Positions 1 through 64,000 of a stretch of 64,000 bases of DNA are shown piece by piece. Origin of the DNA: an uncultured Paracoccaceae bacterium. Lineage in GTDB: Bacteria > Pseudomonadota > Alphaproteobacteria > Rhodobacterales > Rhodobacteraceae. Under the pieces are notes generated by a model that saw only the letters and a list, made by a program, of their open reading frames with translations, had not been told where the DNA came from and searched no databases. Both the position numbers and the translations under genes were made by a program. Location of the stretch: the NCBI GenBank assembly GCA_913061275.1, contig CAJXSR010000001.1, forward strand, positions 124,001 to 188,000. The letters are read 5' to 3'. Position 1 is the stretch's first letter; the number at the start of each line of letters is the position of its first letter.

Positions 1-978
1 AAGCCCATATCCTTCAGCAAAGCTAGGGAAAAGCAATGCGGCCGCAGAGCTTAGTAATTCATTAAGCCGTGCGTCATCCATTAAATTATGTTCAATGATT
101 TTATTTCCGTACAATTCAGATGCCTTTAAGCGGCCAAAAAAAGTATCGTTTTCCCAACCTCTTTTGCCCACAATATGAAGCACTGGCATCTGCTCTATTG
201 GTACGCGTTTAAATAGATCTTCCCACGCATCCAATAACAAACTGTGGTTTTTCCTAGCTTCAATAGTTCCAAGTATTACAAAGCTTAATGGGGTGGTTTT
301 TTCTTTTTCTTGTATTTTGAAGCTTGGGCTTACGCCCAGATAGGCAACAATATAAGAGGCTTTTGCAGGCATCTGGCTATAATATGCCTTAACTCTGGTT
401 TTTGTATATTCTGAATTACAAATGATAACATCAGCAGTATTCGCAACCGCGTTCATTTTTGCCTTAAACTCTTGCGGTGTTTTTTCTTTACAATATTGCG
501 GAAAATCAAGCGGTATCATATCGTGTATCATAACACGTATTTTCGTACATCCCGCAGGCTTTAGGCGTGATAAAAAATCTGAATGTAAATTGCTGTGTCC
601 AATATTTGTATATTCAAACCCATCAGGAAACCCGTGGCTAAAAAAATTTACTAGCCCATTAATTTTAAACTGTGATCTAGCTTGTTTCCTAATGAAACTA
701 CGTGCAAGGCGTTGTTGCTTTGGTAATTTAAATCGAAATCTTTCGCGTACACCAATTTTGCCAACTAACTTTTCACCAAACTGCGCATTCACAAATTCCA
801 CCACCGATTTCACGTCGATAACAGCGTAATCATCTTTTAATTTCGCAAGAAATAGTGGTTTATCAAACCTATCAATAAATTCTTGGATATATGCCCGCTC
901 AACCCGATCAATGCCTGTAGGCAGGCCCCTGCCAACACGTGAAACTGTGCGCGTGATATCCAAAACTTGGCGTTTCAT
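1..978 (-). CDS. Glycosyltransferase family 1/GT4, C-terminus cut off by window edge
   Basis: The frame is open from an ATG at 978 to the first base of the window, giving 326 residues without a stop, so the protein continues outside. The N-terminus reads MKRQVLDITRTVSRVGRG. A GT-B style C-terminal half is visible: a VILGTIEARKNH stretch followed, near the window edge, by LLFPSFAEGYGL, which is the nucleotide-sugar binding signature with its conserved Glu. It probably adds a sugar (mannose or similar) to a surface polysaccharide or lipid-linked glycan. It is the last visible gene of the leftward run cysQ-GT2-galU and starts 41 bp after galU. The exact sugar and acceptor cannot be read from sequence. 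Confidence 0.8.
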   Translation of the reverse strand, partial: MKRQVLDITRTVSRVGRGLPTGIDRVERAYIQEFIDRFDKPLFLAKLKDDYAVIDVKSVVEFVNAQFGEKLVGKIGVRERFRFKLPKQQRLARSFIRKQARSQFKINGLVNFFSHGFPDGFEYTNIGHSNLHSDFLSRLKPAGCTKIRVMIHDMIPLDFPQYCKEKTPQEFKAKMNAVANTADVIICNSEYTKTRVKAYYSQMPAKASYIVAYLGVSPSFKIQEKEKTTPLSFVILGTIEARKNHSLLLDAWEDLFKRVPIEQMPVLHIVGKRGWENDTFFGRLKASELYGNKIIEHNLMDDARLNELLSSAAALLFPSFAEGYGL

Positions 979-1019
979 ATCGTTTCGCTACAAGCAATTA
1001 TCTATGATTGCTAGTTTTT

Positions 1020-1913
1020 CTATTGCGCTGCCCTGCTTTGCCCGACCGTCTGAACCATGAAATCCATCAATTCATCATGCAATTCTGGCCGCGCTAATGC
1101 GAACGCGATTGTTGCCTGTAAAAACCCAGACTTTGAACCGCAATCATACCGCTGGCCATCAAACCTATATCCGTAAACATCTTCACCGTTTGCTATTTCC
1201 ATTGCGATCGCATCAGTCAGTTGAATTTCACCACCAGCACCTTTTTTCAAAGTACCAACATTTTTCAACACATTCGGTGTTAAAATATAACGTCCGATAA
1301 CCGCAAGGTTAGACGGTGCGTCTTGTGGATCAGGTTTTTCAACCATTCCGTTAACTTTCAACAAAGCACCCATATCTTCCTTAACGTCTAGTAATCCATA
1401 AGACGAAGCCATAGCGGGCGGCACTTCCATTGCAGCAACCATACAACCGCCAGTATTTTCATATGCTTCGACCATTTGTTTCAAACAGGGTTTTTCTGCT
1501 GCGATCACATCATCAGGAAGAATTACCGCAAAGGGTTCATTCGCAATCAAGCGTCGTGCACACCAAACTGCATGGCCCAAACCCAACGCCTCTCTTTGGC
1601 GAATATAAACGATTTCACCGCTATCCATTGTGGAACGCTTCAATTCTTCCAATAGACCTTTTTTATTCTTCTTACGCAAAGATTGTTCTAACTGAGGCGC
1701 CCCATCAAAATAATCTTCTAATGCGCCTTTTCCGCGTGACGTTACAAAGATGAATTCTTTGATGCCCGCATCACGCGCTTCGTCAATCGCATATTGGATC
1801 AACGGCCGATCAACCAACGACAGGATTTCTTTTGGAATTGATTTTGTTGCAGGCAGAAATCGTGTTCCTAAACCTGCTACAGGAAAAATTGCCTTAGTTA
1901 TTTTTTTTCGCAT
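1020..1913 (-). CDS. galU: UTP--glucose-1-phosphate uridylyltransferase
   Basis: Makes UDP-glucose from UTP and glucose-1-phosphate, the donor for exopolysaccharide, LPS and glycolipid sugars. At 297 residues it has the normal GalU length. The nucleotidyltransferase signature GLGTRFLPATKSIPKE lies at about residues 14-29, followed by DRPLIQYAIDEA; the metal/uridine-binding ILPDD and the late GYRFDGQRYDCGSK segment are also present. The start ATG is preceded on its strand by AGAGG about 9 nt upstream. It sits between two glycosyltransferase genes on the same strand, which fits a role in supplying the sugar donor for that cluster. Confidence 0.95.
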   Translation of the reverse strand: MRKKITKAIFPVAGLGTRFLPATKSIPKEILSLVDRPLIQYAIDEARDAGIKEFIFVTSRGKGALEDYFDGAPQLEQSLRKKNKKGLLEELKRSTMDSGEIVYIRQREALGLGHAVWCARRLIANEPFAVILPDDVIAAEKPCLKQMVEAYENTGGCMVAAMEVPPAMASSYGLLDVKEDMGALLKVNGMVEKPDPQDAPSNLAVIGRYILTPNVLKNVGTLKKGAGGEIQLTDAIAMEIANGEDVYGYRFDGQRYDCGSKSGFLQATIAFALARPELHDELMDFMVQTVGQSRAAQ

Positions 1914-2001
1914 ACACTTAAACCTCTTTATGGGCTGCTAAAGACTACTCAATACGCCACAAGTACAAATAAAACATGAAATCATTATGCATTAAATTTG
2001 G

Positions 2002-3267
2002 CTATTTTGTGACCGTTAAAACTTTATTAAACCTATATACACTCAACTTATCTGTTTTTCTTAGCTTTTGCAGCCAATTTAACTCTAGTTTACTGCGGCT
2101 AAGTACCGTTGCATACTGAAAATATGCCGCTTCACGCGTAGATTTTCCAAATAATCCACCAGATTGCCGCCAAAACCCTCTTTCATCAAAGTACCTACGA
2201 TGAAACAGCGTTGTAAAACTCCAGCAAAACAATGTTACAATTTTACCCGTACCTGATGCTTTAATTGCTGCCTTTTCTAATGTCCTTCGTGAAAGTACGC
2301 TACCCGCTAGTACCACTCCTGAACGGTTAGCCTCGTTTTTTTTCATGTAAGTTGTAAAAGCCCTTTGTTTATCCTTGCTCAAAACTTGATTTTTCAAAGT
2401 TAACTTTTGCCCAACGCTTAACCCTTTTTCCAGCGTAGATAAAAGCATCTGAACGTCCCTAGGGGCTATCAGGCCTGAAACCATCATTTGTATCAGCCTT
2501 TGGTTCTGCTCGCCCCTGAACCGGTCAAACTCTTGCACTGAATTTGCACCGCTTCCATGCTTTTTACAAAAATATGCTTTGCTAGAACCCTCTGCAAACA
2601 GGCTTTTCGGTACGCGCATCGCTGTACGTCTGGCACTTTCAGAAAATCCATGCTGAACTTCTGCTTTGGGTACAATCGCTGTCAACCAACCCTGTTTAGA
2701 GGCGCGGTAGCATAGGTCGGTTTCATCAAGGTAAAACTTGAAATTTTCATCAAACCCACCCAGTTCTGTCAAAAGGGATTTGCGAAACACACAGTTTGTT
2801 CCCTGAACCTTTGGGCACCATGCGCCCTGTTGCCCAAAAATCTGCCCCTCATTTTCATCTTCAATAACCGAAGGCTTATCAAAACCAAACTGATTGACCT
2901 GCTGCGCCTTCCACTGAAAATCAATGCCGTTGCGTCCGCGCACAAACCCACCAGCAATGCCAACAGCCTTATCGCTAAATGGTGCAACCAGATGTTCTAG
3001 CCAAGTGGGTTCGGGAATTGCATCATCATCGCAAAACGCAACAAGATCACCCTGAGAGTGTTCAATACCTACGTTACGGGCTGCAGAAATATTAGGATCA
3101 TCAAAAGGAACGATGCACACTTGATTTGAAACCGTAATAACAGAATTCGTTACAACAATTATTTCAAAATTTCGGTAACATTGAAATTGTAACGAACATA
3201 GCAAACGGCGAAGCCCATCAGGTCGATCCCGACTGACAATAACCAGACTTACTTTTGGTTCATCCAT
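2002..3267 (-). CDS. Glycosyltransferase family 2 protein
   Basis: A 421-residue protein with an N-terminal GT-A fold: KVSLVIVSRDRPDGLRRLL opens the domain, the DXD-type metal site is Asp80-Asp82 in AFCDDDA, and a second acidic motif FYLDETD is at about 179-184 with the usual GGFDE just before it. About 200 further residues at the C-terminus have no motif I recognise. It probably transfers a sugar from a nucleotide donor during surface polysaccharide assembly. The start codon overlaps the cysQ stop in a TAATG arrangement, so the two are likely translationally coupled. Donor and acceptor are unknown. Confidence 0.85.
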   Translation of the reverse strand: MDEPKVSLVIVSRDRPDGLRRLLCSLQFQCYRNFEIIVVTNSVITVSNQVCIVPFDDPNISAARNVGIEHSQGDLVAFCDDDAIPEPTWLEHLVAPFSDKAVGIAGGFVRGRNGIDFQWKAQQVNQFGFDKPSVIEDENEGQIFGQQGAWCPKVQGTNCVFRKSLLTELGGFDENFKFYLDETDLCYRASKQGWLTAIVPKAEVQHGFSESARRTAMRVPKSLFAEGSSKAYFCKKHGSGANSVQEFDRFRGEQNQRLIQMMVSGLIAPRDVQMLLSTLEKGLSVGQKLTLKNQVLSKDKQRAFTTYMKKNEANRSGVVLAGSVLSRRTLEKAAIKASGTGKIVTLFCWSFTTLFHRRYFDERGFWRQSGGLFGKSTREAAYFQYATVLSRSKLELNWLQKLRKTDKLSVYRFNKVLTVTK

Positions 3268-4073
3268 TATTCGCTCTGTAAATCAATCCCCGGTGCATAG
3301 GCTATAAAGAAGGGGTTTTCAAAGATGTTCTTACCATAGGTTAATGGTTCATGATTATCAAACCTTACAACTTTTCCACCTGCACCTTGTAATACGGCCT
3401 GTCCTGCTGCCGTATCCCATTCCATTGTACGCCCAAGACGAGGGTATATATCGGCCTCACCTGTCGCAACTAAACAAAACTTCAACGATGACCCTGCGCT
3501 GCGCATATCGGCTACGTTATATTTATTGATATAATCATCCGTTGCCTGATCGCGATGCGATTTAGAGGCGACAACAATCAGCTTATCTTGATCGGGATTA
3601 TTAACTGTAATGGCTTTGCGTGTTCCTATAATATTATCCTGAAACGAGCCTGACTCTTCAAATGATTTTCCATTTTCGTCCGTTATAAACAGCCGCTCTT
3701 TTGCAGGCGCATAAACAACACCCATAATAGGCACACCTTTTTCAACATATGCTATGTTCACCGTAAAATCACCACGCCTATGAATAAACTCTTTGGTGCC
3801 ATCCAGCGGATCAACGATTAAAAAGGTGTCGGCTGTGTTTAAATGCGTGTCACTTTGCTCTTCTGTAACAATAACCGCATCAGGAAATGCCTTTGATAAC
3901 CCATCAAAAATTATTTTATCCGCCGTTTCATCCGCGATTGTCACTGGGCTTTCATCCGACTTTGTTTTTATTTCAAAATCATCCGCTTTATAAATAGTCA
4001 TGATCGCGCGGCCTGCCTCTAGGGCTAAGCGGCGCATTTCACTACATAATAGGGGCTTATCAATTACAGACAT
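3267..4073 (-). CDS. cysQ: 3'(2'),5'-bisphosphate nucleotidase (inositol monophosphatase family)
   Basis: Hydrolyses 3'-phosphoadenosine 5'-phosphate (PAP), a by-product of sulfate activation and transfer, to AMP. The 268-residue protein has the metal-dependent phosphatase signatures: EE at 71-72, DPLDGTKEF at 88-96, and a C-terminal MEWDTAAGQAVL motif. These suit CysQ better than plain inositol monophosphatase because DGTKEF is followed by a long insert typical of the CysQ branch. It is first in a leftward run with GT2, galU and a second glycosyltransferase; co-transcription with polysaccharide genes could mean sulfated sugars, but this is inference. Confidence 0.9.
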   Translation of the reverse strand: MSVIDKPLLCSEMRRLALEAGRAIMTIYKADDFEIKTKSDESPVTIADETADKIIFDGLSKAFPDAVIVTEEQSDTHLNTADTFLIVDPLDGTKEFIHRRGDFTVNIAYVEKGVPIMGVVYAPAKERLFITDENGKSFEESGSFQDNIIGTRKAITVNNPDQDKLIVVASKSHRDQATDDYINKYNVADMRSAGSSLKFCLVATGEADIYPRLGRTMEWDTAAGQAVLQGAGGKVVRFDNHEPLTYGKNIFENPFFIAYAPGIDLQSE

Positions 4074-4203
4074 TTGTTAACTTTCAAAAATGTTTGGGAT
4101 TTCTTGCTTAACATTAATATTCATCTTAATATCTATTTTATAATGACGGCAATACAAAGAGCAATGTAACTAACAGCCGCAAATAAAAACAGGGTCACAT
4201 TAC

Positions 4204-5007
4204 ATGACGCGAACATTCTTAGGTACACTAAACTTCTTATCCCTTTTGTACTTCTCTATTGTCAGAGACATACGGCAATCAGATGGAAACGCACTAAGGG
4301 GATTGTTTAAAGAAATAATGCAAACCATGATTATGGTTGGTGTATTCTACTTTATGATAAATATCGTAGGACTACGTGCAGCGGCGGTTCGGGGAAACTT
4401 TATATTATATCTTATGACAGGTATTTTCCTTTTCATGACCCATATTAAAGCGGTGGGAAAAATTTCTGGCTCTGGAAGTGCTACAAATCCAATGTTGAAA
4501 CATGCACCCGTTTCAACCCTGTTGCTAATTCTTTCTGCAGCACTGTCTACTTTGTATATTCAAATCTTAGCTATGGGTCTGATTTTACTTATGGCGCATG
4601 TGTTGATTGAGCCGATTGCATTTTATGACTTCAAAGGCTTCATGTATTGCTTTTTTATAGCATGGGCGTCAGGCGCTGCTATCGGACTGGTGTTTTTGGC
4701 ACTCAAACCTTTTGCGCCTACACTAATGGGCCTAATCACAATGGTTTATCAACGTGCAAATATGATTTTTAGCGGAAAAATGTTTCTTGCAAGCACATTA
4801 CCAAGTTTCATTTTACCGATGTTTTTATGGAATCCACTGTTTCATGCAATAGATCAGGCACGCGGCTTTACGTTCATTAATTATAATCCGCGCGTTACTA
4901 ATTTAGCATATCCAATTATTATTGCTATCGTATTTCTTTTCATCGGTATGATGTTAGAGCATTGGGCGCGCAAATATGTATCTGAAAGCTGGTCTCGTCG
5001 GCAATAA
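4204..5007 (+). CDS. ABC-2 type export permease (polysaccharide/polyol-phosphate type)
   Basis: A 267-residue inner-membrane protein with about six hydrophobic segments, starting with FKEIMQTMIMVGVFYFMI and ending with IIIAIVFLFIGMMLEHW, followed by a short basic tail. The arrangement, with a cytoplasmic N-terminus, six spans and a WNPLFHAIDQARG segment between spans 5 and 6, matches KpsM/Wzm-like permeases that export capsule or O-antigen polysaccharide. No ATPase partner lies beside it, so the transporter is incomplete in this window. It is divergent from cysQ across a 130-bp gap. The substrate is not determined by the sequence. Confidence 0.75.
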   Translation: MTRTFLGTLNFLSLLYFSIVRDIRQSDGNALRGLFKEIMQTMIMVGVFYFMINIVGLRAAAVRGNFILYLMTGIFLFMTHIKAVGKISGSGSATNPMLKHAPVSTLLLILSAALSTLYIQILAMGLILLMAHVLIEPIAFYDFKGFMYCFFIAWASGAAIGLVFLALKPFAPTLMGLITMVYQRANMIFSGKMFLASTLPSFILPMFLWNPLFHAIDQARGFTFINYNPRVTNLAYPIIIAIVFLFIGMMLEHWARKYVSESWSRRQ

Positions 5008-5106
5008 TTTATCCCTAAAACTATAATGCCCCAAGCAACAATAACATTAAATTAACACCTATTTTCTATCACCTTTGCATAAAGCGGCAATGAATCGGCG
5101 TTTAAA

Positions 5107-5136
5107 CCTTTAATATACAAAAAACTTACATCTATA
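5107..5136 (+). promoter_or_regulatory. Possible heat-shock (sigma-32-like) promoter of dnaK
   Basis: CCTTTAA at 5107-5113 and TCTATA at 5131-5136 are 17 bases apart. This resembles the alphaproteobacterial heat-shock promoter form (CTTG, 17-18 bases, CYTAT), with one mismatch in the -35 element. It lies about 130 bp ahead of the dnaK start. The match is weak and position-based; other AT-rich promoters could be drawn in the same gap. Confidence 0.25.
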
Positions 5137-5205
5137 GTGTTGATGTTGTGAATTACGAGACATATATACACAAAACAATAAAGAGCCGAATATGGTTTCT
5201 TTTGG

Positions 5206-5238
5206 GATTGAGGCTAGGTGCCGCTAACGGGCCTAATC
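5206..5238 (+). promoter_or_regulatory. 5'-leader hairpin just ahead of dnaK
   Basis: GATT-g-AGGC (5206-5214) can pair with GCCTAATC (5231-5238), an 8-bp stem with one bulged G, ending 28 nt before the dnaK ATG. It would lie in the transcript leader upstream of the ribosome binding site GAAAGGAAAG. It could modulate translation or stability of the mRNA, but nothing in the sequence alone proves a function. Confidence 0.3.
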
Positions 5239-5266
5239 TCTGCTATCGCCGAGAAAGGAAAGCGAA

Positions 5267-7189
<1,923 letters not shown>

Positions 7190-7211
7190 TTCGACCTTTC
7201 CTGACTTTTGC

Positions 7212-7241
7212 AAAAGCTGGCCTAGAAATGGGCCAGCTTTT
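7212..7241 (+). terminator. Hairpin between dnaK and dnaJ (partial terminator or mRNA processing site)
   Basis: AAAAGCTGGCC (7212-7222) and GGCCAGCTTTT (7231-7241) form a perfect 11-bp stem with an 8-nt loop, followed by one more T. It looks like an intrinsic terminator, but it sits inside a likely operon only 17 bp before the dnaJ start and the T-run is short. It may reduce dnaJ transcription relative to dnaK or stabilise the dnaK message end. Confidence 0.7.
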
Positions 7242-7258
7242 TGTGAAAAGGAGGAATT

Positions 7259-8401
7259 ATGTCTAAACGTGATTATTACGAGTTATTAGGTGTATCCAAG
7301 GGTGCGTCTAACGCAGAAATTAAAAAAGCCTTTCGTAAAAAGGCAATGGAACTGCACCCTGACCGCAACAAAGGCGATGATACAGCCGAGGGTAAATTCA
7401 AAGAAGTTAATGAAGCATATGACGCCCTAAAAGACCCTGAAAAGAAAACCGCTTATGACCGTTATGGCCATGCAGCCTTTGAAGGTGGCATGGGTGGCGG
7501 AAGACAAGGTGGCCACGGCGGCGGCCCTGATTTTGGCTCTGCTTTTTCAGATGTATTTGATGACTTATTCGGTGACTTTGCAGGTCGCGGTGGGCGCGGT
7601 GGTGGCAATCGCCCTGCGCGAGGCTCTGATTTAAGGTACAATCTATCTGTATCACTTGAAGAAGCCTTCTTGGGTAAACAAGAAACCATCAGCGTTAATG
7701 CATCCGTAAATTGTGAAAGCTGTACAGGTACAGGTGCGCAAGACGGCACCGAACCTACTACTTGCCCAACATGTTCCGGCATGGGCAAAGTCCGTGCCCA
7801 ACAAGGGTTTTTCACAGTTGAGCGCACATGCCCAACCTGTAACGGGCGTGGTAATATTATAACCAACCCATGCACAACCTGTGCTGGTTCTGGCCAGCAA
7901 CAGCGCGAACGATCCTTAAGCGTAAATATTCCAGCTGGCGTTGAAACAGGAACCCGTATTCGTCTTTCTGGCGAAGGCGAAGCAGGTGCCCGCGGTGGCC
8001 CTACGGGCGATTTGTATATTTTCATTGAAGTTGCAGATCATGAAATATTTGAACGCGACGGCCCCAATATTTACTGCCGCGTACCTGTTACAATGACCTC
8101 TGCCGCATTGGGTGGTGAAATTGAAGTGCCTACTATCGATGGTGGAAAAAGCCGCGTCAAAATTCCATCAGGCTCACAATCTGGCACGCAAATGCGCTTG
8201 AAAGGCAAAGGTATGCCTGGGTTGCGCAGCAGTGCAAAGGGCGACTTATTTCTTGAGATAAGCGTTGAAACGCCTGTAAACTTATCGACTAGGCAAAAAG
8301 AATTGTTAAAAGAGTTCGCAACTTTGGGCAAAGATAACAGCCCAGAAAGTCATAACTTTTTCGGTAAGGTCAAAGGATTTTGGGAAGGAATGAAAGGTTA
8401 A
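7259..8401 (+). CDS. dnaJ: Chaperone protein DnaJ (Hsp40)
   Basis: Type I J-protein that stimulates DnaK ATPase and delivers substrates. The 380 residues are normal for the family. The J domain fills residues 1-70 with the key His33-Pro34-Asp35; a Gly-rich linker follows; then four CxxCxGxG zinc motifs from about residue 150 ([32 protein letters not shown]); then the C-terminal substrate-binding domains. The ribosome site AGGAGG is 5 nt from the start, stronger than that of dnaK. Its end overlaps the convergent malic enzyme gene by 4 bp. Confidence 0.98.
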
Positions 8402-8410
8402 AGACCTTTC
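8392..8410. terminator. Short symmetrical hairpin at the dnaJ/maeB convergence
   Basis: GAAAGGT (8392-8398) and ACCTTTC (8404-8410) form a perfect 7-bp inverted repeat around the overlapping stop codons of the two convergent genes. It may act as a weak bidirectional terminator; there is no clear T-run on either side. Confidence 0.35.
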
Positions 8411-10674
8411 ATTCTTTCCGTATCACAAGACGCCATAACTGCCATATTCAAAACATCGTTAGACGATGACGTGACTGAGCAAAGCTGAATAGGTTTTTCA
8501 ATACCTGACATAATGGGGCCGATTACAGTCGCCCCACCCAATTCTTGCATCATTTTAACTGAAATAGACGCAGAGTGACGTGCTGGCATTACCAAAATAT
8601 TTGCTGGCCCTGTTAGGCGACTGAACGGGTAATTTTCCTGAATCTTCGCGTTCAGCGCAACGTCTACAGTCATTTCACCTTCGTATTCAAAATCAACGCC
8701 ACGTGTATCTAATACGTCAGATGCAAGCTTCATTTTTTCAGCGCGTTCTGATGCAGGATAGCCAAAATTTGAAAAGCTAACAAAAGCAACACGAGGCTCT
8801 AACCCCATTCCGCGTGCAACTTTTGCAGCATGTTGCGCAATATCTGCAAGATCGTTTTGATCTGGCCATTCATTTACCAGCGTATCAGCGACAAGAACCA
8901 CACGTCCGCCTTTAATTAGCGCATTTACACCAACCACACCGTCACCTGGCTCTACATCAAATACATGATTTAATAAGCGCATAACATGTGCAGATTTTCT
9001 GGTAGAGCCCGTAACCATCGCATCAACATGACCATGTTCCACCATCAATGCAGCAAATACATGCCGGTCACGCGAGGCAAGTTTATGCACGTCTGCCATA
9101 TCATAGCCTTTACGTTGAAGCCGTTTATATAAGAACTCTTTGTAGGTTTCTAAATGCTCTGAATTACCTGCATTAACAATTTCAATTTCATCAAACGCAT
9201 CGCCAATTCCTGCTTCTTCTAGCTTATTTTTTACATCATCAACTCTGCCAACGACAACTGCCTGACCCAATCCTGCGCGCGTATATGATACAGCCGCGCG
9301 TAATACTTTAGGATCTTGCCCTTCTGCAAATAACATACGAGCCTGAATGTTTCGGGCCCGTATGAACATAGCCTGTAAAACAGAAGCAACAGGATCGAGG
9401 CGGGATTTTAAATCAAGAGTATATGCTTCCATATCTATAATAGGCCGCCTTGATACCCCAGTATCCATACCTGCCTTAGCAATCGCTGGCGGTATAATAT
9501 GTATCAAACGCGGATCAAACGGTGTTGGAATTATATATTCAGGTCCAAATGTAAGTTTTTTACCATATGCCAACCCAACTTCATCAGGAACATCAGCGCG
9601 GGCTAATTCTGCCAAAGCTTGTGCGCAGGCAATTTTCATTTCTTCATTAATGGAACGCGCATGAATATCCAACGCACCCCGAAACAAATATGGAAAGCAC
9701 AATACATTGTTTACCTGATTGGGGTAGTCTGAACGACCCGTTGCAACAATAGCATCTGGCCTTACCGCATGAACTTCCTCTGGGGTGATCTCTGGATCGG
9801 GATTTGCCATAGCAAAAATAACGGGGTTCGGCGCCATGCTTTTCACCATTTCTTGGGTGACTGCACCCTTGGCAGAAACGCCCAACAGCACATCCGCACC
9901 TTCTAATGCTTCTGTTAGGCTACGCTTATCAGTAACAATAGCATGGGCAGATTTCCATTGGTTCATACCCTCTGTGCGGCCCTGATAAATAACACCCTTC
10001 GTATCACAAATTACACAATTATCATGCTTTGCACCCATTGCTTTGGCCAGTTCAAGGCACGCAATACCAGCTGCACCCGCACCATTTAAAACAATTTTAA
10101 CATCTTCAATCTTCTTATCACTGATATACAAAGCATTTATTAGACCAGCCGCACAGATCACAGCAGTACCGTGCTGATCGTCGTGAAACACGGGAATATC
10201 CATTAACTCTTTTAATTGTTGCTCAATAATAAAGCATTCGGGGGCTTTAATATCTTCTAAATTAATACCCCCAAAACTTGGCCCCATTAATTTAACTGCG
10301 TTGATAAACTCATCTGCATCTTCAGTATCTAGTTCTAAATCAATCGAATTCACATCTGCAAACCGCTTAAATAATACTGATTTACCTTCCATTACCGGTT
10401 TTGAAGCCAAGGCACCTAAGTTGCCCAAACCCAAAATAGCAGTACCATTTGTAATCACGGCTACCATATTACCTTTTGATGTATAATCGTATGCAGTTTC
10501 AGGGTTTTCAGATATTGCCAATACAGGAACAGCAACACCTGGCGAATAGGCTAGTGACAGGTCACGCTGTGTGGCCATGGCAGTAGAGGGGATGATTTCT
10601 ATTTTCCCTGGTTTTGGCTCTAGGTGATATTGTAAAGCTTCTTCATCTGTTATTTTACGTGCATCCGACATCAT
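8398..10674 (-). CDS. maeB: NADP-dependent malic enzyme with phosphotransacetylase-like C-terminal domain
   Basis: Oxidatively decarboxylates malate to pyruvate, giving NADPH and linking the TCA cycle to pyruvate. The 758 residues divide into a malic enzyme half (about 1-430), with [12 protein letters not shown], the substrate segment [16 protein letters not shown], and NAD(P)-binding [16 protein letters not shown], and a C-terminal half (about 440-758) that resembles phosphate acetyltransferase. In this large MaeB class the PTA-like part is thought to be regulatory (acetyl-CoA sensing) rather than catalytic. Two ATG codons are adjacent at the start; GGAAA lies upstream of both. It is divergent from mutS and convergent with dnaJ. 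Confidence 0.95.
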
Positions 10675-10793
10675 ATTTCCAATTAGTTTAACGTTAAACC
10701 ATTAATCATTCGATCTGTTTTAAGTCTTTTTGCTATGATTTACAAGAAACATTCCTGTTTAACCTTTCGCTTCAATTATGTGTTGGTTATCCT

Positions 10794-13460
10794 ATGTTCA
10801 AGCAAACCTTGGGGGTAGCAGTGTCAGCACCAAAAAGTGCCATAACGCCAATGATGGCGCAGTTTTTGGCAATTAAAGCCGATTACCCCGATGCTTTGCT
10901 GTTCTACCGCATGGGTGATTTCTATGAGATGTTTTTTGATGATGCAGTTCAAGCAGCTGGCGCATTGGATATTGCCCTAACAAAACGCGGGAAACATTTA
11001 GGGCAAGATATACCGATGTGCGGCGTTCCACATCATGCATCTGAAGGTTATTTTTTAACGCTCATCCGTAAAGGATATCGCGTAGCAGTATGCGAACAGC
11101 TAGAAAGCCCTGTTGAGGCGAAAAAGCGTGGATCAAAATCCGTGGTAAAACGCGGCGTTGTCCGATTGGTCACACCCGGTACGTTAACCGAAGATAGCCT
11201 GTTAAATGCCAGACAACATAATTTTTTATGTAGTTTTTCAAACATCCGCGGGGAATGTGCCCTTGCTTGGGTAGATATATCGACAGGTGACTTTTTTGTT
11301 CAGCCCTGCACGCCCGTCATGCTTGGGCCATTGCTAGCAAGGTTAGCACCAAAAGAAGTTTTAATATCCGAAGCCGCCGATATGAATGTACAAGATAGCA
11401 TTCAGGAAAACGCAAGTTCTGCAACAATACTAGCGCGCGCAAGCTTTGACAGTGATTTAGCTCAAAATAGACTGTGTAATCTATTTAATGTTAAAACCCT
11501 TGAAGGGTTTGGTGCGTTTACAAGGCCAGAACTATCCTGCCTTGGCGCAATAGTTGATTATCTTGATATTACACAAAAAGGAAAACTTCCATTGATGCGC
11601 CCGCCCGTGCAGGAGCTTGGCAGTGAAGCCGTTCAGATTGATGCAGCAACGCGGCGAAATTTAGAACTTACACGATCATTAGCAGGTGAAAAATCTGGTT
11701 CACTTTTACACTCGATTGACCGCACGATTACAGGTGCAGGCGGACGATTGTTAGATCTTAGACTAAAAAACCCTTCCACAGATATTGCGAAAATTAATAA
11801 CCGTCTAGAATGTGTTACATATTATTCTGAACACATAGAAAAATGCGAAACCTCACGCGACTCATTAAAACACGTGCCAGATATTAACCGCGCCATATCA
11901 CGCCTATCACTAGACCGTGGCGGCCCAAGGGATTTGGTTGCGATCAAAAATGGCCTTATACAAGCAAATTCATTTTTAACCAGCTTTGCCATATCCGATT
12001 TACCGGCTGAACTGGCGAAAATAGTAAAATCATTAAAGACAGATTTGAAAATTATTGAATTGTTAGACATTGCAATTAATGACGCGCCACCGTTGCTAAC
12101 CCGTGATGGTGGTTTTGTTAAAGCCGGTTATCACGCAGAACTTGATGAGCTGCGCGGGCTACGAGATGAGGGTCGCAAATTTATTTTAGGGCTTCAGGCT
12201 GACTATAGTTTGAAAACCGAAATCAATGCGTTAAAAATAAAACACAACAATGTATTGGGGTATTTCATTGAAGTACCTGCTGGTCATTCAAAGAAAATGT
12301 TAAACGAGCCGCTATCTCAAACATTCATTCACCGCCAGACAACGGCAAATGCTGTGCGCTTCACAACGGTAGAGCTGTCAGAACTGGAAACTAAAATCTT
12401 AAATGCTGGTGGGCGTATTTTAGAAATCGAAAAACAAATCTTTACCGATGTTACCGCTTTTATGCTGAAACATGCAGCCCAAATCAATGTTTGCGCAAAA
12501 GCACTTGCAGAGATTGATGTTCATACAAGTTTTGCCGATCTTGCAATCCAAGAAAATTGGGCAAGGCCCGTTTTAACCAAAGGGTTAGAATTTGAGATTG
12601 TTTCTGGCCGTCATCCTGTTGTCGAAATGTCCCTGCGCAAACAGGCCTCTGGCCATTTTGTGGCAAATGATTGTGATTTATCCGCAGGTGAGGCCGACAG
12701 TAAACCTGTCTGGCTACTTACTGGCCCCAATATGGCTGGTAAATCAACATTTTTACGCCAAAACGCTTTAATTACCATTTTGGCGCAGATCGGTAGCTAT
12801 GTTCCCGCTACATCTGCTAAAATTGGCATTGTTTCGCAAATATTTTCCCGCGTTGGCGCATCGGATGATTTGGCACGCGGCCAGTCAACATTTATGGTTG
12901 AAATGGTTGAAACCGCTTCGATTTTAAACCAAGCAGGCCCACGCGCTTTGGTTATTTTAGACGAAATTGGGCGCGGTACCGCTACATACGACGGCCTATC
13001 TATTGCATGGGCCACGTTAGAACATTTACACGATGTTAATAAATGCCGCTGCCTGTTTGCTACGCATTATCATGAATTAACCAAGCTATCTGAAAAATTA
13101 GGCGGGCTAACCAACGCAACTGTTACTGTGCGCGAATGGGAAGGCGACATCATATTTTTACACGAAGTTCGCAAAGGATCTGCCGATCGGTCATATGGGG
13201 TACAGGTAGCTAAACTTGCCGGATTACCACCAGCTGTGATTGAACGCGCTAAACATGTTTTAGAAAAATTAGAACGTAACCATAAGGGTAACGCAACTGA
13301 CACGCTATTTGATGAGTTACCTTTGTTTTCAGCATCACCAGCAGCCGTATATTCTAACAAGCCAAGTGAGGTTGATAATTTTCTTGCTGACATCACGCCT
13401 GATAATTTAAGCCCGCGAGAGGCTTTGGATATTTTATATCAGCTTAAAAAGTTAGAATGA
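10794..13460 (+). CDS. mutS: DNA mismatch repair protein MutS
   Basis: Recognises base mismatches and small loops and starts repair with MutL. The 888 residues cover all MutS domains: the mismatch-reading motif YRMGDFYEMFF near residue 40 (Phe-x-Glu), the clamp and lever helices in the middle, and the ABC-type ATPase with Walker A GPNMAGKST near 643-651 and Walker B LVILDEIGRGTATYDG. The ATG at 10794 has no good ribosome site; an in-frame GTG at 10821, preceded by GGGGG about 6 nt upstream, is a plausible true start and would remove nine residues. Confidence 0.97.
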   Translation: MFKQTLGVAVSAPKSAITPMMAQFLAIKADYPDALLFYRMGDFYEMFFDDAVQAAGALDIALTKRGKHLGQDIPMCGVPHHASEGYFLTLIRKGYRVAVCEQLESPVEAKKRGSKSVVKRGVVRLVTPGTLTEDSLLNARQHNFLCSFSNIRGECALAWVDISTGDFFVQPCTPVMLGPLLARLAPKEVLISEAADMNVQDSIQENASSATILARASFDSDLAQNRLCNLFNVKTLEGFGAFTRPELSCLGAIVDYLDITQKGKLPLMRPPVQELGSEAVQIDAATRRNLELTRSLAGEKSGSLLHSIDRTITGAGGRLLDLRLKNPSTDIAKINNRLECVTYYSEHIEKCETSRDSLKHVPDINRAISRLSLDRGGPRDLVAIKNGLIQANSFLTSFAISDLPAELAKIVKSLKTDLKIIELLDIAINDAPPLLTRDGGFVKAGYHAELDELRGLRDEGRKFILGLQADYSLKTEINALKIKHNNVLGYFIEVPAGHSKKMLNEPLSQTFIHRQTTANAVRFTTVELSELETKILNAGGRILEIEKQIFTDVTAFMLKHAAQINVCAKALAEIDVHTSFADLAIQENWARPVLTKGLEFEIVSGRHPVVEMSLRKQASGHFVANDCDLSAGEADSKPVWLLTGPNMAGKSTFLRQNALITILAQIGSYVPATSAKIGIVSQIFSRVGASDDLARGQSTFMVEMVETASILNQAGPRALVILDEIGRGTATYDGLSIAWATLEHLHDVNKCRCLFATHYHELTKLSEKLGGLTNATVTVREWEGDIIFLHEVRKGSADRSYGVQVAKLAGLPPAVIERAKHVLEKLERNHKGNATDTLFDELPLFSASPAAVYSNKPSEVDNFLADITPDNLSPREALDILYQLKKLE

Positions 13461-13461
13461 T

Positions 13462-13854
13462 CTATAGGCCAGGCCCGTCATCACCTGGTGATAAATCCTG
13501 ACCGAAACATAAAAAATTACCATCCAGATCTTCGATATCCAAATCACGACAACCGTAAAAACGATCCATCACTTCGCGTTGCAGCTTAACGCCATTACCT
13601 GTAATTTGTGCAGCATACGCATCTATGTCTGCGACATAAAAGTAAGCTATCCAAGGGCCGCCTGACTTGCTGCCTTCGCCACGCGTTAAACCAACTGTGA
13701 TTTTATCCATAACCACGATTGCAAAACTTGCGGTTCCATCATCGTCTTTCCAGCAGCCCGCTAAAGAAAACCCCAAACCTTCGGTGAAAAAGCTTGCGGA
13801 TTTTTCCACGTTTTTTACCGATAAAACTGGCATTGAACGTTGACCTTGGATCAT
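13462..13854 (-). CDS. VOC (glyoxalase/bleomycin-resistance) family protein
   Basis: A single-domain vicinal-oxygen-chelate protein of about 130 residues: MPVLSVKNVEKSASFF opens one beta-alpha-beta-beta-beta unit and DIEDLDGNFLCFGQ closes the second with the typical DxxGN metal/ligand region. Members include glyoxalases, dioxygenases and antibiotic-binding proteins; the specific activity cannot be assigned. I place the start at the ATG at 13854, because GGAAGGG lies 7 nt upstream; an in-frame TTG at 13869 directly abuts the grpE stop. It is downstream of hrcA-grpE on the same strand and ends 1 bp from convergent mutS. Confidence 0.8.
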   Translation of the reverse strand: MIQGQRSMPVLSVKNVEKSASFFTEGLGFSLAGCWKDDDGTASFAIVVMDKITVGLTRGEGSKSGGPWIAYFYVADIDAYAAQITGNGVKLQREVMDRFYGCRDLDIEDLDGNFLCFGQDLSPGDDGPGL

Positions 13855-13869
13855 TTTGAACCCTTCCAA

Positions 13870-14445
13870 TTAACGGCTTGAAGAAACTCCAACTTGGGCC
13901 GCACGCAGCAAACGATCACCAATTTTAAAGCCTTGGTTCATCACCTGAATAATATGACCAGCTTTAATATCTGGCACTGGCGCTTCAAACATAGCTTCGT
14001 GGACCTGTGGATTAAACTTGTCACCGATCAGCGGCAACACTGCTTCAATTTTATGGTTCCGAAAAACAGAAAGCAGTTCGCGTTGGGTTAATTCAATACC
14101 TTCGATTAATGCCTTAGAGGCCGCCCTTTGCGTATCATCAATCGCGTCCAAAGCACGTGACATATTATCGTAAACTGACAACATATCTTTTGCCAGTTTT
14201 GCACCGCCGTAAATCTCTGCATCGCGGCGATTACGTTCACCCCGTTTGCGTTGATTTTCGGCCTCAGCCAAAGCGCGCATTAACTTATCTTTAAGTTCTT
14301 TTGCTTCAAGTCTAAGCTCTTCAACTTCAGATATTTCCATAGCTTCTTCGCTGATGTCAATTTCTTCAAAATCATCAATATCATCAAAACTTGGAATAAT
14401 TTCTTTTTCCATTTTCGCTTCTTCTGTTTGCTTTTCGTCAGCCAT
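13870..14445 (-). CDS. grpE: Nucleotide exchange factor GrpE
   Basis: Releases ADP from DnaK, completing the DnaK-DnaJ-GrpE cycle. It has 191 residues: an acidic N-terminus, a long alpha-helical coiled-coil region (ELRLEAKELKDKLMRALAEA and following), and the C-terminal beta domain with FNPQVHEAMFEAPVPD, a variant of the GrpE signature that usually ends with GTI(V)xQVxxxGY; here it is GHIIQVMNQGFKIGDRLLR. It follows hrcA by 18 bp on the same strand, the usual hrcA-grpE pairing, so both are likely co-transcribed. Confidence 0.95.
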   Translation of the reverse strand: MADEKQTEEAKMEKEIIPSFDDIDDFEEIDISEEAMEISEVEELRLEAKELKDKLMRALAEAENQRKRGERNRRDAEIYGGAKLAKDMLSVYDNMSRALDAIDDTQRAASKALIEGIELTQRELLSVFRNHKIEAVLPLIGDKFNPQVHEAMFEAPVPDIKAGHIIQVMNQGFKIGDRLLRAAQVGVSSSR

Positions 14446-14463
14446 TTTTTCTGCCTTCGTATC

Positions 14464-15582
14464 CTATTTTGACAACACGCGACCCATCAGTTGCGCGGTA
14501 TAATCCACGATCGGTACTATCCGACCATAATTTAGGCGCGTTGGGCCTATAACACCCACCGCGCCAATAACTTTCCGTTCAGAGTTCATATAAGGAGAAA
14601 CCACCAAAGAGCTACCCGAAAGTGAAAAAAGTTTGTTTTCTGAGCCAATAAAAATTCGCACACCTTCACCTTGCTCTGACAAAGATAAAAATTCGGCAAT
14701 TTCTTTCTTTTGCTCTAAATCATCAAACAATTCTTTAACGCGGTCTAGATCTTGCTGTGTGCTTGCGTCTTCTATTAAATTTGAACGCCCGCGCACGATA
14801 AGCCGTGCATCCATATCTGTTTCCAGTGACCAACTGGCAACGCCATCTTTTATTAAATTTTGGGCAAGCCCATCCAATTCAAGCCGATGCTTTTCTATTT
14901 CTCTAAACAACACTGTTCGCAAATCACTTAACGTATGCCCTGCAACGACAGAGTTTACGAAATTAGCAGCCTCTCGCATAGATGATGGTGTTTGCCCTGG
15001 GGACGGGGTGAACACGCGATTTTCAACCTGCCCATCTGCCATCACCAATATAACCAAAGCCCTATCAGGCGTAAGCGAAACAAATTCAATATGCTTTATG
15101 GGTGTTTCTGATTTAGGCGCAAACACAACACTTGCACTATGGGTAAGCCCAGATAAAAGTGCGCCGGCCTTGTCTATTAACGACCCAATTTCACTTTCTT
15201 CTTTTGAAATAGATTTTTCAATTTGCTTACGTTCTTCATTGGGCAAATCACCCACTTCCAACAATCCATCCACAAACATACGCAAACCTTGCTGTGTAGG
15301 AATACGGCCTGATGAAATATGTGGGCTATCCAACAACCCCAAATGCTCTAAATCTTGCATAACATTGCGTATTGTTGCCGCCGATACTTGCTCAGTTAAG
15401 GATCGTGTTAATGTTCTAGAGCCCATAGGCTCACCTGTTTCTAGGTACGATTCTACTAACAGCCGAAAAACCTCACGGCTGCGGCTATTTAAATTAGTAA
15501 TCGGGCTAGTAGGTAAATCGACCAAGGGTTCATCCAAACTATAAAGCCTGTTATTTCTAGGGATTGTTATGCCATACGTCAA
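14464..15582 (-). CDS. hrcA: Heat-inducible transcription repressor HrcA
   Basis: Represses chaperone genes (usually groESL) by binding the CIRCE inverted repeat. The protein is up to 372 residues, with an N-terminal winged helix ([18 protein letters not shown], then [15 protein letters not shown]) and a C-terminal GAF-like region ending [19 protein letters not shown]. The open frame starts with TTG at 15582; there is no ATG before residue 54, so the true start must be TTG/GTG and could be a few codons further in. It is divergent from rph. I saw no CIRCE copy in this window, so its targets are elsewhere. Confidence 0.93.
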
Positions 15583-15642
15583 TCGGCCTTTACACCTTTG
15601 GCATCAAACAGGTATCACGCATCAAAACAAAGGAACAATCCC

Positions 15643-16356
15643 ATGCGCCCATCACAACGAGCAACCAACCAAATGCGTACTATAACCGTTGACACAAATG
15701 TCACCAAACACGCTGAAGGGTCATGCCTTATTAAATGTGGCGATACGCACGTAATATGCACTGCATCCGTAGAAGAGCGCGTACCGCCCTTTATGCGTAA
15801 TACTGGTTTAGGTTGGGTTACAGGTGAATATGGCATGCTTCCGCGCGCCACAAACACGCGTAACCGACGTGAAGCAACTGCAGGTAAGCAATCTGGCCGC
15901 ACACAAGAAATTCAACGCCTAATTGGCCGCTCGTTACGGGCTGGTATCGACAGGGTTGCATTGGGTGAACGTCAAATTACGATCGATTGTGATGTAATTC
16001 AGGCAGATGGCGGAACGCGCTGCGCCTCTATCACTGGCGGATGGATAGCGCTGCGTCTGGCTGTAAATGGATTGCTTGAAAATAAGTTAATCAAAAACGA
16101 CCCGATTATTGGCCATGTAGCCGCTGTTAGCTGTGGCATTTACGGCGGACAGCCTGTTTTAGATCTGGATTATGCAGAAGATAGTGAAGCAGGAACAGAT
16201 GCTAATTTCGTTATGACAGATACAAACGGCATTATTGAAATTCAAGGTTCTGCTGAGGGTGCTACATTTTCACGAACAGAATTTAATGCCCTAATGGATT
16301 TGGCAGAATTAGGTACCGCAGAACTGGTTGCAGTGCAAAAAGCGGCAACTTTGTAA
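15643..16356 (+). CDS. rph: Ribonuclease PH
   Basis: Phosphorolytic 3'-5' exoribonuclease that trims tRNA and other RNA 3' ends. Starting at the ATG at 15643, preceded by AAAGGAAC, gives 237 residues, the standard length, beginning [18 protein letters not shown]. An upstream in-frame TTG at 15598 would add an atypical tail and is rejected. Family motifs include [30 protein letters not shown] and the catalytic-core [19 protein letters not shown]. The stop codon directly abuts the rdgB start, forming the run rph-rdgB-hemW. Confidence 0.96.
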
Positions 16357-16968
16357 ATGCGTAAGCTTACCGAAAATAAGCTGGTACTTGCATCCCACAA
16401 CAAAGGTAAGCTTGTTGAAATTGCAGAGCTTCTTAAGCCTTTTGGCAAATCTGTTATATCAGCAGGCAGCCTAGGCTATGATGAGCCTGCCGAAACGGAA
16501 AACACATTTGAAGGTAATGCGCGCATAAAGGCGCATTATGCTGCAAAACATTCAGATTTACCCGCGCTTTCAGATGATAGCGGATTAGAGGTTCAGGCAT
16601 TATCCAACGCACCCGGTGTTTATTCAGCTGACTGGGCCGAAACTCCAAACGGGCGTGATTTTGATATGGCTATGGCAAAGGTTTGGGATGAATTACAACA
16701 ATCCCAAACATTAGCTCCTTATAAAGCTAGATTTATATGTGTTTTATGCATTGCTTGGCCAGATGGACATGATGAGGTTTTTCGTGGATATGTCACCGGC
16801 ACAATAATTTGGCCCATGCGTGGTGAATATGGGTTTGGTTATGATCCTATTTTTCAACCATCTGGCCACAATGAAACCTTTGGTGAAATTGATCCAAAGG
16901 CTAAGCACGCCATCAGTCACCGTGCTGATGCATTTCAAAAACTAACATCAGAGTGTTTATGTGACTGA
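16357..16968 (+). CDS. rdgB: XTP/dITP diphosphatase (RdgB/HAM1 family)
   Basis: Hydrolyses non-canonical purine triphosphates (ITP, dITP, XTP) to monophosphates so they are not built into nucleic acid. It has 203 residues with the family landmarks LVLASHNKGKLVEI at the N-terminus, PALSDDSGLEVQAL (metal-binding Asp pair), GFGYDPIFQP, and the C-terminal SHRADAF. It starts immediately after the rph stop and overlaps hemW by 8 bp, the usual rph-rdgB-hemW order in alphaproteobacteria. Confidence 0.96.
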   Translation: MRKLTENKLVLASHNKGKLVEIAELLKPFGKSVISAGSLGYDEPAETENTFEGNARIKAHYAAKHSDLPALSDDSGLEVQALSNAPGVYSADWAETPNGRDFDMAMAKVWDELQQSQTLAPYKARFICVLCIAWPDGHDEVFRGYVTGTIIWPMRGEYGFGYDPIFQPSGHNETFGEIDPKAKHAISHRADAFQKLTSECLCD

Positions 16969-18118
16969 AGATTGGCAAAATGGCGGTTTTGGAATTTATA
17001 TTCACTGGCCCTTTTGCCTGTCAAAATGCCCCTATTGCGATTTTAATTCACATGTTCGAAACACTATAGACCACAGCGTTTGGAAGACAGCGTTGCTATA
17101 TGAGCTACAACACGCGGCTACCTTAACGCCTGGGCGAACTGTTCAATCAATTTATTTTGGCGGCGGCACACCAAGTTTAATGGAACCAGATACCATTAAT
17201 GCAATCATTAACGAAATAACCAAACTGTGGCATATCGGAAACAACGTTGAAATCACCCTAGAAGCAAATCCCACATCGGTTGAGGCAACTAAGTTTAGTA
17301 ATTTTAAAGCTGCTGGGGTTAATCGGGTATCAATGGGTGTGCAGGCATTAAACGATATTGATCTAAAGCGACTAGGCAGGTTACACACAGCTAAAGAAGC
17401 TATGCAAGCATTTGATATTGCACATAAAAACTTTGAGCGCATTAGCTTTGACTTAATTTATGCGCGGCAAGATCAGACTTTAGATAGTTGGGTGTCAGAA
17501 CTTAAGTTCGCCCTAACGCAAGCCGCAGATCATCTATCTTTATATCAGCTAACCATAGAAAATGGTACGCGCTTTGGTGAATTATACGATCTTGGAAACC
17601 TTAAGGGCCTGCCCGATGATAATTTGGCGGCTGATATGTATGCCACCACGCAAGAAATATGTGCAGATGCAGGCCTTAATGCATATGAGATATCAAATTA
17701 TGCAAAAGAAGGTGCTGAATCGCGCCATAATATGATTTACTGGCGCTACGGTGATTATATTGGAATTGGCCCCGGCGCACATGGACGAATAACTTTGGAT
17801 GGCAAAAAACAAGCAACTATAACCCCAAGCCTACCAGAGGCGTGGCTACAAAGAGTGCAATCAAATGGCCATTCTTTGCAATTAAATGAAATTATATCTA
17901 AGCCAGAACAAGCAGAAGAATACCTTATGATGTCATTACGATTAAGTGAGGGAACAAGCCTATCAAGGTTTCAATCTTTATATAGCGCCCCAATGAATCA
18001 AATCAAAATTAATGCCCTTGTTGAACAAAAACTATTAACCTGTACAAATGATACACTTATCGCAACCAAGGCTGGCCGCATGATTTTAAATGCAATCTTA
18101 AAAGAGCTACTCACCTAG
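16961..18118 (+). CDS. hemW: Radical SAM family heme chaperone HemW
   Basis: Radical SAM protein related to HemN, thought to bind heme and hand it to respiratory enzymes. It has 385 residues; the cluster motif CLSKCPYC (CxxxCxxC) lies at about residues 19-26 after IYIHWPF, followed by FGGGTPSLM (SAM-binding GGGTP) and NRVSMGVQ. The first Cys-rich motif lacks the additional HemN cysteine, favouring HemW. It starts with GTG inside the rdgB end and is followed with no gap by a small membrane gene. Confidence 0.93.
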   Translation: MTEDWQNGGFGIYIHWPFCLSKCPYCDFNSHVRNTIDHSVWKTALLYELQHAATLTPGRTVQSIYFGGGTPSLMEPDTINAIINEITKLWHIGNNVEITLEANPTSVEATKFSNFKAAGVNRVSMGVQALNDIDLKRLGRLHTAKEAMQAFDIAHKNFERISFDLIYARQDQTLDSWVSELKFALTQAADHLSLYQLTIENGTRFGELYDLGNLKGLPDDNLAADMYATTQEICADAGLNAYEISNYAKEGAESRHNMIYWRYGDYIGIGPGAHGRITLDGKKQATITPSLPEAWLQRVQSNGHSLQLNEIISKPEQAEEYLMMSLRLSEGTSLSRFQSLYSAPMNQIKINALVEQKLLTCTNDTLIATKAGRMILNAILKELLT

Positions 18119-18472
18119 ATGAAAGTGCTTTGGTTTATAGCTGGTTGCACCTGTGTGGCACTAGGTACCATTGGCATTATCCTGCCCCTACTGCCTACCG
18201 TTCCATTTTTACTGTTAGCCGCAGTGTGTTTTGCAAAATCATCAAATAAAGCACATAGCTGGCTGATAAATCATAAAATACTTGGCCCACCAATTCAAGA
18301 TTGGTACAGTAGCGGTGCAATTCGAAAGCCTGCCAAAATTGCTGCAAGTGTTTGTATTATTACTGCTTTTATTCTGTCACTAGCGTTTAATATCGTCTGG
18401 TGGGCCTTGGCCTTACAGGCAATCGTTTTAACTTGTGTATCTGTTTTTATTTGGAGCCGCCCAGAGGCCTAG
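18119..18472 (+). CDS. YbaN family (DUF454) small inner-membrane protein
   Basis: A 117-residue protein with three or four hydrophobic helices. GTIGIILPLLPTVPFLLLA is the conserved DUF454/YbaN opening, followed by a soluble loop with GPPIQDW and GAIRKPAKI. Its function is not known. It begins one base after the hemW stop, and its 3' end overlaps the convergent parB gene by 26 bp, so the last residues of both proteins share DNA. Confidence 0.85.
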   Translation: MKVLWFIAGCTCVALGTIGIILPLLPTVPFLLLAAVCFAKSSNKAHSWLINHKILGPPIQDWYSSGAIRKPAKIAASVCIITAFILSLAFNIVWWALALQAIVLTCVSVFIWSRPEA

Positions 18473-19379
18473 CAGATAATAATTGGCAAAGCCCATCAAG
18501 TTGTTCTAGTGAATCATAAGATATAGTCACAGACCCTGTGCCGTTTGCCTCTTGATGGTTAATCGATACTTTCATGCTTAAGTTAGCCGTCAGATCATTT
18601 TCTAGAACGATTGTATCCGCATCTTTTTCAATAGATTTTACTTTATTTCTTGCTGGTGCAGCATCACCATCTAAATGGCTCTTTTTCGCTAAACGTTCTG
18701 TTTCACGTACCGATAGGCCTTTTGAAACCACAATAGCAGCTAATTTTGCTGGGTTATCTGCCGCTACTAACGCTCGCGCGTGACCAAAAGACAAATCACC
18801 AGATCGCAATAGGTTTTGAACACCTTCTGGCAAGTGCAATAGGCGCAATATATTTGCAATATGGCTTCTACTTTTTCCTAATGCTTTTGCCAACTTTTCT
18901 TGTGTATGCCCATAACTGTCCATTAATTGCCTAAACCCCAAAGCCTCTTCAACTGGGTTTAGGTCTGTTCGCTGAACATTTTCAATTATGGCAACCTCTA
19001 GCACCTCTGTATCATCCATCTGGCGAACAATAACCGGAACTTCGTGCAACTGCGCCAACTGAGCTGCTCTCCAGCGTCGCTCCCCTGCAACTATTTGATA
19101 TAAATCAGTTTTATCAGGGTCAACACGGACGATTATGGGTTGAATAATACCTTTTTCAGAAATGGATTGTGCCAACTCTTCCAAATCATCCTGAACAAAA
19201 TCCTGTCTTGGTTGGTTTGGGTTTGCAGCAACTTTCTCAATAGGAACTAAAAGTTCAGACTTTACCACTGCAGAAGTTATCTCACTTGCATCGGAAGGTG
19301 AAATTGGTTCGGCATCAATATCTGCCATTAGTGCAGATAAGCCCCTGCCTAGGCCTCTTTTTTCATTTTTCTTATTCAT
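18447..19379 (-). CDS. parB: Chromosome partitioning protein ParB
   Basis: CTPase that loads at parS sites near the origin and spreads to form the segregation complex. The 310 residues show the N-terminal ParA-stimulating KRGLGRGLSALMAD, the CTP-binding GERRWRAAQLA segment, a helix-turn-helix DNA-binding region (LAKALGKSRSHIANILRLL), and a C-terminal dimerisation domain. It overlaps parA by 4 bp and lies in the run rho-mnmE-mnmG-rsmG-parA-parB; two parS sites are 1-3.5 kb away. Confidence 0.97.
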   Translation of the reverse strand: MNKKNEKRGLGRGLSALMADIDAEPISPSDASEITSAVVKSELLVPIEKVAANPNQPRQDFVQDDLEELAQSISEKGIIQPIIVRVDPDKTDLYQIVAGERRWRAAQLAQLHEVPVIVRQMDDTEVLEVAIIENVQRTDLNPVEEALGFRQLMDSYGHTQEKLAKALGKSRSHIANILRLLHLPEGVQNLLRSGDLSFGHARALVAADNPAKLAAIVVSKGLSVRETERLAKKSHLDGDAAPARNKVKSIEKDADTIVLENDLTANLSMKVSINHQEANGTGSVTISYDSLEQLDGLCQLLSARPLGGSK

Positions 19380-20206
19380 TTTATTTCCAATGGCTTAGAT
19401 GGTTTCTTACTGGTTTGGCGTCGTATAAACTCTGCCGCTAAACGCCTGTAGGCAATACTGCCCCTACTTGAAGAATCATATATAATACCTGGCAATCCAA
19501 ACGAAGGCGCTTCGCTTAGTCTAACATTTCTTGGCACAACCGTTTCAAACACCAGTGCGCCCAGATTATCACGCACGTCACTTTCAACCTGCCCAGACAG
19601 GTTATTCCGCTTGTCATGCATCGTAAGCACAATACCTTCAAAAACAAGCGACTTATTAATAGTATCGCGCACTTCGCGCACTGTAAGCATTAGCTGTGAA
19701 AGCCCTTCTAAGGCAAAAAATTCGCATTGAAGCGGAACCAGAACCGAGTGGCTAGCAGCTAAGGCATTCAAAGTCAGCAAATTCAAAGATGGTGGGCAAT
19801 CAATTATGATATAATCCATTCCCTCTGTAAATTTTTTATTACTAAGCGATTGTTTTAAACGTAATATTCTTCCACGATCCTGTATTAACTCAACATCGAC
19901 AGAGCTTAAATCCGTTGTAGACGGCGCAATAAATAAGTTATCTACGCTGGTTTTTACCATACAATCGACAATATCAGTGCGATCAACAATTACATCATAC
20001 ATCGTGATCTTTCGATCCCTTGCATCAATACCCAACCCTGTAGAAGCATTACCTTGGGGATCAAAATCTATAATCAGTGTTTTTTTGCCCGCTAAGGCCA
20101 AAGCTGCTGCTAAATTAATAGCTGTGGTTGTTTTGCCCACGCCGCCTTTCTGATTGGCTACAGAAACAATTTTCGGTGTGTTATTGGTATTTTCTTGGTC
20201 ATTCAC
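19376..20206 (-). CDS. parA: Chromosome partitioning ATPase ParA
   Basis: Deviant-Walker ATPase that moves ParB-bound origins across the nucleoid. It has 276 residues, with Walker A KGGVGKTT at residues 20-27 (signature Lys20 plus catalytic Lys25), the A' motif LIIDFDPQGNAST, and the B motif YIIIDCPPSLNLLTLNA. It overlaps parB by 4 bp and rsmG by 8 bp, so it is translated from the same message. This is the chromosomal, origin-linked parA rather than a plasmid copy, judging by its neighbours. Confidence 0.97.
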   Translation of the reverse strand: MNDQENTNNTPKIVSVANQKGGVGKTTTAINLAAALALAGKKTLIIDFDPQGNASTGLGIDARDRKITMYDVIVDRTDIVDCMVKTSVDNLFIAPSTTDLSSVDVELIQDRGRILRLKQSLSNKKFTEGMDYIIIDCPPSLNLLTLNALAASHSVLVPLQCEFFALEGLSQLMLTVREVRDTINKSLVFEGIVLTMHDKRNNLSGQVESDVRDNLGALVFETVVPRNVRLSEAPSFGLPGIIYDSSSRGSIAYRRLAAEFIRRQTSKKPSKPLEIK

Positions 20207-20834
20207 GTTCTAAATTCCAAACTTTAAGGATCACACCTGTATCATCAGAAATGCTTTTAGTCTTTTGAGACTGAAACCGCCATGAATCAAGGGCCTTTTC
20301 AACCTCTTTATCACAGCCCTTACCTTTCAAAAACAGGCAAAAAGCGTTATCCGTTAAAAATTTGTATGAAAGATCAAATAACGTATCTACGGGCGCCAAT
20401 GCCCTTGCAGAAACTACATCTGCTTGCAAATTTTGTACGTTTTCTATCCGATCTCCGATTATTTTAGTATTAAGATATGTTTCACGTGAAACATTTTTAA
20501 GAAACGCACACTTTCTTATGTCGCTTTCAATTAAATAAAACTTAACATTAGGCGCCTGATGCTTTGCTAATATTGCCAAAACCAACCCTGGAAACCCACC
20601 GCCAGATCCAATATCAAGCCAAATATTAAGATCTATGGGGCGATGTTGCCAAATTTGAGCCGAATCAATAACGTGTCGTTGCCAAACATCCTCTATTGTT
20701 GATTTACCCACTAAATTTATGGTCTTATTCCATTTAATAAGTAAATTTACTAAAACCTTAAGATCGTCAATAGCTTCCTTAGATACATCTAATTCATTAA
20801 AAAGAGTGTTCTGAACAGTTTCTTCATTACTCAT
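20199..20834 (-). CDS. rsmG: 16S rRNA (guanine(527)-N(7))-methyltransferase RsmG
   Basis: Methylates G527 of 16S rRNA using S-adenosylmethionine. It has 211 residues, with the SAM pocket [17 protein letters not shown] at about 75-91 and preceding [10 protein letters not shown] perfect parS site is embedded in the reading frame and encodes the peptide NVSRET. The gene overlaps both mnmG (4 bp) and parA (8 bp). Confidence 0.95.
20478..20493. promoter_or_regulatory. parS centromere site inside rsmG
   Basis: TGTTTCACGTGAAACA is a perfect 16-bp palindrome identical to the bacterial consensus parS. ParB binds it to nucleate the partition complex. It lies within the rsmG coding sequence, 5.4 kb from the proposed origin. 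Confidence 0.93.
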
Positions 20835-22702
20835 GCGCTTTTATTAGATCGCGCGACACGAATCTTCCCCAATAGCAATGTAAGTGCGGCAGGCGTCATG
20901 CCATCAATCCGGCCAGCCTGCGCAAGTGTGGCTGGGCGTACTGTTGTTAATTTTTGCTGTAACTCGTTTGATAGACCCGGAATACCCACATAATCAAACC
21001 CGTCAGGAATACTAAACTGTTCATCGCGGCGCATTGCCTGAATATCATTTTTTTGCCGGTCAATCAGTTTTGCATAAACTGCATCGCGCTCTACTTGTTG
21101 TGCTGTGTTATTATCTAACTCTTTGATTTCAGGCCATATGTTAGACAAAACAGATAAATCAATATCTCTAAATGCTAATAATTCCAAAGCATTGCGACGA
21201 ATGCCATCTTGGTTAATTTTGATACCACTCTTACCTGCCTCATTGGGTGTTATCGTTGTTTGAGATAGCATGACTTTTGCAGCAGTAAGGCGTTCCATTT
21301 TCTTTAAAAAATGCAACTTACGTTCATCATGTACCAAACCTAAATCAATACCTTTTTGCGTAAGCCTTTGGTCTGCATTATCGGCGCGCAATGAAAGTCG
21401 ATATTCGGCACGAGAAGTAAACATCCGGTAAGGTTCAGACACTCCACGCGCTGTAAGGTCATCAATCATAACGCCAATATACGCTTCAGCGCGATCAAAA
21501 TGAACAGCTTCTAGGCCGAAAGCGTTGCGACTTGCATTTAATCCAGCCACCAAACCTTGGGCTGCCGCCTCTTCATAACCTGTTGTGCCATTTATTTGGC
21601 CTGCGAAATACAAACCTGATATGTTTTTTAGCTCTAATGAAGGCTTCAGTGATCTTGGATCAATGTAATCATATTCTATAGCATATCCTGGTTGTAATAT
21701 TCTAACCTCTTCAAGACCCACAATGGATTTTACATATTCTTCCTGCACTTCAACTGGCAGAGATGTCGAAATGCCGTTTGGATAAATTACATTATCAGTA
21801 AGGCTTTCGGGTTCAAGAAATATTTGATGTGATGATTTATCTGCAAACCGAATTATTTTATCTTCAATTGAGGGGCAATAGCGTGGTCCGACACCATCGA
21901 TATGACCACCGTACATAGCTGATTTTGAAAGGTTTTTTTCAATAATCTCGTGTGTTTTTTCGTTGGTATGGGTGATACCACATGATATTTGCCGGGCGAA
22001 AGCATTCTTGTGCATAAAGGAAAATAGTGAGGGCTCATTATCTGCCGGCTGAAATTCTAGGTTGTCCCAATTTATAGTTTTTCCATCAAGGCGTGGTGGC
22101 GTACCAGTTTTCAAACGCCCCATAGGTAAATTAAAACTATCCAACCGTTCTGCTAGAGGAATTGTAGCTGCGTCACCCATTCGGCCACCAGAACGAGATA
22201 TATTTCCAATATGAATAACACCGCGCAGGAAGGTTCCAGTCGTTAAAATAACCGAAGCGGACTTTAACTTTGTGCCGTCCGCTAAAGTAACACCTTTTAT
22301 TACATTTCCTGTTTGCAATAGATCGGCGACTTCCGCCTCGATTACATTTAAACCTTCTTTATTAGTAAATTCTTCCTGCATGGCCGATTTATACAAAGCA
22401 CGGTCAGCCTGTGTTCTTGGCCCTTGTACCGCAGGGCCTTTACGTCGGTTAAGCAGGCGAAATTGAATACCTGCCTTATCTGCAACGCGGCCCATAGCAC
22501 CATCCAGCGCATCTATTTCACGCACCAAATGGCCCTTGCCCAAACCACCTATCGCTGGGTTACAAGACATTTCGCCTATTTTAGAAAATTGATGCGTTAC
22601 CAATGCCGTTTTCGCACCCGCTCGCCACGCCGCTTGTGCCGCTTCTGCCCCCGCATGACCACCACCTATAACAATTACATCAAAATGTTTCACGTGAAAC
22701 AA
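20831..22702 (-). CDS. mnmG: tRNA uridine-5-carboxymethylaminomethyl modification enzyme MnmG (GidA)
   Basis: FAD-dependent partner of MnmE that installs the cmnm5 group on U34 of certain tRNAs. The 623 residues have the FAD-binding [16 protein letters not shown] at about residues 10-25, the conserved [44 protein letters not shown], and a C-terminal helical domain. The start codon region itself is a parS site, so the N-terminus reads MFHVKHF. It is 15 bp downstream of mnmE and overlaps rsmG by 4 bp. Confidence 0.97.
22686..22701. promoter_or_regulatory. parS centromere site at the mnmG start
   Basis: A second perfect TGTTTCACGTGAAACA palindrome, starting one base inside the mnmG start codon. 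It is about 3.5 kb from the proposed origin and 2.2 kb from the other parS copy. It forms codons 1-6 of mnmG (peptide MFHVKH). Confidence 0.93.
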
Positions 22703-22717
22703 CCCTATCTTTAAATT

Positions 22718-24016
22718 CTATTTCCCAAGGCAAAAACTGGAAAATATCTCATCAAGTATGTGTTCTACATCAACGCGACCAATAAGGGAATTCAAAGCAT
22801 AAATTCCTTGATGCATTTCTAATGCGGCAACTTCAGAAAACCCATAACCATCTGATATTATTGACTTACCTTCTGAAATATACGATATTGCTTTAGTAAG
22901 CGCCACACGATGCCGTTCGTGTGTAGCAACTTGCGTATTGGATGATTTCAGTTCTAGCTTGTTTGAGATTTCTAAAATTAGATCATCGATTCCCGCACCC
23001 GTTATAGATGATACATTCAACCCTTTTTGTTCGGGGCGTAAATCTGATTTTGACCAAACTTGAATATCATCCGACGAAGGCGAAATTCCATATTCAGATC
23101 GAATGCCGTTTTCATTTAGAAATACGCGTAAATCTGCCTGCTTTGCCCGGTCTATTGCGCGCTTAACACCTATTGTTTCAACAATATCGTCAGTTTCGCG
23201 CAACCCAGCTGTATCTAGCAGCGTTACGGGCAAGCCGTTTATGTTCATTCTTACTTCAATAACATCGCGCGTCGTGCCTGCAATTTCTGATGTAATCGCA
23301 GCCTCACGTCCTGCTAGGGCGTTAAGTAAGGTAGACTTACCTGCATTTGGGGGCCCGACTATTGCAATTTCATATCCTTCACGAATACGTTCGGCGGCGA
23401 AACTACCTTTTACCTGCTCCTTAAGATCGTCTAAGGTTTTTGTTAACAATTCAAATACTTCAGGTGTTACATCCTGGGGAACATCTTCATCAGCAAAATC
23501 TATTGTGGCTTCAATAAGCGCCACTGCACGTATTAAGTCACGCCGCCATTCTTCAACTTTATCTGTAAGTCCGCCCTGCATAACCAGCAAAGCTTGCTTT
23601 TGTTGCAATTCAGTTTCAGCGTCAATTAAATCACCTAATCCCTCTACTTGTGAAAGATCTAAGCGGTTATTCATTAAGGCCCTTCTGGTAAATTCACCCG
23701 GATCGGCCATGCGGCAATTATCAAGATCTGAAAGTCGCGCAAATACCGATGAAATAACCGCAATACTACCATGGCACTGCAGCTCTATAACATCTTCGCC
23801 AGTAAAGCTTGCAGGGCCCTTAAAGCCGATAACTAAAGCTTCATCAATAATTTCATTATGTTTGTTTAGTAAATTTCTAACAACAGGATTGCGGACAGGT
23901 GTATTGAGTTTAGTTATTTCCAGTGCTGCATTAAATGCACCAGACCCAGAAATTCGTATAACAGAAACTCCAGCACGACCTTTAGCAGTAGCAAGCGCAA
24001 AAATTGTATCAGACAT
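22718..24016 (-). CDS. mnmE: tRNA modification GTPase MnmE (TrmE)
   Basis: GTPase that, with MnmG, modifies the wobble uridine of tRNA. The 432 residues comprise an N-terminal folate-binding domain beginning TIFALATAKGRAGVSVIRISG, a helical domain interrupted by a Ras-like G domain (P-loop GPPNAGKSTLLNAL near residue 218, GTTRD switch, DTAGLRET), and the C-terminal FCLGK with the catalytic-type Cys. It is followed 15 bp later by mnmG. It begins 26 bp after rho ends. Confidence 0.97.
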   Translation of the reverse strand: MSDTIFALATAKGRAGVSVIRISGSGAFNAALEITKLNTPVRNPVVRNLLNKHNEIIDEALVIGFKGPASFTGEDVIELQCHGSIAVISSVFARLSDLDNCRMADPGEFTRRALMNNRLDLSQVEGLGDLIDAETELQQKQALLVMQGGLTDKVEEWRRDLIRAVALIEATIDFADEDVPQDVTPEVFELLTKTLDDLKEQVKGSFAAERIREGYEIAIVGPPNAGKSTLLNALAGREAAITSEIAGTTRDVIEVRMNINGLPVTLLDTAGLRETDDIVETIGVKRAIDRAKQADLRVFLNENGIRSEYGISPSSDDIQVWSKSDLRPEQKGLNVSSITGAGIDDLILEISNKLELKSSNTQVATHERHRVALTKAISYISEGKSIISDGYGFSEVAALEMHQGIYALNSLIGRVDVEHILDEIFSSFCLGK

Positions 24017-24042
24017 ATAGTAACCCTTTGTTTTTAAGGGGT

Positions 24043-25314
24043 TTATGTATTCATTGAATCAAAGAAGTCAGCGTTAGATTTTGTTTGCTTAAGCTTACCA
24101 AGTAAAAACTCTATCGCATCTGTTGTGCCCATAGGGTTAAGAATTCTACGCAAAACAAACGTTTTAGCCATATTCCCTGGATCGGTTAACAATTCCTCTT
24201 TACGTGTACCTGATTTCATTATGTCTATCGCAGGGAATACACGCTTATCAGCAATTTTACGATCCAGAACAATTTCCGAATTACCTGTACCTTTAAATTC
24301 TTCAAAGATCACTTCATCCATACGCGACCCCGTATCGATTAGGGCGGTTGCGATAATCGTTAGTGATCCACCTTCTTCAATGTTCCGTGCAGCCCCAAAG
24401 AAGCGTTTTGGGCGCTGTAGGGCGTTCGCATCAACACCACCTGTCAAAACTTTACCAGAGGACGGTACAACTGTGTTAAACGCCCGTCCAAGCCTAGTGA
24501 TACTATCAAGTAAGATCACAACATCGCGCTTATGTTCTACAAGACGCTTAGCTTTTTCAAGAACCATTTCAGAAACCGCTACGTGACGCGTAGCCGGCTC
24601 ATCAAAAGTAGAAGACACAACTTCACCCTTAACAGAGCGTTTCATATCTGTAACTTCTTCAGGACGTTCGTCAATTAGAAGTACTATTAGATAACATTCA
24701 GGATGATTTTTTTCGATAGAATGGGCAATATTTTGCAAAATAACGGTTTTACCAGTTCTGGGTGGTGCAACAACCAAAGAACGTTGGCCTTTACCAATAG
24801 GGGCAACTAAATCAATAACACGTGCAGATTTGTCTTTTCTGGAAGGATCATCAATTTCCATCGTCAAACGTTCTTCAGGATAAAGCGGCGTTAGATCATC
24901 AAAGTGCACTTTATGCTTGGCATTTTCTGGATCGGTGAAATTAATTGATATTGGTTTTGTAAGTCCAAAATACCGCTCACCTTCATTTGGTGCCTGAATA
25001 ACACCCTCTACTGTATCACCTGTACGCAATGAATATTTACGCATTTGCGTTGGGCTTACATAAATATCTTCAGGTCCAGGTAGGTAATTTGATTCTGGTG
25101 ATCGTAAAAATCCAAATCCATCTTGTAAAACTTCTAAAACACCATCCCCAACAATTTCACAGCCTTCTGCTGCCATTTCTTTCAAAATAGCAAACATCAT
25201 ATCACCTTTGCGCATTGATGATGCGTTTTCTATTTCTAATTCCTCTGCCATTTTCAATAAATCTGCAGGGGCTTTTGCTTTCAATTCAGAAAGACTAATC
25301 GTTTCACTATTCAT
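24043..25314 (-). CDS. rho: Transcription termination factor Rho
   Basis: Hexameric RNA helicase that ends transcription at rut sites. It has 423 residues, with the N-terminal RNA-binding domain ([20 protein letters not shown]), Walker A APPRTGKT near 180, Walker [14 protein letters not shown], and the R-loop region. It leads the leftward run rho-mnmE-mnmG-rsmG-parA-parB, and is 117 bp after hemJ. Confidence 0.98.
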
Positions 25315-25431
25315 AACAGACTACTCGCGTTTGTTTGCGGGGATTATATATTTGAAGAGAGCTTATAAACGGTGGGGGACACCAAGCTTTTATGACTTTT
25401 AATCTGAAACTTATGAAAGAGTCAAATACTG

Positions 25432-25884
25432 TTAAAAGGGCCGTGCAATTACCATCACAACAATAATAATCATTAAAACCGTAGGTATTTCATTTGCAAG
25501 CCTATAACCCTTACCTGATAATCTGGGCATTCCTTTTGTAAGTAATTTTCTTTCTTTTGAAAGCCAACCGTGAAAAGCTGACATAAGAATTACCATTATT
25601 GCTTTTACCCAAGGCCAACCTTCAGACCAATCAATAATACCAGGTGTAAAGACCATTAAAAGCCCACAAACCCATGTGATAATCATTGCCGGATTTATTA
25701 TACGTTTAAGTAGTAAATATTCCCAGCGTTCTAATGTCACTTTAGGATCAAATGCTTTAGGGTCAGTTTCTACATGGTACACAAATAAACGTGGTAAATA
25801 GAGCATACCTGCCATCCATGAAATAACAGCAATTACATGTAATGATTTTATCCAAGGATAAATATTTGAAAGAATGTCAGTCAT
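25432..25884 (-). CDS. hemJ: Protoporphyrinogen oxidase HemJ
   Basis: Membrane enzyme that oxidises protoporphyrinogen IX to protoporphyrin IX in heme synthesis, in place of HemG or HemY. I start it at the ATG at 25884 (MTDILSNIYPWIKSLHVIAV), giving 150 residues, the normal length. An open frame continues upstream to 26115, but that extension is low-complexity, AT-rich and unlike any HemJ. Key features are the conserved His in SLHVIAVISWMAGMLYLPRL and four or so membrane helices. It is the last leftward gene before the proposed origin. Confidence 0.9.
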   Translation of the reverse strand: MTDILSNIYPWIKSLHVIAVISWMAGMLYLPRLFVYHVETDPKAFDPKVTLERWEYLLLKRIINPAMIITWVCGLLMVFTPGIIDWSEGWPWVKAIMVILMSAFHGWLSKERKLLTKGMPRLSGKGYRLANEIPTVLMIIIVVMVIARPF

Positions 25885-26298
25885 TATTAACCCTAGTTTA
25901 GAAGACCCTATAATAAATAATATATAGTAAGGTTGTTGTTTGTAGTAGGAACAGTGAGTAATAAGGATAAAATTTAAATGCACAATTATCATTATAAATT
26001 TTTTGCGTGATAAGTTATAAACATCTTGGTAGTAAATCTGATTAAGATAATAAAAACAATATGTTAAAAATATTATGGGCGGTATATAAATCTGAATAAT
26101 AAATTCTGTTAACATTTAACAATGATAGAAATTAAAGTTATTCCTTGTGGACAATAAAATTGGAAGCGGGGGTAATATTTAGAAAACCACATGCTTTTAA
26201 AATATGTGGAAGTTTTGTTAATCCCTTACAAAATGTATCTACAAGTTATAAACAGGCTACAGGTGTATATTTTAACATAGAAAATCAAAGGTAAACTC
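25885..26298. other. Proposed chromosome replication origin (oriC)
   Basis: This 414-bp gap between divergent hemJ and maf holds no convincing gene and is strongly AT-rich. DnaA-box-like 9-mers with one mismatch to TTATNCACA are TTATAAACA at 26015-26023 and 26246-26254, and TTGTCCACA (reverse strand) at 26146-26154. Less exact copies are near 26183 and 26205. Transcription runs outward on both sides, parS and parAB are within 8 kb, and base composition of the + strand shifts from C-rich to G-rich across it. In Caulobacter the origin is also next to the maf-aroE-coaE-dnaQ block, on the hem-gene side. The function is inference. Confidence 0.65.
26012..26254 (+). repeat. Direct repeat AAGTTATAAACA, two copies in the proposed oriC
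   Basis: The 12-mer AAGTTATAAACA occurs at 26012-26023 and again at 26243-26254, 231 bp apart and in the same orientation. The last nine bases of each match a DnaA box except at one position. A related TTATAAACG is at 25363-25371, between rho and hemJ. Confidence 0.75.
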
Positions 26299-26895
26299 GT
26301 GACAACTGTTGTTCTTGCATCTGGATCTAGTATTCGGGCTAAGCTTTTACGCGATGCTGGTGTTAGATTTTCTACGAAAGTAAGCAAAATTGATGAAGCA
26401 TCAATAATTGCATCTTTAAAGACGGAAAAAGCAAAACCGAAAGATGTTGTAGATTTATTAGCAGAATATAAAGCCCAGCGCGTTGCTTTGAAATATAGCG
26501 ATGCGATCGTAATTGGGTGCGATCAAATATTGGTCTGTGATAAAGAAATATATGAAAAGGCACAAACGCTTGATGCGGCACGTTCAACACTTCAGTCTTT
26601 GCGCGGTAAAGCACATCAATTAATGTCAGCAGTTGTTATTTTTGAACAGGGAAAACCAGTTTGGCGCCATATGGGGCGGGCACAACTGGTTATGCGTGAT
26701 TTCTCAGATTTATATTTAGAGAATTATATTGAGCAAAACCGCGATACAATTTTAAGTTCTGTAGGGTGCTATAGGTTAGAAGAAGAAGGTGTGCAGTTAT
26801 TTTCACACATCCAAGGCGACTATTTTACAATTTTAGGGATACCCTTATTAGAGGTGCTAGGTTTTCTACGATCTCATGGGGTTTTAAAACAGTGA
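26299..26895 (+). CDS. maf: Maf-like nucleotide pyrophosphatase
   Basis: A Maf-family protein that hydrolyses non-canonical or excess nucleoside triphosphates; family members differ in preference (dTTP/UTP or modified pyrimidines). It has 198 residues from a GTG start, opening VVLASGSSIRAKLLRDAGV, with VIGCDQILVCD carrying the catalytic Asp and the C-terminal GDYFTILGIPLLEVLGFLR. It is the first rightward gene after the proposed origin and overlaps aroE by 4 bp (GTGA). Confidence 0.9.
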   Translation: MTTVVLASGSSIRAKLLRDAGVRFSTKVSKIDEASIIASLKTEKAKPKDVVDLLAEYKAQRVALKYSDAIVIGCDQILVCDKEIYEKAQTLDAARSTLQSLRGKAHQLMSAVVIFEQGKPVWRHMGRAQLVMRDFSDLYLENYIEQNRDTILSSVGCYRLEEEGVQLFSHIQGDYFTILGIPLLEVLGFLRSHGVLKQ

Positions 26896-27725
26896 AGACA
26901 GATAAAATTATTAAGGCAGCCGTAATAGGATGGCCAATTAACCATAGTAAGTCACCGCTAATTCACGGGTATTGGCTGGCTAAAGCAGGTATTCTAGGCA
27001 GTTATGAAGCTATAGGAATTGCACCTGAAAGCTTTAATGCAGGTATTAGTAATTTGGTATTGCAAGGTTATGCTGGGTGTAACGTTACGATACCGCATAA
27101 AGAAACAGCGCTGAATAAGGCGGATAGTGTTTCTGATAGGGCGCAGGCGATAGGCGCTGCAAATACGCTGGTTTTTAAAGATGGTAAAATTTTCGCGGAC
27201 AATACAGATGGTATTGGGTTTATTAATAATTTGAAACAAGGCGCACCTGATTGGCGCGCATCTGCTGGAACGGCACTTGTTTTGGGTGCAGGGGGTGCCG
27301 CACGCGCTATCGTTTATGCATTGTTGCAAGATGGTGCGCCAAAAGTTTTAATTGCTAACCGTACTTTGGAAAAAGCTAAAATACTTTCAGATTTTTTTGG
27401 TGATAAGGTTGGCGTCGTTTCAATAAATGAAGTTCCAGATGCGCTGGGGGAAGTTCATACGTTTGTGAATACAACTGCACTGGGTATGACGGGGCAACCT
27501 GAGTTAATTATTGATATTTCCAGCCTTCCTAAAACTGCATTGGTAACAGATATTGTATATAATCCCTTAACAACTGATTTGTTAAAGCAAGCCCAAGGCC
27601 TTGGTTTGATAACTGTAGATGGTTTGGGAATGCTACTGCACCAGGCAGTGCCGGGGTTTGAGGCTTGGTTTGGTGTGCGACCAGTTGTTGACGTTGAATT
27701 GCGCCAGAAAGTTTTGGCTGGGTGA
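26892..27725 (+). CDS. aroE: Shikimate dehydrogenase (NADP+)
   Basis: Reduces 3-dehydroshikimate to shikimate in aromatic amino acid synthesis. It has 277 residues from a GTG start; NHSKSPLIHGYWL binds substrate, NVTIPHKETAL carries the catalytic Lys, DNTDGIGF the paired Asp, and LVLGAGGAARAIVYAL is the NADP Rossmann loop. It overlaps maf by 4 bp and coaE by 4 bp. Confidence 0.96.
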   Translation: MKTDKIIKAAVIGWPINHSKSPLIHGYWLAKAGILGSYEAIGIAPESFNAGISNLVLQGYAGCNVTIPHKETALNKADSVSDRAQAIGAANTLVFKDGKIFADNTDGIGFINNLKQGAPDWRASAGTALVLGAGGAARAIVYALLQDGAPKVLIANRTLEKAKILSDFFGDKVGVVSINEVPDALGEVHTFVNTTALGMTGQPELIIDISSLPKTALVTDIVYNPLTTDLLKQAQGLGLITVDGLGMLLHQAVPGFEAWFGVRPVVDVELRQKVLAG

Positions 27726-28333
27726 TGTGTGATTTGTACGTTCTGGGCCTTACAGGCTCAATAGGAATGGGAAAATCGACTACTGCGGAAATGTTTCGTG
27801 ATGAAGGGATCGCCGTTTGGGATGCGGATGCAGCCGTTCATGAATTATATACCACTCACGTTGATACAATTAATGAAATTGCTGTCATTGCGCCAGTTGC
27901 AGTAGGGGCAGACGGTGTAAGTCGTGAAATACTGCGCAATTTGTTACAGGCTGATGATACGTTGTTTTCAAAGCTTGAGAAAATCGTTCATCCTGCCATT
28001 CGAATGCACCGAGATGCATTTTTAGACCGATGTCGTGATTTAAAGTTGCAGTTGGCTGTAGTAGATATTCCACTGCTTTTTGAAACCCAAGCGGATAAAT
28101 GGCTAGATGGCATATTGGTTGTTACTACTGATCCAGAAACGCAACAAAGTCGTGTGATGGCACGTAAGGGTATGACAAAACAGGCCTTTGATATGATTTT
28201 ATCGAAACAGTTACCTGATACAGAAAAACGCGCCCGCGCAGATTTTATTATTGAAACAAAAACGCTGGATTATGCGCGGTCTGAAGTTCATAGTTTAATT
28301 AAGAAACTAACGGATAAACCGAAAAATGCGTGA
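27722..28333 (+). CDS. coaE: Dephospho-CoA kinase
   Basis: Phosphorylates dephospho-CoA in the last step of coenzyme A synthesis. It has 203 residues with the P-loop GLTGSIGMGKSTTAEMF near residue 8 and DADAAVHEL after it, then DIPLLFET. GTG at 27722 and ATG at 27725 are adjacent start options. It overlaps aroE by 4 bp and dnaQ by 8 bp. Confidence 0.95.
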   Translation: MMCDLYVLGLTGSIGMGKSTTAEMFRDEGIAVWDADAAVHELYTTHVDTINEIAVIAPVAVGADGVSREILRNLLQADDTLFSKLEKIVHPAIRMHRDAFLDRCRDLKLQLAVVDIPLLFETQADKWLDGILVVTTDPETQQSRVMARKGMTKQAFDMILSKQLPDTEKRARADFIIETKTLDYARSEVHSLIKKLTDKPKNA

Positions 28334-29024
28334 AATTGTTTGGGATACAGAAACAACAGGGTTTGAGGCCGAAGGCGGTGACCGTTTGGTAGAAATCGGG
28401 GCGGTTGAGCTGTTTAATCATATGCCAACGGGGAAAGTTTACCATCAATATGTCAACCCTGAACGCTCCATGCCGCAAGAGGCATTTGCTGTGCATGGTT
28501 TGGGCGATGAATTTTTATCTGATAAACCGCTTTTTAAAAATATTGCACAAGGTTTTCTTGATTTTATTGGTGATGCTGTAATTATTGCCCACAATGCTAA
28601 ATTTGATATGCGATTTATTAATGCAGAGCTAAAAAGAATTGGGAAAAGTCCTATTCCGATGTCTCAATCGCTTGATACATTAGATATCGCACGTAAAAAA
28701 TTTCCGGGCGCACAAAATTCTTTAGATGCTTTATGTCGCCGTTTTGGGGTAGATAATTCTGCCCGCGAAAAGCACGGTGCGCTACTGGATAGCGAAATAC
28801 TAGCAGAGGTGTATTTAGAGTTAATAGGGGGCCGCCAACCCGATTTTGCCTTAAGCGTTGTTGGTAGAAGAGAAACCCAAACAATTCAGTCACAAAATAC
28901 CATTCAAACGCCAAAACAGCGCTTAAAACCATTAAAACCTAAGCTGACAGAAAATGAGGCCAAAGCGCATCAGAAGTTTATTGATAAACTAGGTGATGAT
29001 GCGCTTTGGAAAAACTTGAATTAG
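28326..29024 (+). CDS. dnaQ: DNA polymerase III epsilon subunit (proofreading exonuclease)
   Basis: The 3'-5' exonuclease that proofreads the replicative polymerase. It has 232 residues, with the exonuclease motifs DTETTG at about residues 6-11 (Exo I), AHNAKFDMRFI (Exo II), and KHGALLDSEILAEVY (Exo III, His and Asp). A basic tail after about residue 185 would contact the polymerase alpha subunit. It overlaps coaE by 8 bp and ends against convergent secB with a 4-bp overlap. Confidence 0.95.
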   Translation: MREIVWDTETTGFEAEGGDRLVEIGAVELFNHMPTGKVYHQYVNPERSMPQEAFAVHGLGDEFLSDKPLFKNIAQGFLDFIGDAVIIAHNAKFDMRFINAELKRIGKSPIPMSQSLDTLDIARKKFPGAQNSLDALCRRFGVDNSAREKHGALLDSEILAEVYLELIGGRQPDFALSVVGRRETQTIQSQNTIQTPKQRLKPLKPKLTENEAKAHQKFIDKLGDDALWKNLN

Positions 29025-29536
29025 TTAGGCGTTTGATTTTCAGCAGTCAAACGGGCCAATTCGGCGCGGTAAAGCTGAACAAAATCAATGTTATCAACGT
29101 TTAATGGTGGAAATCCACCGTCTGCAGTAACGTCACGCACAATGCGGCGCACAAACGGAAACAACATGCGTGGGCATTCGATCATCAAAAATGGATGTAG
29201 CTGGTCTTCTGGTACATTTTCAATGTGAAACAAACCTGCATATTCAACTTCTAGCAAAAAGATTGTTTCTTCTTGCGCAGTTGCAGAAATTGTTAATTTT
29301 TGAATAACTTCATATTGGTTTTCTTGGCCTTTACGGGCGTCCAAATTTACTTGAACATTAATATCTGGCTGAGCTTGTTGACCAGAATTTTTCTGAGCAG
29401 CAACATTTTCAAAAGATAGATCACGAATATATTGATTTAAAATCTGCATACGTGGTGCGGCTTGTTCAGTGGGTGCCGCCTGTTCTGGTGTTTCCACTTT
29501 ATCTTCAGTGGTCTCTTTTTCTTTTTTCTTTGCCAT
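29021..29536 (-). CDS. secB: Protein-export chaperone SecB
   Basis: Cytoplasmic tetrameric chaperone that keeps preproteins unfolded and delivers them to SecA. It has 171 residues. The core begins QILNQYIRDLSFENV and ends with the LFPFVRRIVRDVTADGGFPP region; a longer, charged N-terminal tail (about 30 residues) and a short C-terminus fit alphaproteobacterial SecB. It is convergent with dnaQ and followed by fxsA upstream on the same strand. Confidence 0.95.
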   Translation of the reverse strand: MAKKKEKETTEDKVETPEQAAPTEQAAPRMQILNQYIRDLSFENVAAQKNSGQQAQPDINVQVNLDARKGQENQYEVIQKLTISATAQEETIFLLEVEYAGLFHIENVPEDQLHPFLMIECPRMLFPFVRRIVRDVTADGGFPPLNVDNIDFVQLYRAELARLTAENQTPN

Positions 29537-29613
29537 TTGTGGTCTCCGTAAAGAATTTTGAAGCTTCCTAACAGGTAAACCAATATCCTACAATAAAGTT
29601 TATTCAGTCAGGT

Positions 29614-30093
29614 TTAATGTTTTGTCCAGCCTGATCCATTAGAACCATCCTGGTCATCATCGATAACTGAAAATTCACCGTCTAAAACAGAACTATCTGT
29701 ATTTTGTTTTCGGCTTTGTGCAGGATTGCCAACCACAAACCCACCACTTAGAACTTTAGTTGCGCCCCAATTTATCAGGGCAGAGCGGATTGGCGGAATT
29801 AGCAAAGAAAAGCCAACCGCATCGGTAAAAAAACCTGGGGTTAGCAATAAAACGCCTGATACAAGAATAAGTGCGCCATGCGCTATTGGATCAACCGGGT
29901 TTTGGCCTGTGTTTAAGTTGGTTTGTAAACGCGTAAGCGTGGATATACCTTGTTTACGTAACATTGATGTGCCGATAATCGCTGTCAAAACTACAGTTGC
30001 TAAGGTTGGCCAAAGACCAATAAGCCCGCCAACTTGAATAAACAGGCCAATTTCGATGATTGGTATAAGAATAAACAAAATAAGTAGCGGCAT
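29614..30093 (-). CDS. fxsA: FxsA family membrane protein
   Basis: A 159-residue inner-membrane protein. The FxsA core is clear: PIIEIGLFIQVGGLIGLWPT with two or three helices, then a GTSMLRKQGISTL loop and LLLTPGFFTDAVGFSLLIPP, followed by a soluble, Asp/Ser-rich tail of about 45 residues. FxsA is named for suppression of phage T7 exclusion by the F plasmid in E. coli; its ordinary role is unknown. It is divergent from timA. Confidence 0.88.
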   Translation of the reverse strand: MPLLILFILIPIIEIGLFIQVGGLIGLWPTLATVVLTAIIGTSMLRKQGISTLTRLQTNLNTGQNPVDPIAHGALILVSGVLLLTPGFFTDAVGFSLLIPPIRSALINWGATKVLSGGFVVGNPAQSRKQNTDSSVLDGEFSVIDDDQDGSNGSGWTKH

Positions 30094-30210
30094 AATCGTC
30101 CTTTCGACTTTCTCACTATATAGTTGGTGGACTTGATGTATCCAAGACCATAAATATGTATAAGAAGAAAGATCACAAGAGATCTACACGAAATATTGAA
30201 AGGTCGCTCA

Positions 30211-30870
30211 ATGAGCCCTGCTGTTATCCAACTAATTGTTCTTGCCGCTATTGCAGTGTTTTTATTCATACGTTTGAAAAACGTTTTGGGTACACGCGAA
30301 GGGTTTGAACCAAAAACTGATCCAACAACAAAACCAAATGAAGCAAAAGGCCCTTCACTTGAAATAATAGAGGGCGGACTTGATCGCGATATTACCGATC
30401 ATGTTGAAATGGACAGCCCAGAAGGGCAGGCTTTTGCTAAAATGAAAAAAGCCGAGCTGGGCTTTTCAGTAAATGAATTTTTGGGCGGCAGTCGCCAAGC
30501 CTATGAAATGATACTTATGGCGTTTGAAGGTGATGATCTGGAAACGCTAAAGCAATTCTTGTCTGATGATGTCTACGATAGCTTTTCATCAGTTATAACC
30601 GCACGACAAGAGGCTGGCTTGAAAGTAAATGCTACCTTTGTTGGGGTGCGTGAAATGAAAGTTACGGGCGCAAAGTTTAACGGGCGTAATAAAGAAGGCG
30701 AAATTACCATGCGATTTGTTGGTGAAATTGTCAGCTATGTTGAAGATGAAACGGGTAAAATCATAGAAGGCAATCGTGATGTGATTAAACGCCAGATAGA
30801 TATATGGACATTTGCCCGTAAATTTGGCCGTGATGATCCAAATTGGGAACTAGTTTCAACAGGCGGATAA
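30211..30870 (+). CDS. timA: Tim44/TimA family protein
   Basis: A Tim44-domain protein anchored by one N-terminal helix (VIQLIVLAAIAVFLFIRLKN). Residues about 85-219 form the Tim44-like fold (MILMAFEGDDLETLKQFLSDDVYDSF). In Caulobacter, TimA is described as an inner-membrane protein related to mitochondrial Tim44. I start at the ATG at 30211 because GAAAGG lies upstream; a TTG at 30196 is in frame. It is followed 5 bp later by an Smr-domain gene. Confidence 0.87.
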   Translation: MSPAVIQLIVLAAIAVFLFIRLKNVLGTREGFEPKTDPTTKPNEAKGPSLEIIEGGLDRDITDHVEMDSPEGQAFAKMKKAELGFSVNEFLGGSRQAYEMILMAFEGDDLETLKQFLSDDVYDSFSSVITARQEAGLKVNATFVGVREMKVTGAKFNGRNKEGEITMRFVGEIVSYVEDETGKIIEGNRDVIKRQIDIWTFARKFGRDDPNWELVSTGG

Positions 30871-30875
30871 GATTA

Positions 30876-31445
30876 ATGGCTGCTAAAAAGCTATCTGATG
30901 ATGAAAAGCTTTTATGGCGCACGGTTACTGAAAGAGTTTCACCAATGCGCGAAAGCTTTGCGTTTGAGCCATCCGTAAAGTCAAAACTAAAATCATCTGT
31001 AATTAGGCAAAAAGCCAAACTTACAGAATTTCACATTGGTCAAAAAGCTAAGGCCGCTCAATTTACCCCAAGTGGCGAAACCTCTCCGAAAGGGGTTTCG
31101 GCAAATATGGATAAAAAGAACTTTCAACGCCTAGTGCGTGGGAAGCTAGAAATTGATGGTAAGCTTGACCTGCATGGTTTGACGCAAGAACAGGCAAAAA
31201 TGATGCTGCGTGTAAAATTATTGCAAGCGCACGAACGCGGTAAGCGGCTTATCTTGGTGGTTACAGGAAAAGGCAAACAGCGAACGGATGAGTTTAACCG
31301 CCAAATTGTTGGTGTCTTGCGCCAAAACGTTCCCATGTGGTTGCGCCAAGCCCCGCTGTCGTCGATCGTATTAGAGGTAACATCTGCGCAACAACGCCAC
31401 GGCGGCGAAGGGGCGTTTTATGTTTACTTGCGCAGGAACCGGTGA
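30876..31445 (+). CDS. Smr domain-containing protein
   Basis: A 189-residue protein with a lysine-rich N-terminus and a C-terminal Smr (small MutS-related) domain: LDLHGLTQEQAKMML, RLILVVTGKGK and the closing GEGAFYVYLRR. Smr domains cut nucleic acids or act on collided ribosomes in other organisms; the role here is unknown. The start used is the ATG at 30876, 5 bp after the timA stop. The 3' end overlaps the convergent MFS gene by 22 bp. Confidence 0.88.
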   Translation: MAAKKLSDDEKLLWRTVTERVSPMRESFAFEPSVKSKLKSSVIRQKAKLTEFHIGQKAKAAQFTPSGETSPKGVSANMDKKNFQRLVRGKLEIDGKLDLHGLTQEQAKMMLRVKLLQAHERGKRLILVVTGKGKQRTDEFNRQIVGVLRQNVPMWLRQAPLSSIVLEVTSAQQRHGGEGAFYVYLRRNR

Positions 31446-32632
31446 GTGGCGAAATAAGTTACGCCACAAACCGCAAGAATGTAGAGTACATAAATTGGCA
31501 TCTGGGTGGGAAAGCTATATCCAAGATCAATTAATCGACCCGTAACAAGTGGCCCAATGGCGGATCCGAAAACCATAAAAGCAGTCGCAAGCGCTTTAAT
31601 TGCGCCTACATGTTTTGTACCATAAATCTCTGACCAAAACGCAACTGAAACAGTTGATACGGCACCTTGTGTAATGGCCATGAACAATAAAGCTATTAGG
31701 CCTGCGGTTAAGCTGTTGAAGCTTGAAAAAACCAAAAGCCCGCAAGCCAAAGGGAGTAACATAAATGGCAAAATGCGGATGCTGCCCCATTTATCAATGG
31801 CCCACCCAAAGGCTAAGCCCGCGACTACGCCCATAGCTGTGAAAGCTGGGAAAAGTGCTACAAGATGAACATGCTGCCAGTCTTTAACTTCAGCTAGGTG
31901 CACCTGTTGGAAAAATACAGCGGTGGTGAACATGCTGGGAGTTATGGCTGCTGGGATTAACAACCAAAATAACGGATGACTTATGGCTTCTTTGCGCGTC
32001 CAGTGTTTTGCACCTATGCCAACTGCTTGTGTGGTTTCGGCAATGGAATGAGGGGTGCGTTCTTTGACTAATAGAAAGCGTAAAAAAAACATAAAAAATA
32101 GCGATATGCCGGCAGCGGCAATCCAAACGGTTTGCCAGGATATATATATCAAAAGGGCCACAACAATCATTGGTACGAAGGCCTCGCCAATAGAAAAGCC
32201 AAGGTTGGCAATGGCAACAGCCCTGCCGCGTGTTGCCGTGTACCAGCGCACCATTGAAATCATTGCGACATGATTTAATATGCCTTGCCCGCTTAGGCGC
32301 AGGCCGAAAATAACGGCGGGTAACAGCCAGACGGATGAATTAAATGCCATCGCAAGACAAAATATTGCCATGATGATTAAGGTTACTGTGGTTAAGGCCC
32401 GCGCCCGAAATCTGTCGGCAAGCCCGCCCGCCCAGATCATTGTCAGGCCAGATGCGGTGGTGCCAAGTGCGTAAAGTGAACCCCAATCGCCGTGTGATAG
32501 GCTATAGGTTTCCATGATTTGTTTGGCAAAGATCGAGATGAAATAAGTTTGCCCGAAAGAAGTAGCAAACATCATCGCGCCACCAGCAATAAGCCAGCGG
32601 GCATTGGTGCGTATGAAGGTAAGTGTGTTCAT
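31424..32632 (-). CDS. MFS transporter
   Basis: A 402-residue major facilitator protein with 12 predicted membrane helices in two six-helix halves separated by a cytoplasmic loop (LLVKERTPHSIAETTQAVG). The helix 2-3 loop AGGLADRFRARAL is the typical MFS signature region. The substrate cannot be told from the sequence. An isolated 14-bp palindrome lies 70 bp upstream of the start. It is convergent with the Smr gene and downstream of hslU on the same strand with a 138-bp gap. Confidence 0.85.
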   Translation of the reverse strand: MNTLTFIRTNARWLIAGGAMMFATSFGQTYFISIFAKQIMETYSLSHGDWGSLYALGTTASGLTMIWAGGLADRFRARALTTVTLIIMAIFCLAMAFNSSVWLLPAVIFGLRLSGQGILNHVAMISMVRWYTATRGRAVAIANLGFSIGEAFVPMIVVALLIYISWQTVWIAAAGISLFFMFFLRFLLVKERTPHSIAETTQAVGIGAKHWTRKEAISHPLFWLLIPAAITPSMFTTAVFFQQVHLAEVKDWQHVHLVALFPAFTAMGVVAGLAFGWAIDKWGSIRILPFMLLPLACGLLVFSSFNSLTAGLIALLFMAITQGAVSTVSVAFWSEIYGTKHVGAIKALATAFMVFGSAIGPLVTGRLIDLGYSFPTQMPIYVLYILAVCGVTYFATHRFLRK

Positions 32633-32701
32633 GCGCGATCAAGATCGTATTTTAAGCTTTAGGTCACGCAAAAAATGCTATGGGGTTGCGTAAAATGCGA
32701 T

Positions 32702-32715
32702 GTCCCAGTTGGGAC
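32702..32715. promoter_or_regulatory. Palindrome upstream of the MFS gene
   Basis: GTCCCA-GT-TGGGAC is a 6+6 inverted repeat with a 2-base centre. It lies 70 bp before the MFS start codon and 56 bp after the hslU stop. The centre is too short for a good RNA hairpin and no T-run follows, so an operator is more likely than a terminator. Confidence 0.4.
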
Positions 32716-32770
32716 GCATAGTTAAGGTATTGAAATAATTAACTTAAGTCAAAAAAAGATAGGGTGTTTT

Positions 32771-34078
32771 CTAAAGCATATATCTTGAAACATCAGAGGC
32801 TTTGGCAAATTCCCCCAAATGATCTTCGACGTATTTTTTGTTTATCACAACTTTTTCACCCGGTTTGTCAGGTGCTGCGAAGCTTAGTTCTTCGAATACG
32901 CGTTCGATGATGGTGTATAGGCGGCGCGCGCCGATGTTTTCGACTGTTTGGTTTACGTCAGCCGAGATTTTAGCGATGGCGGCGATGCCGTCTTTGGTGA
33001 AACTTACGTCGACCTGTTCTGTTTGCATAAGGGCGGTGTATTGCAATGTTAGTGCGTTGTCAGTTTCGGTTAGGATGCGCACAAAATCTTCTTCGGTCAG
33101 TGCGCGCAATTCAACGCGAATTGGCAAACGGCCCTGAAGTTCAGGCAGTAAATCGGATGGCTTGGCAATGTGAAAAGCACCTGACGCAATAAACAGAATG
33201 TGGTCGGTTTTTACAGGCCCATGTTTGGTGGAAACGGTGGTACCTTCAATCAGGGGTAGCAAATCACGCTGCACACCTTCGCGGGACACATCAGCACCGC
33301 GTGCATCTGATCGGGCGCAAACTTTATCAATTTCATCCAAAAAAACGATACCGTTTTGTTCAACCGCTTTGATCGCTTCACTATTAACAGTTTCTTGATC
33401 TACCAGCTTATCCGCTTCTTCATTGATTAAAATTTCATAACTGTCGGAAACTTTCATTTTGCGTTTTGTCGTGCGCCCACCCATAGCTTTGCCGAATATA
33501 TCGCCGAGGTTCATCATGCCCATGCCACCACCCGGTTGACCCGGAATATCCATCATCTGCATTGGGTTGGATGTGTCGGTAAGTTCTACCTCGATCTCTT
33601 TATCATCCAGCATTCCATCGCGCAGTTTCTTGCGGAACATTTCACGGGTTTGTTCACGGGCGTCTTTGCCGCAAAGCGCATCAATGACGCGCTCTTCTGC
33701 ACTGTCATGTGCATTGGCCTTTACGACCTCGCGCATTTCGTCGCGCACCATGATGATGGCACTATCAACCAGATCACGTATAATCTGTTCTACATCGCGG
33801 CCAACGTAACCCACTTCGGTAAATTTGGTTGCCTCAATCTTTAGAAACGGGGCTTTTGCAAGCTTTGCCAGGCGGCGGGAAATTTCGGTTTTACCAACGC
33901 CTGTTGGCCCGACCATCAATATATTTTTTGGATAAACCTCATCCCGAATATTATCCGCTAATTGTTTGCGGCGCCAACGGTTGCGTAATGCCACGGCAAC
34001 AGCGCGTTTGGCATCATTTTGGCCGATGATAAAACGGTCAAGTTCGGATACGATTTCGCGGGGGGTTAAGTCGGTCAT
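32771..34078 (-). CDS. hslU: ATP-dependent protease ATPase subunit HslU (ClpY)
   Basis: AAA+ unfoldase that feeds proteins to the HslV peptidase. It has 435 residues: [20 protein letters not shown] at the N-terminus, Walker [10 protein letters not shown], the pore-loop segment [20 protein letters not shown], the I domain in the middle, Walker [11 protein letters not shown], and a C-terminal YML-type tail that docks into HslV. It is separated from hslV by a membrane-protein gene whose stop is 3 bp upstream. Confidence 0.97.
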
Positions 34079-34081
34079 AGA

Positions 34082-35152
34082 TTAGTCCTTTGCTGTGGTA
34101 TTCCACGGGGGTAGTTTGTCTTTGGCCTTAAAGTCAGGCAATGCGTTCATTAATTTGCACCGTATCTTTTCCCAGTTGGAGCCAATCAAAACAAGACCTA
34201 AACCAATAAGAAGAACAACCATCCCGTAGCCACCGTCAACAACAGTAAAAATAAGGGCGATCATGTAGCCAATTCCAGAGATTAAAAAAGAACGGCGGTC
34301 AATTATGATTGCGGTAAGGGCGATTAATATTAGAAACAGCGTAAGTAATAAAAGCGATATTAACGTTGGGTTTGAATAAAGCGTTAATGCAATCGAATTC
34401 ACGATCGCGGGTGCCGCTAATACATGTAGCCAAAACCCATTTGCCGAGCGGCGTGTTACGCGGTGCGGGTCGCTCATGTCGAACCGCACCGCTATGAAAA
34501 ATGCGCAAAGGCCAAGAGAAATTGTGATAAGGCTAAAAGGCCAGCCTGTTGTAAGTAAAAATAGATCAGAAGGGCCTGAAATATCGGCACCCCCAGAGGA
34601 TGACAGCCCTATTGCAAATGCAAAAACCGCTAAACCTGAAAGCATAAGTGAAAATGGTATGCGGAAAAAATACCAATAAAACATGAGAGCAACAGCAGCG
34701 ATACCTACCGCAACCGTCATTGACATTGTTTCAGGGGCAGAGGTGATTTGGATTAGAGCGAACCCAATTTGCAGGGCACCTAGGCCAAAAAAGATACTTA
34801 ATACGATAGAGGGGGCAATCATACGGCGTTTTAATGTAAAATAGGCGGTCATAAGGCCCACAACGCCAAGTTGAATTGCACCGTATATTAAAAAAGAACT
34901 ACCTTTGCCCGCGCTTGAGGTGAAGGCGGCAATTCCTGTGATGGCAGTCCAGCCTGAGTATAAAATGATAAGGCCCACGACGATAAAGATTTCGTTGAAG
35001 CCTTTGAAAAGCTCAAACGGTTCATCAATTTGGGCGGTTGCGGCCCTATATCCACGCCGTTCATCAGCAAGCTTTGTAAGGGATGCTGCTTGTGGTTCTG
35101 TCAACAGGCCTGCACTAACGGCTGCCCGCAAGTCATCATTTTCTATGGTCAT
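34082..35152 (-). CDS. Polytopic membrane protein of unknown function (DUF2157-like layout)
   Basis: A 356-residue protein with a short soluble N-terminus ([20 protein letters not shown]) and about ten hydrophobic helices from residue ~50 on, e.g. [19 protein letters not shown] and [15 protein letters not shown]. Layout resembles DUF2157-type proteins, but I cannot name a family with certainty. The start used is the ATG at 35152, which overlaps the hslV stop as ATGA; an open extension to 35197 lies inside hslV. Its stop is 3 bp before hslU. So it is translated between hslV and hslU, and may be regulated with the protease, though no direct role is known. Confidence 0.7.
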
Positions 35153-35709
35153 TTTGATATGGTTTCTACGGTCATGTTTCCGTTCGTATAAACGCAAATT
35201 TCAGCAGCAATTTTTATTGCCTTTCTGGCAATTTCTTCTGCATCATCTTTGGTGTCCATTAATGCGCGTGCAGCGGCAAGGGCGAAGTTACCGCCAGACC
35301 CGATAGCGGCAATATCATGTTCTGGCTCTAAAACATCGCCCGCACCTGTGATTACAAATAGATCCACCCCGTCTGATACAATTAACATAGCTTCTAAATT
35401 GCGTAGGTATTTATCCATGCGCCAATCTTTTGCTAGCTCAACAGATGCTTTTGCAAGCTGCCCAGGTGTTGCCTCTAGTTTTGTTTCAAGGCGTTCCAGA
35501 AGTGTAAAGGCATCAGCGGTTGAACCTGCAAAGCCACAAATAACATCATGGCCGCCCGGTGATATGCGGCGTACTTTGCGCGCGGTTCCTTTTATAACGG
35601 TTTGGCCAATACTGACCTGCCCATCACCTGCAATAACAACTTTGCCATTTTTTTTGATACCAACAATGGTTGTGCCGTGCCAACCTGGAAAGCTGTTATT
35701 ATGGTCCAT
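35149..35709 (-). CDS. hslV: ATP-dependent protease peptidase subunit HslV (ClpQ)
   Basis: Threonine peptidase that forms the proteolytic core with HslU. It has 186 residues; HGTTIVGI at residues ~11-18 contains the threonine that becomes the new N-terminus after processing. [15 protein letters not shown] and [15 protein letters not shown] are family motifs. It overlaps the downstream membrane gene by 4 bp. It is divergent from a MarR-type regulator. Confidence 0.96.
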
Positions 35710-35822
35710 TATATTATTCCTTATGCCTGACTAAATGGATTTAAGCTGTGAACACTGTGATTGCAACCGCTTCAAAAATTTCAGTTGTCATAGAGCCTAT
35801 ATGGTTGATAACGATTTATATC

Positions 35823-35834
35823 GTGTATATACAC
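35823..35834. promoter_or_regulatory. Palindrome at the marR-like start, possible operator
   Basis: GTGTATATACAC is a perfect 12-bp palindrome ending 5 bp before the ATG at 35840 chosen for the MarR-like gene. MarR proteins often bind AT-rich palindromes over their own start and repress themselves, so autoregulation is possible. Confidence 0.4.
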
Positions 35835-35839
35835 AAATT

Positions 35840-36253
35840 ATGGATTATACGAACCCAAAAAACTGTTTAACCTTTAAGGCACAACGTGTTGCCAGAACAA
35901 TGGGCCGCCAAATGGAAATGGCGCTTAAGCCTGTGGGGTTAACTAATCAACAGTTCACCACATTAACGATACTTAACAGTATGGAAAGCGTCACTGTATC
36001 TGAATTGGCAGAAATGATGGGCGTTGAGCGCACAACAATGACCCGGAACATAGAACAGATGCGTAAGAAAAGTTGGTTAGAACAAGTTCCAACTAAAGAC
36101 CTGCGTATTCGTGCGTATGAAATTACAAAATCTGGTAAGCAACAGTATTCGATGGCGATTCCATTATGGCAAGAACAACAGAAAGTTTTTATTGGTGCGC
36201 TTGGAAATGAGGCCGTGGATGGGCTTCTGTCTTTATCTATGAGGTTTAGTTAA
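35840..36253 (+). CDS. MarR family transcriptional regulator
   Basis: A winged-helix regulator of about 137 residues from the ATG at 35840: CLTFKAQRVARTMGRQME forms the dimer helix, TVSELAEMMGVERTTMTRN the helix-turn-helix, and LEQVPTKDLRIRAYEITKSG the wing. Further in-frame starts at 35801 and 35735 exist, and none has a good ribosome site; the inner start fits family length and places a palindrome just upstream. Targets are unknown. Neighbours are hslV (divergent) and an Lrp-type gene (convergent), neither an obvious partner. Confidence 0.82.
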   Translation: MDYTNPKNCLTFKAQRVARTMGRQMEMALKPVGLTNQQFTTLTILNSMESVTVSELAEMMGVERTTMTRNIEQMRKKSWLEQVPTKDLRIRAYEITKSGKQQYSMAIPLWQEQQKVFIGALGNEAVDGLLSLSMRFS

Positions 36254-36288
36254 TTATAAAAGATAATCAGCAACCCATACCATAACGT

Positions 36289-36765
36289 CTATTCCCATGG
36301 TGGAATGTAAAATGAGGCTTTTATTCGGTCCATGACAACCGTGGTTTTGAAACCTTTGATATCTGGGTTGTCATATAGAAAGTTGCGCGTGAACTCTTCG
36401 TATTCAACCATATCTCTGGCACTGACGATCAGGATAAAATCGTTGTCACCAGTTACGTAATAAGCACTCATCACCACAGGTTCACGCCGTACGGATTTTT
36501 TGAAATGATCTATTATGTCCGAACGTTCGCGCTCTAACGTGACGGCAATCATCATGGTCAGTGAACGTCCAAGCACCGCGCTGGAAACGATTGCGACGTC
36601 AGATTCGATGACTTTTTTAGCACGCAATCGGTTTAGACGACGTTGTGTCGAAGTGGGGGAAAGGCCAATTTTTTCAGACAGCTGGGCCGAAGTGAGTTGA
36701 TTATTTAACTGGACTTCATGAAGGATTTTTCGATCTAAAGTATCTAAATTGCTCATATTATTCAT
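36289..36765 (-). CDS. Lrp/AsnC family transcriptional regulator
   Basis: A 158-residue regulator: N-terminal helix-turn-helix (LTSAQLSEKIGLSPTSTQRR) and a C-terminal RAM ligand domain (AYYVTGDNDFILIVSARDM). It is transcribed away from an aldehyde dehydrogenase and class III aminotransferase across 118 bp, which is the classic placement for an Lrp-type activator that senses an amino acid or amine. The gap holds AT-rich sequence with a small ACGC/GCGT inverted pair at 36779-36795. AAGGA precedes the ATG. Confidence 0.9.
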   Translation of the reverse strand: MNNMSNLDTLDRKILHEVQLNNQLTSAQLSEKIGLSPTSTQRRLNRLRAKKVIESDVAIVSSAVLGRSLTMMIAVTLERERSDIIDHFKKSVRREPVVMSAYYVTGDNDFILIVSARDMVEYEEFTRNFLYDNPDIKGFKTTVVMDRIKASFYIPPWE

Positions 36766-36883
36766 ATATTCCTTATATACGCGCTATATATGCGTGATAA
36801 TTATATAATTGCACCTTTATTCCACTCAATATTGTTACAACACAGCAATGGCAAATGTAACCTGATTTATTGGAACTATAGTG

Positions 36884-38383
36884 ATGAATTATACATCGAA
36901 TCCTGGAAAACTGGCCCTATCAAAACTACATAATCCCGAACTTCTTGTGCGTGAGTGCTATGTCGGTGGTGAATGGGTTAGCGGTGACGGTCTAAAAGAT
37001 GTGATTGATCCTGGCACTTTACTGTCAGTGTTTGAAACTGCGCAATGCGGAGTGGACATAGTTGATATTTGTATAGCTCATGCTGAGCAATCCAGATCAG
37101 ATTGGCAATCACGTTTGCCTGTTGAGCGTGGGTTAATTCTGCGTAAATGGGCCAAGTTGATCCGAAAGAACGCTGATGACTTAGCAGTCATTATCTCGGT
37201 TGAGCAAGGTAAGCCGCTATTTGAATCTAAAGGAGAAGTTGAATATGGTGCTTCTTTTCTGGATTGGTTTGCAGCCGAGGGTGAACGCGCTTTGGGCCAG
37301 AGCCTGCCGTCGCACAAGCCAAATATGTTTACGACAAATTTTGCGCAACCTATCGGTATTTCATTGGCGATTACGCCGTGGAACTTTCCGTTGGCAATGA
37401 TTACGCGCAAGGCAGGAGCGGCTTTGGCTGCAGGGTGTCCTATGATCGTAAAGCCCGCTGCGGAAACGCCACTTAGCGCCAGCGCGCTGGCGGTTCTAGC
37501 CGCTGAAGCGGGCATACCAGGTGGTGTGTTTCAGGTTATTCACGGGGATGCGTCCACGCTTTGCGCAGCCCTGTTGAAGCACCCAGAAATCCGCGCCCTG
37601 TCGTTTACAGGATCAACACGCGTTGGACAGATACTGCTGGAACAAGCTGCCGGAACGGTCAAGCGATGCTCGATGGAATTAGGCGGGAACGCCCCGTTTA
37701 TCGTATTTGAGGATGCCAATCTTGAACAAGCGGTGCAGGCTTGTATGGAGGCAAAATTTGCTACTTCAGGTCAGGATTGTCTGGCGGCGAACCGGGTTTA
37801 TGTGCATGATAATCTGCACGATGAATTTGTAGCGTTACTGGCGGGTAAAATCGAAAACTTACAAGTCGGTTACGGTTTGAACGTAAGCACGCAAATTGGC
37901 CCGATGACAGTGGCTGGAACTGTTATAAAATGTGCTGAAATGGTGCGCGATGCGGTGCAAGAAGGGGCCGTAATTGTAACTGGAGAAACTTCGAAAAATG
38001 ATGGTGGATATTTTGTGACACCCCTGCTGTTAACTGGTGTGACGGATGACATGAAAATCAGCCGTGAGGAAATATTTGCACCTATTGTTTCTGTATTGCG
38101 ATTCAATGATGTCTGTGATGTGATCCAACGCGCCAATGACACCGAAATGGGACTTGCGGCTTATGTTTATACCGCGTCTATGAGCACAGCGCTTTGGGCA
38201 TCCGAGGCCTTGGAATACGGGATGGTTGCAGTAAATGCTTATTCGTTCACTGGCCCACCTTTACCTTTCGGGGGGTGGAAGCAATCTGGTTTGGGGCGTG
38301 AGGGATCTACATTGGGTATAAATGAATACTTGGAAAATAAAAATGTAAGCTTTGGGGGTATCTGTCCGCACATCCCCGATTGA
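36884..38383 (+). CDS. NAD(P)-dependent succinate-semialdehyde-type dehydrogenase
   Basis: Aldehyde dehydrogenase of 499 residues, most like succinate-semialdehyde dehydrogenases (GabD class). TPWNFPLAMITRKAGAALAA is the cofactor segment, FTGSTRVGQIL the nucleotide loop, MELGGNAPFIV carries the general-base Glu, and ATSGQDCLAANRVYV holds the catalytic Cys. The C-terminal PFGGWKQSGLGREGS is also typical. It likely oxidises the aldehyde made by the aminotransferase encoded 184 bp downstream. The ATG at 36884 follows a GTG at 36881. Substrate is inferred from pairing, not proven. Confidence 0.88.
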   Translation: MNYTSNPGKLALSKLHNPELLVRECYVGGEWVSGDGLKDVIDPGTLLSVFETAQCGVDIVDICIAHAEQSRSDWQSRLPVERGLILRKWAKLIRKNADDLAVIISVEQGKPLFESKGEVEYGASFLDWFAAEGERALGQSLPSHKPNMFTTNFAQPIGISLAITPWNFPLAMITRKAGAALAAGCPMIVKPAAETPLSASALAVLAAEAGIPGGVFQVIHGDASTLCAALLKHPEIRALSFTGSTRVGQILLEQAAGTVKRCSMELGGNAPFIVFEDANLEQAVQACMEAKFATSGQDCLAANRVYVHDNLHDEFVALLAGKIENLQVGYGLNVSTQIGPMTVAGTVIKCAEMVRDAVQEGAVIVTGETSKNDGGYFVTPLLLTGVTDDMKISREEIFAPIVSVLRFNDVCDVIQRANDTEMGLAAYVYTASMSTALWASEALEYGMVAVNAYSFTGPPLPFGGWKQSGLGREGSTLGINEYLENKNVSFGGICPHIPD

Positions 38384-38567
38384 TGTGAGTAATATAACCA
38401 TACGCTTTCTAAGCGGTCAGAAGGCACGGTTTGAAACATATACGTACGGGTGTGAGCCTGTGGGAATTCAAAAATGGATGGCTTGTGGGCTGTCTGCACA
38501 CTTATAGCCCAATCCAGTCAGGCGAATGTCTAACGGTTTGAGCGCAGGAAAAATAAAAGGAAATGAC

Positions 38568-39938
38568 ATGTTAAATAATGACCAACTTGCCCAATGGGAT
38601 CGTGAAAATTTTTTCCACCCTTCAACCCATTTGGCGCAACACGCACGCGGCGAAACACCGACGCGGGTGATTAAAAGTGGTGAAGGTGTGTATATTGTCG
38701 ATCGGGATGATCGCAAGATGCTGGATGCGTTTGCGGGTCTTTATTGTGTGAATGTCGGTTATGGCCGCACTGAAATCGCTGAAGCGATTTCAAAGCAGGC
38801 ACATGAATTGGCTTATTATCATTCCTATGTCGGCCACGGCACAGAGGCATCAATTACGCTATCCAAAATGATACTGGACCGTGCCCCTAACAACATGTCT
38901 AAGGTCTATTTTGGTCAAAGCGGGTCAGACGCCAATGAGACGAACATCAAACTGATCTGGTATTACAACAACATTCTTGGTCGCCCAAAAAAGAAGAAAA
39001 TCATCTCGCGCTGGCGGGGGTATCACGGGTCAGGCTTAATGACAGGCTCGCTTACGGGGCTTGAGCTGTTCCACAATAAATTTGACCTGCCGCTGTCACA
39101 GGTTGTTCACACCGAGGCGCCTTACTATTTGCGCGGCGCGACTGCTGGTATGTCCGAAGAAGAGTTTTCAGCCGATTGCGCATTAAAACTGGAAGAGCTA
39201 ATTTTGGCCGAAGGGCCAGATACAGTTGCGGCATTCATTGGTGAGCCAGTGCTGGGCACAGGCGGTATCGTGCCGCCCCCAACTGGTTATTGGGCCGCCA
39301 TTCAAGCCGTACTGAAAAAATATGATATCCTGTTGATTGCAGATGAAGTTGTCACAGGTTTCGGGCGTCTTGGTACTATGTTTGGCTCTACTCATTATGG
39401 GATTGAAGCGGACATTATTACGATTGCTAAGGGCCTGACTTCGGCCTATGCGCCGCTTTCTGGGTCGATAGTGTCCGATAAAATGTGGAAAGTGCTGGAG
39501 CAGGGCACTGACGAAAACGGGCCGATTGGTCATGGTTGGACCTATTCGGCGCACCCGATTGGGGCCGCTGCTGGTGTTGCAAACCTGAAATTGATTGACG
39601 AAATGGGGTTGGTGGAAAATTCTGGCACAACTGGGGCATATTTATTGGAACAGTTGACGGCAGCATTTGCTGATCACCCGAATGTCGCGCAAGTTCGTGG
39701 CGAAGGTTTGATGTGCGCAGTTGAATTTGCCGAGACAAAATCACCTGTAAACTTCTTTGACCCCGCGAAAAAAGTTGGTTACGCAATCTCTAACGCAATG
39801 GCGTCGCGTAATGTGATCGCGCGCGCCATGCCCCAAGGCGACATCATCGGCTTTGCCCCACCACTTTGTATCACGCCTGAAGAAGTTGATAGCGTGGTAG
39901 CGGTTGCTAAAGAAGCTGTGTCAGAAGTGCTTGGATAA
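38568..39938 (+). CDS. Class III PLP-dependent aminotransferase (omega-amine/GABA:pyruvate type)
   Basis: A 456-residue fold type I aminotransferase: LDAFAGLYCVNVGYGR near residue 60, GQSGSDANETNIKL for PLP phosphate, LIADEVVTGFGRLGTMFGS with the PLP Asp, and ITIAKGLTSAYAPLSG with the Schiff-base Lys288. The closest relatives I know are SpuC/omega-transaminases that use pyruvate with putrescine, GABA, beta-alanine or taurine. The start is the ATG at 38568 (AAGGA upstream); an ATG at 38526 would add 14 residues. With the upstream dehydrogenase and Lrp regulator it suggests a catabolic unit for an amine or omega-amino acid. Confidence 0.88.
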   Translation: MLNNDQLAQWDRENFFHPSTHLAQHARGETPTRVIKSGEGVYIVDRDDRKMLDAFAGLYCVNVGYGRTEIAEAISKQAHELAYYHSYVGHGTEASITLSKMILDRAPNNMSKVYFGQSGSDANETNIKLIWYYNNILGRPKKKKIISRWRGYHGSGLMTGSLTGLELFHNKFDLPLSQVVHTEAPYYLRGATAGMSEEEFSADCALKLEELILAEGPDTVAAFIGEPVLGTGGIVPPPTGYWAAIQAVLKKYDILLIADEVVTGFGRLGTMFGSTHYGIEADIITIAKGLTSAYAPLSGSIVSDKMWKVLEQGTDENGPIGHGWTYSAHPIGAAAGVANLKLIDEMGLVENSGTTGAYLLEQLTAAFADHPNVAQVRGEGLMCAVEFAETKSPVNFFDPAKKVGYAISNAMASRNVIARAMPQGDIIGFAPPLCITPEEVDSVVAVAKEAVSEVLG

Positions 39939-39948
39939 CATCATAATT

Positions 39949-39988
39949 GCCCATAGCTGAGTAGACTTCGACCCATTCAGCTATGGGC
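39949..39988 (+). terminator. Hairpin terminator after the aminotransferase
   Basis: GCCCATAGCTGA (39949-39960) and TCAGCTATGGGC (39977-39988) form a perfect 12-bp stem with a 16-nt loop, 10 bp after the stop codon. TTGTATAATGG follows, a weak T-rich tail. Confidence 0.65.
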
Positions 39989-40087
39989 TTGTATAATGGT
40001 CTTGCGATAAAGCCCAGTAAAACAAACTTGTCGCGGGGCGCGTGAACGGTTATTCCACGTATAGTAATTATTTTCTAAAGGATTCAC

Positions 40088-41080
40088 ATGTCACATGCAC
40101 CTAAACTTGTAACAATCTTTGGCGGGTCTGGTTTTGTTGGTCGCTATATAGCGCGTCGCATGGCAAAAGAGGGCTGGCGCGTGCGTGTGGCGGTGCGCCG
40201 TCCTAATGAAGCTATTTTTGTAAAGCCTTATGGTACTGTTGGCCAAGTAGAGCCGATACTTGCGAATATTCGGGATGATGCGTCGGTAAGGGCTGCTATG
40301 CTTGGGGCCGATGCGGTTGTTAATTGTGTTGGTACGTTTGATAAATCGGGCCGGAATAATTTTGAAGCGGCTCAAGTAGAGGGCGCAGCACGTGTTGCAA
40401 AGTTTGTAAAAGAGTTAGGTATTGGGCGGTTGATACATATATCTGCAATCGGCGCCGATATCGAATCCTCTAGCCTGTATGCACAGACTAAAGCCAAGGG
40501 TGAATTGGAAGTTCAAAAGCAGTTTCCCAATGCTATTGTTTTACGGCCTTCTGTTATTTTTGGCCCAGAAGATTTGTTTTTTAACCGTCTTGCTGGGTTT
40601 GCGAAAATTTCCCCGATTATTCCTTTGGTTGGGGGAAAGACACAGTTCCAACCTGTTTATGTTGATGATGTAGCGAAAGCTGCTGTAAAAGCAGTGCTTG
40701 GAGGCGCTCCTGCTGGGGCATATGAATTGGGTGGGCCAGACATAGAAACCATGTCGCAACTGGTTGACCGTATGCTTGCCTGTACGCGCCGCCGTCGGTT
40801 GAAAATTAGCGTTCCCTTTGCAATCGTCTCTTTGAAAGCTAAAGGTTTAGACTTGGCTTTTGCTATGACGTTTGGTTTGTTTAAAAATACAATTTTGACT
40901 GCCGACCAAGTAGAACAACTTCGCAATGACAATGTGGTTAATCTTGGCATGAATGGTTTTGATAAGTTAGGAATTACACCCGTCACTATGGATGTGATTT
41001 TAGATACTTATCTGTACTGCCATCGTCCTTATGGTCAGTATACCGAATTGACTGAATCGGGTAAGAATTTGCGTACTTAA
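40088..41080 (+). CDS. NDUFA9-like NAD(P)-binding protein (complex I NDUFA9 subunit family)
   Basis: A 330-residue atypical short-chain dehydrogenase: the NAD(P) loop TIFGGSGFVGRYIARRMA at about residues 9-26, NCVGTFD, HISAIGAD, and YAQTKAKGELEV with the YxxxK pair. This matches the NDUFA9 family of complex I assembly/accessory subunits found in alphaproteobacteria and mitochondria. It is convergent with uppP (4-bp overlap), an arrangement I recall from other Rhodobacterales. Confidence 0.85.
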   Translation: MSHAPKLVTIFGGSGFVGRYIARRMAKEGWRVRVAVRRPNEAIFVKPYGTVGQVEPILANIRDDASVRAAMLGADAVVNCVGTFDKSGRNNFEAAQVEGAARVAKFVKELGIGRLIHISAIGADIESSSLYAQTKAKGELEVQKQFPNAIVLRPSVIFGPEDLFFNRLAGFAKISPIIPLVGGKTQFQPVYVDDVAKAAVKAVLGGAPAGAYELGGPDIETMSQLVDRMLACTRRRRLKISVPFAIVSLKAKGLDLAFAMTFGLFKNTILTADQVEQLRNDNVVNLGMNGFDKLGITPVTMDVILDTYLYCHRPYGQYTELTESGKNLRT

Positions 41081-41880
41081 GAATAAGCAATCCACAGTAG
41101 CCCAAAGCCCAATAAAACACGATAAATTACATATGGCGTGAAACTGACGCTTTTTAAAAGGCGCATCATTAAAGTTAAGGCAAGTAATGCAGCTATGAAG
41201 GCAAAGACTGCGGCAATGGCCCCGTCCCTTGCGGCCTGTATGTTTGCGGTTGAAACAACCTCTATGCTTAAAAGCAGGCCAGATGCGATGATTGTGGGGA
41301 TCGACATTAGCATTGAAATGCGCGCACCGTCTTCGCGCGTATATCCCATTTGGCGCGCACCTGTGATGGTAATGCCTGAACGGGACGTACCTGGAATTAA
41401 TGCCAGCATTTGCCAAAGGCCAAGCTTGATCGAATCTGTATAGTTCCAGTCTTTGGTTGTTTTAATATGCGCCCCTTTTTGGTCGACGATATATAAGACA
41501 ATTCCAAATATTAGCATTGTCCATGCGATAACTTTTATCGATCGTAAGGCATCACTTAGGCCAGTGAGTTTCAGTATTAACCCTGCGATAATAACCGGAA
41601 TGGTTGCTGTAATTAACAATAAAGCCAGTTTTGCGTTATCGGATGTAAATTGTCCGCGCAGTATTTCACCTAACCCTATCATGGTTTTTTTTACATCAAC
41701 CCAAAAGTATAAAACAACTGCCCCTAGTGTTCCTATGTGAACTGCAACATCCATGATCTGCCCTTGATCTTCAAAGCTTGTTAGCTTTGGCAGCAGTATT
41801 AAATGGCCCGATGAGGATATGGGTAGAAATTCGGTTAATCCCTGGATTACCGCAAGAATAAAGAGATGAAATAGGGACAT
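41077..41880 (-). CDS. uppP: Undecaprenyl-diphosphatase UppP (BacA)
   Basis: Membrane phosphatase that recycles undecaprenyl diphosphate to the lipid carrier used for peptidoglycan and polysaccharide synthesis; its overproduction gives bacitracin resistance. It has 267 residues from the ATG at 41880; an open extension to 41955 is not needed. Motifs GLTEFLPISSSGHLIL and PGTSRSGITITGARQMG are the two conserved catalytic segments; about eight helices are predicted. Confidence 0.95.
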   Translation of the reverse strand: MSLFHLFILAVIQGLTEFLPISSSGHLILLPKLTSFEDQGQIMDVAVHIGTLGAVVLYFWVDVKKTMIGLGEILRGQFTSDNAKLALLLITATIPVIIAGLILKLTGLSDALRSIKVIAWTMLIFGIVLYIVDQKGAHIKTTKDWNYTDSIKLGLWQMLALIPGTSRSGITITGARQMGYTREDGARISMLMSIPTIIASGLLLSIEVVSTANIQAARDGAIAAVFAFIAALLALTLMMRLLKSVSFTPYVIYRVLLGFGLLWIAYS

Positions 41881-42002
41881 GATTCGTGCTTTCGCCTGTT
41901 TGTGCAACCTTATTTCGTGTGGGAAAGAAAGTGAATCATCATTATAAGTCAGCATGTGTGACGTATTTTACTTATCTCTGTGAGGTTTCTTTGCGAGGGG
42001 GG

Positions 42003-42044
42003 GTAATAAAACGTTAAATAGGTAAGTAGTACTTACTTTATTAC
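42003..42044. promoter_or_regulatory. Nested palindromes upstream of gltD
   Basis: GTAAGTA-G-TACTTAC (42022-42036) is a perfect inverted repeat. It is flanked by GTAATAAA (42003-42010) and TTTATTAC (42037-42044), also exact reverse complements. The block ends 66 bp before the gltD start at 42111. Binding by a nitrogen- or amino-acid-responsive regulator is possible. Confidence 0.45.
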
Positions 42045-42110
42045 TATGAAGAATGGATATATGTGGGGTGTTCTTATTATTTTATGGTAGAAAAATCGAA
42101 AGACTCCGTG

Positions 42111-43547
42111 ATGGCTGAAAACAAGATGCTGAAATTCGTTAACGTTGCACGTGACATGCCCGAAAAGCGTGTGCCTAATCTACGGACTACGGACTATGAT
42201 GAAATTTACCAAGAGTTCGCCGCACAAAAAGCAGCTGAACAGGCATCACGGTGTTCCCAGTGTGGCGTTCCATACTGCCAAACACATTGCCCGTTGCATA
42301 ACAATATACCCGACTGGCTGCGCTTAACTGCCGAGGGGCGGTTGCAAGAAGCTTATGAGCTTAGCCAAGCTACGAATACCTTTCCAGAAATTTGCGGTCG
42401 TATTTGCCCGCAAGATCGTTTGTGTGAAGGTAACTGTGTGATTGAAAAGGCGGGTCACGATACAGTAACAATCGGGGCTATTGAAAAGTATATAACGGAT
42501 ACTGCATGGGAAAACGGCTGGGTGAAACCAAATATTCCTGTAAGTGAACGGGTGGAAACTGTCGGTATTATTGGTGCAGGCCCTGCTGGCCTAGCAGCGG
42601 CTGATATTTTGCGAAGCAAAGGTGTGCAAGTTACAATATATGATCGTTATGATCGTGCGGGAGGTTTGCTGACCTATGGCATTCCTGGCTTTAAGCTGGA
42701 AAAAGACGTGGTGATGCGCCGCAATAAACTATTAGAAGACAGCGGCGTTGAATTTATACTTAACACAGATATTGGTGTCGACATCAGCTTTGCCGACTTA
42801 CGTGCTAAACACGATGCAATACTAATAGGCACAGGGGTTTATGTGTCTCGTGACCTAACAGGCCCAGGTGCTGGTAATGCTGGTATCGTTAGGGCGATTG
42901 ACTATTTAACAGCGTCTAACCGATTAAATTTTGGCGATACAGTGCCAGAAATAGAAAGCGGAGAGTTGTTTGCGGAAGGCAAGAATGTTGTTGTAATCGG
43001 TGGCGGTGACACGGCAATGGATTGTGTGCGTACAACTATGCGGCAAGGGGCGAAATCAGTAAAATGTTTGTATCGCCGTGATCGTAAAAACATGCCTGGC
43101 TCTGTGCGTGAAACCGCAAATGCCGAAGAAGAAGGTGTAGAGTTTGTGTGGTTGGCTGCCCCCAAAGGGTTTACTGGTGAGGGCGATGTGGCTGGTGTTA
43201 TTGTTTCCAAAATGCGCCTTGGCGCACCTGATGCATCTGGGCGCCAAAGCCCAGAAGAAATAGCCGGGGCTGACTATATTGAAGACGCAGATTTGGTTAT
43301 CAAAGCACTAGGTTTCAGCCCTGAAGATTTGCCAACGTTATGGGATACACCTGAATTAGAAGTGACCCGATGGGGTACTGTAACGACTGATTTCACTACA
43401 AAAGAAACCTCTTTAGAGGGGGTTTTTGCTGCGGGCGACATAGTGCGTGGTGCCAGTTTGGTTGTCTGGGCAATACGTGACGGCCGTGATGCAGCCGACA
43501 GCATTTTGAAACATTTGAATTCAAAAGCAGTGGTGGCAGCGCAATGA
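42111..43547 (+). CDS. gltD: Glutamate synthase (NADPH) small subunit
   Basis: The FAD/iron-sulfur subunit that passes electrons from NADPH to GltB. It has 478 residues from the ATG at 42111, which gives MAENKMLKFVNVARDMPEKR, the normal N-terminus; an open frame extends to 42063. Cys clusters CSQCGVPYCQTHC and CGRICPQDRLCEGNC (two 4Fe-4S), then FAD loop GIIGAGPAGLAAA and NADPH loop VVIGGGDTAMDCV. It is followed by a small ORF and gltB on the same strand. Confidence 0.96.
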   Translation: MAENKMLKFVNVARDMPEKRVPNLRTTDYDEIYQEFAAQKAAEQASRCSQCGVPYCQTHCPLHNNIPDWLRLTAEGRLQEAYELSQATNTFPEICGRICPQDRLCEGNCVIEKAGHDTVTIGAIEKYITDTAWENGWVKPNIPVSERVETVGIIGAGPAGLAAADILRSKGVQVTIYDRYDRAGGLLTYGIPGFKLEKDVVMRRNKLLEDSGVEFILNTDIGVDISFADLRAKHDAILIGTGVYVSRDLTGPGAGNAGIVRAIDYLTASNRLNFGDTVPEIESGELFAEGKNVVVIGGGDTAMDCVRTTMRQGAKSVKCLYRRDRKNMPGSVRETANAEEEGVEFVWLAAPKGFTGEGDVAGVIVSKMRLGAPDASGRQSPEEIAGADYIEDADLVIKALGFSPEDLPTLWDTPELEVTRWGTVTTDFTTKETSLEGVFAAGDIVRGASLVVWAIRDGRDAADSILKHLNSKAVVAAQ

Positions 43548-43738
43548 TATTAACCTTTATAAACTCTGTCATATTTAATTTGTATGGAAAGCGTATGGAA
43601 GCCGTATGGCAAGCGTATGGCAATCTGCGAGGTAATCTATCTGCAATGATTGTTAATAGGTTAACTACATTGCCCCATAAGCAAAGAACCGTAAATGAAA
43701 AATTAATACAAGCGACCAAGATGGGAGCACAAAGATGA
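43544..43738 (+). CDS. Possible small ORF between gltD and gltB, 64 residues
   Basis: An open frame that overlaps gltD at its start (ATGA) and gltB at its end (ATGA), so if translated it would be coupled to both. The product begins MILTFINSVIFNLYGKR and is weakly hydrophobic at the N-terminus, then basic. I recognise no family. It contains four 11-bp tandem repeats, so the amino acid sequence may simply reflect DNA repeats. There is no strong ribosome site of its own. Existence as a protein is uncertain. Confidence 0.3.
   Translation: MILTFINSVIFNLYGKRMEAVWQAYGNLRGNLSAMIVNRLTTLPHKQRTVNEKLIQATKMGAQR
43583..43626 (+). repeat. Four tandem 11-bp repeats ahead of gltB
   Basis: TATGGAAAGCG (43583-43593), TATGGAAGCCG (43594-43604), TATGGCAAGCG (43605-43615) and TATGGCAATCT (43616-43626) are consecutive. 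The first six positions are nearly constant (TATGG plus A or C). The 11-base period is close to one DNA turn. Confidence 0.85.
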
Positions 43739-46700
43739 CTAATAACGCTCAAAAAATTACTAAAAACTGGAAAGCTGAACAAGAAGCCAAGCGCGCTTAT
43801 ATGGCGGCAAACGGTATGTATTCCGAAACTGATGAGCATTCTGCGTGTGGTGTTGGTATGGTTGTTTCTATTTATGGCACAAGATCGCGCCAAGTTGTAG
43901 AAAATGGCATCAAAGCTTTGCGTGCAGTTTGGCACAGGGGTGCAGTGGACGCGGATGGTAAAACGGGTGACGGGGCCGGCATTCATGTGCAAATTCCTGT
44001 ACCGTTTATTTACGATCAAATTGAACGCACAGGTCATAAGCCGCGCCAAGATGAGCTGGTTGCGGTTGGACAAGTATTTTTGCCACGCATTGATTTTGGT
44101 GCGCAAGAGATTTGCCGTACCATTGTTGAAACTGAAGTCTTACGGATGGGTTATTATATTTATGGGTGGCGTCATGTGCCTGTGGATGTGTCATGTTTGG
44201 GTGAAAAAGCCAATGCAACCCGACCAGAGATTGAACAGATCCTGATTTCTAATTCAAAAGGTGTGACAGAGGTTGAGTTTGAGCGCGAATTATATGTTAT
44301 TCGCCGTCGTATTGAAAAAGCCGTGAATGCAGCACACGTGAAAGACTTTTATGTTTGCTCACTTTCGTGCCGTTCAATTATTTACAAAGGTATGATGCTG
44401 GCAGAGCAGGTTGCGGTATTTTATCCTGACCTGATGGATGAACGATTTACATCATCCTTTGCGATTTATCACCAACGTTATTCCACTAATACATTCCCAC
44501 AATGGTGGTTGGCACAACCGTTTCGTATGTTGGCCCATAATGGTGAGATAAATACGCTAAAGGGCAATGTGAACTGGATGAAAAGCCATGAAATTCGCAT
44601 GGCATCAAAAAACTTTGGCGACAGTGCGGAGGATATTAAGCCGATCATTTCAGCGGGGTCATCTGATTCTGCGGCACTGGATTCTGTATTTGAAGTTATG
44701 GTGCGTGCGGGCCGTAATGCGCCAATGGCCAAGACAATGCTTGTGCCTGAAACAATGAACTCTGCCGAAATGAAAGATGCGTGGAAAGATATGTACGCTT
44801 ACAGCAATGCTGTGATGGAGCCATGGGATGGGCCTGCCGCATTGGTAATGACCGATGGACGGTGGGTTTGCGCAGGGCTTGACCGCAGCGGATTGCGCCC
44901 GATGCGTTATGTGGTAACGGGCGATGGATTACTGATCGCGGGTTCCGAAACTGGAATGGTACCAACAGATGAGATGAACGTGCTGGAAAAAGGTGCGCTG
45001 GGGCCAGGGCAAATGATTGCTGTTGATATGGCGAAGGGGCGGTTGCTGCATGATGGCGAGCTAAAAGATGAATTGGCTGCAAGCCGACCGTTTGGCAAAT
45101 GGGTAGGCAGTATCGTTAACTTGGATAAAGCGCATAGCAAAATTTCTGAAACCGTGGCCTATACGGGTGCTGAGTTGCGCAAAAGGCAAATTGCGGCAGG
45201 CTATTCGATAGAAGAATTGGAAATGATTTTACATCCGATGGCTGAAGATGCGAAAGAAATTTTAGCATCAATGGGGGACGATACACCTTCTGCGGTTTTG
45301 TCTGACCAATATCGGCCATTATCGCATTTCTTTCGGCAGAATTTTTCACAAGTAACAAACCCACCGATCGACAGTTTACGTGAAGCACGTGTTATGAGCC
45401 TGCGCACGCGGTTTGGAAATTTGCGAAACGTTTTGGATGAAAGCAATGAGCAAACTGAGATTTTACAGTTGGAAAGCCCGTTTTTATCGAACGCGCAGTT
45501 TGACCATATTGTAAGCCAGTTTGGTGATGCTGTAACACGGATTGACTGTACGTTTGAAGGTACGGATGATGGTGCTTTGCAAGTTGCATTAGCGCGTATT
45601 CGTACAGAAGCTGAAGATGCGGTGCGATCTGGTTCGGGCCATTTGGTTTTAACGGACGAACATCAGAATGAAAACCGTGCCCCTGTGCCGATGATATTAG
45701 CCACCTCTGCGGTGCATTCATGGTTAACAAAGATCGGGCTGCGCACGTTTTGTTCGGTAAATGTACGATCAGCAGAATGTATTGATCCACATTATTTTGC
45801 TGTTTTGATTGGTTCTGGTGCGACCACGGTGAACGCATATTTAGCGCAAGATAGCTTGGCAGATCGAATTGAGCGTGGGTTATTAGATCAGACTTTAGAT
45901 GTGGCAGTGGCACGGTATAAAGAGGCGATTAACCAAGGCTTGCTGAAAATTATGGCTAAGATGGGCATCTCTGTGATCGGTTCATATCGTGGTGGTCTGA
46001 ATTTTGAAGCAGTTGGATTATCACGTGCAATGGTTGCAGAATATTTTCCGGGAATGTTAAGCCGTATTTCGGGTATTGGGCTGCATGGTGTTCAACGAAG
46101 CCTGAAAAAAGTGCATATGCGCGGTTGGAATTCTGGGCAAGACATTTTGCCAATAGGTGGTTTTTATAAGGCGCGGCGCACGGGCGAAACCCATGCTTGG
46201 CAAGCACAGAATATGCATATTTTACAATCTGCATGCGATCGGGCTTCGTATGATTTGTGGAAGCAATATAGTGCTAAAATGAAAGCCAACCCACCGATTG
46301 CGTTGCGTGATTTGATGGATTTCAAGCCTGTGGCGAAACCGATCCCGCTGGAAGAGGTTGAATCGATTACGGCGATCCGCAAACGGTTTGTGACACCCGG
46401 TATGTCACTGGGGGCATTGTCGCCAGAAGCGCATAAAACGTTGAATGTTGCGATGAACCGCATTGGGGCGAAATCTGATAGTGGTGAGGGGGGCGAAGAC
46501 CCTGCACACTTTGCGCCTGAACCGAATGGTGACAATCCGTCGGCGAAAATCAAACAAGTGGCATCAGGTCGGTTTGGGGTGACGGCTGAGTATCTAAATC
46601 AATGCGAAGAGCTAGAGATTAAAGTGGCCCAAGGGGCAAAACCTGGTGAAGGCGGGCAGTTGCCGGGCATGAAAGTGACCGAATTAATCGCGCGTTTGCG

Positions 46701-48273
46701 CCACTCCACACCAGGGGTGACATTGATTAGTCCGCCGCCGCATCATGACATTTATTCAATCGAAGATTTGGCACAGTTAATTTATGATCTGAAACAGATC
46801 AATCCACGCGCAAAAGTAACTGTGAAACTAGTGGCCTCATCTGGGGTTGGCACGATTGCAGCGGGTGTGGCGAAAGCCCATGCGGATGTTATTTTAATCT
46901 CGGGGCATAATGGCGGTACGGGCGCGTCGCCCGCAACGTCTATAAAATATGCGGGCTTGCCTTGGGAAATGGGGCTGTCAGAAGCGCATCAAGTTCTGGC
47001 GATGAACAACTTGCGTGATCGCGTAACTTTGCGCACCGATGGTGGTTTACGCACGGGCCGCGACATTGTGATGGCTGCAATGTTGGGTGCCGAAGAGTAC
47101 GGTATCGGCACGGCCGCATTGATTGCGATGGGCTGTATTATGGTACGCCAATGCCAGTCAAATACCTGCCCTGTTGGGGTCTGCGTGCAAGACGAAGAAT
47201 TGCGTAAAAAATTCACGGGAACAGCGGATAAAGTGGTGAACCTTATCACATTTTATGCCCAAGAAGTGCGTGAAATTCTGGCGTCTTTGGGAATGCGATC
47301 AATGGATGAAGTTATTGGACGTGCAGATATGTTGGCGCAAGTCAGTCGTGGGTCATCGCATTTGGATGACCTTGATTTGAATCCCTTGTTGATTAGTGTC
47401 GATGATGCGGACAAAATTATTTATAACCGCGATAAGGATCGCCAATCTGTACCTGATACGTTGGATGCGGATATTATGAAAGATGCACAACCGTTCTTTA
47501 AAGAAGGTGAAAAAATGCAACTTTCTTATGCTGTGCAAAATACGCATCGTACCATCGGCACGCGGGTTTCCAGCCATATTGTGCAAAGATTTGGAATGCG
47601 CAATGAATTGCAACCTGACCATTTGACGATCAAACTAACAGGCTCTGCGGGGCAATCATTGGGGGCTTTTGCGCCTAATGGGCTGAAACTGGAAGTGTCA
47701 GGGGATGCCAATGATTACGTGGGTAAAGGCCTGTCAGGGGGCATGATTATTGTGCGCCCGCCAAAGGGTAGCCCGTTGATTGCTGCGGAAAACACCATTA
47801 TCGGCAATACGGTTTTGTATGGGGCGACGGGTGGCAAGCTGTTTGCCAACGGCCGTGCAGGTGAACGTTTTTGTGTGCGCAATTCAGGCGCGCAGGTTGT
47901 GGTTGAAGGCTGTGGCAGTAACGGATGTGAATATATGACAGGTGGCGTCACGGTAATTTTAGGGTCAGTTGGTGCTAACTTTGGCGCTGGTATGACGGGC
48001 GGCATGGCTTATATTTATGATCCTAAACGTGTGTTTGACCAATATGTAAATATGGAATCTTTGATGCTTGCATCTGTTACTGTTCCCCATTGGGAGGCAC
48101 AGTTAAAAGGCTTGTTAGAACAGCATCTGGCGGAAACGGGTAGTGCTAAAACCAAAGAGATTTTGCATCGTTGGGATGAAGAGTTGGCAAACTTTGTTCA
48201 GGTTTGCCCAAAGGAGATGTTAAATCGTCTTACGCATCCATTAAGTTTAGAAAGCGATCAGAAGTCTGCCTAA
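43735..48273 (+). CDS. gltB: Glutamate synthase (NADPH) large subunit
   Basis: Converts glutamine and 2-oxoglutarate to two glutamates; main entry of ammonia into metabolism together with glutamine synthetase. It has 1512 residues: a 37-residue leader, then Cys38 (EHSACGVG), which becomes the N-terminal nucleophile of the glutaminase domain; a central domain; the FMN/synthase domain with SGHNGGTGASPATSIK and the 3Fe-4S ligand segment CQSNTCPVGVC; and the C-terminal beta-helix with repeated Gly (GGVTVILGSVGANFGAGMTGG). GGGAG is 8 nt before the ATG. Confidence 0.98.
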   Translation: MTNNAQKITKNWKAEQEAKRAYMAANGMYSETDEHSACGVGMVVSIYGTRSRQVVENGIKALRAVWHRGAVDADGKTGDGAGIHVQIPVPFIYDQIERTGHKPRQDELVAVGQVFLPRIDFGAQEICRTIVETEVLRMGYYIYGWRHVPVDVSCLGEKANATRPEIEQILISNSKGVTEVEFERELYVIRRRIEKAVNAAHVKDFYVCSLSCRSIIYKGMMLAEQVAVFYPDLMDERFTSSFAIYHQRYSTNTFPQWWLAQPFRMLAHNGEINTLKGNVNWMKSHEIRMASKNFGDSAEDIKPIISAGSSDSAALDSVFEVMVRAGRNAPMAKTMLVPETMNSAEMKDAWKDMYAYSNAVMEPWDGPAALVMTDGRWVCAGLDRSGLRPMRYVVTGDGLLIAGSETGMVPTDEMNVLEKGALGPGQMIAVDMAKGRLLHDGELKDELAASRPFGKWVGSIVNLDKAHSKISETVAYTGAELRKRQIAAGYSIEELEMILHPMAEDAKEILASMGDDTPSAVLSDQYRPLSHFFRQNFSQVTNPPIDSLREARVMSLRTRFGNLRNVLDESNEQTEILQLESPFLSNAQFDHIVSQFGDAVTRIDCTFEGTDDGALQVALARIRTEAEDAVRSGSGHLVLTDEHQNENRAPVPMILATSAVHSWLTKIGLRTFCSVNVRSAECIDPHYFAVLIGSGATTVNAYLAQDSLADRIERGLLDQTLDVAVARYKEAINQGLLKIMAKMGISVIGSYRGGLNFEAVGLSRAMVAEYFPGMLSRISGIGLHGVQRSLKKVHMRGWNSGQDILPIGGFYKARRTGETHAWQAQNMHILQSACDRASYDLWKQYSAKMKANPPIALRDLMDFKPVAKPIPLEEVESITAIRKRFVTPGMSLGALSPEAHKTLNVAMNRIGAKSDSGEGGEDPAHFAPEPNGDNPSAKIKQVASGRFGVTAEYLNQCEELEIKVAQGAKPGEGGQLPGMKVTELIARLRHSTPGVTLISPPPHHDIYSIEDLAQLIYDLKQINPRAKVTVKLVASSGVGTIAAGVAKAHADVILISGHNGGTGASPATSIKYAGLPWEMGLSEAHQVLAMNNLRDRVTLRTDGGLRTGRDIVMAAMLGAEEYGIGTAALIAMGCIMVRQCQSNTCPVGVCVQDEELRKKFTGTADKVVNLITFYAQEVREILASLGMRSMDEVIGRADMLAQVSRGSSHLDDLDLNPLLISVDDADKIIYNRDKDRQSVPDTLDADIMKDAQPFFKEGEKMQLSYAVQNTHRTIGTRVSSHIVQRFGMRNELQPDHLTIKLTGSAGQSLGAFAPNGLKLEVSGDANDYVGKGLSGGMIIVRPPKGSPLIAAENTIIGNTVLYGATGGKLFANGRAGERFCVRNSGAQVVVEGCGSNGCEYMTGGVTVILGSVGANFGAGMTGGMAYIYDPKRVFDQYVNMESLMLASVTVPHWEAQLKGLLEQHLAETGSAKTKEILHRWDEELANFVQVCPKEMLNRLTHPLSLESDQKSA

Positions 48274-48277
48274 ACCG

Positions 48278-48307
48278 CGCCCTGCATCGCTATTGCTGTG
48301 CAGGGTG
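48278..48307 (+). terminator. Hairpin after gltB
   Basis: CCCTGCA (48280-48286) pairs with TGCAGGG (48299-48305), extended by a G-T and a C-G pair, with a 12-nt loop. It begins 5 bp after the gltB stop and has only a weak T-rich tail (TGTTC). Confidence 0.45.
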
Positions 48308-48366
48308 TTCAAATGTATTGCTCTGCCCTTTTTTCGCATTATGCTGAAGAAAAAGACTTATTGGAT

Positions 48367-49101
48367 ATGGCGCGAAAACTGAAACGCAAGAAAAAGCCTG
48401 TTGGCCCCATTGTGTGGCTTGCAAGAAAATTGCGCGGTTGGCTTCGCGTGATACTAAAGTTCAGTTTGGGGCTGATCTTTATTTGTATTCTGGTAGTTGC
48501 AGTTTTTCGAATTATAAACCCCCCGATCACTTATTACATTGCGTCTGAATGGATCCGTATCGGAGAAATGAAGCGCGACTGGACCCCAATCGAGGATTTT
48601 CAGCCGTACGTTGCGCGTGCAATCGTGGCTGCCGAGGATGCAAATTTCTGCCAACATTCAGGGTTTGATTATGCCGCAATCAAGTTAGCTTTGAATGGAA
48701 AGGGTCGATTAAGGGGGGCATCTACTATTTCACAACAAACTGCTAAAAATGTATTTCTATGGCAGGGTCGCACATGGGTTCGCAAGGGATTAGAAGTAGG
48801 GTTTACGGTTCTGATTGAGCTGCTTTGGCCAAAGCAACGCATTGTCGAGATTTACTTGAATGTTGCCGAATTTGACGAAGGAGTATTTGGTGTAGCGGCG
48901 GCAGGGCGGCATTATTTTGGGGTGGAACCTGATAAGATAACACGCATGCAAGCGGCAAGATTGGCAGCGGTTTTGCCGAACCCTAAAAACCGTTCTGCAA
49001 GCCGCCCTAAAAAAGGTATATTACAGCGCGCAGATCAAATATTATCTGGTGCAGAAACAATAGCAGCAGATGGCCGCGCAGAATGTTTTAGTAGAGGTTG
49101 A
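48367..49101 (+). CDS. mtgA: Monofunctional biosynthetic peptidoglycan transglycosylase
   Basis: Polymerises lipid II into glycan strands at the inner membrane. About 244 residues from the ATG at 48367 (MARKLKRKKKP); an open frame extends upstream to 48298. One N-terminal membrane helix (LGLIFICILVVAVFRI), then the GT51 motifs AAEDANFCQHSGFD with catalytic Glu, RGASTISQQTAKNVFLW, and EIYLNVAEF. There is no transpeptidase domain, which separates it from class A PBPs. Confidence 0.93.
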   Translation: MARKLKRKKKPVGPIVWLARKLRGWLRVILKFSLGLIFICILVVAVFRIINPPITYYIASEWIRIGEMKRDWTPIEDFQPYVARAIVAAEDANFCQHSGFDYAAIKLALNGKGRLRGASTISQQTAKNVFLWQGRTWVRKGLEVGFTVLIELLWPKQRIVEIYLNVAEFDEGVFGVAAAGRHYFGVEPDKITRMQAARLAAVLPNPKNRSASRPKKGILQRADQILSGAETIAADGRAECFSRG

Positions 49102-49157
49102 ATTATTTAAGACTTCGGGGCAAAAGCATTTTATCAAGAAAGAAAAAAGAAACCCTA

Positions 49158-49823
49158 ATGTATCGTTTATATCATTACCCCCTATCGCCGTTTTCACGCA
49201 AAGTTCGTTTGGTTTTGGCGGAAAAAAGCATTGAAGTAGAGCTAATAGAAGAATGCTACTGGGAAGCCCGCCCAGAGTTTTTACGCATGAACCCAAGTGG
49301 TAAAGTACCTGTGCTGAAAACTGACACAATAACACTTAGCGATTCTGTAGCGATATGTGAGTATTTGAATGACCTTCACCCAGAACCCGCATTATTTCCT
49401 ACGGATATTGAAAGACGTGCGGAAACACGGCGTTTGGTGGCGTGGTTTGATGATAAATTTTACCGTGAAGTAACCCTGAACCTTTTGGGTGAGCGATTGC
49501 TGAAAAAGGTCATGGGCCAAGGCTACCCTGAAAGTAAAAATGTAAAAGCAGGTGCCAAAAGCATTCGGTATCATTTAAATTACATGACCTATCTTTTAGA
49601 CCGCCGCCGTTGGTTGGCGGGAGACAGGTTAAGCATGGCTGATTTTTCGGCTGCCGCGCAAATTTCATGCCTTGATTATATTTCTGATGTTGATTGGAAC
49701 AGTTATGATCTGGTCAAAGATTGGTATGCTAAGATTAAATCACGCCCAGCGTTTAGATCATTGTTAGCAGATCAATTACCTGGCTTTCCGCAACCCGCAC
49801 ATTATGCCGATCTAGATTTCTGA
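49158..49823 (+). CDS. Glutathione S-transferase family protein
   Basis: A 221-residue protein with an N-terminal thioredoxin-fold half ([20 protein letters not shown], with SGKVPVL and the cis-Pro and SVAICEYL glutathione contact region) and a C-terminal helical half. The active-site Ser in SPFS fits beta/omega-type bacterial GSTs. The specific substrate is unknown. An in-frame ATG at 49098 would add 20 residues overlapping mtgA; the ATG at 49158 fits the family start. It overlaps queG by one base (TGATG). Confidence 0.87.
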
Positions 49824-50854
49824 TGACTGAAACCTTACTTCATCAGCTGCGTAAGCGGTCACAAGAAGAAGGGTTTGCTAAAATGGGTGTGTGCGCACCC
49901 GATGCGATACCGCAAGCCGCCGAACGGTTGGCCGAATATGTGGACAAAGGGCGTCATGGGCAGATGGGCTGGATGGCGGAGCGGATGCATTGGCGTGGCA
50001 ACCCAGCAGAGCTTTGGGCGGATGCGAAATCTGTGGTGATGTTGGCAGAACCCTATACGCCTACACATGATCCGATGGCGGTGTTGGGGCAATCAGATCG
50101 CGGGGCTATTTCGGTATATGCGCAAAACCGTGATTACCATGATGCGCTGAAGAAGCGTTTGAAACGGGTGGGTCGCTGGTTAATTGAACAAGCGGCGGGC
50201 ACTGAAATTAAGGTTTTTGTAGATACGGCCCCTGTGATGGAAAAACCTTTGGGGGCTGCGGCAGGGTTAGGCTGGCAAGGCAAGCATACGAATTTAGTGT
50301 CGGGTGATTTGGGTAATTGGTTTTTTCTGGGGGCAATTTTTACCACACTCGATTTTACCAAAGATAAAGCTGGTACTGATAGGTGTGGGTCGTGCCGGGC
50401 GTGTTTGGATATTTGCCCGACAAAGGCGTTTCCGGCACCTTACCAGTTAGATGCTCGCAGGTGCATTTCTTATTTAACGATAGAACATAAAGGCCCTGTT
50501 GATGAAGAATTACGGGCCCTGATGGGCAACCGTATTTATGGCTGTGATGATTGTTTGGCAGTCTGCCCGTGGAACAAGTTTGCTGTTGCAGCACATGAAG
50601 TGGGGTATCATGCGCGTGAAGAATTGAAGGCCCCAAAACTGGCAGAACTGGCAAGGTTGGATGATGCGGCGTTTCGGGTGTTTTTTAGTAAATCACCTGT
50701 GAAACGGATTGGGCGTAATCAGTTTGTGCGAAACGTTTTATATGCCATTGGCAACTCTGGGGATGTGAGCTTAAAAACGGTGGCCAGCGAATTAATGCAC
50801 GATGAAGATCCAACTGTGGTCGACGCAGCAACATGGGCAGAGGCGCGATTATGA
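49823..50854 (+). CDS. queG: Epoxyqueuosine reductase QueG
   Basis: Reduces epoxyqueuosine to queuosine in tRNA, using cobalamin and two 4Fe-4S clusters. It has 343 residues. The two ferredoxin-like motifs are [12 protein letters not shown] and [13 protein letters not shown] near residues ~192 and ~243; preceding [18 protein letters not shown] is conserved, followed by a C-terminal HEAT-like repeat. It overlaps both GST (1 bp) and the next dehydrogenase (4 bp), so they are likely one transcript. Confidence 0.95.
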
Positions 50855-51708
50855 CGGGTATTTTATTGAGTTTCGGACATGGGTATTCGGCACAAGCATT
50901 GTCACCTTTTCTGGTTAAAAAAGGTTGGAAGGTGTTTGGCACAACGCGGATGTCGGAAAATGTAGCGGGAATAGTTGCATCAGGGGCAGAGCCAGTTTTG
51001 TGGCCCAGTACGGATATTGAAACCTATCTGGATCAGGCAACGCATTTGCTAATATCAACTGCGCCAAATGAAACGGGCGACCCCGTATTGAATGCGCTAT
51101 CCGATCAAATAGCTGCAAGACGCGACCAGTTTAAATGGGTCGGGTATTTATCAACAACCGGGGTTTATGGTAACCATCAAGGGGGATGGGTGGATGAAAA
51201 AACTACATTAAACCCAGCAACAACGCGGGGGAAATGGCGGGTACAGGCCGAAAAAAGTTGGCAAGATATGGGCCTTGCCCTGCATATTTTCAGGCTTGCA
51301 GGTATTTATGGGCCAGGTCGGGGGCCTTTTGCAAAGCTGAAAAATGGCACTGCGCGGCGCATTATAAAAAAACACCAAGTGTTTAGCCGTACTCACGTGG
51401 AAGATATTGCACAGGTTTTAGCCGCCTCTATTGAAAAGCCAAGTACGGGTGCTGTGTATAATGTATGTGATGATTTGGCTGCCCCGCCTGAAGATGTCAT
51501 TGCATATGCAGCTAAATGTTTAGACCTACCTATTCCTGTTGGCGAAGATTTTGAAACGGCAAAAATGTCGGCTATGGCACGTAGTTTTTATTCGGAATCA
51601 AAGAAGGTTTCGAATGCTAAAATCAAACAAGATCTGGAAGTGGTTTTAAAATACCCTGATTATAAATCTGGGTTAGATGCACTTTTAACGGGAAGCGGAA
51701 AAAATTAA
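50851..51708 (+). CDS. Atypical short-chain dehydrogenase/NAD-dependent epimerase family protein
   Basis: A 285-residue protein with Rossmann-like start [20 protein letters not shown], an epimerase-type catalytic region [18 protein letters not shown], and [14 protein letters not shown]. The glycine pattern is looser than in classical SDRs. It resembles YeeZ-like proteins of unknown role. The start is the ATG at 50851, overlapping the queG stop (ATGA). Confidence 0.8.
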
Positions 51709-51734
51709 GGGACGGCACCGTAGCACCATCCCTT
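51707..51734 (+). terminator. Hairpin after the SDR gene
   Basis: AAGGGACGG (51707-51715) and CCATCCCTT (51726-51734) pair with one C-A mismatch around an 11-nt loop, overlapping the stop codon. It may end the mtgA-GST-queG-SDR transcript; no T-run is present. Confidence 0.4.
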
Positions 51735-51744
51735 GAAACTGTAT

Positions 51745-51766
51745 GCGTCTGACGTAATGTCAGCGC
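51745..51766 (-). terminator. Hairpin downstream of the small exported protein gene
   Basis: GCGtCTGAC (51745-51753) and GTCAGCGC (51759-51766) form an 8-bp stem with one bulged base and a 5-nt loop, 12 bp after the stop of the leftward small gene. No T-run follows. Confidence 0.35.
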
Positions 51767-51777
51767 GGTAACGACTA

Positions 51778-51978
51778 TTAGTCGTTGCTTGCAGCTACTG
51801 CTGCGGCAATTACCAAAAGAACGATAATTGGCACAAGAGCACCACCTGAAGAGCCTGCTGAAGAAGAACCTTCTTCTGCTGCCATTACTGGTGCTTCTAC
51901 TACTGGTTCGGCCAATGAGCCGGCGAATGCTGATGTTGCTGCAAGAGTTAGAGCAGCTGCTAGTGCGATAGATTTCAT
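51778..51978 (-). CDS. Small exported protein with C-terminal membrane segment
   Basis: A 66-residue product from the ATG at 51978, which has GGAGG 8 nt upstream. Residues 1-22 (MKSIALAAALTLAATSAFA followed by GSL) look like a Sec signal peptide with AFA cleavage site; then a short Pro/Val/Glu part (EPVVEAPVMAAEEG), a Ser/Gly linker, and a hydrophobic end (ALVPIIVLLVIAAAVAAS). It could lie in the inner membrane after export. I do not know the family; similar small proteins, to my memory, occur in roseobacters. The strong ribosome site suggests it is well expressed. Confidence 0.7.
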   Translation of the reverse strand: MKSIALAAALTLAATSAFAGSLAEPVVEAPVMAAEEGSSSAGSSGGALVPIIVLLVIAAAVAASND

Positions 51979-52141
51979 ATGAAAATCCTCCAAATTAAAA
52001 TAGTCCGTCGTATGTGTGGGTAAGGTAGATGACCCCACGACGAACACCCAAGACTGTACCTCGTGTGACTTTTTAAACAGCTTACAATAATTTTGGCAAC
52101 AATAAGATGCCATGAATTCGTCAAAATAGCCCAAAAAGCCG

Positions 52142-52753
52142 TTAAATAAGCAACACTTGCGTCCCAACTTTGGTCAATTCGAACAGTTCAGCAATATGTT
52201 CGTTAAATAAGCCGATGCACCCGTTCGACGAACGCCGCCCAATTTTACGTGTGTCATGGGTTCCGTGTATACGGTAATATTGCCAGCTTAGGTAAAGTGC
52301 ATGTGTGCCAAGTGGGTTTTCTGGGCCTGCTGGAATGTATTTTGGCCAGTCAGGGTTGCGTTTAAGCATGTTTGCCGTAGGCCGCCAATCAGGGCCAATG
52401 CGCTTACGGATGATCGATGTGCGCCCCAAGCGCGTTAGATCATCTGATTCGGGAACACTGGTTGGGTATAGTTTGTAAATTGTTTCATCTTCTGACCAAT
52501 AATGTAATGCGCGACTACGGGTATCTACCAAAACCACATTGTTTTTCAGGTTTGAAAAATATGGTTGCCAGCTTTTCGACTTAAAGTTGGAAGAATTACG
52601 CTTAACCGTTCCTGTCTCTAGGTCTGCAATGTTCTCTTCGTCAATATCTTGTAGAAGTGCAGGATCTGTTTGCCCCCATGCTTTGGTGCTAATAAGAGAG
52701 GCCGTTGCCAGAGTTGATGTGGTAAATGCGCGTCTTGTGATTTTCTTGACCAT
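52142..52753 (-). CDS. L,D-transpeptidase family protein (YkuD domain), Tat-type signal
   Basis: A 203-residue exported enzyme. The N-terminus KKITRRAFTTSTLATASLI has a twin-arginine-like motif. The YkuD catalytic core is HGTHDTRKIGRRSSNGCIGL, with Cys179 as nucleophile. Such enzymes make 3-3 peptidoglycan crosslinks or attach proteins to the wall. It is leftward, next to a CAP-domain lipoprotein on the other strand and 6 bp from another such gene pair beyond it. Confidence 0.9.
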   Translation of the reverse strand: MVKKITRRAFTTSTLATASLISTKAWGQTDPALLQDIDEENIADLETGTVKRNSSNFKSKSWQPYFSNLKNNVVLVDTRSRALHYWSEDETIYKLYPTSVPESDDLTRLGRTSIIRKRIGPDWRPTANMLKRNPDWPKYIPAGPENPLGTHALYLSWQYYRIHGTHDTRKIGRRSSNGCIGLFNEHIAELFELTKVGTQVLLI

Positions 52754-52914
52754 CGATTTTTCCCGATTTTAATTCATTAATTGCATAAATAGTGCCTTTG
52801 CATCACAGTTGCAATTCAAAGAATTGTTAACTGTTGCAAACGGGCTTTCCAAGCAGTGCACCGCAGATTAAAAGGTCTGAGATAAAACAAGCATATTGGG
52901 TCAAGGGACAGAGA

Positions 52915-53421
52915 ATGATAAAAGCGCTGATCACAACATTTATGGTTGTTTTTGTACTAGGGGCCTGCACGGTTCCTGAAGAAACACCTACTGATGGTGT
53001 TTATCGTCCAAAGGTATTTCGAATACCTGCTGGGGCGACAAGCAAAATTCAATTTCGTCAACTTGATACAGTGAATGAAATACGTTTGGCACGTGGCCTT
53101 GTGCCTTTGGAATTGTCTGCCCAATTAAATGCAGCGGCTAAAACACATTCTATTGATATGGCAAAACAACAGCGGCCTTGGCATTTCGGATCGGATGGAT
53201 CTTCGCCGATTGATCGGGTTGCACGCAGTGGCTATCCTGGCAAAATGCTGGGTGAGAACATTTCTGAAACTTATGAAAACGATACTGAAATTTTGCAAGT
53301 TTGGATGCGTGACCCGGACGCAAGGGCAAGCATAATGAACCCAGACGCACGGTTTCTGGGGCTTGCATGGTTTCAGGAAAAGAATGGTAAGATTTGGTGG
53401 ACGCAGTTAACAGGCAATTAA
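52915..53421 (+). CDS. CAP domain lipoprotein
   Basis: A 168-residue protein from the ATG at 52915 (AAGGGACAGAGA upstream). The lipobox LGAC places the lipidated Cys at residue 18. The CAP (SCP/PR1) domain follows: VNEIRLARGLVPLELSAQL, AAKTHSIDMAKQQRPWHFG, and GENIS. Bacterial CAP proteins have unclear enzymatic roles; some bind or process cell-wall components. It is divergent from one L,D-transpeptidase gene and convergent (6-bp gap) with another. Confidence 0.87.
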   Translation: MIKALITTFMVVFVLGACTVPEETPTDGVYRPKVFRIPAGATSKIQFRQLDTVNEIRLARGLVPLELSAQLNAAAKTHSIDMAKQQRPWHFGSDGSSPIDRVARSGYPGKMLGENISETYENDTEILQVWMRDPDARASIMNPDARFLGLAWFQEKNGKIWWTQLTGN

Positions 53422-53427
53422 TGTTGA

Positions 53428-53931
53428 CTAAGGCAGCACATCAATTTGCGTGCCTACAGCAATCATAGAATAGATCGTTTCCATCTCTTTGTTAGTGACA
53501 GAAATACATCCTGCTGTCCAATCTGGTTTGTTGCGATTGCCAAATAATACTGGCCCACCATGAATAAAAATATCACCGCCCGGCGGTTTGCCCAACGCCT
53601 TGGCATATGCGCGATCTTTTGCGTTTGGATAAGACATGCCTAGGCTTAAATGAAATGCGCTGTTTGGATTACGGCGGTTTATGAAATAACTGCCCTCTGG
53701 GGTGCGCCCGTCACCTTCTATTTGCTTATGACCGCGTGGTGAGAATCCTAAATCCACATCGTATTTTTTCAGCACTTTTTTATTGTGCATCAACCACATT
53801 TGGCGGCTTGATTTTTCAACGATTATGCGTGTGACTTTCGGGCCGCGATACTTTTTGAATTTCGAAGGTGCGCCACATGCAGATAGAACTGCTGAGCCTG
53901 CAATTAACGGGAAAATTTCACGCCTGTTCAT
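53428..53931 (-). CDS. L,D-transpeptidase family lipoprotein (YkuD domain)
   Basis: A 167-residue exported enzyme with N-terminus MNRREIFPLIAGSAVLSACG; LSAC is a lipobox (Cys19). The catalytic core is IFIHGGP and DWTAGCISV, with Cys142. It may crosslink peptidoglycan or modify its stems. The ATG at 53931 lies 1 bp after the rlmN stop; an in-frame start at 53946 would overlap rlmN. It is the second such enzyme in 2 kb. Confidence 0.88.
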   Translation of the reverse strand: MNRREIFPLIAGSAVLSACGAPSKFKKYRGPKVTRIIVEKSSRQMWLMHNKKVLKKYDVDLGFSPRGHKQIEGDGRTPEGSYFINRRNPNSAFHLSLGMSYPNAKDRAYAKALGKPPGGDIFIHGGPVLFGNRNKPDWTAGCISVTNKEMETIYSMIAVGTQIDVLP

Positions 53932-53932
53932 T

Positions 53933-55102
53933 TCAAAGTCCTGCATCTTGCGCTATTTGTTTTGCTGATTTGCGCTTTCTTTCGGTGGCAGACTTTAGCT
54001 GACCACATGCTGCCATTATATCCTCACCTCGTGGCGTTCGTATAGGGCTTGCGTAACCTGCCTCGTTCACAATGTCGGCAAATGCTTCGATTCGTTCCCA
54101 ATCAGAACGGATATAAGGTGATCCGGGCCAAGGGTTGAACGGGATCAGGTTGATTTTGGCGGGAATGCCAGCAATCAGTTTTACCAAACGGTGCGCATCG
54201 GCATCGCTGTCGTTCACATCTTTTAGCATGACATATTCAAAGGTGATGCGTTCCGAATTAGACAGGCGCGGGTAGTCGCGACAAGCTTGCAGCAGTTCCG
54301 CAATTTTGTGCTTGCGGTTAATTGGTACCAGTTTGTCACGAACTTCATCCGTGGTGGCGTGAAAGCTGATTGCCAGCATACAACCGATTTCGGTTCCAGC
54401 GCGGATAATTTCAGGGACAACGCCACTTGTGGATAGGGTAATGCGTCGGCGCGACAGTGAAATGCCTTCATTGTCCATTGCAATTAGCATCGCATCACGC
54501 ACGTTATCTGTATTATAAAGTGGTTCACCCATACCCATCAGAACGATGTTAGAAATTGAGCGTTTATCGCCCGCAGGTTTGTCCCATTCTTCTAGATCAT
54601 CACGGGCCACCAAAATTTGACTTACAATTTCACCCGCTGTCAGATTGCGCACTAGTTTTTGCGTACCAGTGTGGCAAAATGGACAGGTTAATGTGCAGCC
54701 GATTTGGGAAGAAATGCATAGGGTGCCGCGGTTGGCTTCGGGGATATAAACAACTTCAACTTCATGCCCACCTGCAATGCGCAACAGGTACTTACGGGTG
54801 CCATCGGTTGAAATCTGCTTGGTTATGATTTTTGGGCGTGTGATGTGGCAATTATCTGTCAATGTGGCGCGAAACTCTTTTGACAGGTTTGTCATTTCTG
54901 AAAATGTAAGTGCGCCCTTTTGATACATCCAACCCCACACTTGGTTTACCCGCATGTTAAGCTGTTTGTCCGCTATACCGATGTTTGCAAATACAGCTTT
55001 CAATGCATCGCGCTGTAACCCGATTAAATTGGTTTTGGCCTCGGTTTCTAGTTTGCGCGGTACGGTAATATTATCAAGTGTTATCGGTGCAGTAGCGGTC
55101 AT
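53933..55102 (-). CDS. rlmN: Dual-specificity RNA methyltransferase RlmN
   Basis: Radical SAM methyltransferase that makes m2A2503 in 23S rRNA and m2A37 in some tRNAs. It has 389 residues, with the cluster motif CTLTCPFC (CxxxCxxC) at about residues 137-144, [25 protein letters not shown], and a late conserved Cys in [10 protein letters not shown] that works with the methylation mechanism. It is followed by an L,D-transpeptidase gene on the same strand. Confidence 0.96.
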
Positions 55103-55193
55103 GATAGCGGGTTTCCAAATAAAAGTCCCAAAAACAGGGTTTCGGGGCTATATACCATAATTCTTGAAAGCAAAATGCTATAATGTGACTTTG

Positions 55194-55721
55194 CTATTTG
55201 CAGCGTTTTTCAGCTTCGGCAAGGGCGGCAGTAAAGCCAACCAACGAAAACGTATCAGTTGTAACTGTGCCACGCGCACTTTGTGCTTTGACAACTGCCG
55301 TGGCACCCCGTTTCATGGATGATCTTATTTTACTGTCAACCGCACCTGATTCAGGCCAAGCGTATTCGCCATCAACATAAAGCTCATACTTTGCTGAGCC
55401 AATGGAAAGCGACACTGTGCTGTCTGGGTTGAAAGGATAGCCGCCCGTAAAAGAAACCTCACCGCGTACACCGTTTTTTGGCAGGTAAGTGATGAAAAAC
55501 CGTATGTCACTGCGGTTTACCACTACGGGCTTACCAGCTTTCATATTAATGGTTTTCGTGGGTTTTGATACAATCCAGCACCTGCGTGGTTCATTTTCAA
55601 CAAAAACAGACCAGTCAGATTTTGAATCGACGACATTGGTTGAAGTTTGTGCTGATGCGTGCGGGGTAAAAAAGGACATTGCTGCGGTGATGCTACATGC
55701 CATTGCAATGGGTCTATACAT
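55194..55721 (-). CDS. Invasion-associated locus B (IalB)-like periplasmic protein
   Basis: A 175-residue protein with a signal peptide (MACSITAAMSFFTPHASAQ) and the IalB-type fold: DWSVFVENEPRRCWIVSKP (conserved Trp and Cys), a middle beta-rich part, and a late FSLVGFTAALAEAEKRC. IalB was first described in Bartonella; in free-living alphaproteobacteria its role is unclear. It is divergent from the asparaginase gene and downstream-facing toward rlmN. Confidence 0.8.
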   Translation of the reverse strand: MYRPIAMACSITAAMSFFTPHASAQTSTNVVDSKSDWSVFVENEPRRCWIVSKPTKTINMKAGKPVVVNRSDIRFFITYLPKNGVRGEVSFTGGYPFNPDSTVSLSIGSAKYELYVDGEYAWPESGAVDSKIRSSMKRGATAVVKAQSARGTVTTDTFSLVGFTAALAEAEKRCK

Positions 55722-55889
55722 TCTGCGTTACAGCCTCCAAGCTGTTATTTTTTGTTTAGTTTTTATTAACTAGGACGAAAATGTGGTTATCTTATGGCAT
55801 ATAATAGAATAAGGCAGGTATTTATAGCCAGAAGGCGCTTAGCAAATCCACAAAATCGGCGGATATTTGTATAATTGGAGTAAAATAAC

Positions 55890-56903
55890 ATGGGTCAATC
55901 AGAAATTGTGGCGGAAGTATGGCGCGGCGCGTTTTTAGAGTGTGTGCATCGCGGGCATATTGCGATTTGTAATGCACAAGGTGAATTGTTAGCAAGTTGG
56001 GGTGATCCTGCGGCGGTAGTTTTGCCGCGCTCATCATGCAAAATGCTGCAAGCCCTTCCGCTGGTAGAAAGCGGTGCTGCAAAGCGGTTTGGTCTGACAT
56101 CTGAACACCTTGCTTTGTCATGCGCATCGCACAACGGTGCGTTAATTCATACAGGCCGGGTCAGCAAATGGTTGAACGGGCTTGAATTAGGTGAAACTGA
56201 TCTGCGTTGCGGCGGACATATGCCTAAAGATGAAGAAGCGGTAAAGGGGTTGATTTGTGGGGATCATTGTTTTGACCAAACCCATAATAACTGTTCGGGT
56301 AAACATTCGGGTTTTTTGACTTTGAACAAACATTTAGGCGGGGATGCCGAGTATCTTGAGATAGATCACCCTGTACAAATTGCTGTGAAGGCAGCACTTG
56401 AAGATATGGCGGGTGAAGATACCCAAGGGTATGCAATGGATGGCTGTTCTGCCCCGAACTTCGCGATGACACTAACGGGATTTGCCCGCGCACTTGGGCG
56501 TATGGCTGACCCAACAGGTTTAGGGTCTGTACGGGAAGAAGCCGCGAAAATGCTGGTTGGCGCAATGGCGAAACATCCTGAATTGGTTGCCGGCGAGGGG
56601 AAGGCCTGTACCGAACTGATGCGTGCAATGGACGGTAAGGTTTCTATTAAAACCGGTGCCGAAGGCGTTTTTGCTGCAATCATCCCTGAGCTGGGCATAG
56701 GCGTTGCGTTAAAGATTGAAGACGGTGCAACGCGTGCATCGGAATGCGCCATTACTGCAATGCTGGTGCGTTTGGGTGTGGCCGATGCAAACCACCCATT
56801 GGTGCAAAAATACCTGTTTTACGATCAACGTAATTGCAATGATTTTTCGGTGGGAACTATTCGACCGAGTGAGGTGATTTATCAGGATGGAGCTGGGTTT
56901 TAG
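55890..56903 (+). CDS. L-asparaginase II family protein (Rhizobium ReAV type)
   Basis: A 337-residue protein of the thermolabile asparaginase II family described from Rhizobium etli, unrelated to E. coli AnsA/AnsB. The key positions line up: PRSSCKM gives Ser48 and Lys51, proposed as the catalytic pair, and NNCSGKHSGF gives Cys135 and Lys138, with Cys186 in MDGCSAPN as the third metal ligand (Cys189 in the Rhizobium enzyme). It would make aspartate and ammonia from asparagine. This comparison relies on memory of the Rhizobium work. Confidence 0.85.
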   Translation: MGQSEIVAEVWRGAFLECVHRGHIAICNAQGELLASWGDPAAVVLPRSSCKMLQALPLVESGAAKRFGLTSEHLALSCASHNGALIHTGRVSKWLNGLELGETDLRCGGHMPKDEEAVKGLICGDHCFDQTHNNCSGKHSGFLTLNKHLGGDAEYLEIDHPVQIAVKAALEDMAGEDTQGYAMDGCSAPNFAMTLTGFARALGRMADPTGLGSVREEAAKMLVGAMAKHPELVAGEGKACTELMRAMDGKVSIKTGAEGVFAAIIPELGIGVALKIEDGATRASECAITAMLVRLGVADANHPLVQKYLFYDQRNCNDFSVGTIRPSEVIYQDGAGF

Positions 56904-56915
56904 GCAAACTTGTTT

Positions 56916-56936
56916 GGTGCGTGGCAATCACGCACC
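56916..56936. terminator. Hairpin between convergent asparaginase and mscS genes
   Basis: GGTGCGTG (56916-56923) and CACGCACC (56929-56936) form a perfect 8-bp stem with a 5-nt loop, in the 44-bp gap between the two stop codons. It could end both transcripts; no clear T-run on either side. Confidence 0.6.
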
Positions 56937-56947
56937 CTACTATATAA

Positions 56948-58291
56948 TTATGATTTCGTAGTGGGCTGCTTAGGGGCTGCCCCTAATGTATCTTCATTCC
57001 CCAACATAGTAATTTCACGTCGTGGATACGGTATCGAAATATTATTTTCTTTAAGTGTATCCCATAAAGCCAGATAGGTATTGCCGCGAATATTGGTCAG
57101 GCCTTTGTTTGGGTCGCGTATCCAGAAACGTAGGATGAAATCAATAGAGCTGTCACCAAAGTTGACAATATGGGCAACGGGTGGCGGGTTGCTGACAACG
57201 CGGTCAACGGTTAATGGGGCTGCGGCCGCAAGTTTTTTGACCTGATGCGGATCACAATCATAATCAACACCAAAGAAAATATCGAGACGAACAAAATCAG
57301 ATGAATGTGACCAGTTAATTACTTGATTGGTGATGAAATCTTCGTTCGGTATTAAATGTTCACGCCCGTCACGTGTGGTAACAGAGGCATAGCGCGCACC
57401 TAATTGGGTGATCCAACCAAATGTATCATTCAAGGAAATCACATCCCCTGGCTTAATGGATTTATCCAACAAGATGATGATGCCTGAAATTAGGTTGGAC
57501 ACGATTTTTTGCAAGCCAAACCCAATGCCCAACCCAATGGCCCCTGATAAAACAGCAAGGCTTCCCAGATCAAAGCCAACAATTTTTAGACTTAAGATAA
57601 AGGCGGTAATATATAGGCTGATTTGTAGGGTCTTAGATAGAAGCACTTTAATTGAGGGCGACATATCTTCTACTTTATGCAACTTTCTTGTGCCTGCTTT
57701 TGAAATAAGGCTGGCTGCAATGAATAGGCTTATAAGTGAAATGGCCGCGATTAGTACCATTAAGACCGATAGTTTAGTGTCGCCTATTTCAATCGCTAAA
57801 CTGTCTAGAAGGTTGGTTGTTGGTTCTAAAAAATTAGTGATTTGTAGGGTTGCTACGATCCAACCAAACCATGCAACAAGTGATTGCAGAGATTTGTTTT
57901 TGATGAATGAAGTGATTAGTGAAATGACAAACCAATAGAATGCAAGTTTAGCAGATACGCCGATGAAAAAAGAACGGCTTGGCCATGTTAGAAGCTCCAT
58001 GATGGTGACCATGGAAAGGGCGATGGGAATATAGAACGCCAGCGATAATCTGCGTTGCACGTCCAATATCATCCGCGCGATATATTCGTATATCCCATTT
58101 TGACCTTCACACCACTTAGCGCATTTTGGCATGATTGCACGGGCAAGCAGGATGCTGAAAATTGTTATACCTGTGATTATTATAAGCTGATAAACGGTCC
58201 AAGGTTGCATCAAACGGGTGCCGAGCTTTGAAAGCTCTACCCATAATTCCTGGGCGGACATGACAACTTCGGCTGTTTCTTCGTTTTCCAT
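56948..58291 (-). CDS. Mechanosensitive ion channel (MscS family)
   Basis: A channel of about 447 residues from the ATG at 58291; the open frame continues to 58513 but that extension is unlike a channel. Five or six N-terminal helices precede the MscS core: the pore helix region VLSGAIGLGIGFGLQKIVSNLISG, then the beta domain ISLNDTFGWITQLGARYASV with RDGREHLIPNEDFI and VINWS. It opens when membrane tension rises in hypo-osmotic shock. It is convergent with the asparaginase gene. Confidence 0.88.
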   Translation of the reverse strand: MENEETAEVVMSAQELWVELSKLGTRLMQPWTVYQLIIITGITIFSILLARAIMPKCAKWCEGQNGIYEYIARMILDVQRRLSLAFYIPIALSMVTIMELLTWPSRSFFIGVSAKLAFYWFVISLITSFIKNKSLQSLVAWFGWIVATLQITNFLEPTTNLLDSLAIEIGDTKLSVLMVLIAAISLISLFIAASLISKAGTRKLHKVEDMSPSIKVLLSKTLQISLYITAFILSLKIVGFDLGSLAVLSGAIGLGIGFGLQKIVSNLISGIIILLDKSIKPGDVISLNDTFGWITQLGARYASVTTRDGREHLIPNEDFITNQVINWSHSSDFVRLDIFFGVDYDCDPHQVKKLAAAAPLTVDRVVSNPPPVAHIVNFGDSSIDFILRFWIRDPNKGLTNIRGNTYLALWDTLKENNISIPYPRREITMLGNEDTLGAAPKQPTTKS

Positions 58292-58526
58292 TAAGTTCAC
58301 GCTCTTTTTTAAATACAGTATGTGTAACGCACAGATATTTCCAGTGCTTGCTAACATAATGATTCGCAGATAAACGGACGCTATGGAAATTCTTTTTGAC
58401 ATGGATGATAAAGCACGGTTGCCTTGGCGGTTCTTTGGCTTGCAATTTTCGCTAATGGCTGGCCTGTAGAATTGTAACCCTGTCTGAACTAACCCAATTC
58501 TTATAAACCACACGCGGGAGGTTAAA

Positions 58527-59942
58527 ATGTCCGCATCTAAAACAATTTACGATAAAATCTGGGATACACACTTGGCTGATGAGGCCGATGACGGCACATG
58601 TTTGCTGTATATTGACCGGCATCTTGTACACGAAGTGACCAGCCCGCAAGCCTTTGAAGGTTTGCGTTTGGCGGGGCGCAAAGTGCGCGCACCTGAAAAA
58701 ACCATTGCTGTGCCAGATCATAATGTGCCGACTACGCTTGATCGTGTGAACGGTATTGATAATGAAGAAAGTCGCATTCAGGTTGAAGCTTTGGATAAGA
58801 ACGCCAAGGATTTTGGCATTCACTATTACCCTGTGTCTGATGTACGCCAAGGTATTGTGCATATTGTCGGCCCTGAACAGGGCTGGACATTGCCCGGCAT
58901 GACAGTTGTTTGTGGCGACAGTCACACGGCCACGCATGGTGCTTTTGGCGCTTTGGCGCATGGTATCGGCACGTCTGAAGTTGAACATGTTTTGGCGACA
59001 CAGACGCTAATCCAGAAGAAATCGAAGAACATGAAGGTTGAGATTACTGGTAGCCTGCGCCCCGGTGTGACAGCCAAAGACATCACGATGACGATCATTG
59101 GTGAAACTGGCACTGCGGGTGGTACGGGTTATGTGATTGAATATTGCGGTCAAGCCATTGAAGAGCTGTCTATGGAGGGTCGTATGACCGTCTGTAATAT
59201 GGCGATCGAAGGTGGTGCGCGTGCAGGATTAATTGCACCTGACCAAAAGACGTTTGACTATGTAAAGGGTCGCCCACATGCACCAAGTGGTGCTGATTGG
59301 GATAAAGCAATGGCCTATTGGGTGACGTTGTTTACCGACGCAGATGCGCATTTCGATAAAGTGCTAACGATTAAAGCCGAAGACATTGCCCCAAGTGTGA
59401 CTTGGGGTACCTCACCCGAAGATGTGTTGCCGATTGACGCGGTTGTGCCGGCACCGAGTGATTTTGAAGATGGCAAAGTGGATGCGGTGAAACGTTCACT
59501 GGATTATATGGGCCTAAAGGCAGGTATGAAGTTGACCGATGTTGAAATTGATACTGTATTTATCGGTTCATGCACAAACGGGCGGATTGAAGATTTACGC
59601 GCAGCGGCTGCCGTGCTGAAAGGTCATAAGATCAAAGACGGCATGCGGGCGATGGTGGTACCTGGTTCGGGGCTTGTGCGTGCACAGGCCGAAGAAGAAG
59701 GTTTGGCAGACATCTTTAAAGATGCAGGTTTTGAATGGCGCATGGCGGGGTGTTCTATGTGTTTGGCTATGAACCCTGACCAGTTGGCACCGGGTGAACG
59801 GTGTGCGGCGACTTCTAACCGTAACTTTGAAGGCCGTCAGGGCCGTGGTGGGCGCACACATTTGTTAAGCCCAGCAATGGCAGCGGCGGCGGCAATAACA
59901 GGTCACCTAACCGACATTCGTACATTTGATGGAGCGGCGTAA
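58527..59942 (+). CDS. leuC: 3-isopropylmalate dehydratase large subunit
   Basis: With LeuD, isomerises 2-isopropylmalate to 3-isopropylmalate in leucine synthesis; aconitase-type 4Fe-4S enzyme. It has 471 residues. Cluster ligands are in [13 protein letters not shown] and [29 protein letters not shown] is the other conserved segment. It overlaps leuD by one base (TAATG). Confidence 0.97.
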
Positions 59943-60547
59943 TGGAAAAGTTTGAAAATGTATCGGGTGTGGCAGCCCCTATGCCGTTGATTAACATTGA
60001 TACGGATATGATTATACCCAAGCAGTTCTTAAAAACAATCAAACGCACTGGTTTGGGTGTGAACCTTTTTGATGAAATGCGTTATGATAGTGAAGGCAAT
60101 GAAATTGCAGATTTTGTGCTAAACCAACCCGCGTATCGCAATGCTGAAATTATTGTGGCAGGGGATAACTTTGGCTGTGGTTCATCGCGTGAACATGCGC
60201 CATGGGCGCTACAAGATTTTGGTGTGAAAGTTGTGATTTCAACATCCTTCGCTGACATCTTTTATAGTAATTGTTTTAAAAACGGTATTTTGCCCGTTGT
60301 TTTACCAAAAGAAGCCGTTGATGCTTTGATGGATGACGCGCAAAAAGGCGAAAATGCCCGTATTGCGATTGATCTTGAAAACCAAACAGTTTCAGCGGCG
60401 GATGGCGAAGAGTATAAGTTTGAAGTAGACGCATTTAAAAAGCATTGTTTGATGAATGGCTTGGACGATATTGGCCTGACAATGCAAAAGGTTGATGCGA
60501 TTGATGTATTTGAAGCGAAATATGGCGAAAGTATGCCTTGGATATAA
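59942..60547 (+). CDS. leuD: 3-isopropylmalate dehydratase small subunit
   Basis: The swivel-domain partner of LeuC. It has 201 residues, the usual length, with [35 protein letters not shown] (substrate contact) and [19 protein letters not shown] strong terminator follows about 25 bp after the stop. Confidence 0.97.
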
Positions 60548-60571
60548 AAATCTAAACAATCTGATTGAATT

Positions 60572-60597
60572 AAGGCCTCTATTCAGGGGCCTTTTTT
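60572..60597 (+). terminator. Intrinsic terminator after leuD
   Basis: AAGGCCTC (60572-60579) pairs with GGGGCCTT (60586-60593) as an 8-bp stem (one G-T pair), 6-nt loop, immediately followed by T residues to 60597. This is the clearest intrinsic terminator in the window, so leuCD probably ends here and the following genes have their own start. Confidence 0.85.
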
Positions 60598-60719
60598 ATG
60601 GGAATATGATTAAGAAAGCACTGAAACCTACTGAATCTCAACAAATATATATAAAAAGCTTGACGAATAAGGCTTTTTTGACACAATTAGGGCAATAATA
60701 AGGCCATAAGGCCAACCAA

Positions 60720-60736
60720 GCCCTGAAAAACAGGGC
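60720..60736 (+). promoter_or_regulatory. Small hairpin ahead of the membrane gene between leuD and leuB
   Basis: GCCCTG (60720-60725), loop AAAAA, CAGGGC (60731-60736) form a perfect 6-bp stem, ending 18 bp before the GTG at 60755. The ribosome site GAGGACGAGG lies between. It may affect translation of the membrane protein. Confidence 0.35.
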
Positions 60737-60754
60737 AAGAATGAGGACGAGGCA

Positions 60755-61579
60755 GTGATTTTAAGGCTTACAGGGGCGGCTGTGAGAGCGGTTTGCGTAG
60801 CAATTTTAGTAATGCTACCAGCTATCTTACTTCCACAAGTTACCCAATCTGTTGTAGAATATACCCGTATTTTTGCGACGATTATGGCGATATTTGTTTT
60901 GTATGAATATGGGTTTCCAACCTCAACAATAATAGAATTTCGGTTTGCAGCCCCTTATAACCGCATTAAATACTTGTTATTATTTGCTTTGGTAGTTGCC
61001 CCTAGTTTAATGGTATCTGCTGCATTAAATGGTCAGGAATTCAATGGTATTTTGTCAGTGATTGCGACCAAAGGATTTGCGTTATTGGATTTTCCATTTA
61101 GCCCTGTCTTGATTGTAGCGGATACGTTTTCTGAAAATGATACAGCACTGGGTGCAGTTTTAGCACGGGCTATTGCCCTAAATTTGGTACTGGTATTTGC
61201 TTGTACATTGGCGTTTTGTGTCGCGGTATTTTCAAACCTATGGCGATTTGGCGGCGGCGGGTTTAACATGTGGCTTAATATGCCGACTTATAAATCATAT
61301 GAAAAAAATAGCTTACAAGAGCGTTTAAGCAATTCTGCTTTTGCAAGCGTGTTGATTGCATGCCTTATCCCCTTATTTGGCCCAACACTGGCTGACGTGG
61401 CAATGACGTTCTTTACGTTTGACGGAAAAATTACACCGATTGTTATGGTTTGGTCGATTGCTGTTTGGACATTTTTACCAGCAATGTTCTTAATGCGCGC
61501 AGCTGCTTTGGTTAAGATTTCAATGAATCGTACGGCAGCCCAAAATATACACGCCTATGAATTGGCAGAAGCTACATAA
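60755..61579 (+). CDS. Membrane protein of unknown function, between leuD and leuB
   Basis: A 274-residue protein with about six membrane helices (AVCVAILVMLPAILLPQ, FATIMAIFVLYEYGF, YLLLFALVVAPSLMVSAAL, ALNLVLVFACTLAFCVAVF and two near the C-terminus) and a soluble loop with GGGGFNMWLNMPTYKSY. It starts with GTG, helped by GAGGACGAGG just upstream. I recognise no family. Genes like this between leuD and leuB are, to my memory, common in Rhodobacterales, but the role is not known. It is 73 bp from leuB. Confidence 0.7.
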   Translation: MILRLTGAAVRAVCVAILVMLPAILLPQVTQSVVEYTRIFATIMAIFVLYEYGFPTSTIIEFRFAAPYNRIKYLLLFALVVAPSLMVSAALNGQEFNGILSVIATKGFALLDFPFSPVLIVADTFSENDTALGAVLARAIALNLVLVFACTLAFCVAVFSNLWRFGGGGFNMWLNMPTYKSYEKNSLQERLSNSAFASVLIACLIPLFGPTLADVAMTFFTFDGKITPIVMVWSIAVWTFLPAMFLMRAAALVKISMNRTAAQNIHAYELAEAT

Positions 61580-61652
61580 AATACAGCTGAATCCTTGACC
61601 TGCCCAATAAGGCATATTACCCGTGGGCAAGTTGAAAAAGGATTTAAGACGC

Positions 61653-62759
61653 ATGAATACTCCATCTTTGTTAATATTACCCGGTGACGGTATCGGTCAG
61701 GAAGTTATGGTTGAGGTTCAACGCATAATTGGCTGGCTTGGCGACAAGCGTGATATTGCGTTTGAAGTGTCAGAGGATCTGGTTGGTGGTGCCGCTTATG
61801 ACAAGCACGGAACGCCTTTGCATGATGATACGATGGCAAAAGCGCAAGAGGTGGATGCGGTATTGCTAGGTGCTGTTGGTGGCCCTAAATATGATGATCT
61901 TGATTTTAGCGTGAAACCTGAACGCGGATTACTGCGCTTGCGTAAGGAAATGGATTTATTTTCTAACTTGCGCCCAGCACAATGTTTTGATGCATTGGCA
62001 GATTTTTCATCACTGAAAAAAGAGCTGGTTTCAGGCCTAGATATAATGATTGTACGTGAATTAACATCAGGTTCTTATTTCGGTGAGCCACGTGGTATTT
62101 TTATAGAAGACGGCAAGCGCGTTGGCATTAATACACAACGCTATACCGAAGATGAAATTGATCGTGTTGCGCGTTCTGCATTTGAATTAGCCCGTCGCCG
62201 TAACAACAAAGTTTGTTCGATGGAGAAAGCGAATGTGATGGAAAGCGGTATTTTATGGCGCGATGTTGTAACCGAAGTGCATGCGGCTGATTATGCGGAT
62301 GTTGAGTTATCACATATGTATGCGGATGCAGGTGCGATGCAACTTGTGCGCGCGCCTAAGCAGTTTGATGTGATTCTGACGGATAACCTGTTTGGTGATT
62401 TATTATCCGACACGGCAGCGATGTTGACGGGGTCACTGGGAATGTTGCCATCTGCCTCTCTTGGTTCACCGATGGAAAACGGTTGCCCCAAAGCAATGTA
62501 TGAACCCGTTCACGGTTCTGCGCCTGACATCATGGGCCAAGGTAAAGCCAACCCATGTGCTTGTATTTTAAGTTTGGCGATGGCTTTGCGTTACAGCTTT
62601 GACCAAGGCGAAGAAGCTACCCGATTGGAAACGGCAGTTGAAACCGTTCTGGCAAAAGGCATTCGCACTGGTGATTTGATGATGGCGGATGGCGGCACAC
62701 CCGCATCGACCAGCCAGATGGGTGATGCTATTTTGGCAGAGCTGGAAGCAAGCCTGTAA
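61653..62759 (+). CDS. leuB: 3-isopropylmalate dehydrogenase
   Basis: Oxidatively decarboxylates 3-isopropylmalate to 2-oxoisocaproate with NAD. It has 368 residues from the ATG at 61653 ([18 protein letters not shown]), preceded by AAAGGATTTAAG; an open frame reaches 61623. Family motifs [38 protein letters not shown] (metal/substrate) and [18 protein letters not shown] (NAD-binding) are present. Confidence 0.97.
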
Positions 62760-62771
62760 GTATATATACGT

Positions 62772-62801
62772 TAGGGTTGCATGGTAAAATATGCGGCCCT
62801 A
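62772..62801. terminator. Hairpin between convergent leuB and lpxK
   Basis: TAGGGTTGCAT (62772-62782) and ATGCGGCCCTA (62791-62801) form an 11-bp stem with two G-T pairs and an 8-nt loop, ending at the lpxK stop codon. It may end both transcripts. Confidence 0.5.
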
Positions 62802-63797
62802 GCTGTTAAATATTGCTTTCAAACTTTTCCGAAAAACCTCTGTATCATGTATTTTTAAGCGCACTGGTATGGTTAAGACTTTTTGCTGCCAGTTTTTGGG
62901 TAAACGTACCGCGTCTTTTTCTGTTGTTACCAGTTGAGCCCCTAAAGCGTTCGCTTCATGTTCCATACGCGTCAACAAAGTTGTCGGAATGGTTTGGTGA
63001 TCATCGAAATCACGGGTTTTTAGGATGTTTGCGCCCAAACCTTTTAAAGTTTCATAAAATTTTTCTGGCCGTCCTATGCCTGCAAAAGCAAAGACAGGCG
63101 TGTTTTTCCAGTTCATACCTGTTTCTAACGGAATTATCGTAGAAGTAGCGTGGGGAAGTTTTTGAACGGTGGGCCATGCTGCGATAAAATCTTGATGCAA
63201 GTTTTGCGGCTGTCCGATGGTTAATAGTAGGTCTGATTTTTTGACGGCATTTTCGATTGGTTCGCGCAAGGGGCCAGCGGGAAATACGCATCCGTTACCA
63301 AAACCGATTTTGGCATCAACAACCAACACGGTCAGATCTTTTGCAATGGCAGGGTTTTGTAATCCGTCATCCAAAATGATGACATCCGCACCAGCATCAT
63401 AGGCAGATTGTGCACCATCGTGACGGTTTTTGGATACCCAAGTGGGGGCAAAAGCTGCCAACAAAAGCGGCTCATCACCTACATCAGTGGCAGTATGTAT
63501 TTGCGGGTTAACAAGAATGGGGCCTTTTAGCTGACCTTTGTAACCTTTTGTCACCACATGCGGTTTTTTGCCCATAGCGATCAACTGGGTGATTGCTTCA
63601 ATGACAGTTGGGGTTTTGCCTGTGCCACCAAGGTTGACGTTTCCGATGCAAATTACAGGAATTGGTATTTTTGTATGGGCTCCGTTTTGCCAACGGTTTT
63701 GACCTGCCCATTGCCATAGCTTTGATAAAGGTGCCAAAAGTACAGGCCACATGTTTTTTTGGCTAGGGCCTTTATTCCAGAACTCAGGCGGTTGCAT
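62799..63797 (-). CDS. lpxK: Tetraacyldisaccharide 4'-kinase LpxK
   Basis: Phosphorylates the lipid A precursor at the 4' position in the inner membrane, needed for LPS. It has 332 residues from the ATG at 63797 (MQPPEFWNKGPSQKNMW); an ATG at 63818 adds 7 residues. The P-loop is ICIGNVNLGGTGKTPTVIEA at about residues 50-69; VIILDDGLQNPAIAKD carries a catalytic Asp. The start overlaps the end of the preceding gene by 14 bp. Confidence 0.93.
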   Translation of the reverse strand: MQPPEFWNKGPSQKNMWPVLLAPLSKLWQWAGQNRWQNGAHTKIPIPVICIGNVNLGGTGKTPTVIEAITQLIAMGKKPHVVTKGYKGQLKGPILVNPQIHTATDVGDEPLLLAAFAPTWVSKNRHDGAQSAYDAGADVIILDDGLQNPAIAKDLTVLVVDAKIGFGNGCVFPAGPLREPIENAVKKSDLLLTIGQPQNLHQDFIAAWPTVQKLPHATSTIIPLETGMNWKNTPVFAFAGIGRPEKFYETLKGLGANILKTRDFDDHQTIPTTLLTRMEHEANALGAQLVTTEKDAVRLPKNWQQKVLTIPVRLKIHDTEVFRKSLKAIFNS

Positions 63798-64000
63798 TAG
63801 TGGATGATCTTTCAGCAAGTTTTTCCAGTATTTCTGATGTGACTATACCAGAAACATCCCCACCTTCAGAACTAATTTCCCACGCAGCATAGGCCATAGC
63901 TGCGGAAATATCAGGGCTAAGCATTTTGTTCAAAGTTTTGGATAATTGACCACCGTTTTGAACCAACTCTGCCGCGCCCGATGTAGAATATCTGGTATAA
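63784..64000 (-). CDS. waaA: Probable 3-deoxy-D-manno-octulosonic acid transferase (WaaA/KdtA), C-terminus only
   Basis: The frame is open from the window edge to a stop at 63784, giving 71 residues ending SSTNATA. The pattern (ELVQNGGQLSKTLNKMLSP, then AMAYAAWEISSEGGDVSG) resembles the C-terminal end of KdtA/WaaA in Rhodobacterales, and waaA next to lpxK is a known arrangement. WaaA adds Kdo sugars to lipid IVA. No catalytic motif lies in the visible part, so the call rests on position and general similarity. Confidence 0.55.
   Translation of the reverse strand, partial: YTRYSTSGAAELVQNGGQLSKTLNKMLSPDISAAMAYAAWEISSEGGDVSGIVTSEILEKLAERSSTNATA

Follow-up and report, generated by a model that had tools for sequence, protein, structure and literature searches.

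The intergenic region between hemJ and maf, at positions 25885-26298, is in our analysis the putative chromosomal replication origin (oriC) of this bacterium, a reading to which we give a probability of roughly 0.94. An origin had been placed between these two genes in an earlier sequence-only reading, and the call holds up because the region combines a local skew minimum, a strand asymmetry at third codon positions that does not depend on gene orientation, nearby parS sites and parAB genes, and a position that is conserved in relatives, where it carries DnaA-box clusters. As an origin it is ordinary, its sole notable trait being the weakness of its DnaA boxes.

Genomic setting of the hemJ-maf gap

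The stretch of DNA analysed (the window) is 64 kb long and corresponds to 124001-188000 on contig C1; the draft genome to which it belongs totals 3.39 Mb in 56 contigs. The genus is apparently Amylibacter (Rhodobacterales), judging from the best named relatives by maf, which are mostly Amylibacter together with other Rhodobacteraceae (best 80 of at least 127 matches, the window's own genome possibly not among them). The gap is 414 bp long with a G+C content of 26%, and a search of the genome for a second copy found none. Of all 400-bp stretches of the window, the one richest in A+T is 25821-26220, which overlaps the gap and gives it a candidate A+T-rich unwinding region.

On the left the gap is flanked by hemJ (25432-25884, minus strand; profile TIGR00701) and on the right by maf (26299-26895, plus strand; profile of the Maf family nucleotide pyrophosphatases). 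Leftward from the gap the gene order is hemJ-rho-mnmE-mnmG-rsmG-parA-parB, with profile matches to HemJ, Rho, MnmE, MnmG (GIDA), RsmG (GidB), a ParA-type ATPase and a ParB-family protein, and rightward it is maf-aroE-coaE-dnaQ, with matches to Maf, AroE, CoaE and DnaQ. These profiles agree with the earlier description of an AT-rich gap between a leftward and a rightward run of genes. The accompanying statement that the gap holds no convincing gene probably stands as well: an Rfam search gave no match within it, and we read the open frame 25432-26115, which would lengthen hemJ into the gap, as a chance frame, since in the 150-aa form HemJ is matched by its profile from residue 9 onwards, and aligning the gap between relatives requires indels. 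A sub-threshold Rfam match to the S15-leader, at 27316-27407, lies outside the gap and was judged to be due to chance.

Strand asymmetry switches at the gap

Within the 64-kb window, the cumulative G-C curve has its minimum at 25836 and the keto disparity at 25920, with the purine disparity minimum at 25558. The plain local flip at the gap is partly a gene-orientation effect, as a smaller flip of plain skew also exists at pyrC-dnaB. Considering that genes also diverge at the gap, we compared the coding-strand third-position GC skew (GC3) of open frames of at least 150 aa on the leading and lagging strands about the gap, a comparison independent of gene orientation. The GC3 skew was 0.226 for the 29 leading frames of the window vs -0.142 for the 18 lagging ones (p 1.4e-8), and for contig C1, represented by the window plus seven sampled stretches, the comparison of 79 with 69 frames gave p 3.6e-15; these and all further skew p values assume independence between genes or stretches. 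Seven of the eight C1 stretches were used, L167, which overlaps L166, being left out. On contig C1, where the window's own genome was tested, the gap thus sits at a switch of strand composition asymmetry. Plain skew is weak on C1 beyond the window, and one of the four left stretches, at 40-60 kb, is of the wrong sign (+0.060). A skew minimum clearly elsewhere, which would speak against the origin call, was seen neither in the window nor in the sampled contig C1, the one of the 56 contigs that this check covers.

Four relatives were sampled at 20 stretches of 20 kb each: G022, G003 and G035, whose chromosome is a single contig, and G030, where it is split over two. The GC3 test for an origin at hemJ-maf gave p 1.5e-10 for G022, 8.9e-6 for G003, 3.9e-8 for G035 and 1.8e-21 for G030, and the best GC3 origin lay 11 kb (G022), 12 kb (G030), 77 kb (G035) and 559 kb (G003) from hemJ-maf. 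Plain GC skew also differed between the right and left sides of hemJ-maf (p 0.0099 in G022, 0.0217 in G003, 0.0003 in G035 and 0.0001 in G030); the best plain-skew point includes hemJ-maf itself in G022 and lies at a distance of 12 kb in G030 and of 78-248 kb in G035. The misfit of G003, where the best plain-skew point is ~559 kb off and 23% of the grid points beat hemJ-maf, may reflect an inversion on one arm, which would account both for the plain skew being positive on both sides of hemJ-maf and for dnaA being on the lagging strand, as it is not in the other six of the seven genomes compared. The presumed inverted segment would adjoin the origin and fall within the part of G003:C1 that runs from 3.32 Mb across 0 to 0.2 Mb.

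We also considered an origin beside dnaA and rejected it: dnaA is 135-215 kb from maf in the seven genomes with both genes on one contig. The window's own genome has dnaA on a contig other than that of the window.

The chromosome partitioning genes and sites are close to the gap as well. Exact copies of the parS sequence TGTTTCACGTGAAACA are found at 20478-20493 and 22686-22701, at distances of 3.2 and 5.4 kb from the gap, in agreement with the two nearby sites noted earlier, and they are the only sites within two mismatches in the genome. Profile matches place parB (18447-19379) and parA (19376-20206) beside them, both on the minus strand.

The gap is conserved in relatives

A divergent hemJ-gap-maf arrangement with a gap of 361-512 bp was found in 27 of 33 genus genomes, the remaining ones being five in which no maf ortholog was found and one cut at a contig end. 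One such genome, G011 (98% complete, 40 contigs), has no maf ortholog, only a distant paralog with an internal stop, and the flank of its origin may differ. Among named genomes (best 80 of at least 127 maf matches), 72 of the 80 loci have divergent hemJ and maf with hemJ no more than 1.5 kb away; the other eight, with no hemJ within 1.5 kb, were left out, and 19 of the 72 had already been counted among the gaps. Boxes with at most one mismatch to the DnaA-box consensus TTATCCACA are enriched in 72 of 81 gaps (p<=0.05, mononucleotide shuffles), the window's own gap being among the nine without such enrichment. The relatives seem to start replication at the same hemJ-maf place.

Alignment of 78 gaps (those with N or outside 350-520 bp were left out; one genus gap, L031, contains 33 N) showed the four best-conserved 15-base blocks to be 25925-25939, 25956-25970, 25938-25952 and 26246-26260, which represent a block rich in trinucleotides with a neighbouring tandem-box block and, next to maf, a terminal box. 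Of the 54 alignment columns that 75% or more of these gaps conserve, the window's gap matches 83%, which is outside the 15 lowest values and indicates that it is not decayed as a whole.

In nine of 16 loci from elsewhere in the family and class, three or more strong boxes are clustered in a 400-bp span upstream of maf (raw counts), while the other seven loci have no such cluster. While the window's origin adjoins maf, six of those nine clusters are 1.2-2 kb from it. In Caulobacter, the maf block presumably adjoins the origin, Cori.

The DnaA boxes of the gap are weak by sequence

No exact TTATCCACA is present in the hemJ-maf gap, and exact copies elsewhere in the genome are not clearly enriched (39 vs 35 for a control pattern). 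The gap's best-scoring site is TTGTCCACA at 26146-26154 on the minus strand (11.75 bits; block 26141-26155), which has one change from TTATCCACA. The terminal box at 26246-26254 on the plus strand, where the consensus of the 78 gaps is TTATCCACA, reads TTATAAACA (two changes, 8.2 bits), and the same TTATAAACA at 26015-26023, also on the plus strand, does not align to a conserved box. The sequence-only reading had listed these three as boxes one position off the consensus, which is correct for 26146 and has to be amended to two changes each for 26015 and 26246.

Counted at no more than one mismatch, the gap's boxes number one and are not above chance (p 0.18, 200 mononucleotide shuffles), and the window as a whole, with 21 such sites vs 17.4 expected, also holds nothing above chance. 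Weak box-like sites of at least 2 bits are in excess, with 8 in the gap vs 2.8 expected and none of 300 dinucleotide shuffles reaching 8; at thresholds of 4, 6, 8 and 10 bits, the p values are 0.15, 0.12, 0.03 and 0.08. Comparison of box scores among 79 of the 81 gaps (two over 520 bp were dropped) showed the sum of the five best sites to be lowest in the window's gap, at 29.9 with the next at 37.0. The box matrix was learned from gaps outside the eight closest loci, so that the comparison with the other gaps is partly circular, the matrix having been trained on them; the window's gap is also the lowest among the eight loci kept out of training. These eight are the best maf matches among those listed, the window's own locus included, and were chosen without a tree.

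In the eight closest loci, the terminal box keeps TTAT..ACA, with positions 5-6 being AA in one, TA in three, GC in three and CA in one, and never CC; the one-change form TTATGCACA is found in three of them. Over the 78 gaps, C occupies these two positions in 79% and 87%. The sequence TGTACAAGTTAT, ahead of the end of the terminal box (window 26238-26254; loci L003-L009), is exact in six of the eight closest loci and differs at one base in the window. Its length exceeds that required of a DnaA box, and a different protein might bind there. Taken by their sequence, the boxes of the gap are weak, and the origin looks like a low-affinity one.

Strong boxes upstream of dnaB and the specificity of DnaA

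Elsewhere in the same genome, four strong DnaA boxes are found upstream of dnaB (L228:8672-8800; G000:C7 ~56672-56800), scoring 14.8-16.7 bits, two of them exact and convergent copies of TTATCCACA and two with one change. Together with the hemJ-maf boxes being the weakest of 79 gaps, this cluster could mean that the origin has moved, for example to the pyrC-dnaB intergenic region (G000:C7 ~56.7 kb), and that hemJ-maf is a decaying former origin. However, one or more boxes scoring at least 8 bits are present upstream of dnaB in 29 of the 30 genus loci, also where the hemJ-maf boxes are strong, and since they are common to strong-box origins too, the dnaB-upstream boxes look like old promoter sites. 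(G005 has none; dnaB start positions were extrapolated from alignments, and the chance level is ~0.2 per 420 bp, from 34 sites of at least 8.2 bits per 64 kb.) Moreover, dnaB is ~1.5 Mb (G003) and ~1.0 Mb (G022) from hemJ-maf, the strand asymmetry of the window's own genome switches at hemJ-maf, where the parS sites are also found, and the 83% match at conserved columns is not that of a gap decaying as a whole. We consider a moved origin very improbable, although a recent move, with the skew not yet erased, might have left the strand asymmetry at hemJ-maf in place.

The weakness of the boxes could alternatively reflect an altered DnaA box read by a DnaA of changed specificity, with TTATAAACA as the true box, and the sequence-only reading had indeed proposed that the lineage may use altered boxes. 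The two copies of AAGTTATAAACA in the gap, the only ones in the window, would fit this, as would the terminal-box pattern of the eight closest loci, but positions 5-6 vary among these loci instead of shifting to one new sequence. At the same time, the motif RDHTT[V/I] of DnaA domain IV, which we take to be the box-reading motif, is intact in all 29 proteins found among the 33 genus genomes (four gave none), and TTATCCACA boxes are present upstream of dnaB in the same genome. DnaA therefore very probably still reads TTATCCACA, the proposal of altered boxes is not borne out, and we regard a changed specificity as having only a slim chance of being correct.

The four genus genomes in which no DnaA C-terminal domain was found are G007, G021, G026 and G027; the DnaA ATPase family gave no more than a weak match in G007, G021 and G026 and none in G027. 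Listed completeness is 100% for G026 and 95% for G027, and the missing DnaA is probably due to assembly gaps.

With hemJ-maf as an origin that has lost its high-affinity boxes in this species, the much stronger, distant dnaB-upstream cluster could act as a DnaA sink or feedback site, tying helicase supply and initiation timing to one DnaA-ATP pool, with the origin filled last via cooperative weak sites and a trio module. This is a tentative idea, which we think unlikely to hold.

A possible unwinding module on the hemJ side

Towards hemJ, the gap presents, in order, boxes, a spacer, trinucleotides and A+T-rich DNA, which is the order of the basal unwinding system (BUS) as outlined in PMC8287927, where boxes and a short spacer are followed by a trinucleotide motif next to A+T-rich DNA. 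The boxes are a degenerate tandem pair on the minus strand at 25953-25970, TTATCCTTA (two changes) and TTACTCACT (three changes), coinciding with the relatives' conserved box block 25956-25970. The trinucleotide-rich block at 25934-25949 on the plus strand, with TAGTAG at 25943-25948, is DnaA-trio-like when read 3'-5' and is among the best-conserved blocks. The A+T-rich element at 25909-25929, adjoining hemJ, is a conserved block of the 78 aligned gaps and a candidate unwinding element or hemJ promoter. The likeness to the outlined BUS is loose, in that the window has a degenerate sequence at both boxes and no more than two clear 3'-GAT-5' trios.

Applying the loose rule as published (a box with at most two mismatches, a spacer of at most 16 and at least three NAN trios), we found 64 of 79 gaps, the window's own included, to have a BUS-like match on the hemJ-ward strand, vs 13.4 (maximum 20) in mononucleotide shuffles, and 37 of 79, again including the window's own, to have one on the opposite strand. 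The window's gap thus fits the rule with a 2-mismatch box, yet does so on both strands, and shuffles pass in 13.4 of 79.

Least probable of all is that the gap is a mere divergent promoter region without origin function: two divergent genes do begin at its ends, and the conserved A+T-rich block could contain the hemJ promoter, but box clusters in 72 of 81 gaps, an orientation-independent skew switch and adjoining parS sites are unexpected of an ordinary promoter region.

Discussion

Position, strand asymmetry, conservation, box-like sites and parS can be read directly from the DNA, and from them we infer DnaA occupancy and affinity, the order of assembly, the place of opening and origin activity. 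Assembly of DnaA-ATP would start at boxes of mostly low affinity, located centrally in the gap and on its maf side, and proceed towards the tandem-box/spacer/trinucleotide module that adjoins the A+T-rich stretch near hemJ. This A+T-rich DNA would then open and DnaB be loaded both ways, and the nearby parS sites with ParAB would move the new origins apart.

Initiation in this species is probably a cooperative filling of weak sites, because the boxes score below those of relatives while no difference in kind is seen in the DnaA motif or in the strong dnaB-upstream sites. Such filling has been published for Caulobacter crescentus Cori, which is outlined as having moderate G-boxes and very weak W-boxes that are filled cooperatively, with stronger DnaA boxes at some promoters (PMC4468827, PMC4285127), so that the likeness is one of weak boxes at the origin and stronger ones elsewhere. 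The two origins differ in that the window's gap has neither a TTAA-N7-TTAA CtrA site nor TCCCCA; CtrA, GANTC, IHF and W-box patterns are all absent from it. The TTAA-N7-TTAA site is found in three of 28 genus gaps (the window's own, with none, included) and in one of 51 others, and in this respect the gap does not resemble a Caulobacter-type CtrA-controlled origin.

Within the same family, an Ori-Finder study of Rhodobacteraceae is summarised as assigning an oriC to 101 strains and leaving eight without one, owing to a lack of box over-representation and/or composition differences (PMC6699656). The evidence it outlines is of the kind used here, namely a GC disparity minimum, DnaA boxes and parAB. 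The terms 'hem' and 'maf' do not occur in the main texts of PMC6699656 and PMC6315104, and no hemJ-maf origin is described in the titles or abstract openings of the related origin papers listed.

An Amylibacter-like origin in a conserved hemJ-maf gap means that origins would be placeable in draft genomes by synteny, even where the counting of DnaA boxes fails. Moreover, relatives with the same DnaA recognition motif form a natural series from strong to very weak boxes, which could be used for testing how box affinity sets the timing of initiation.
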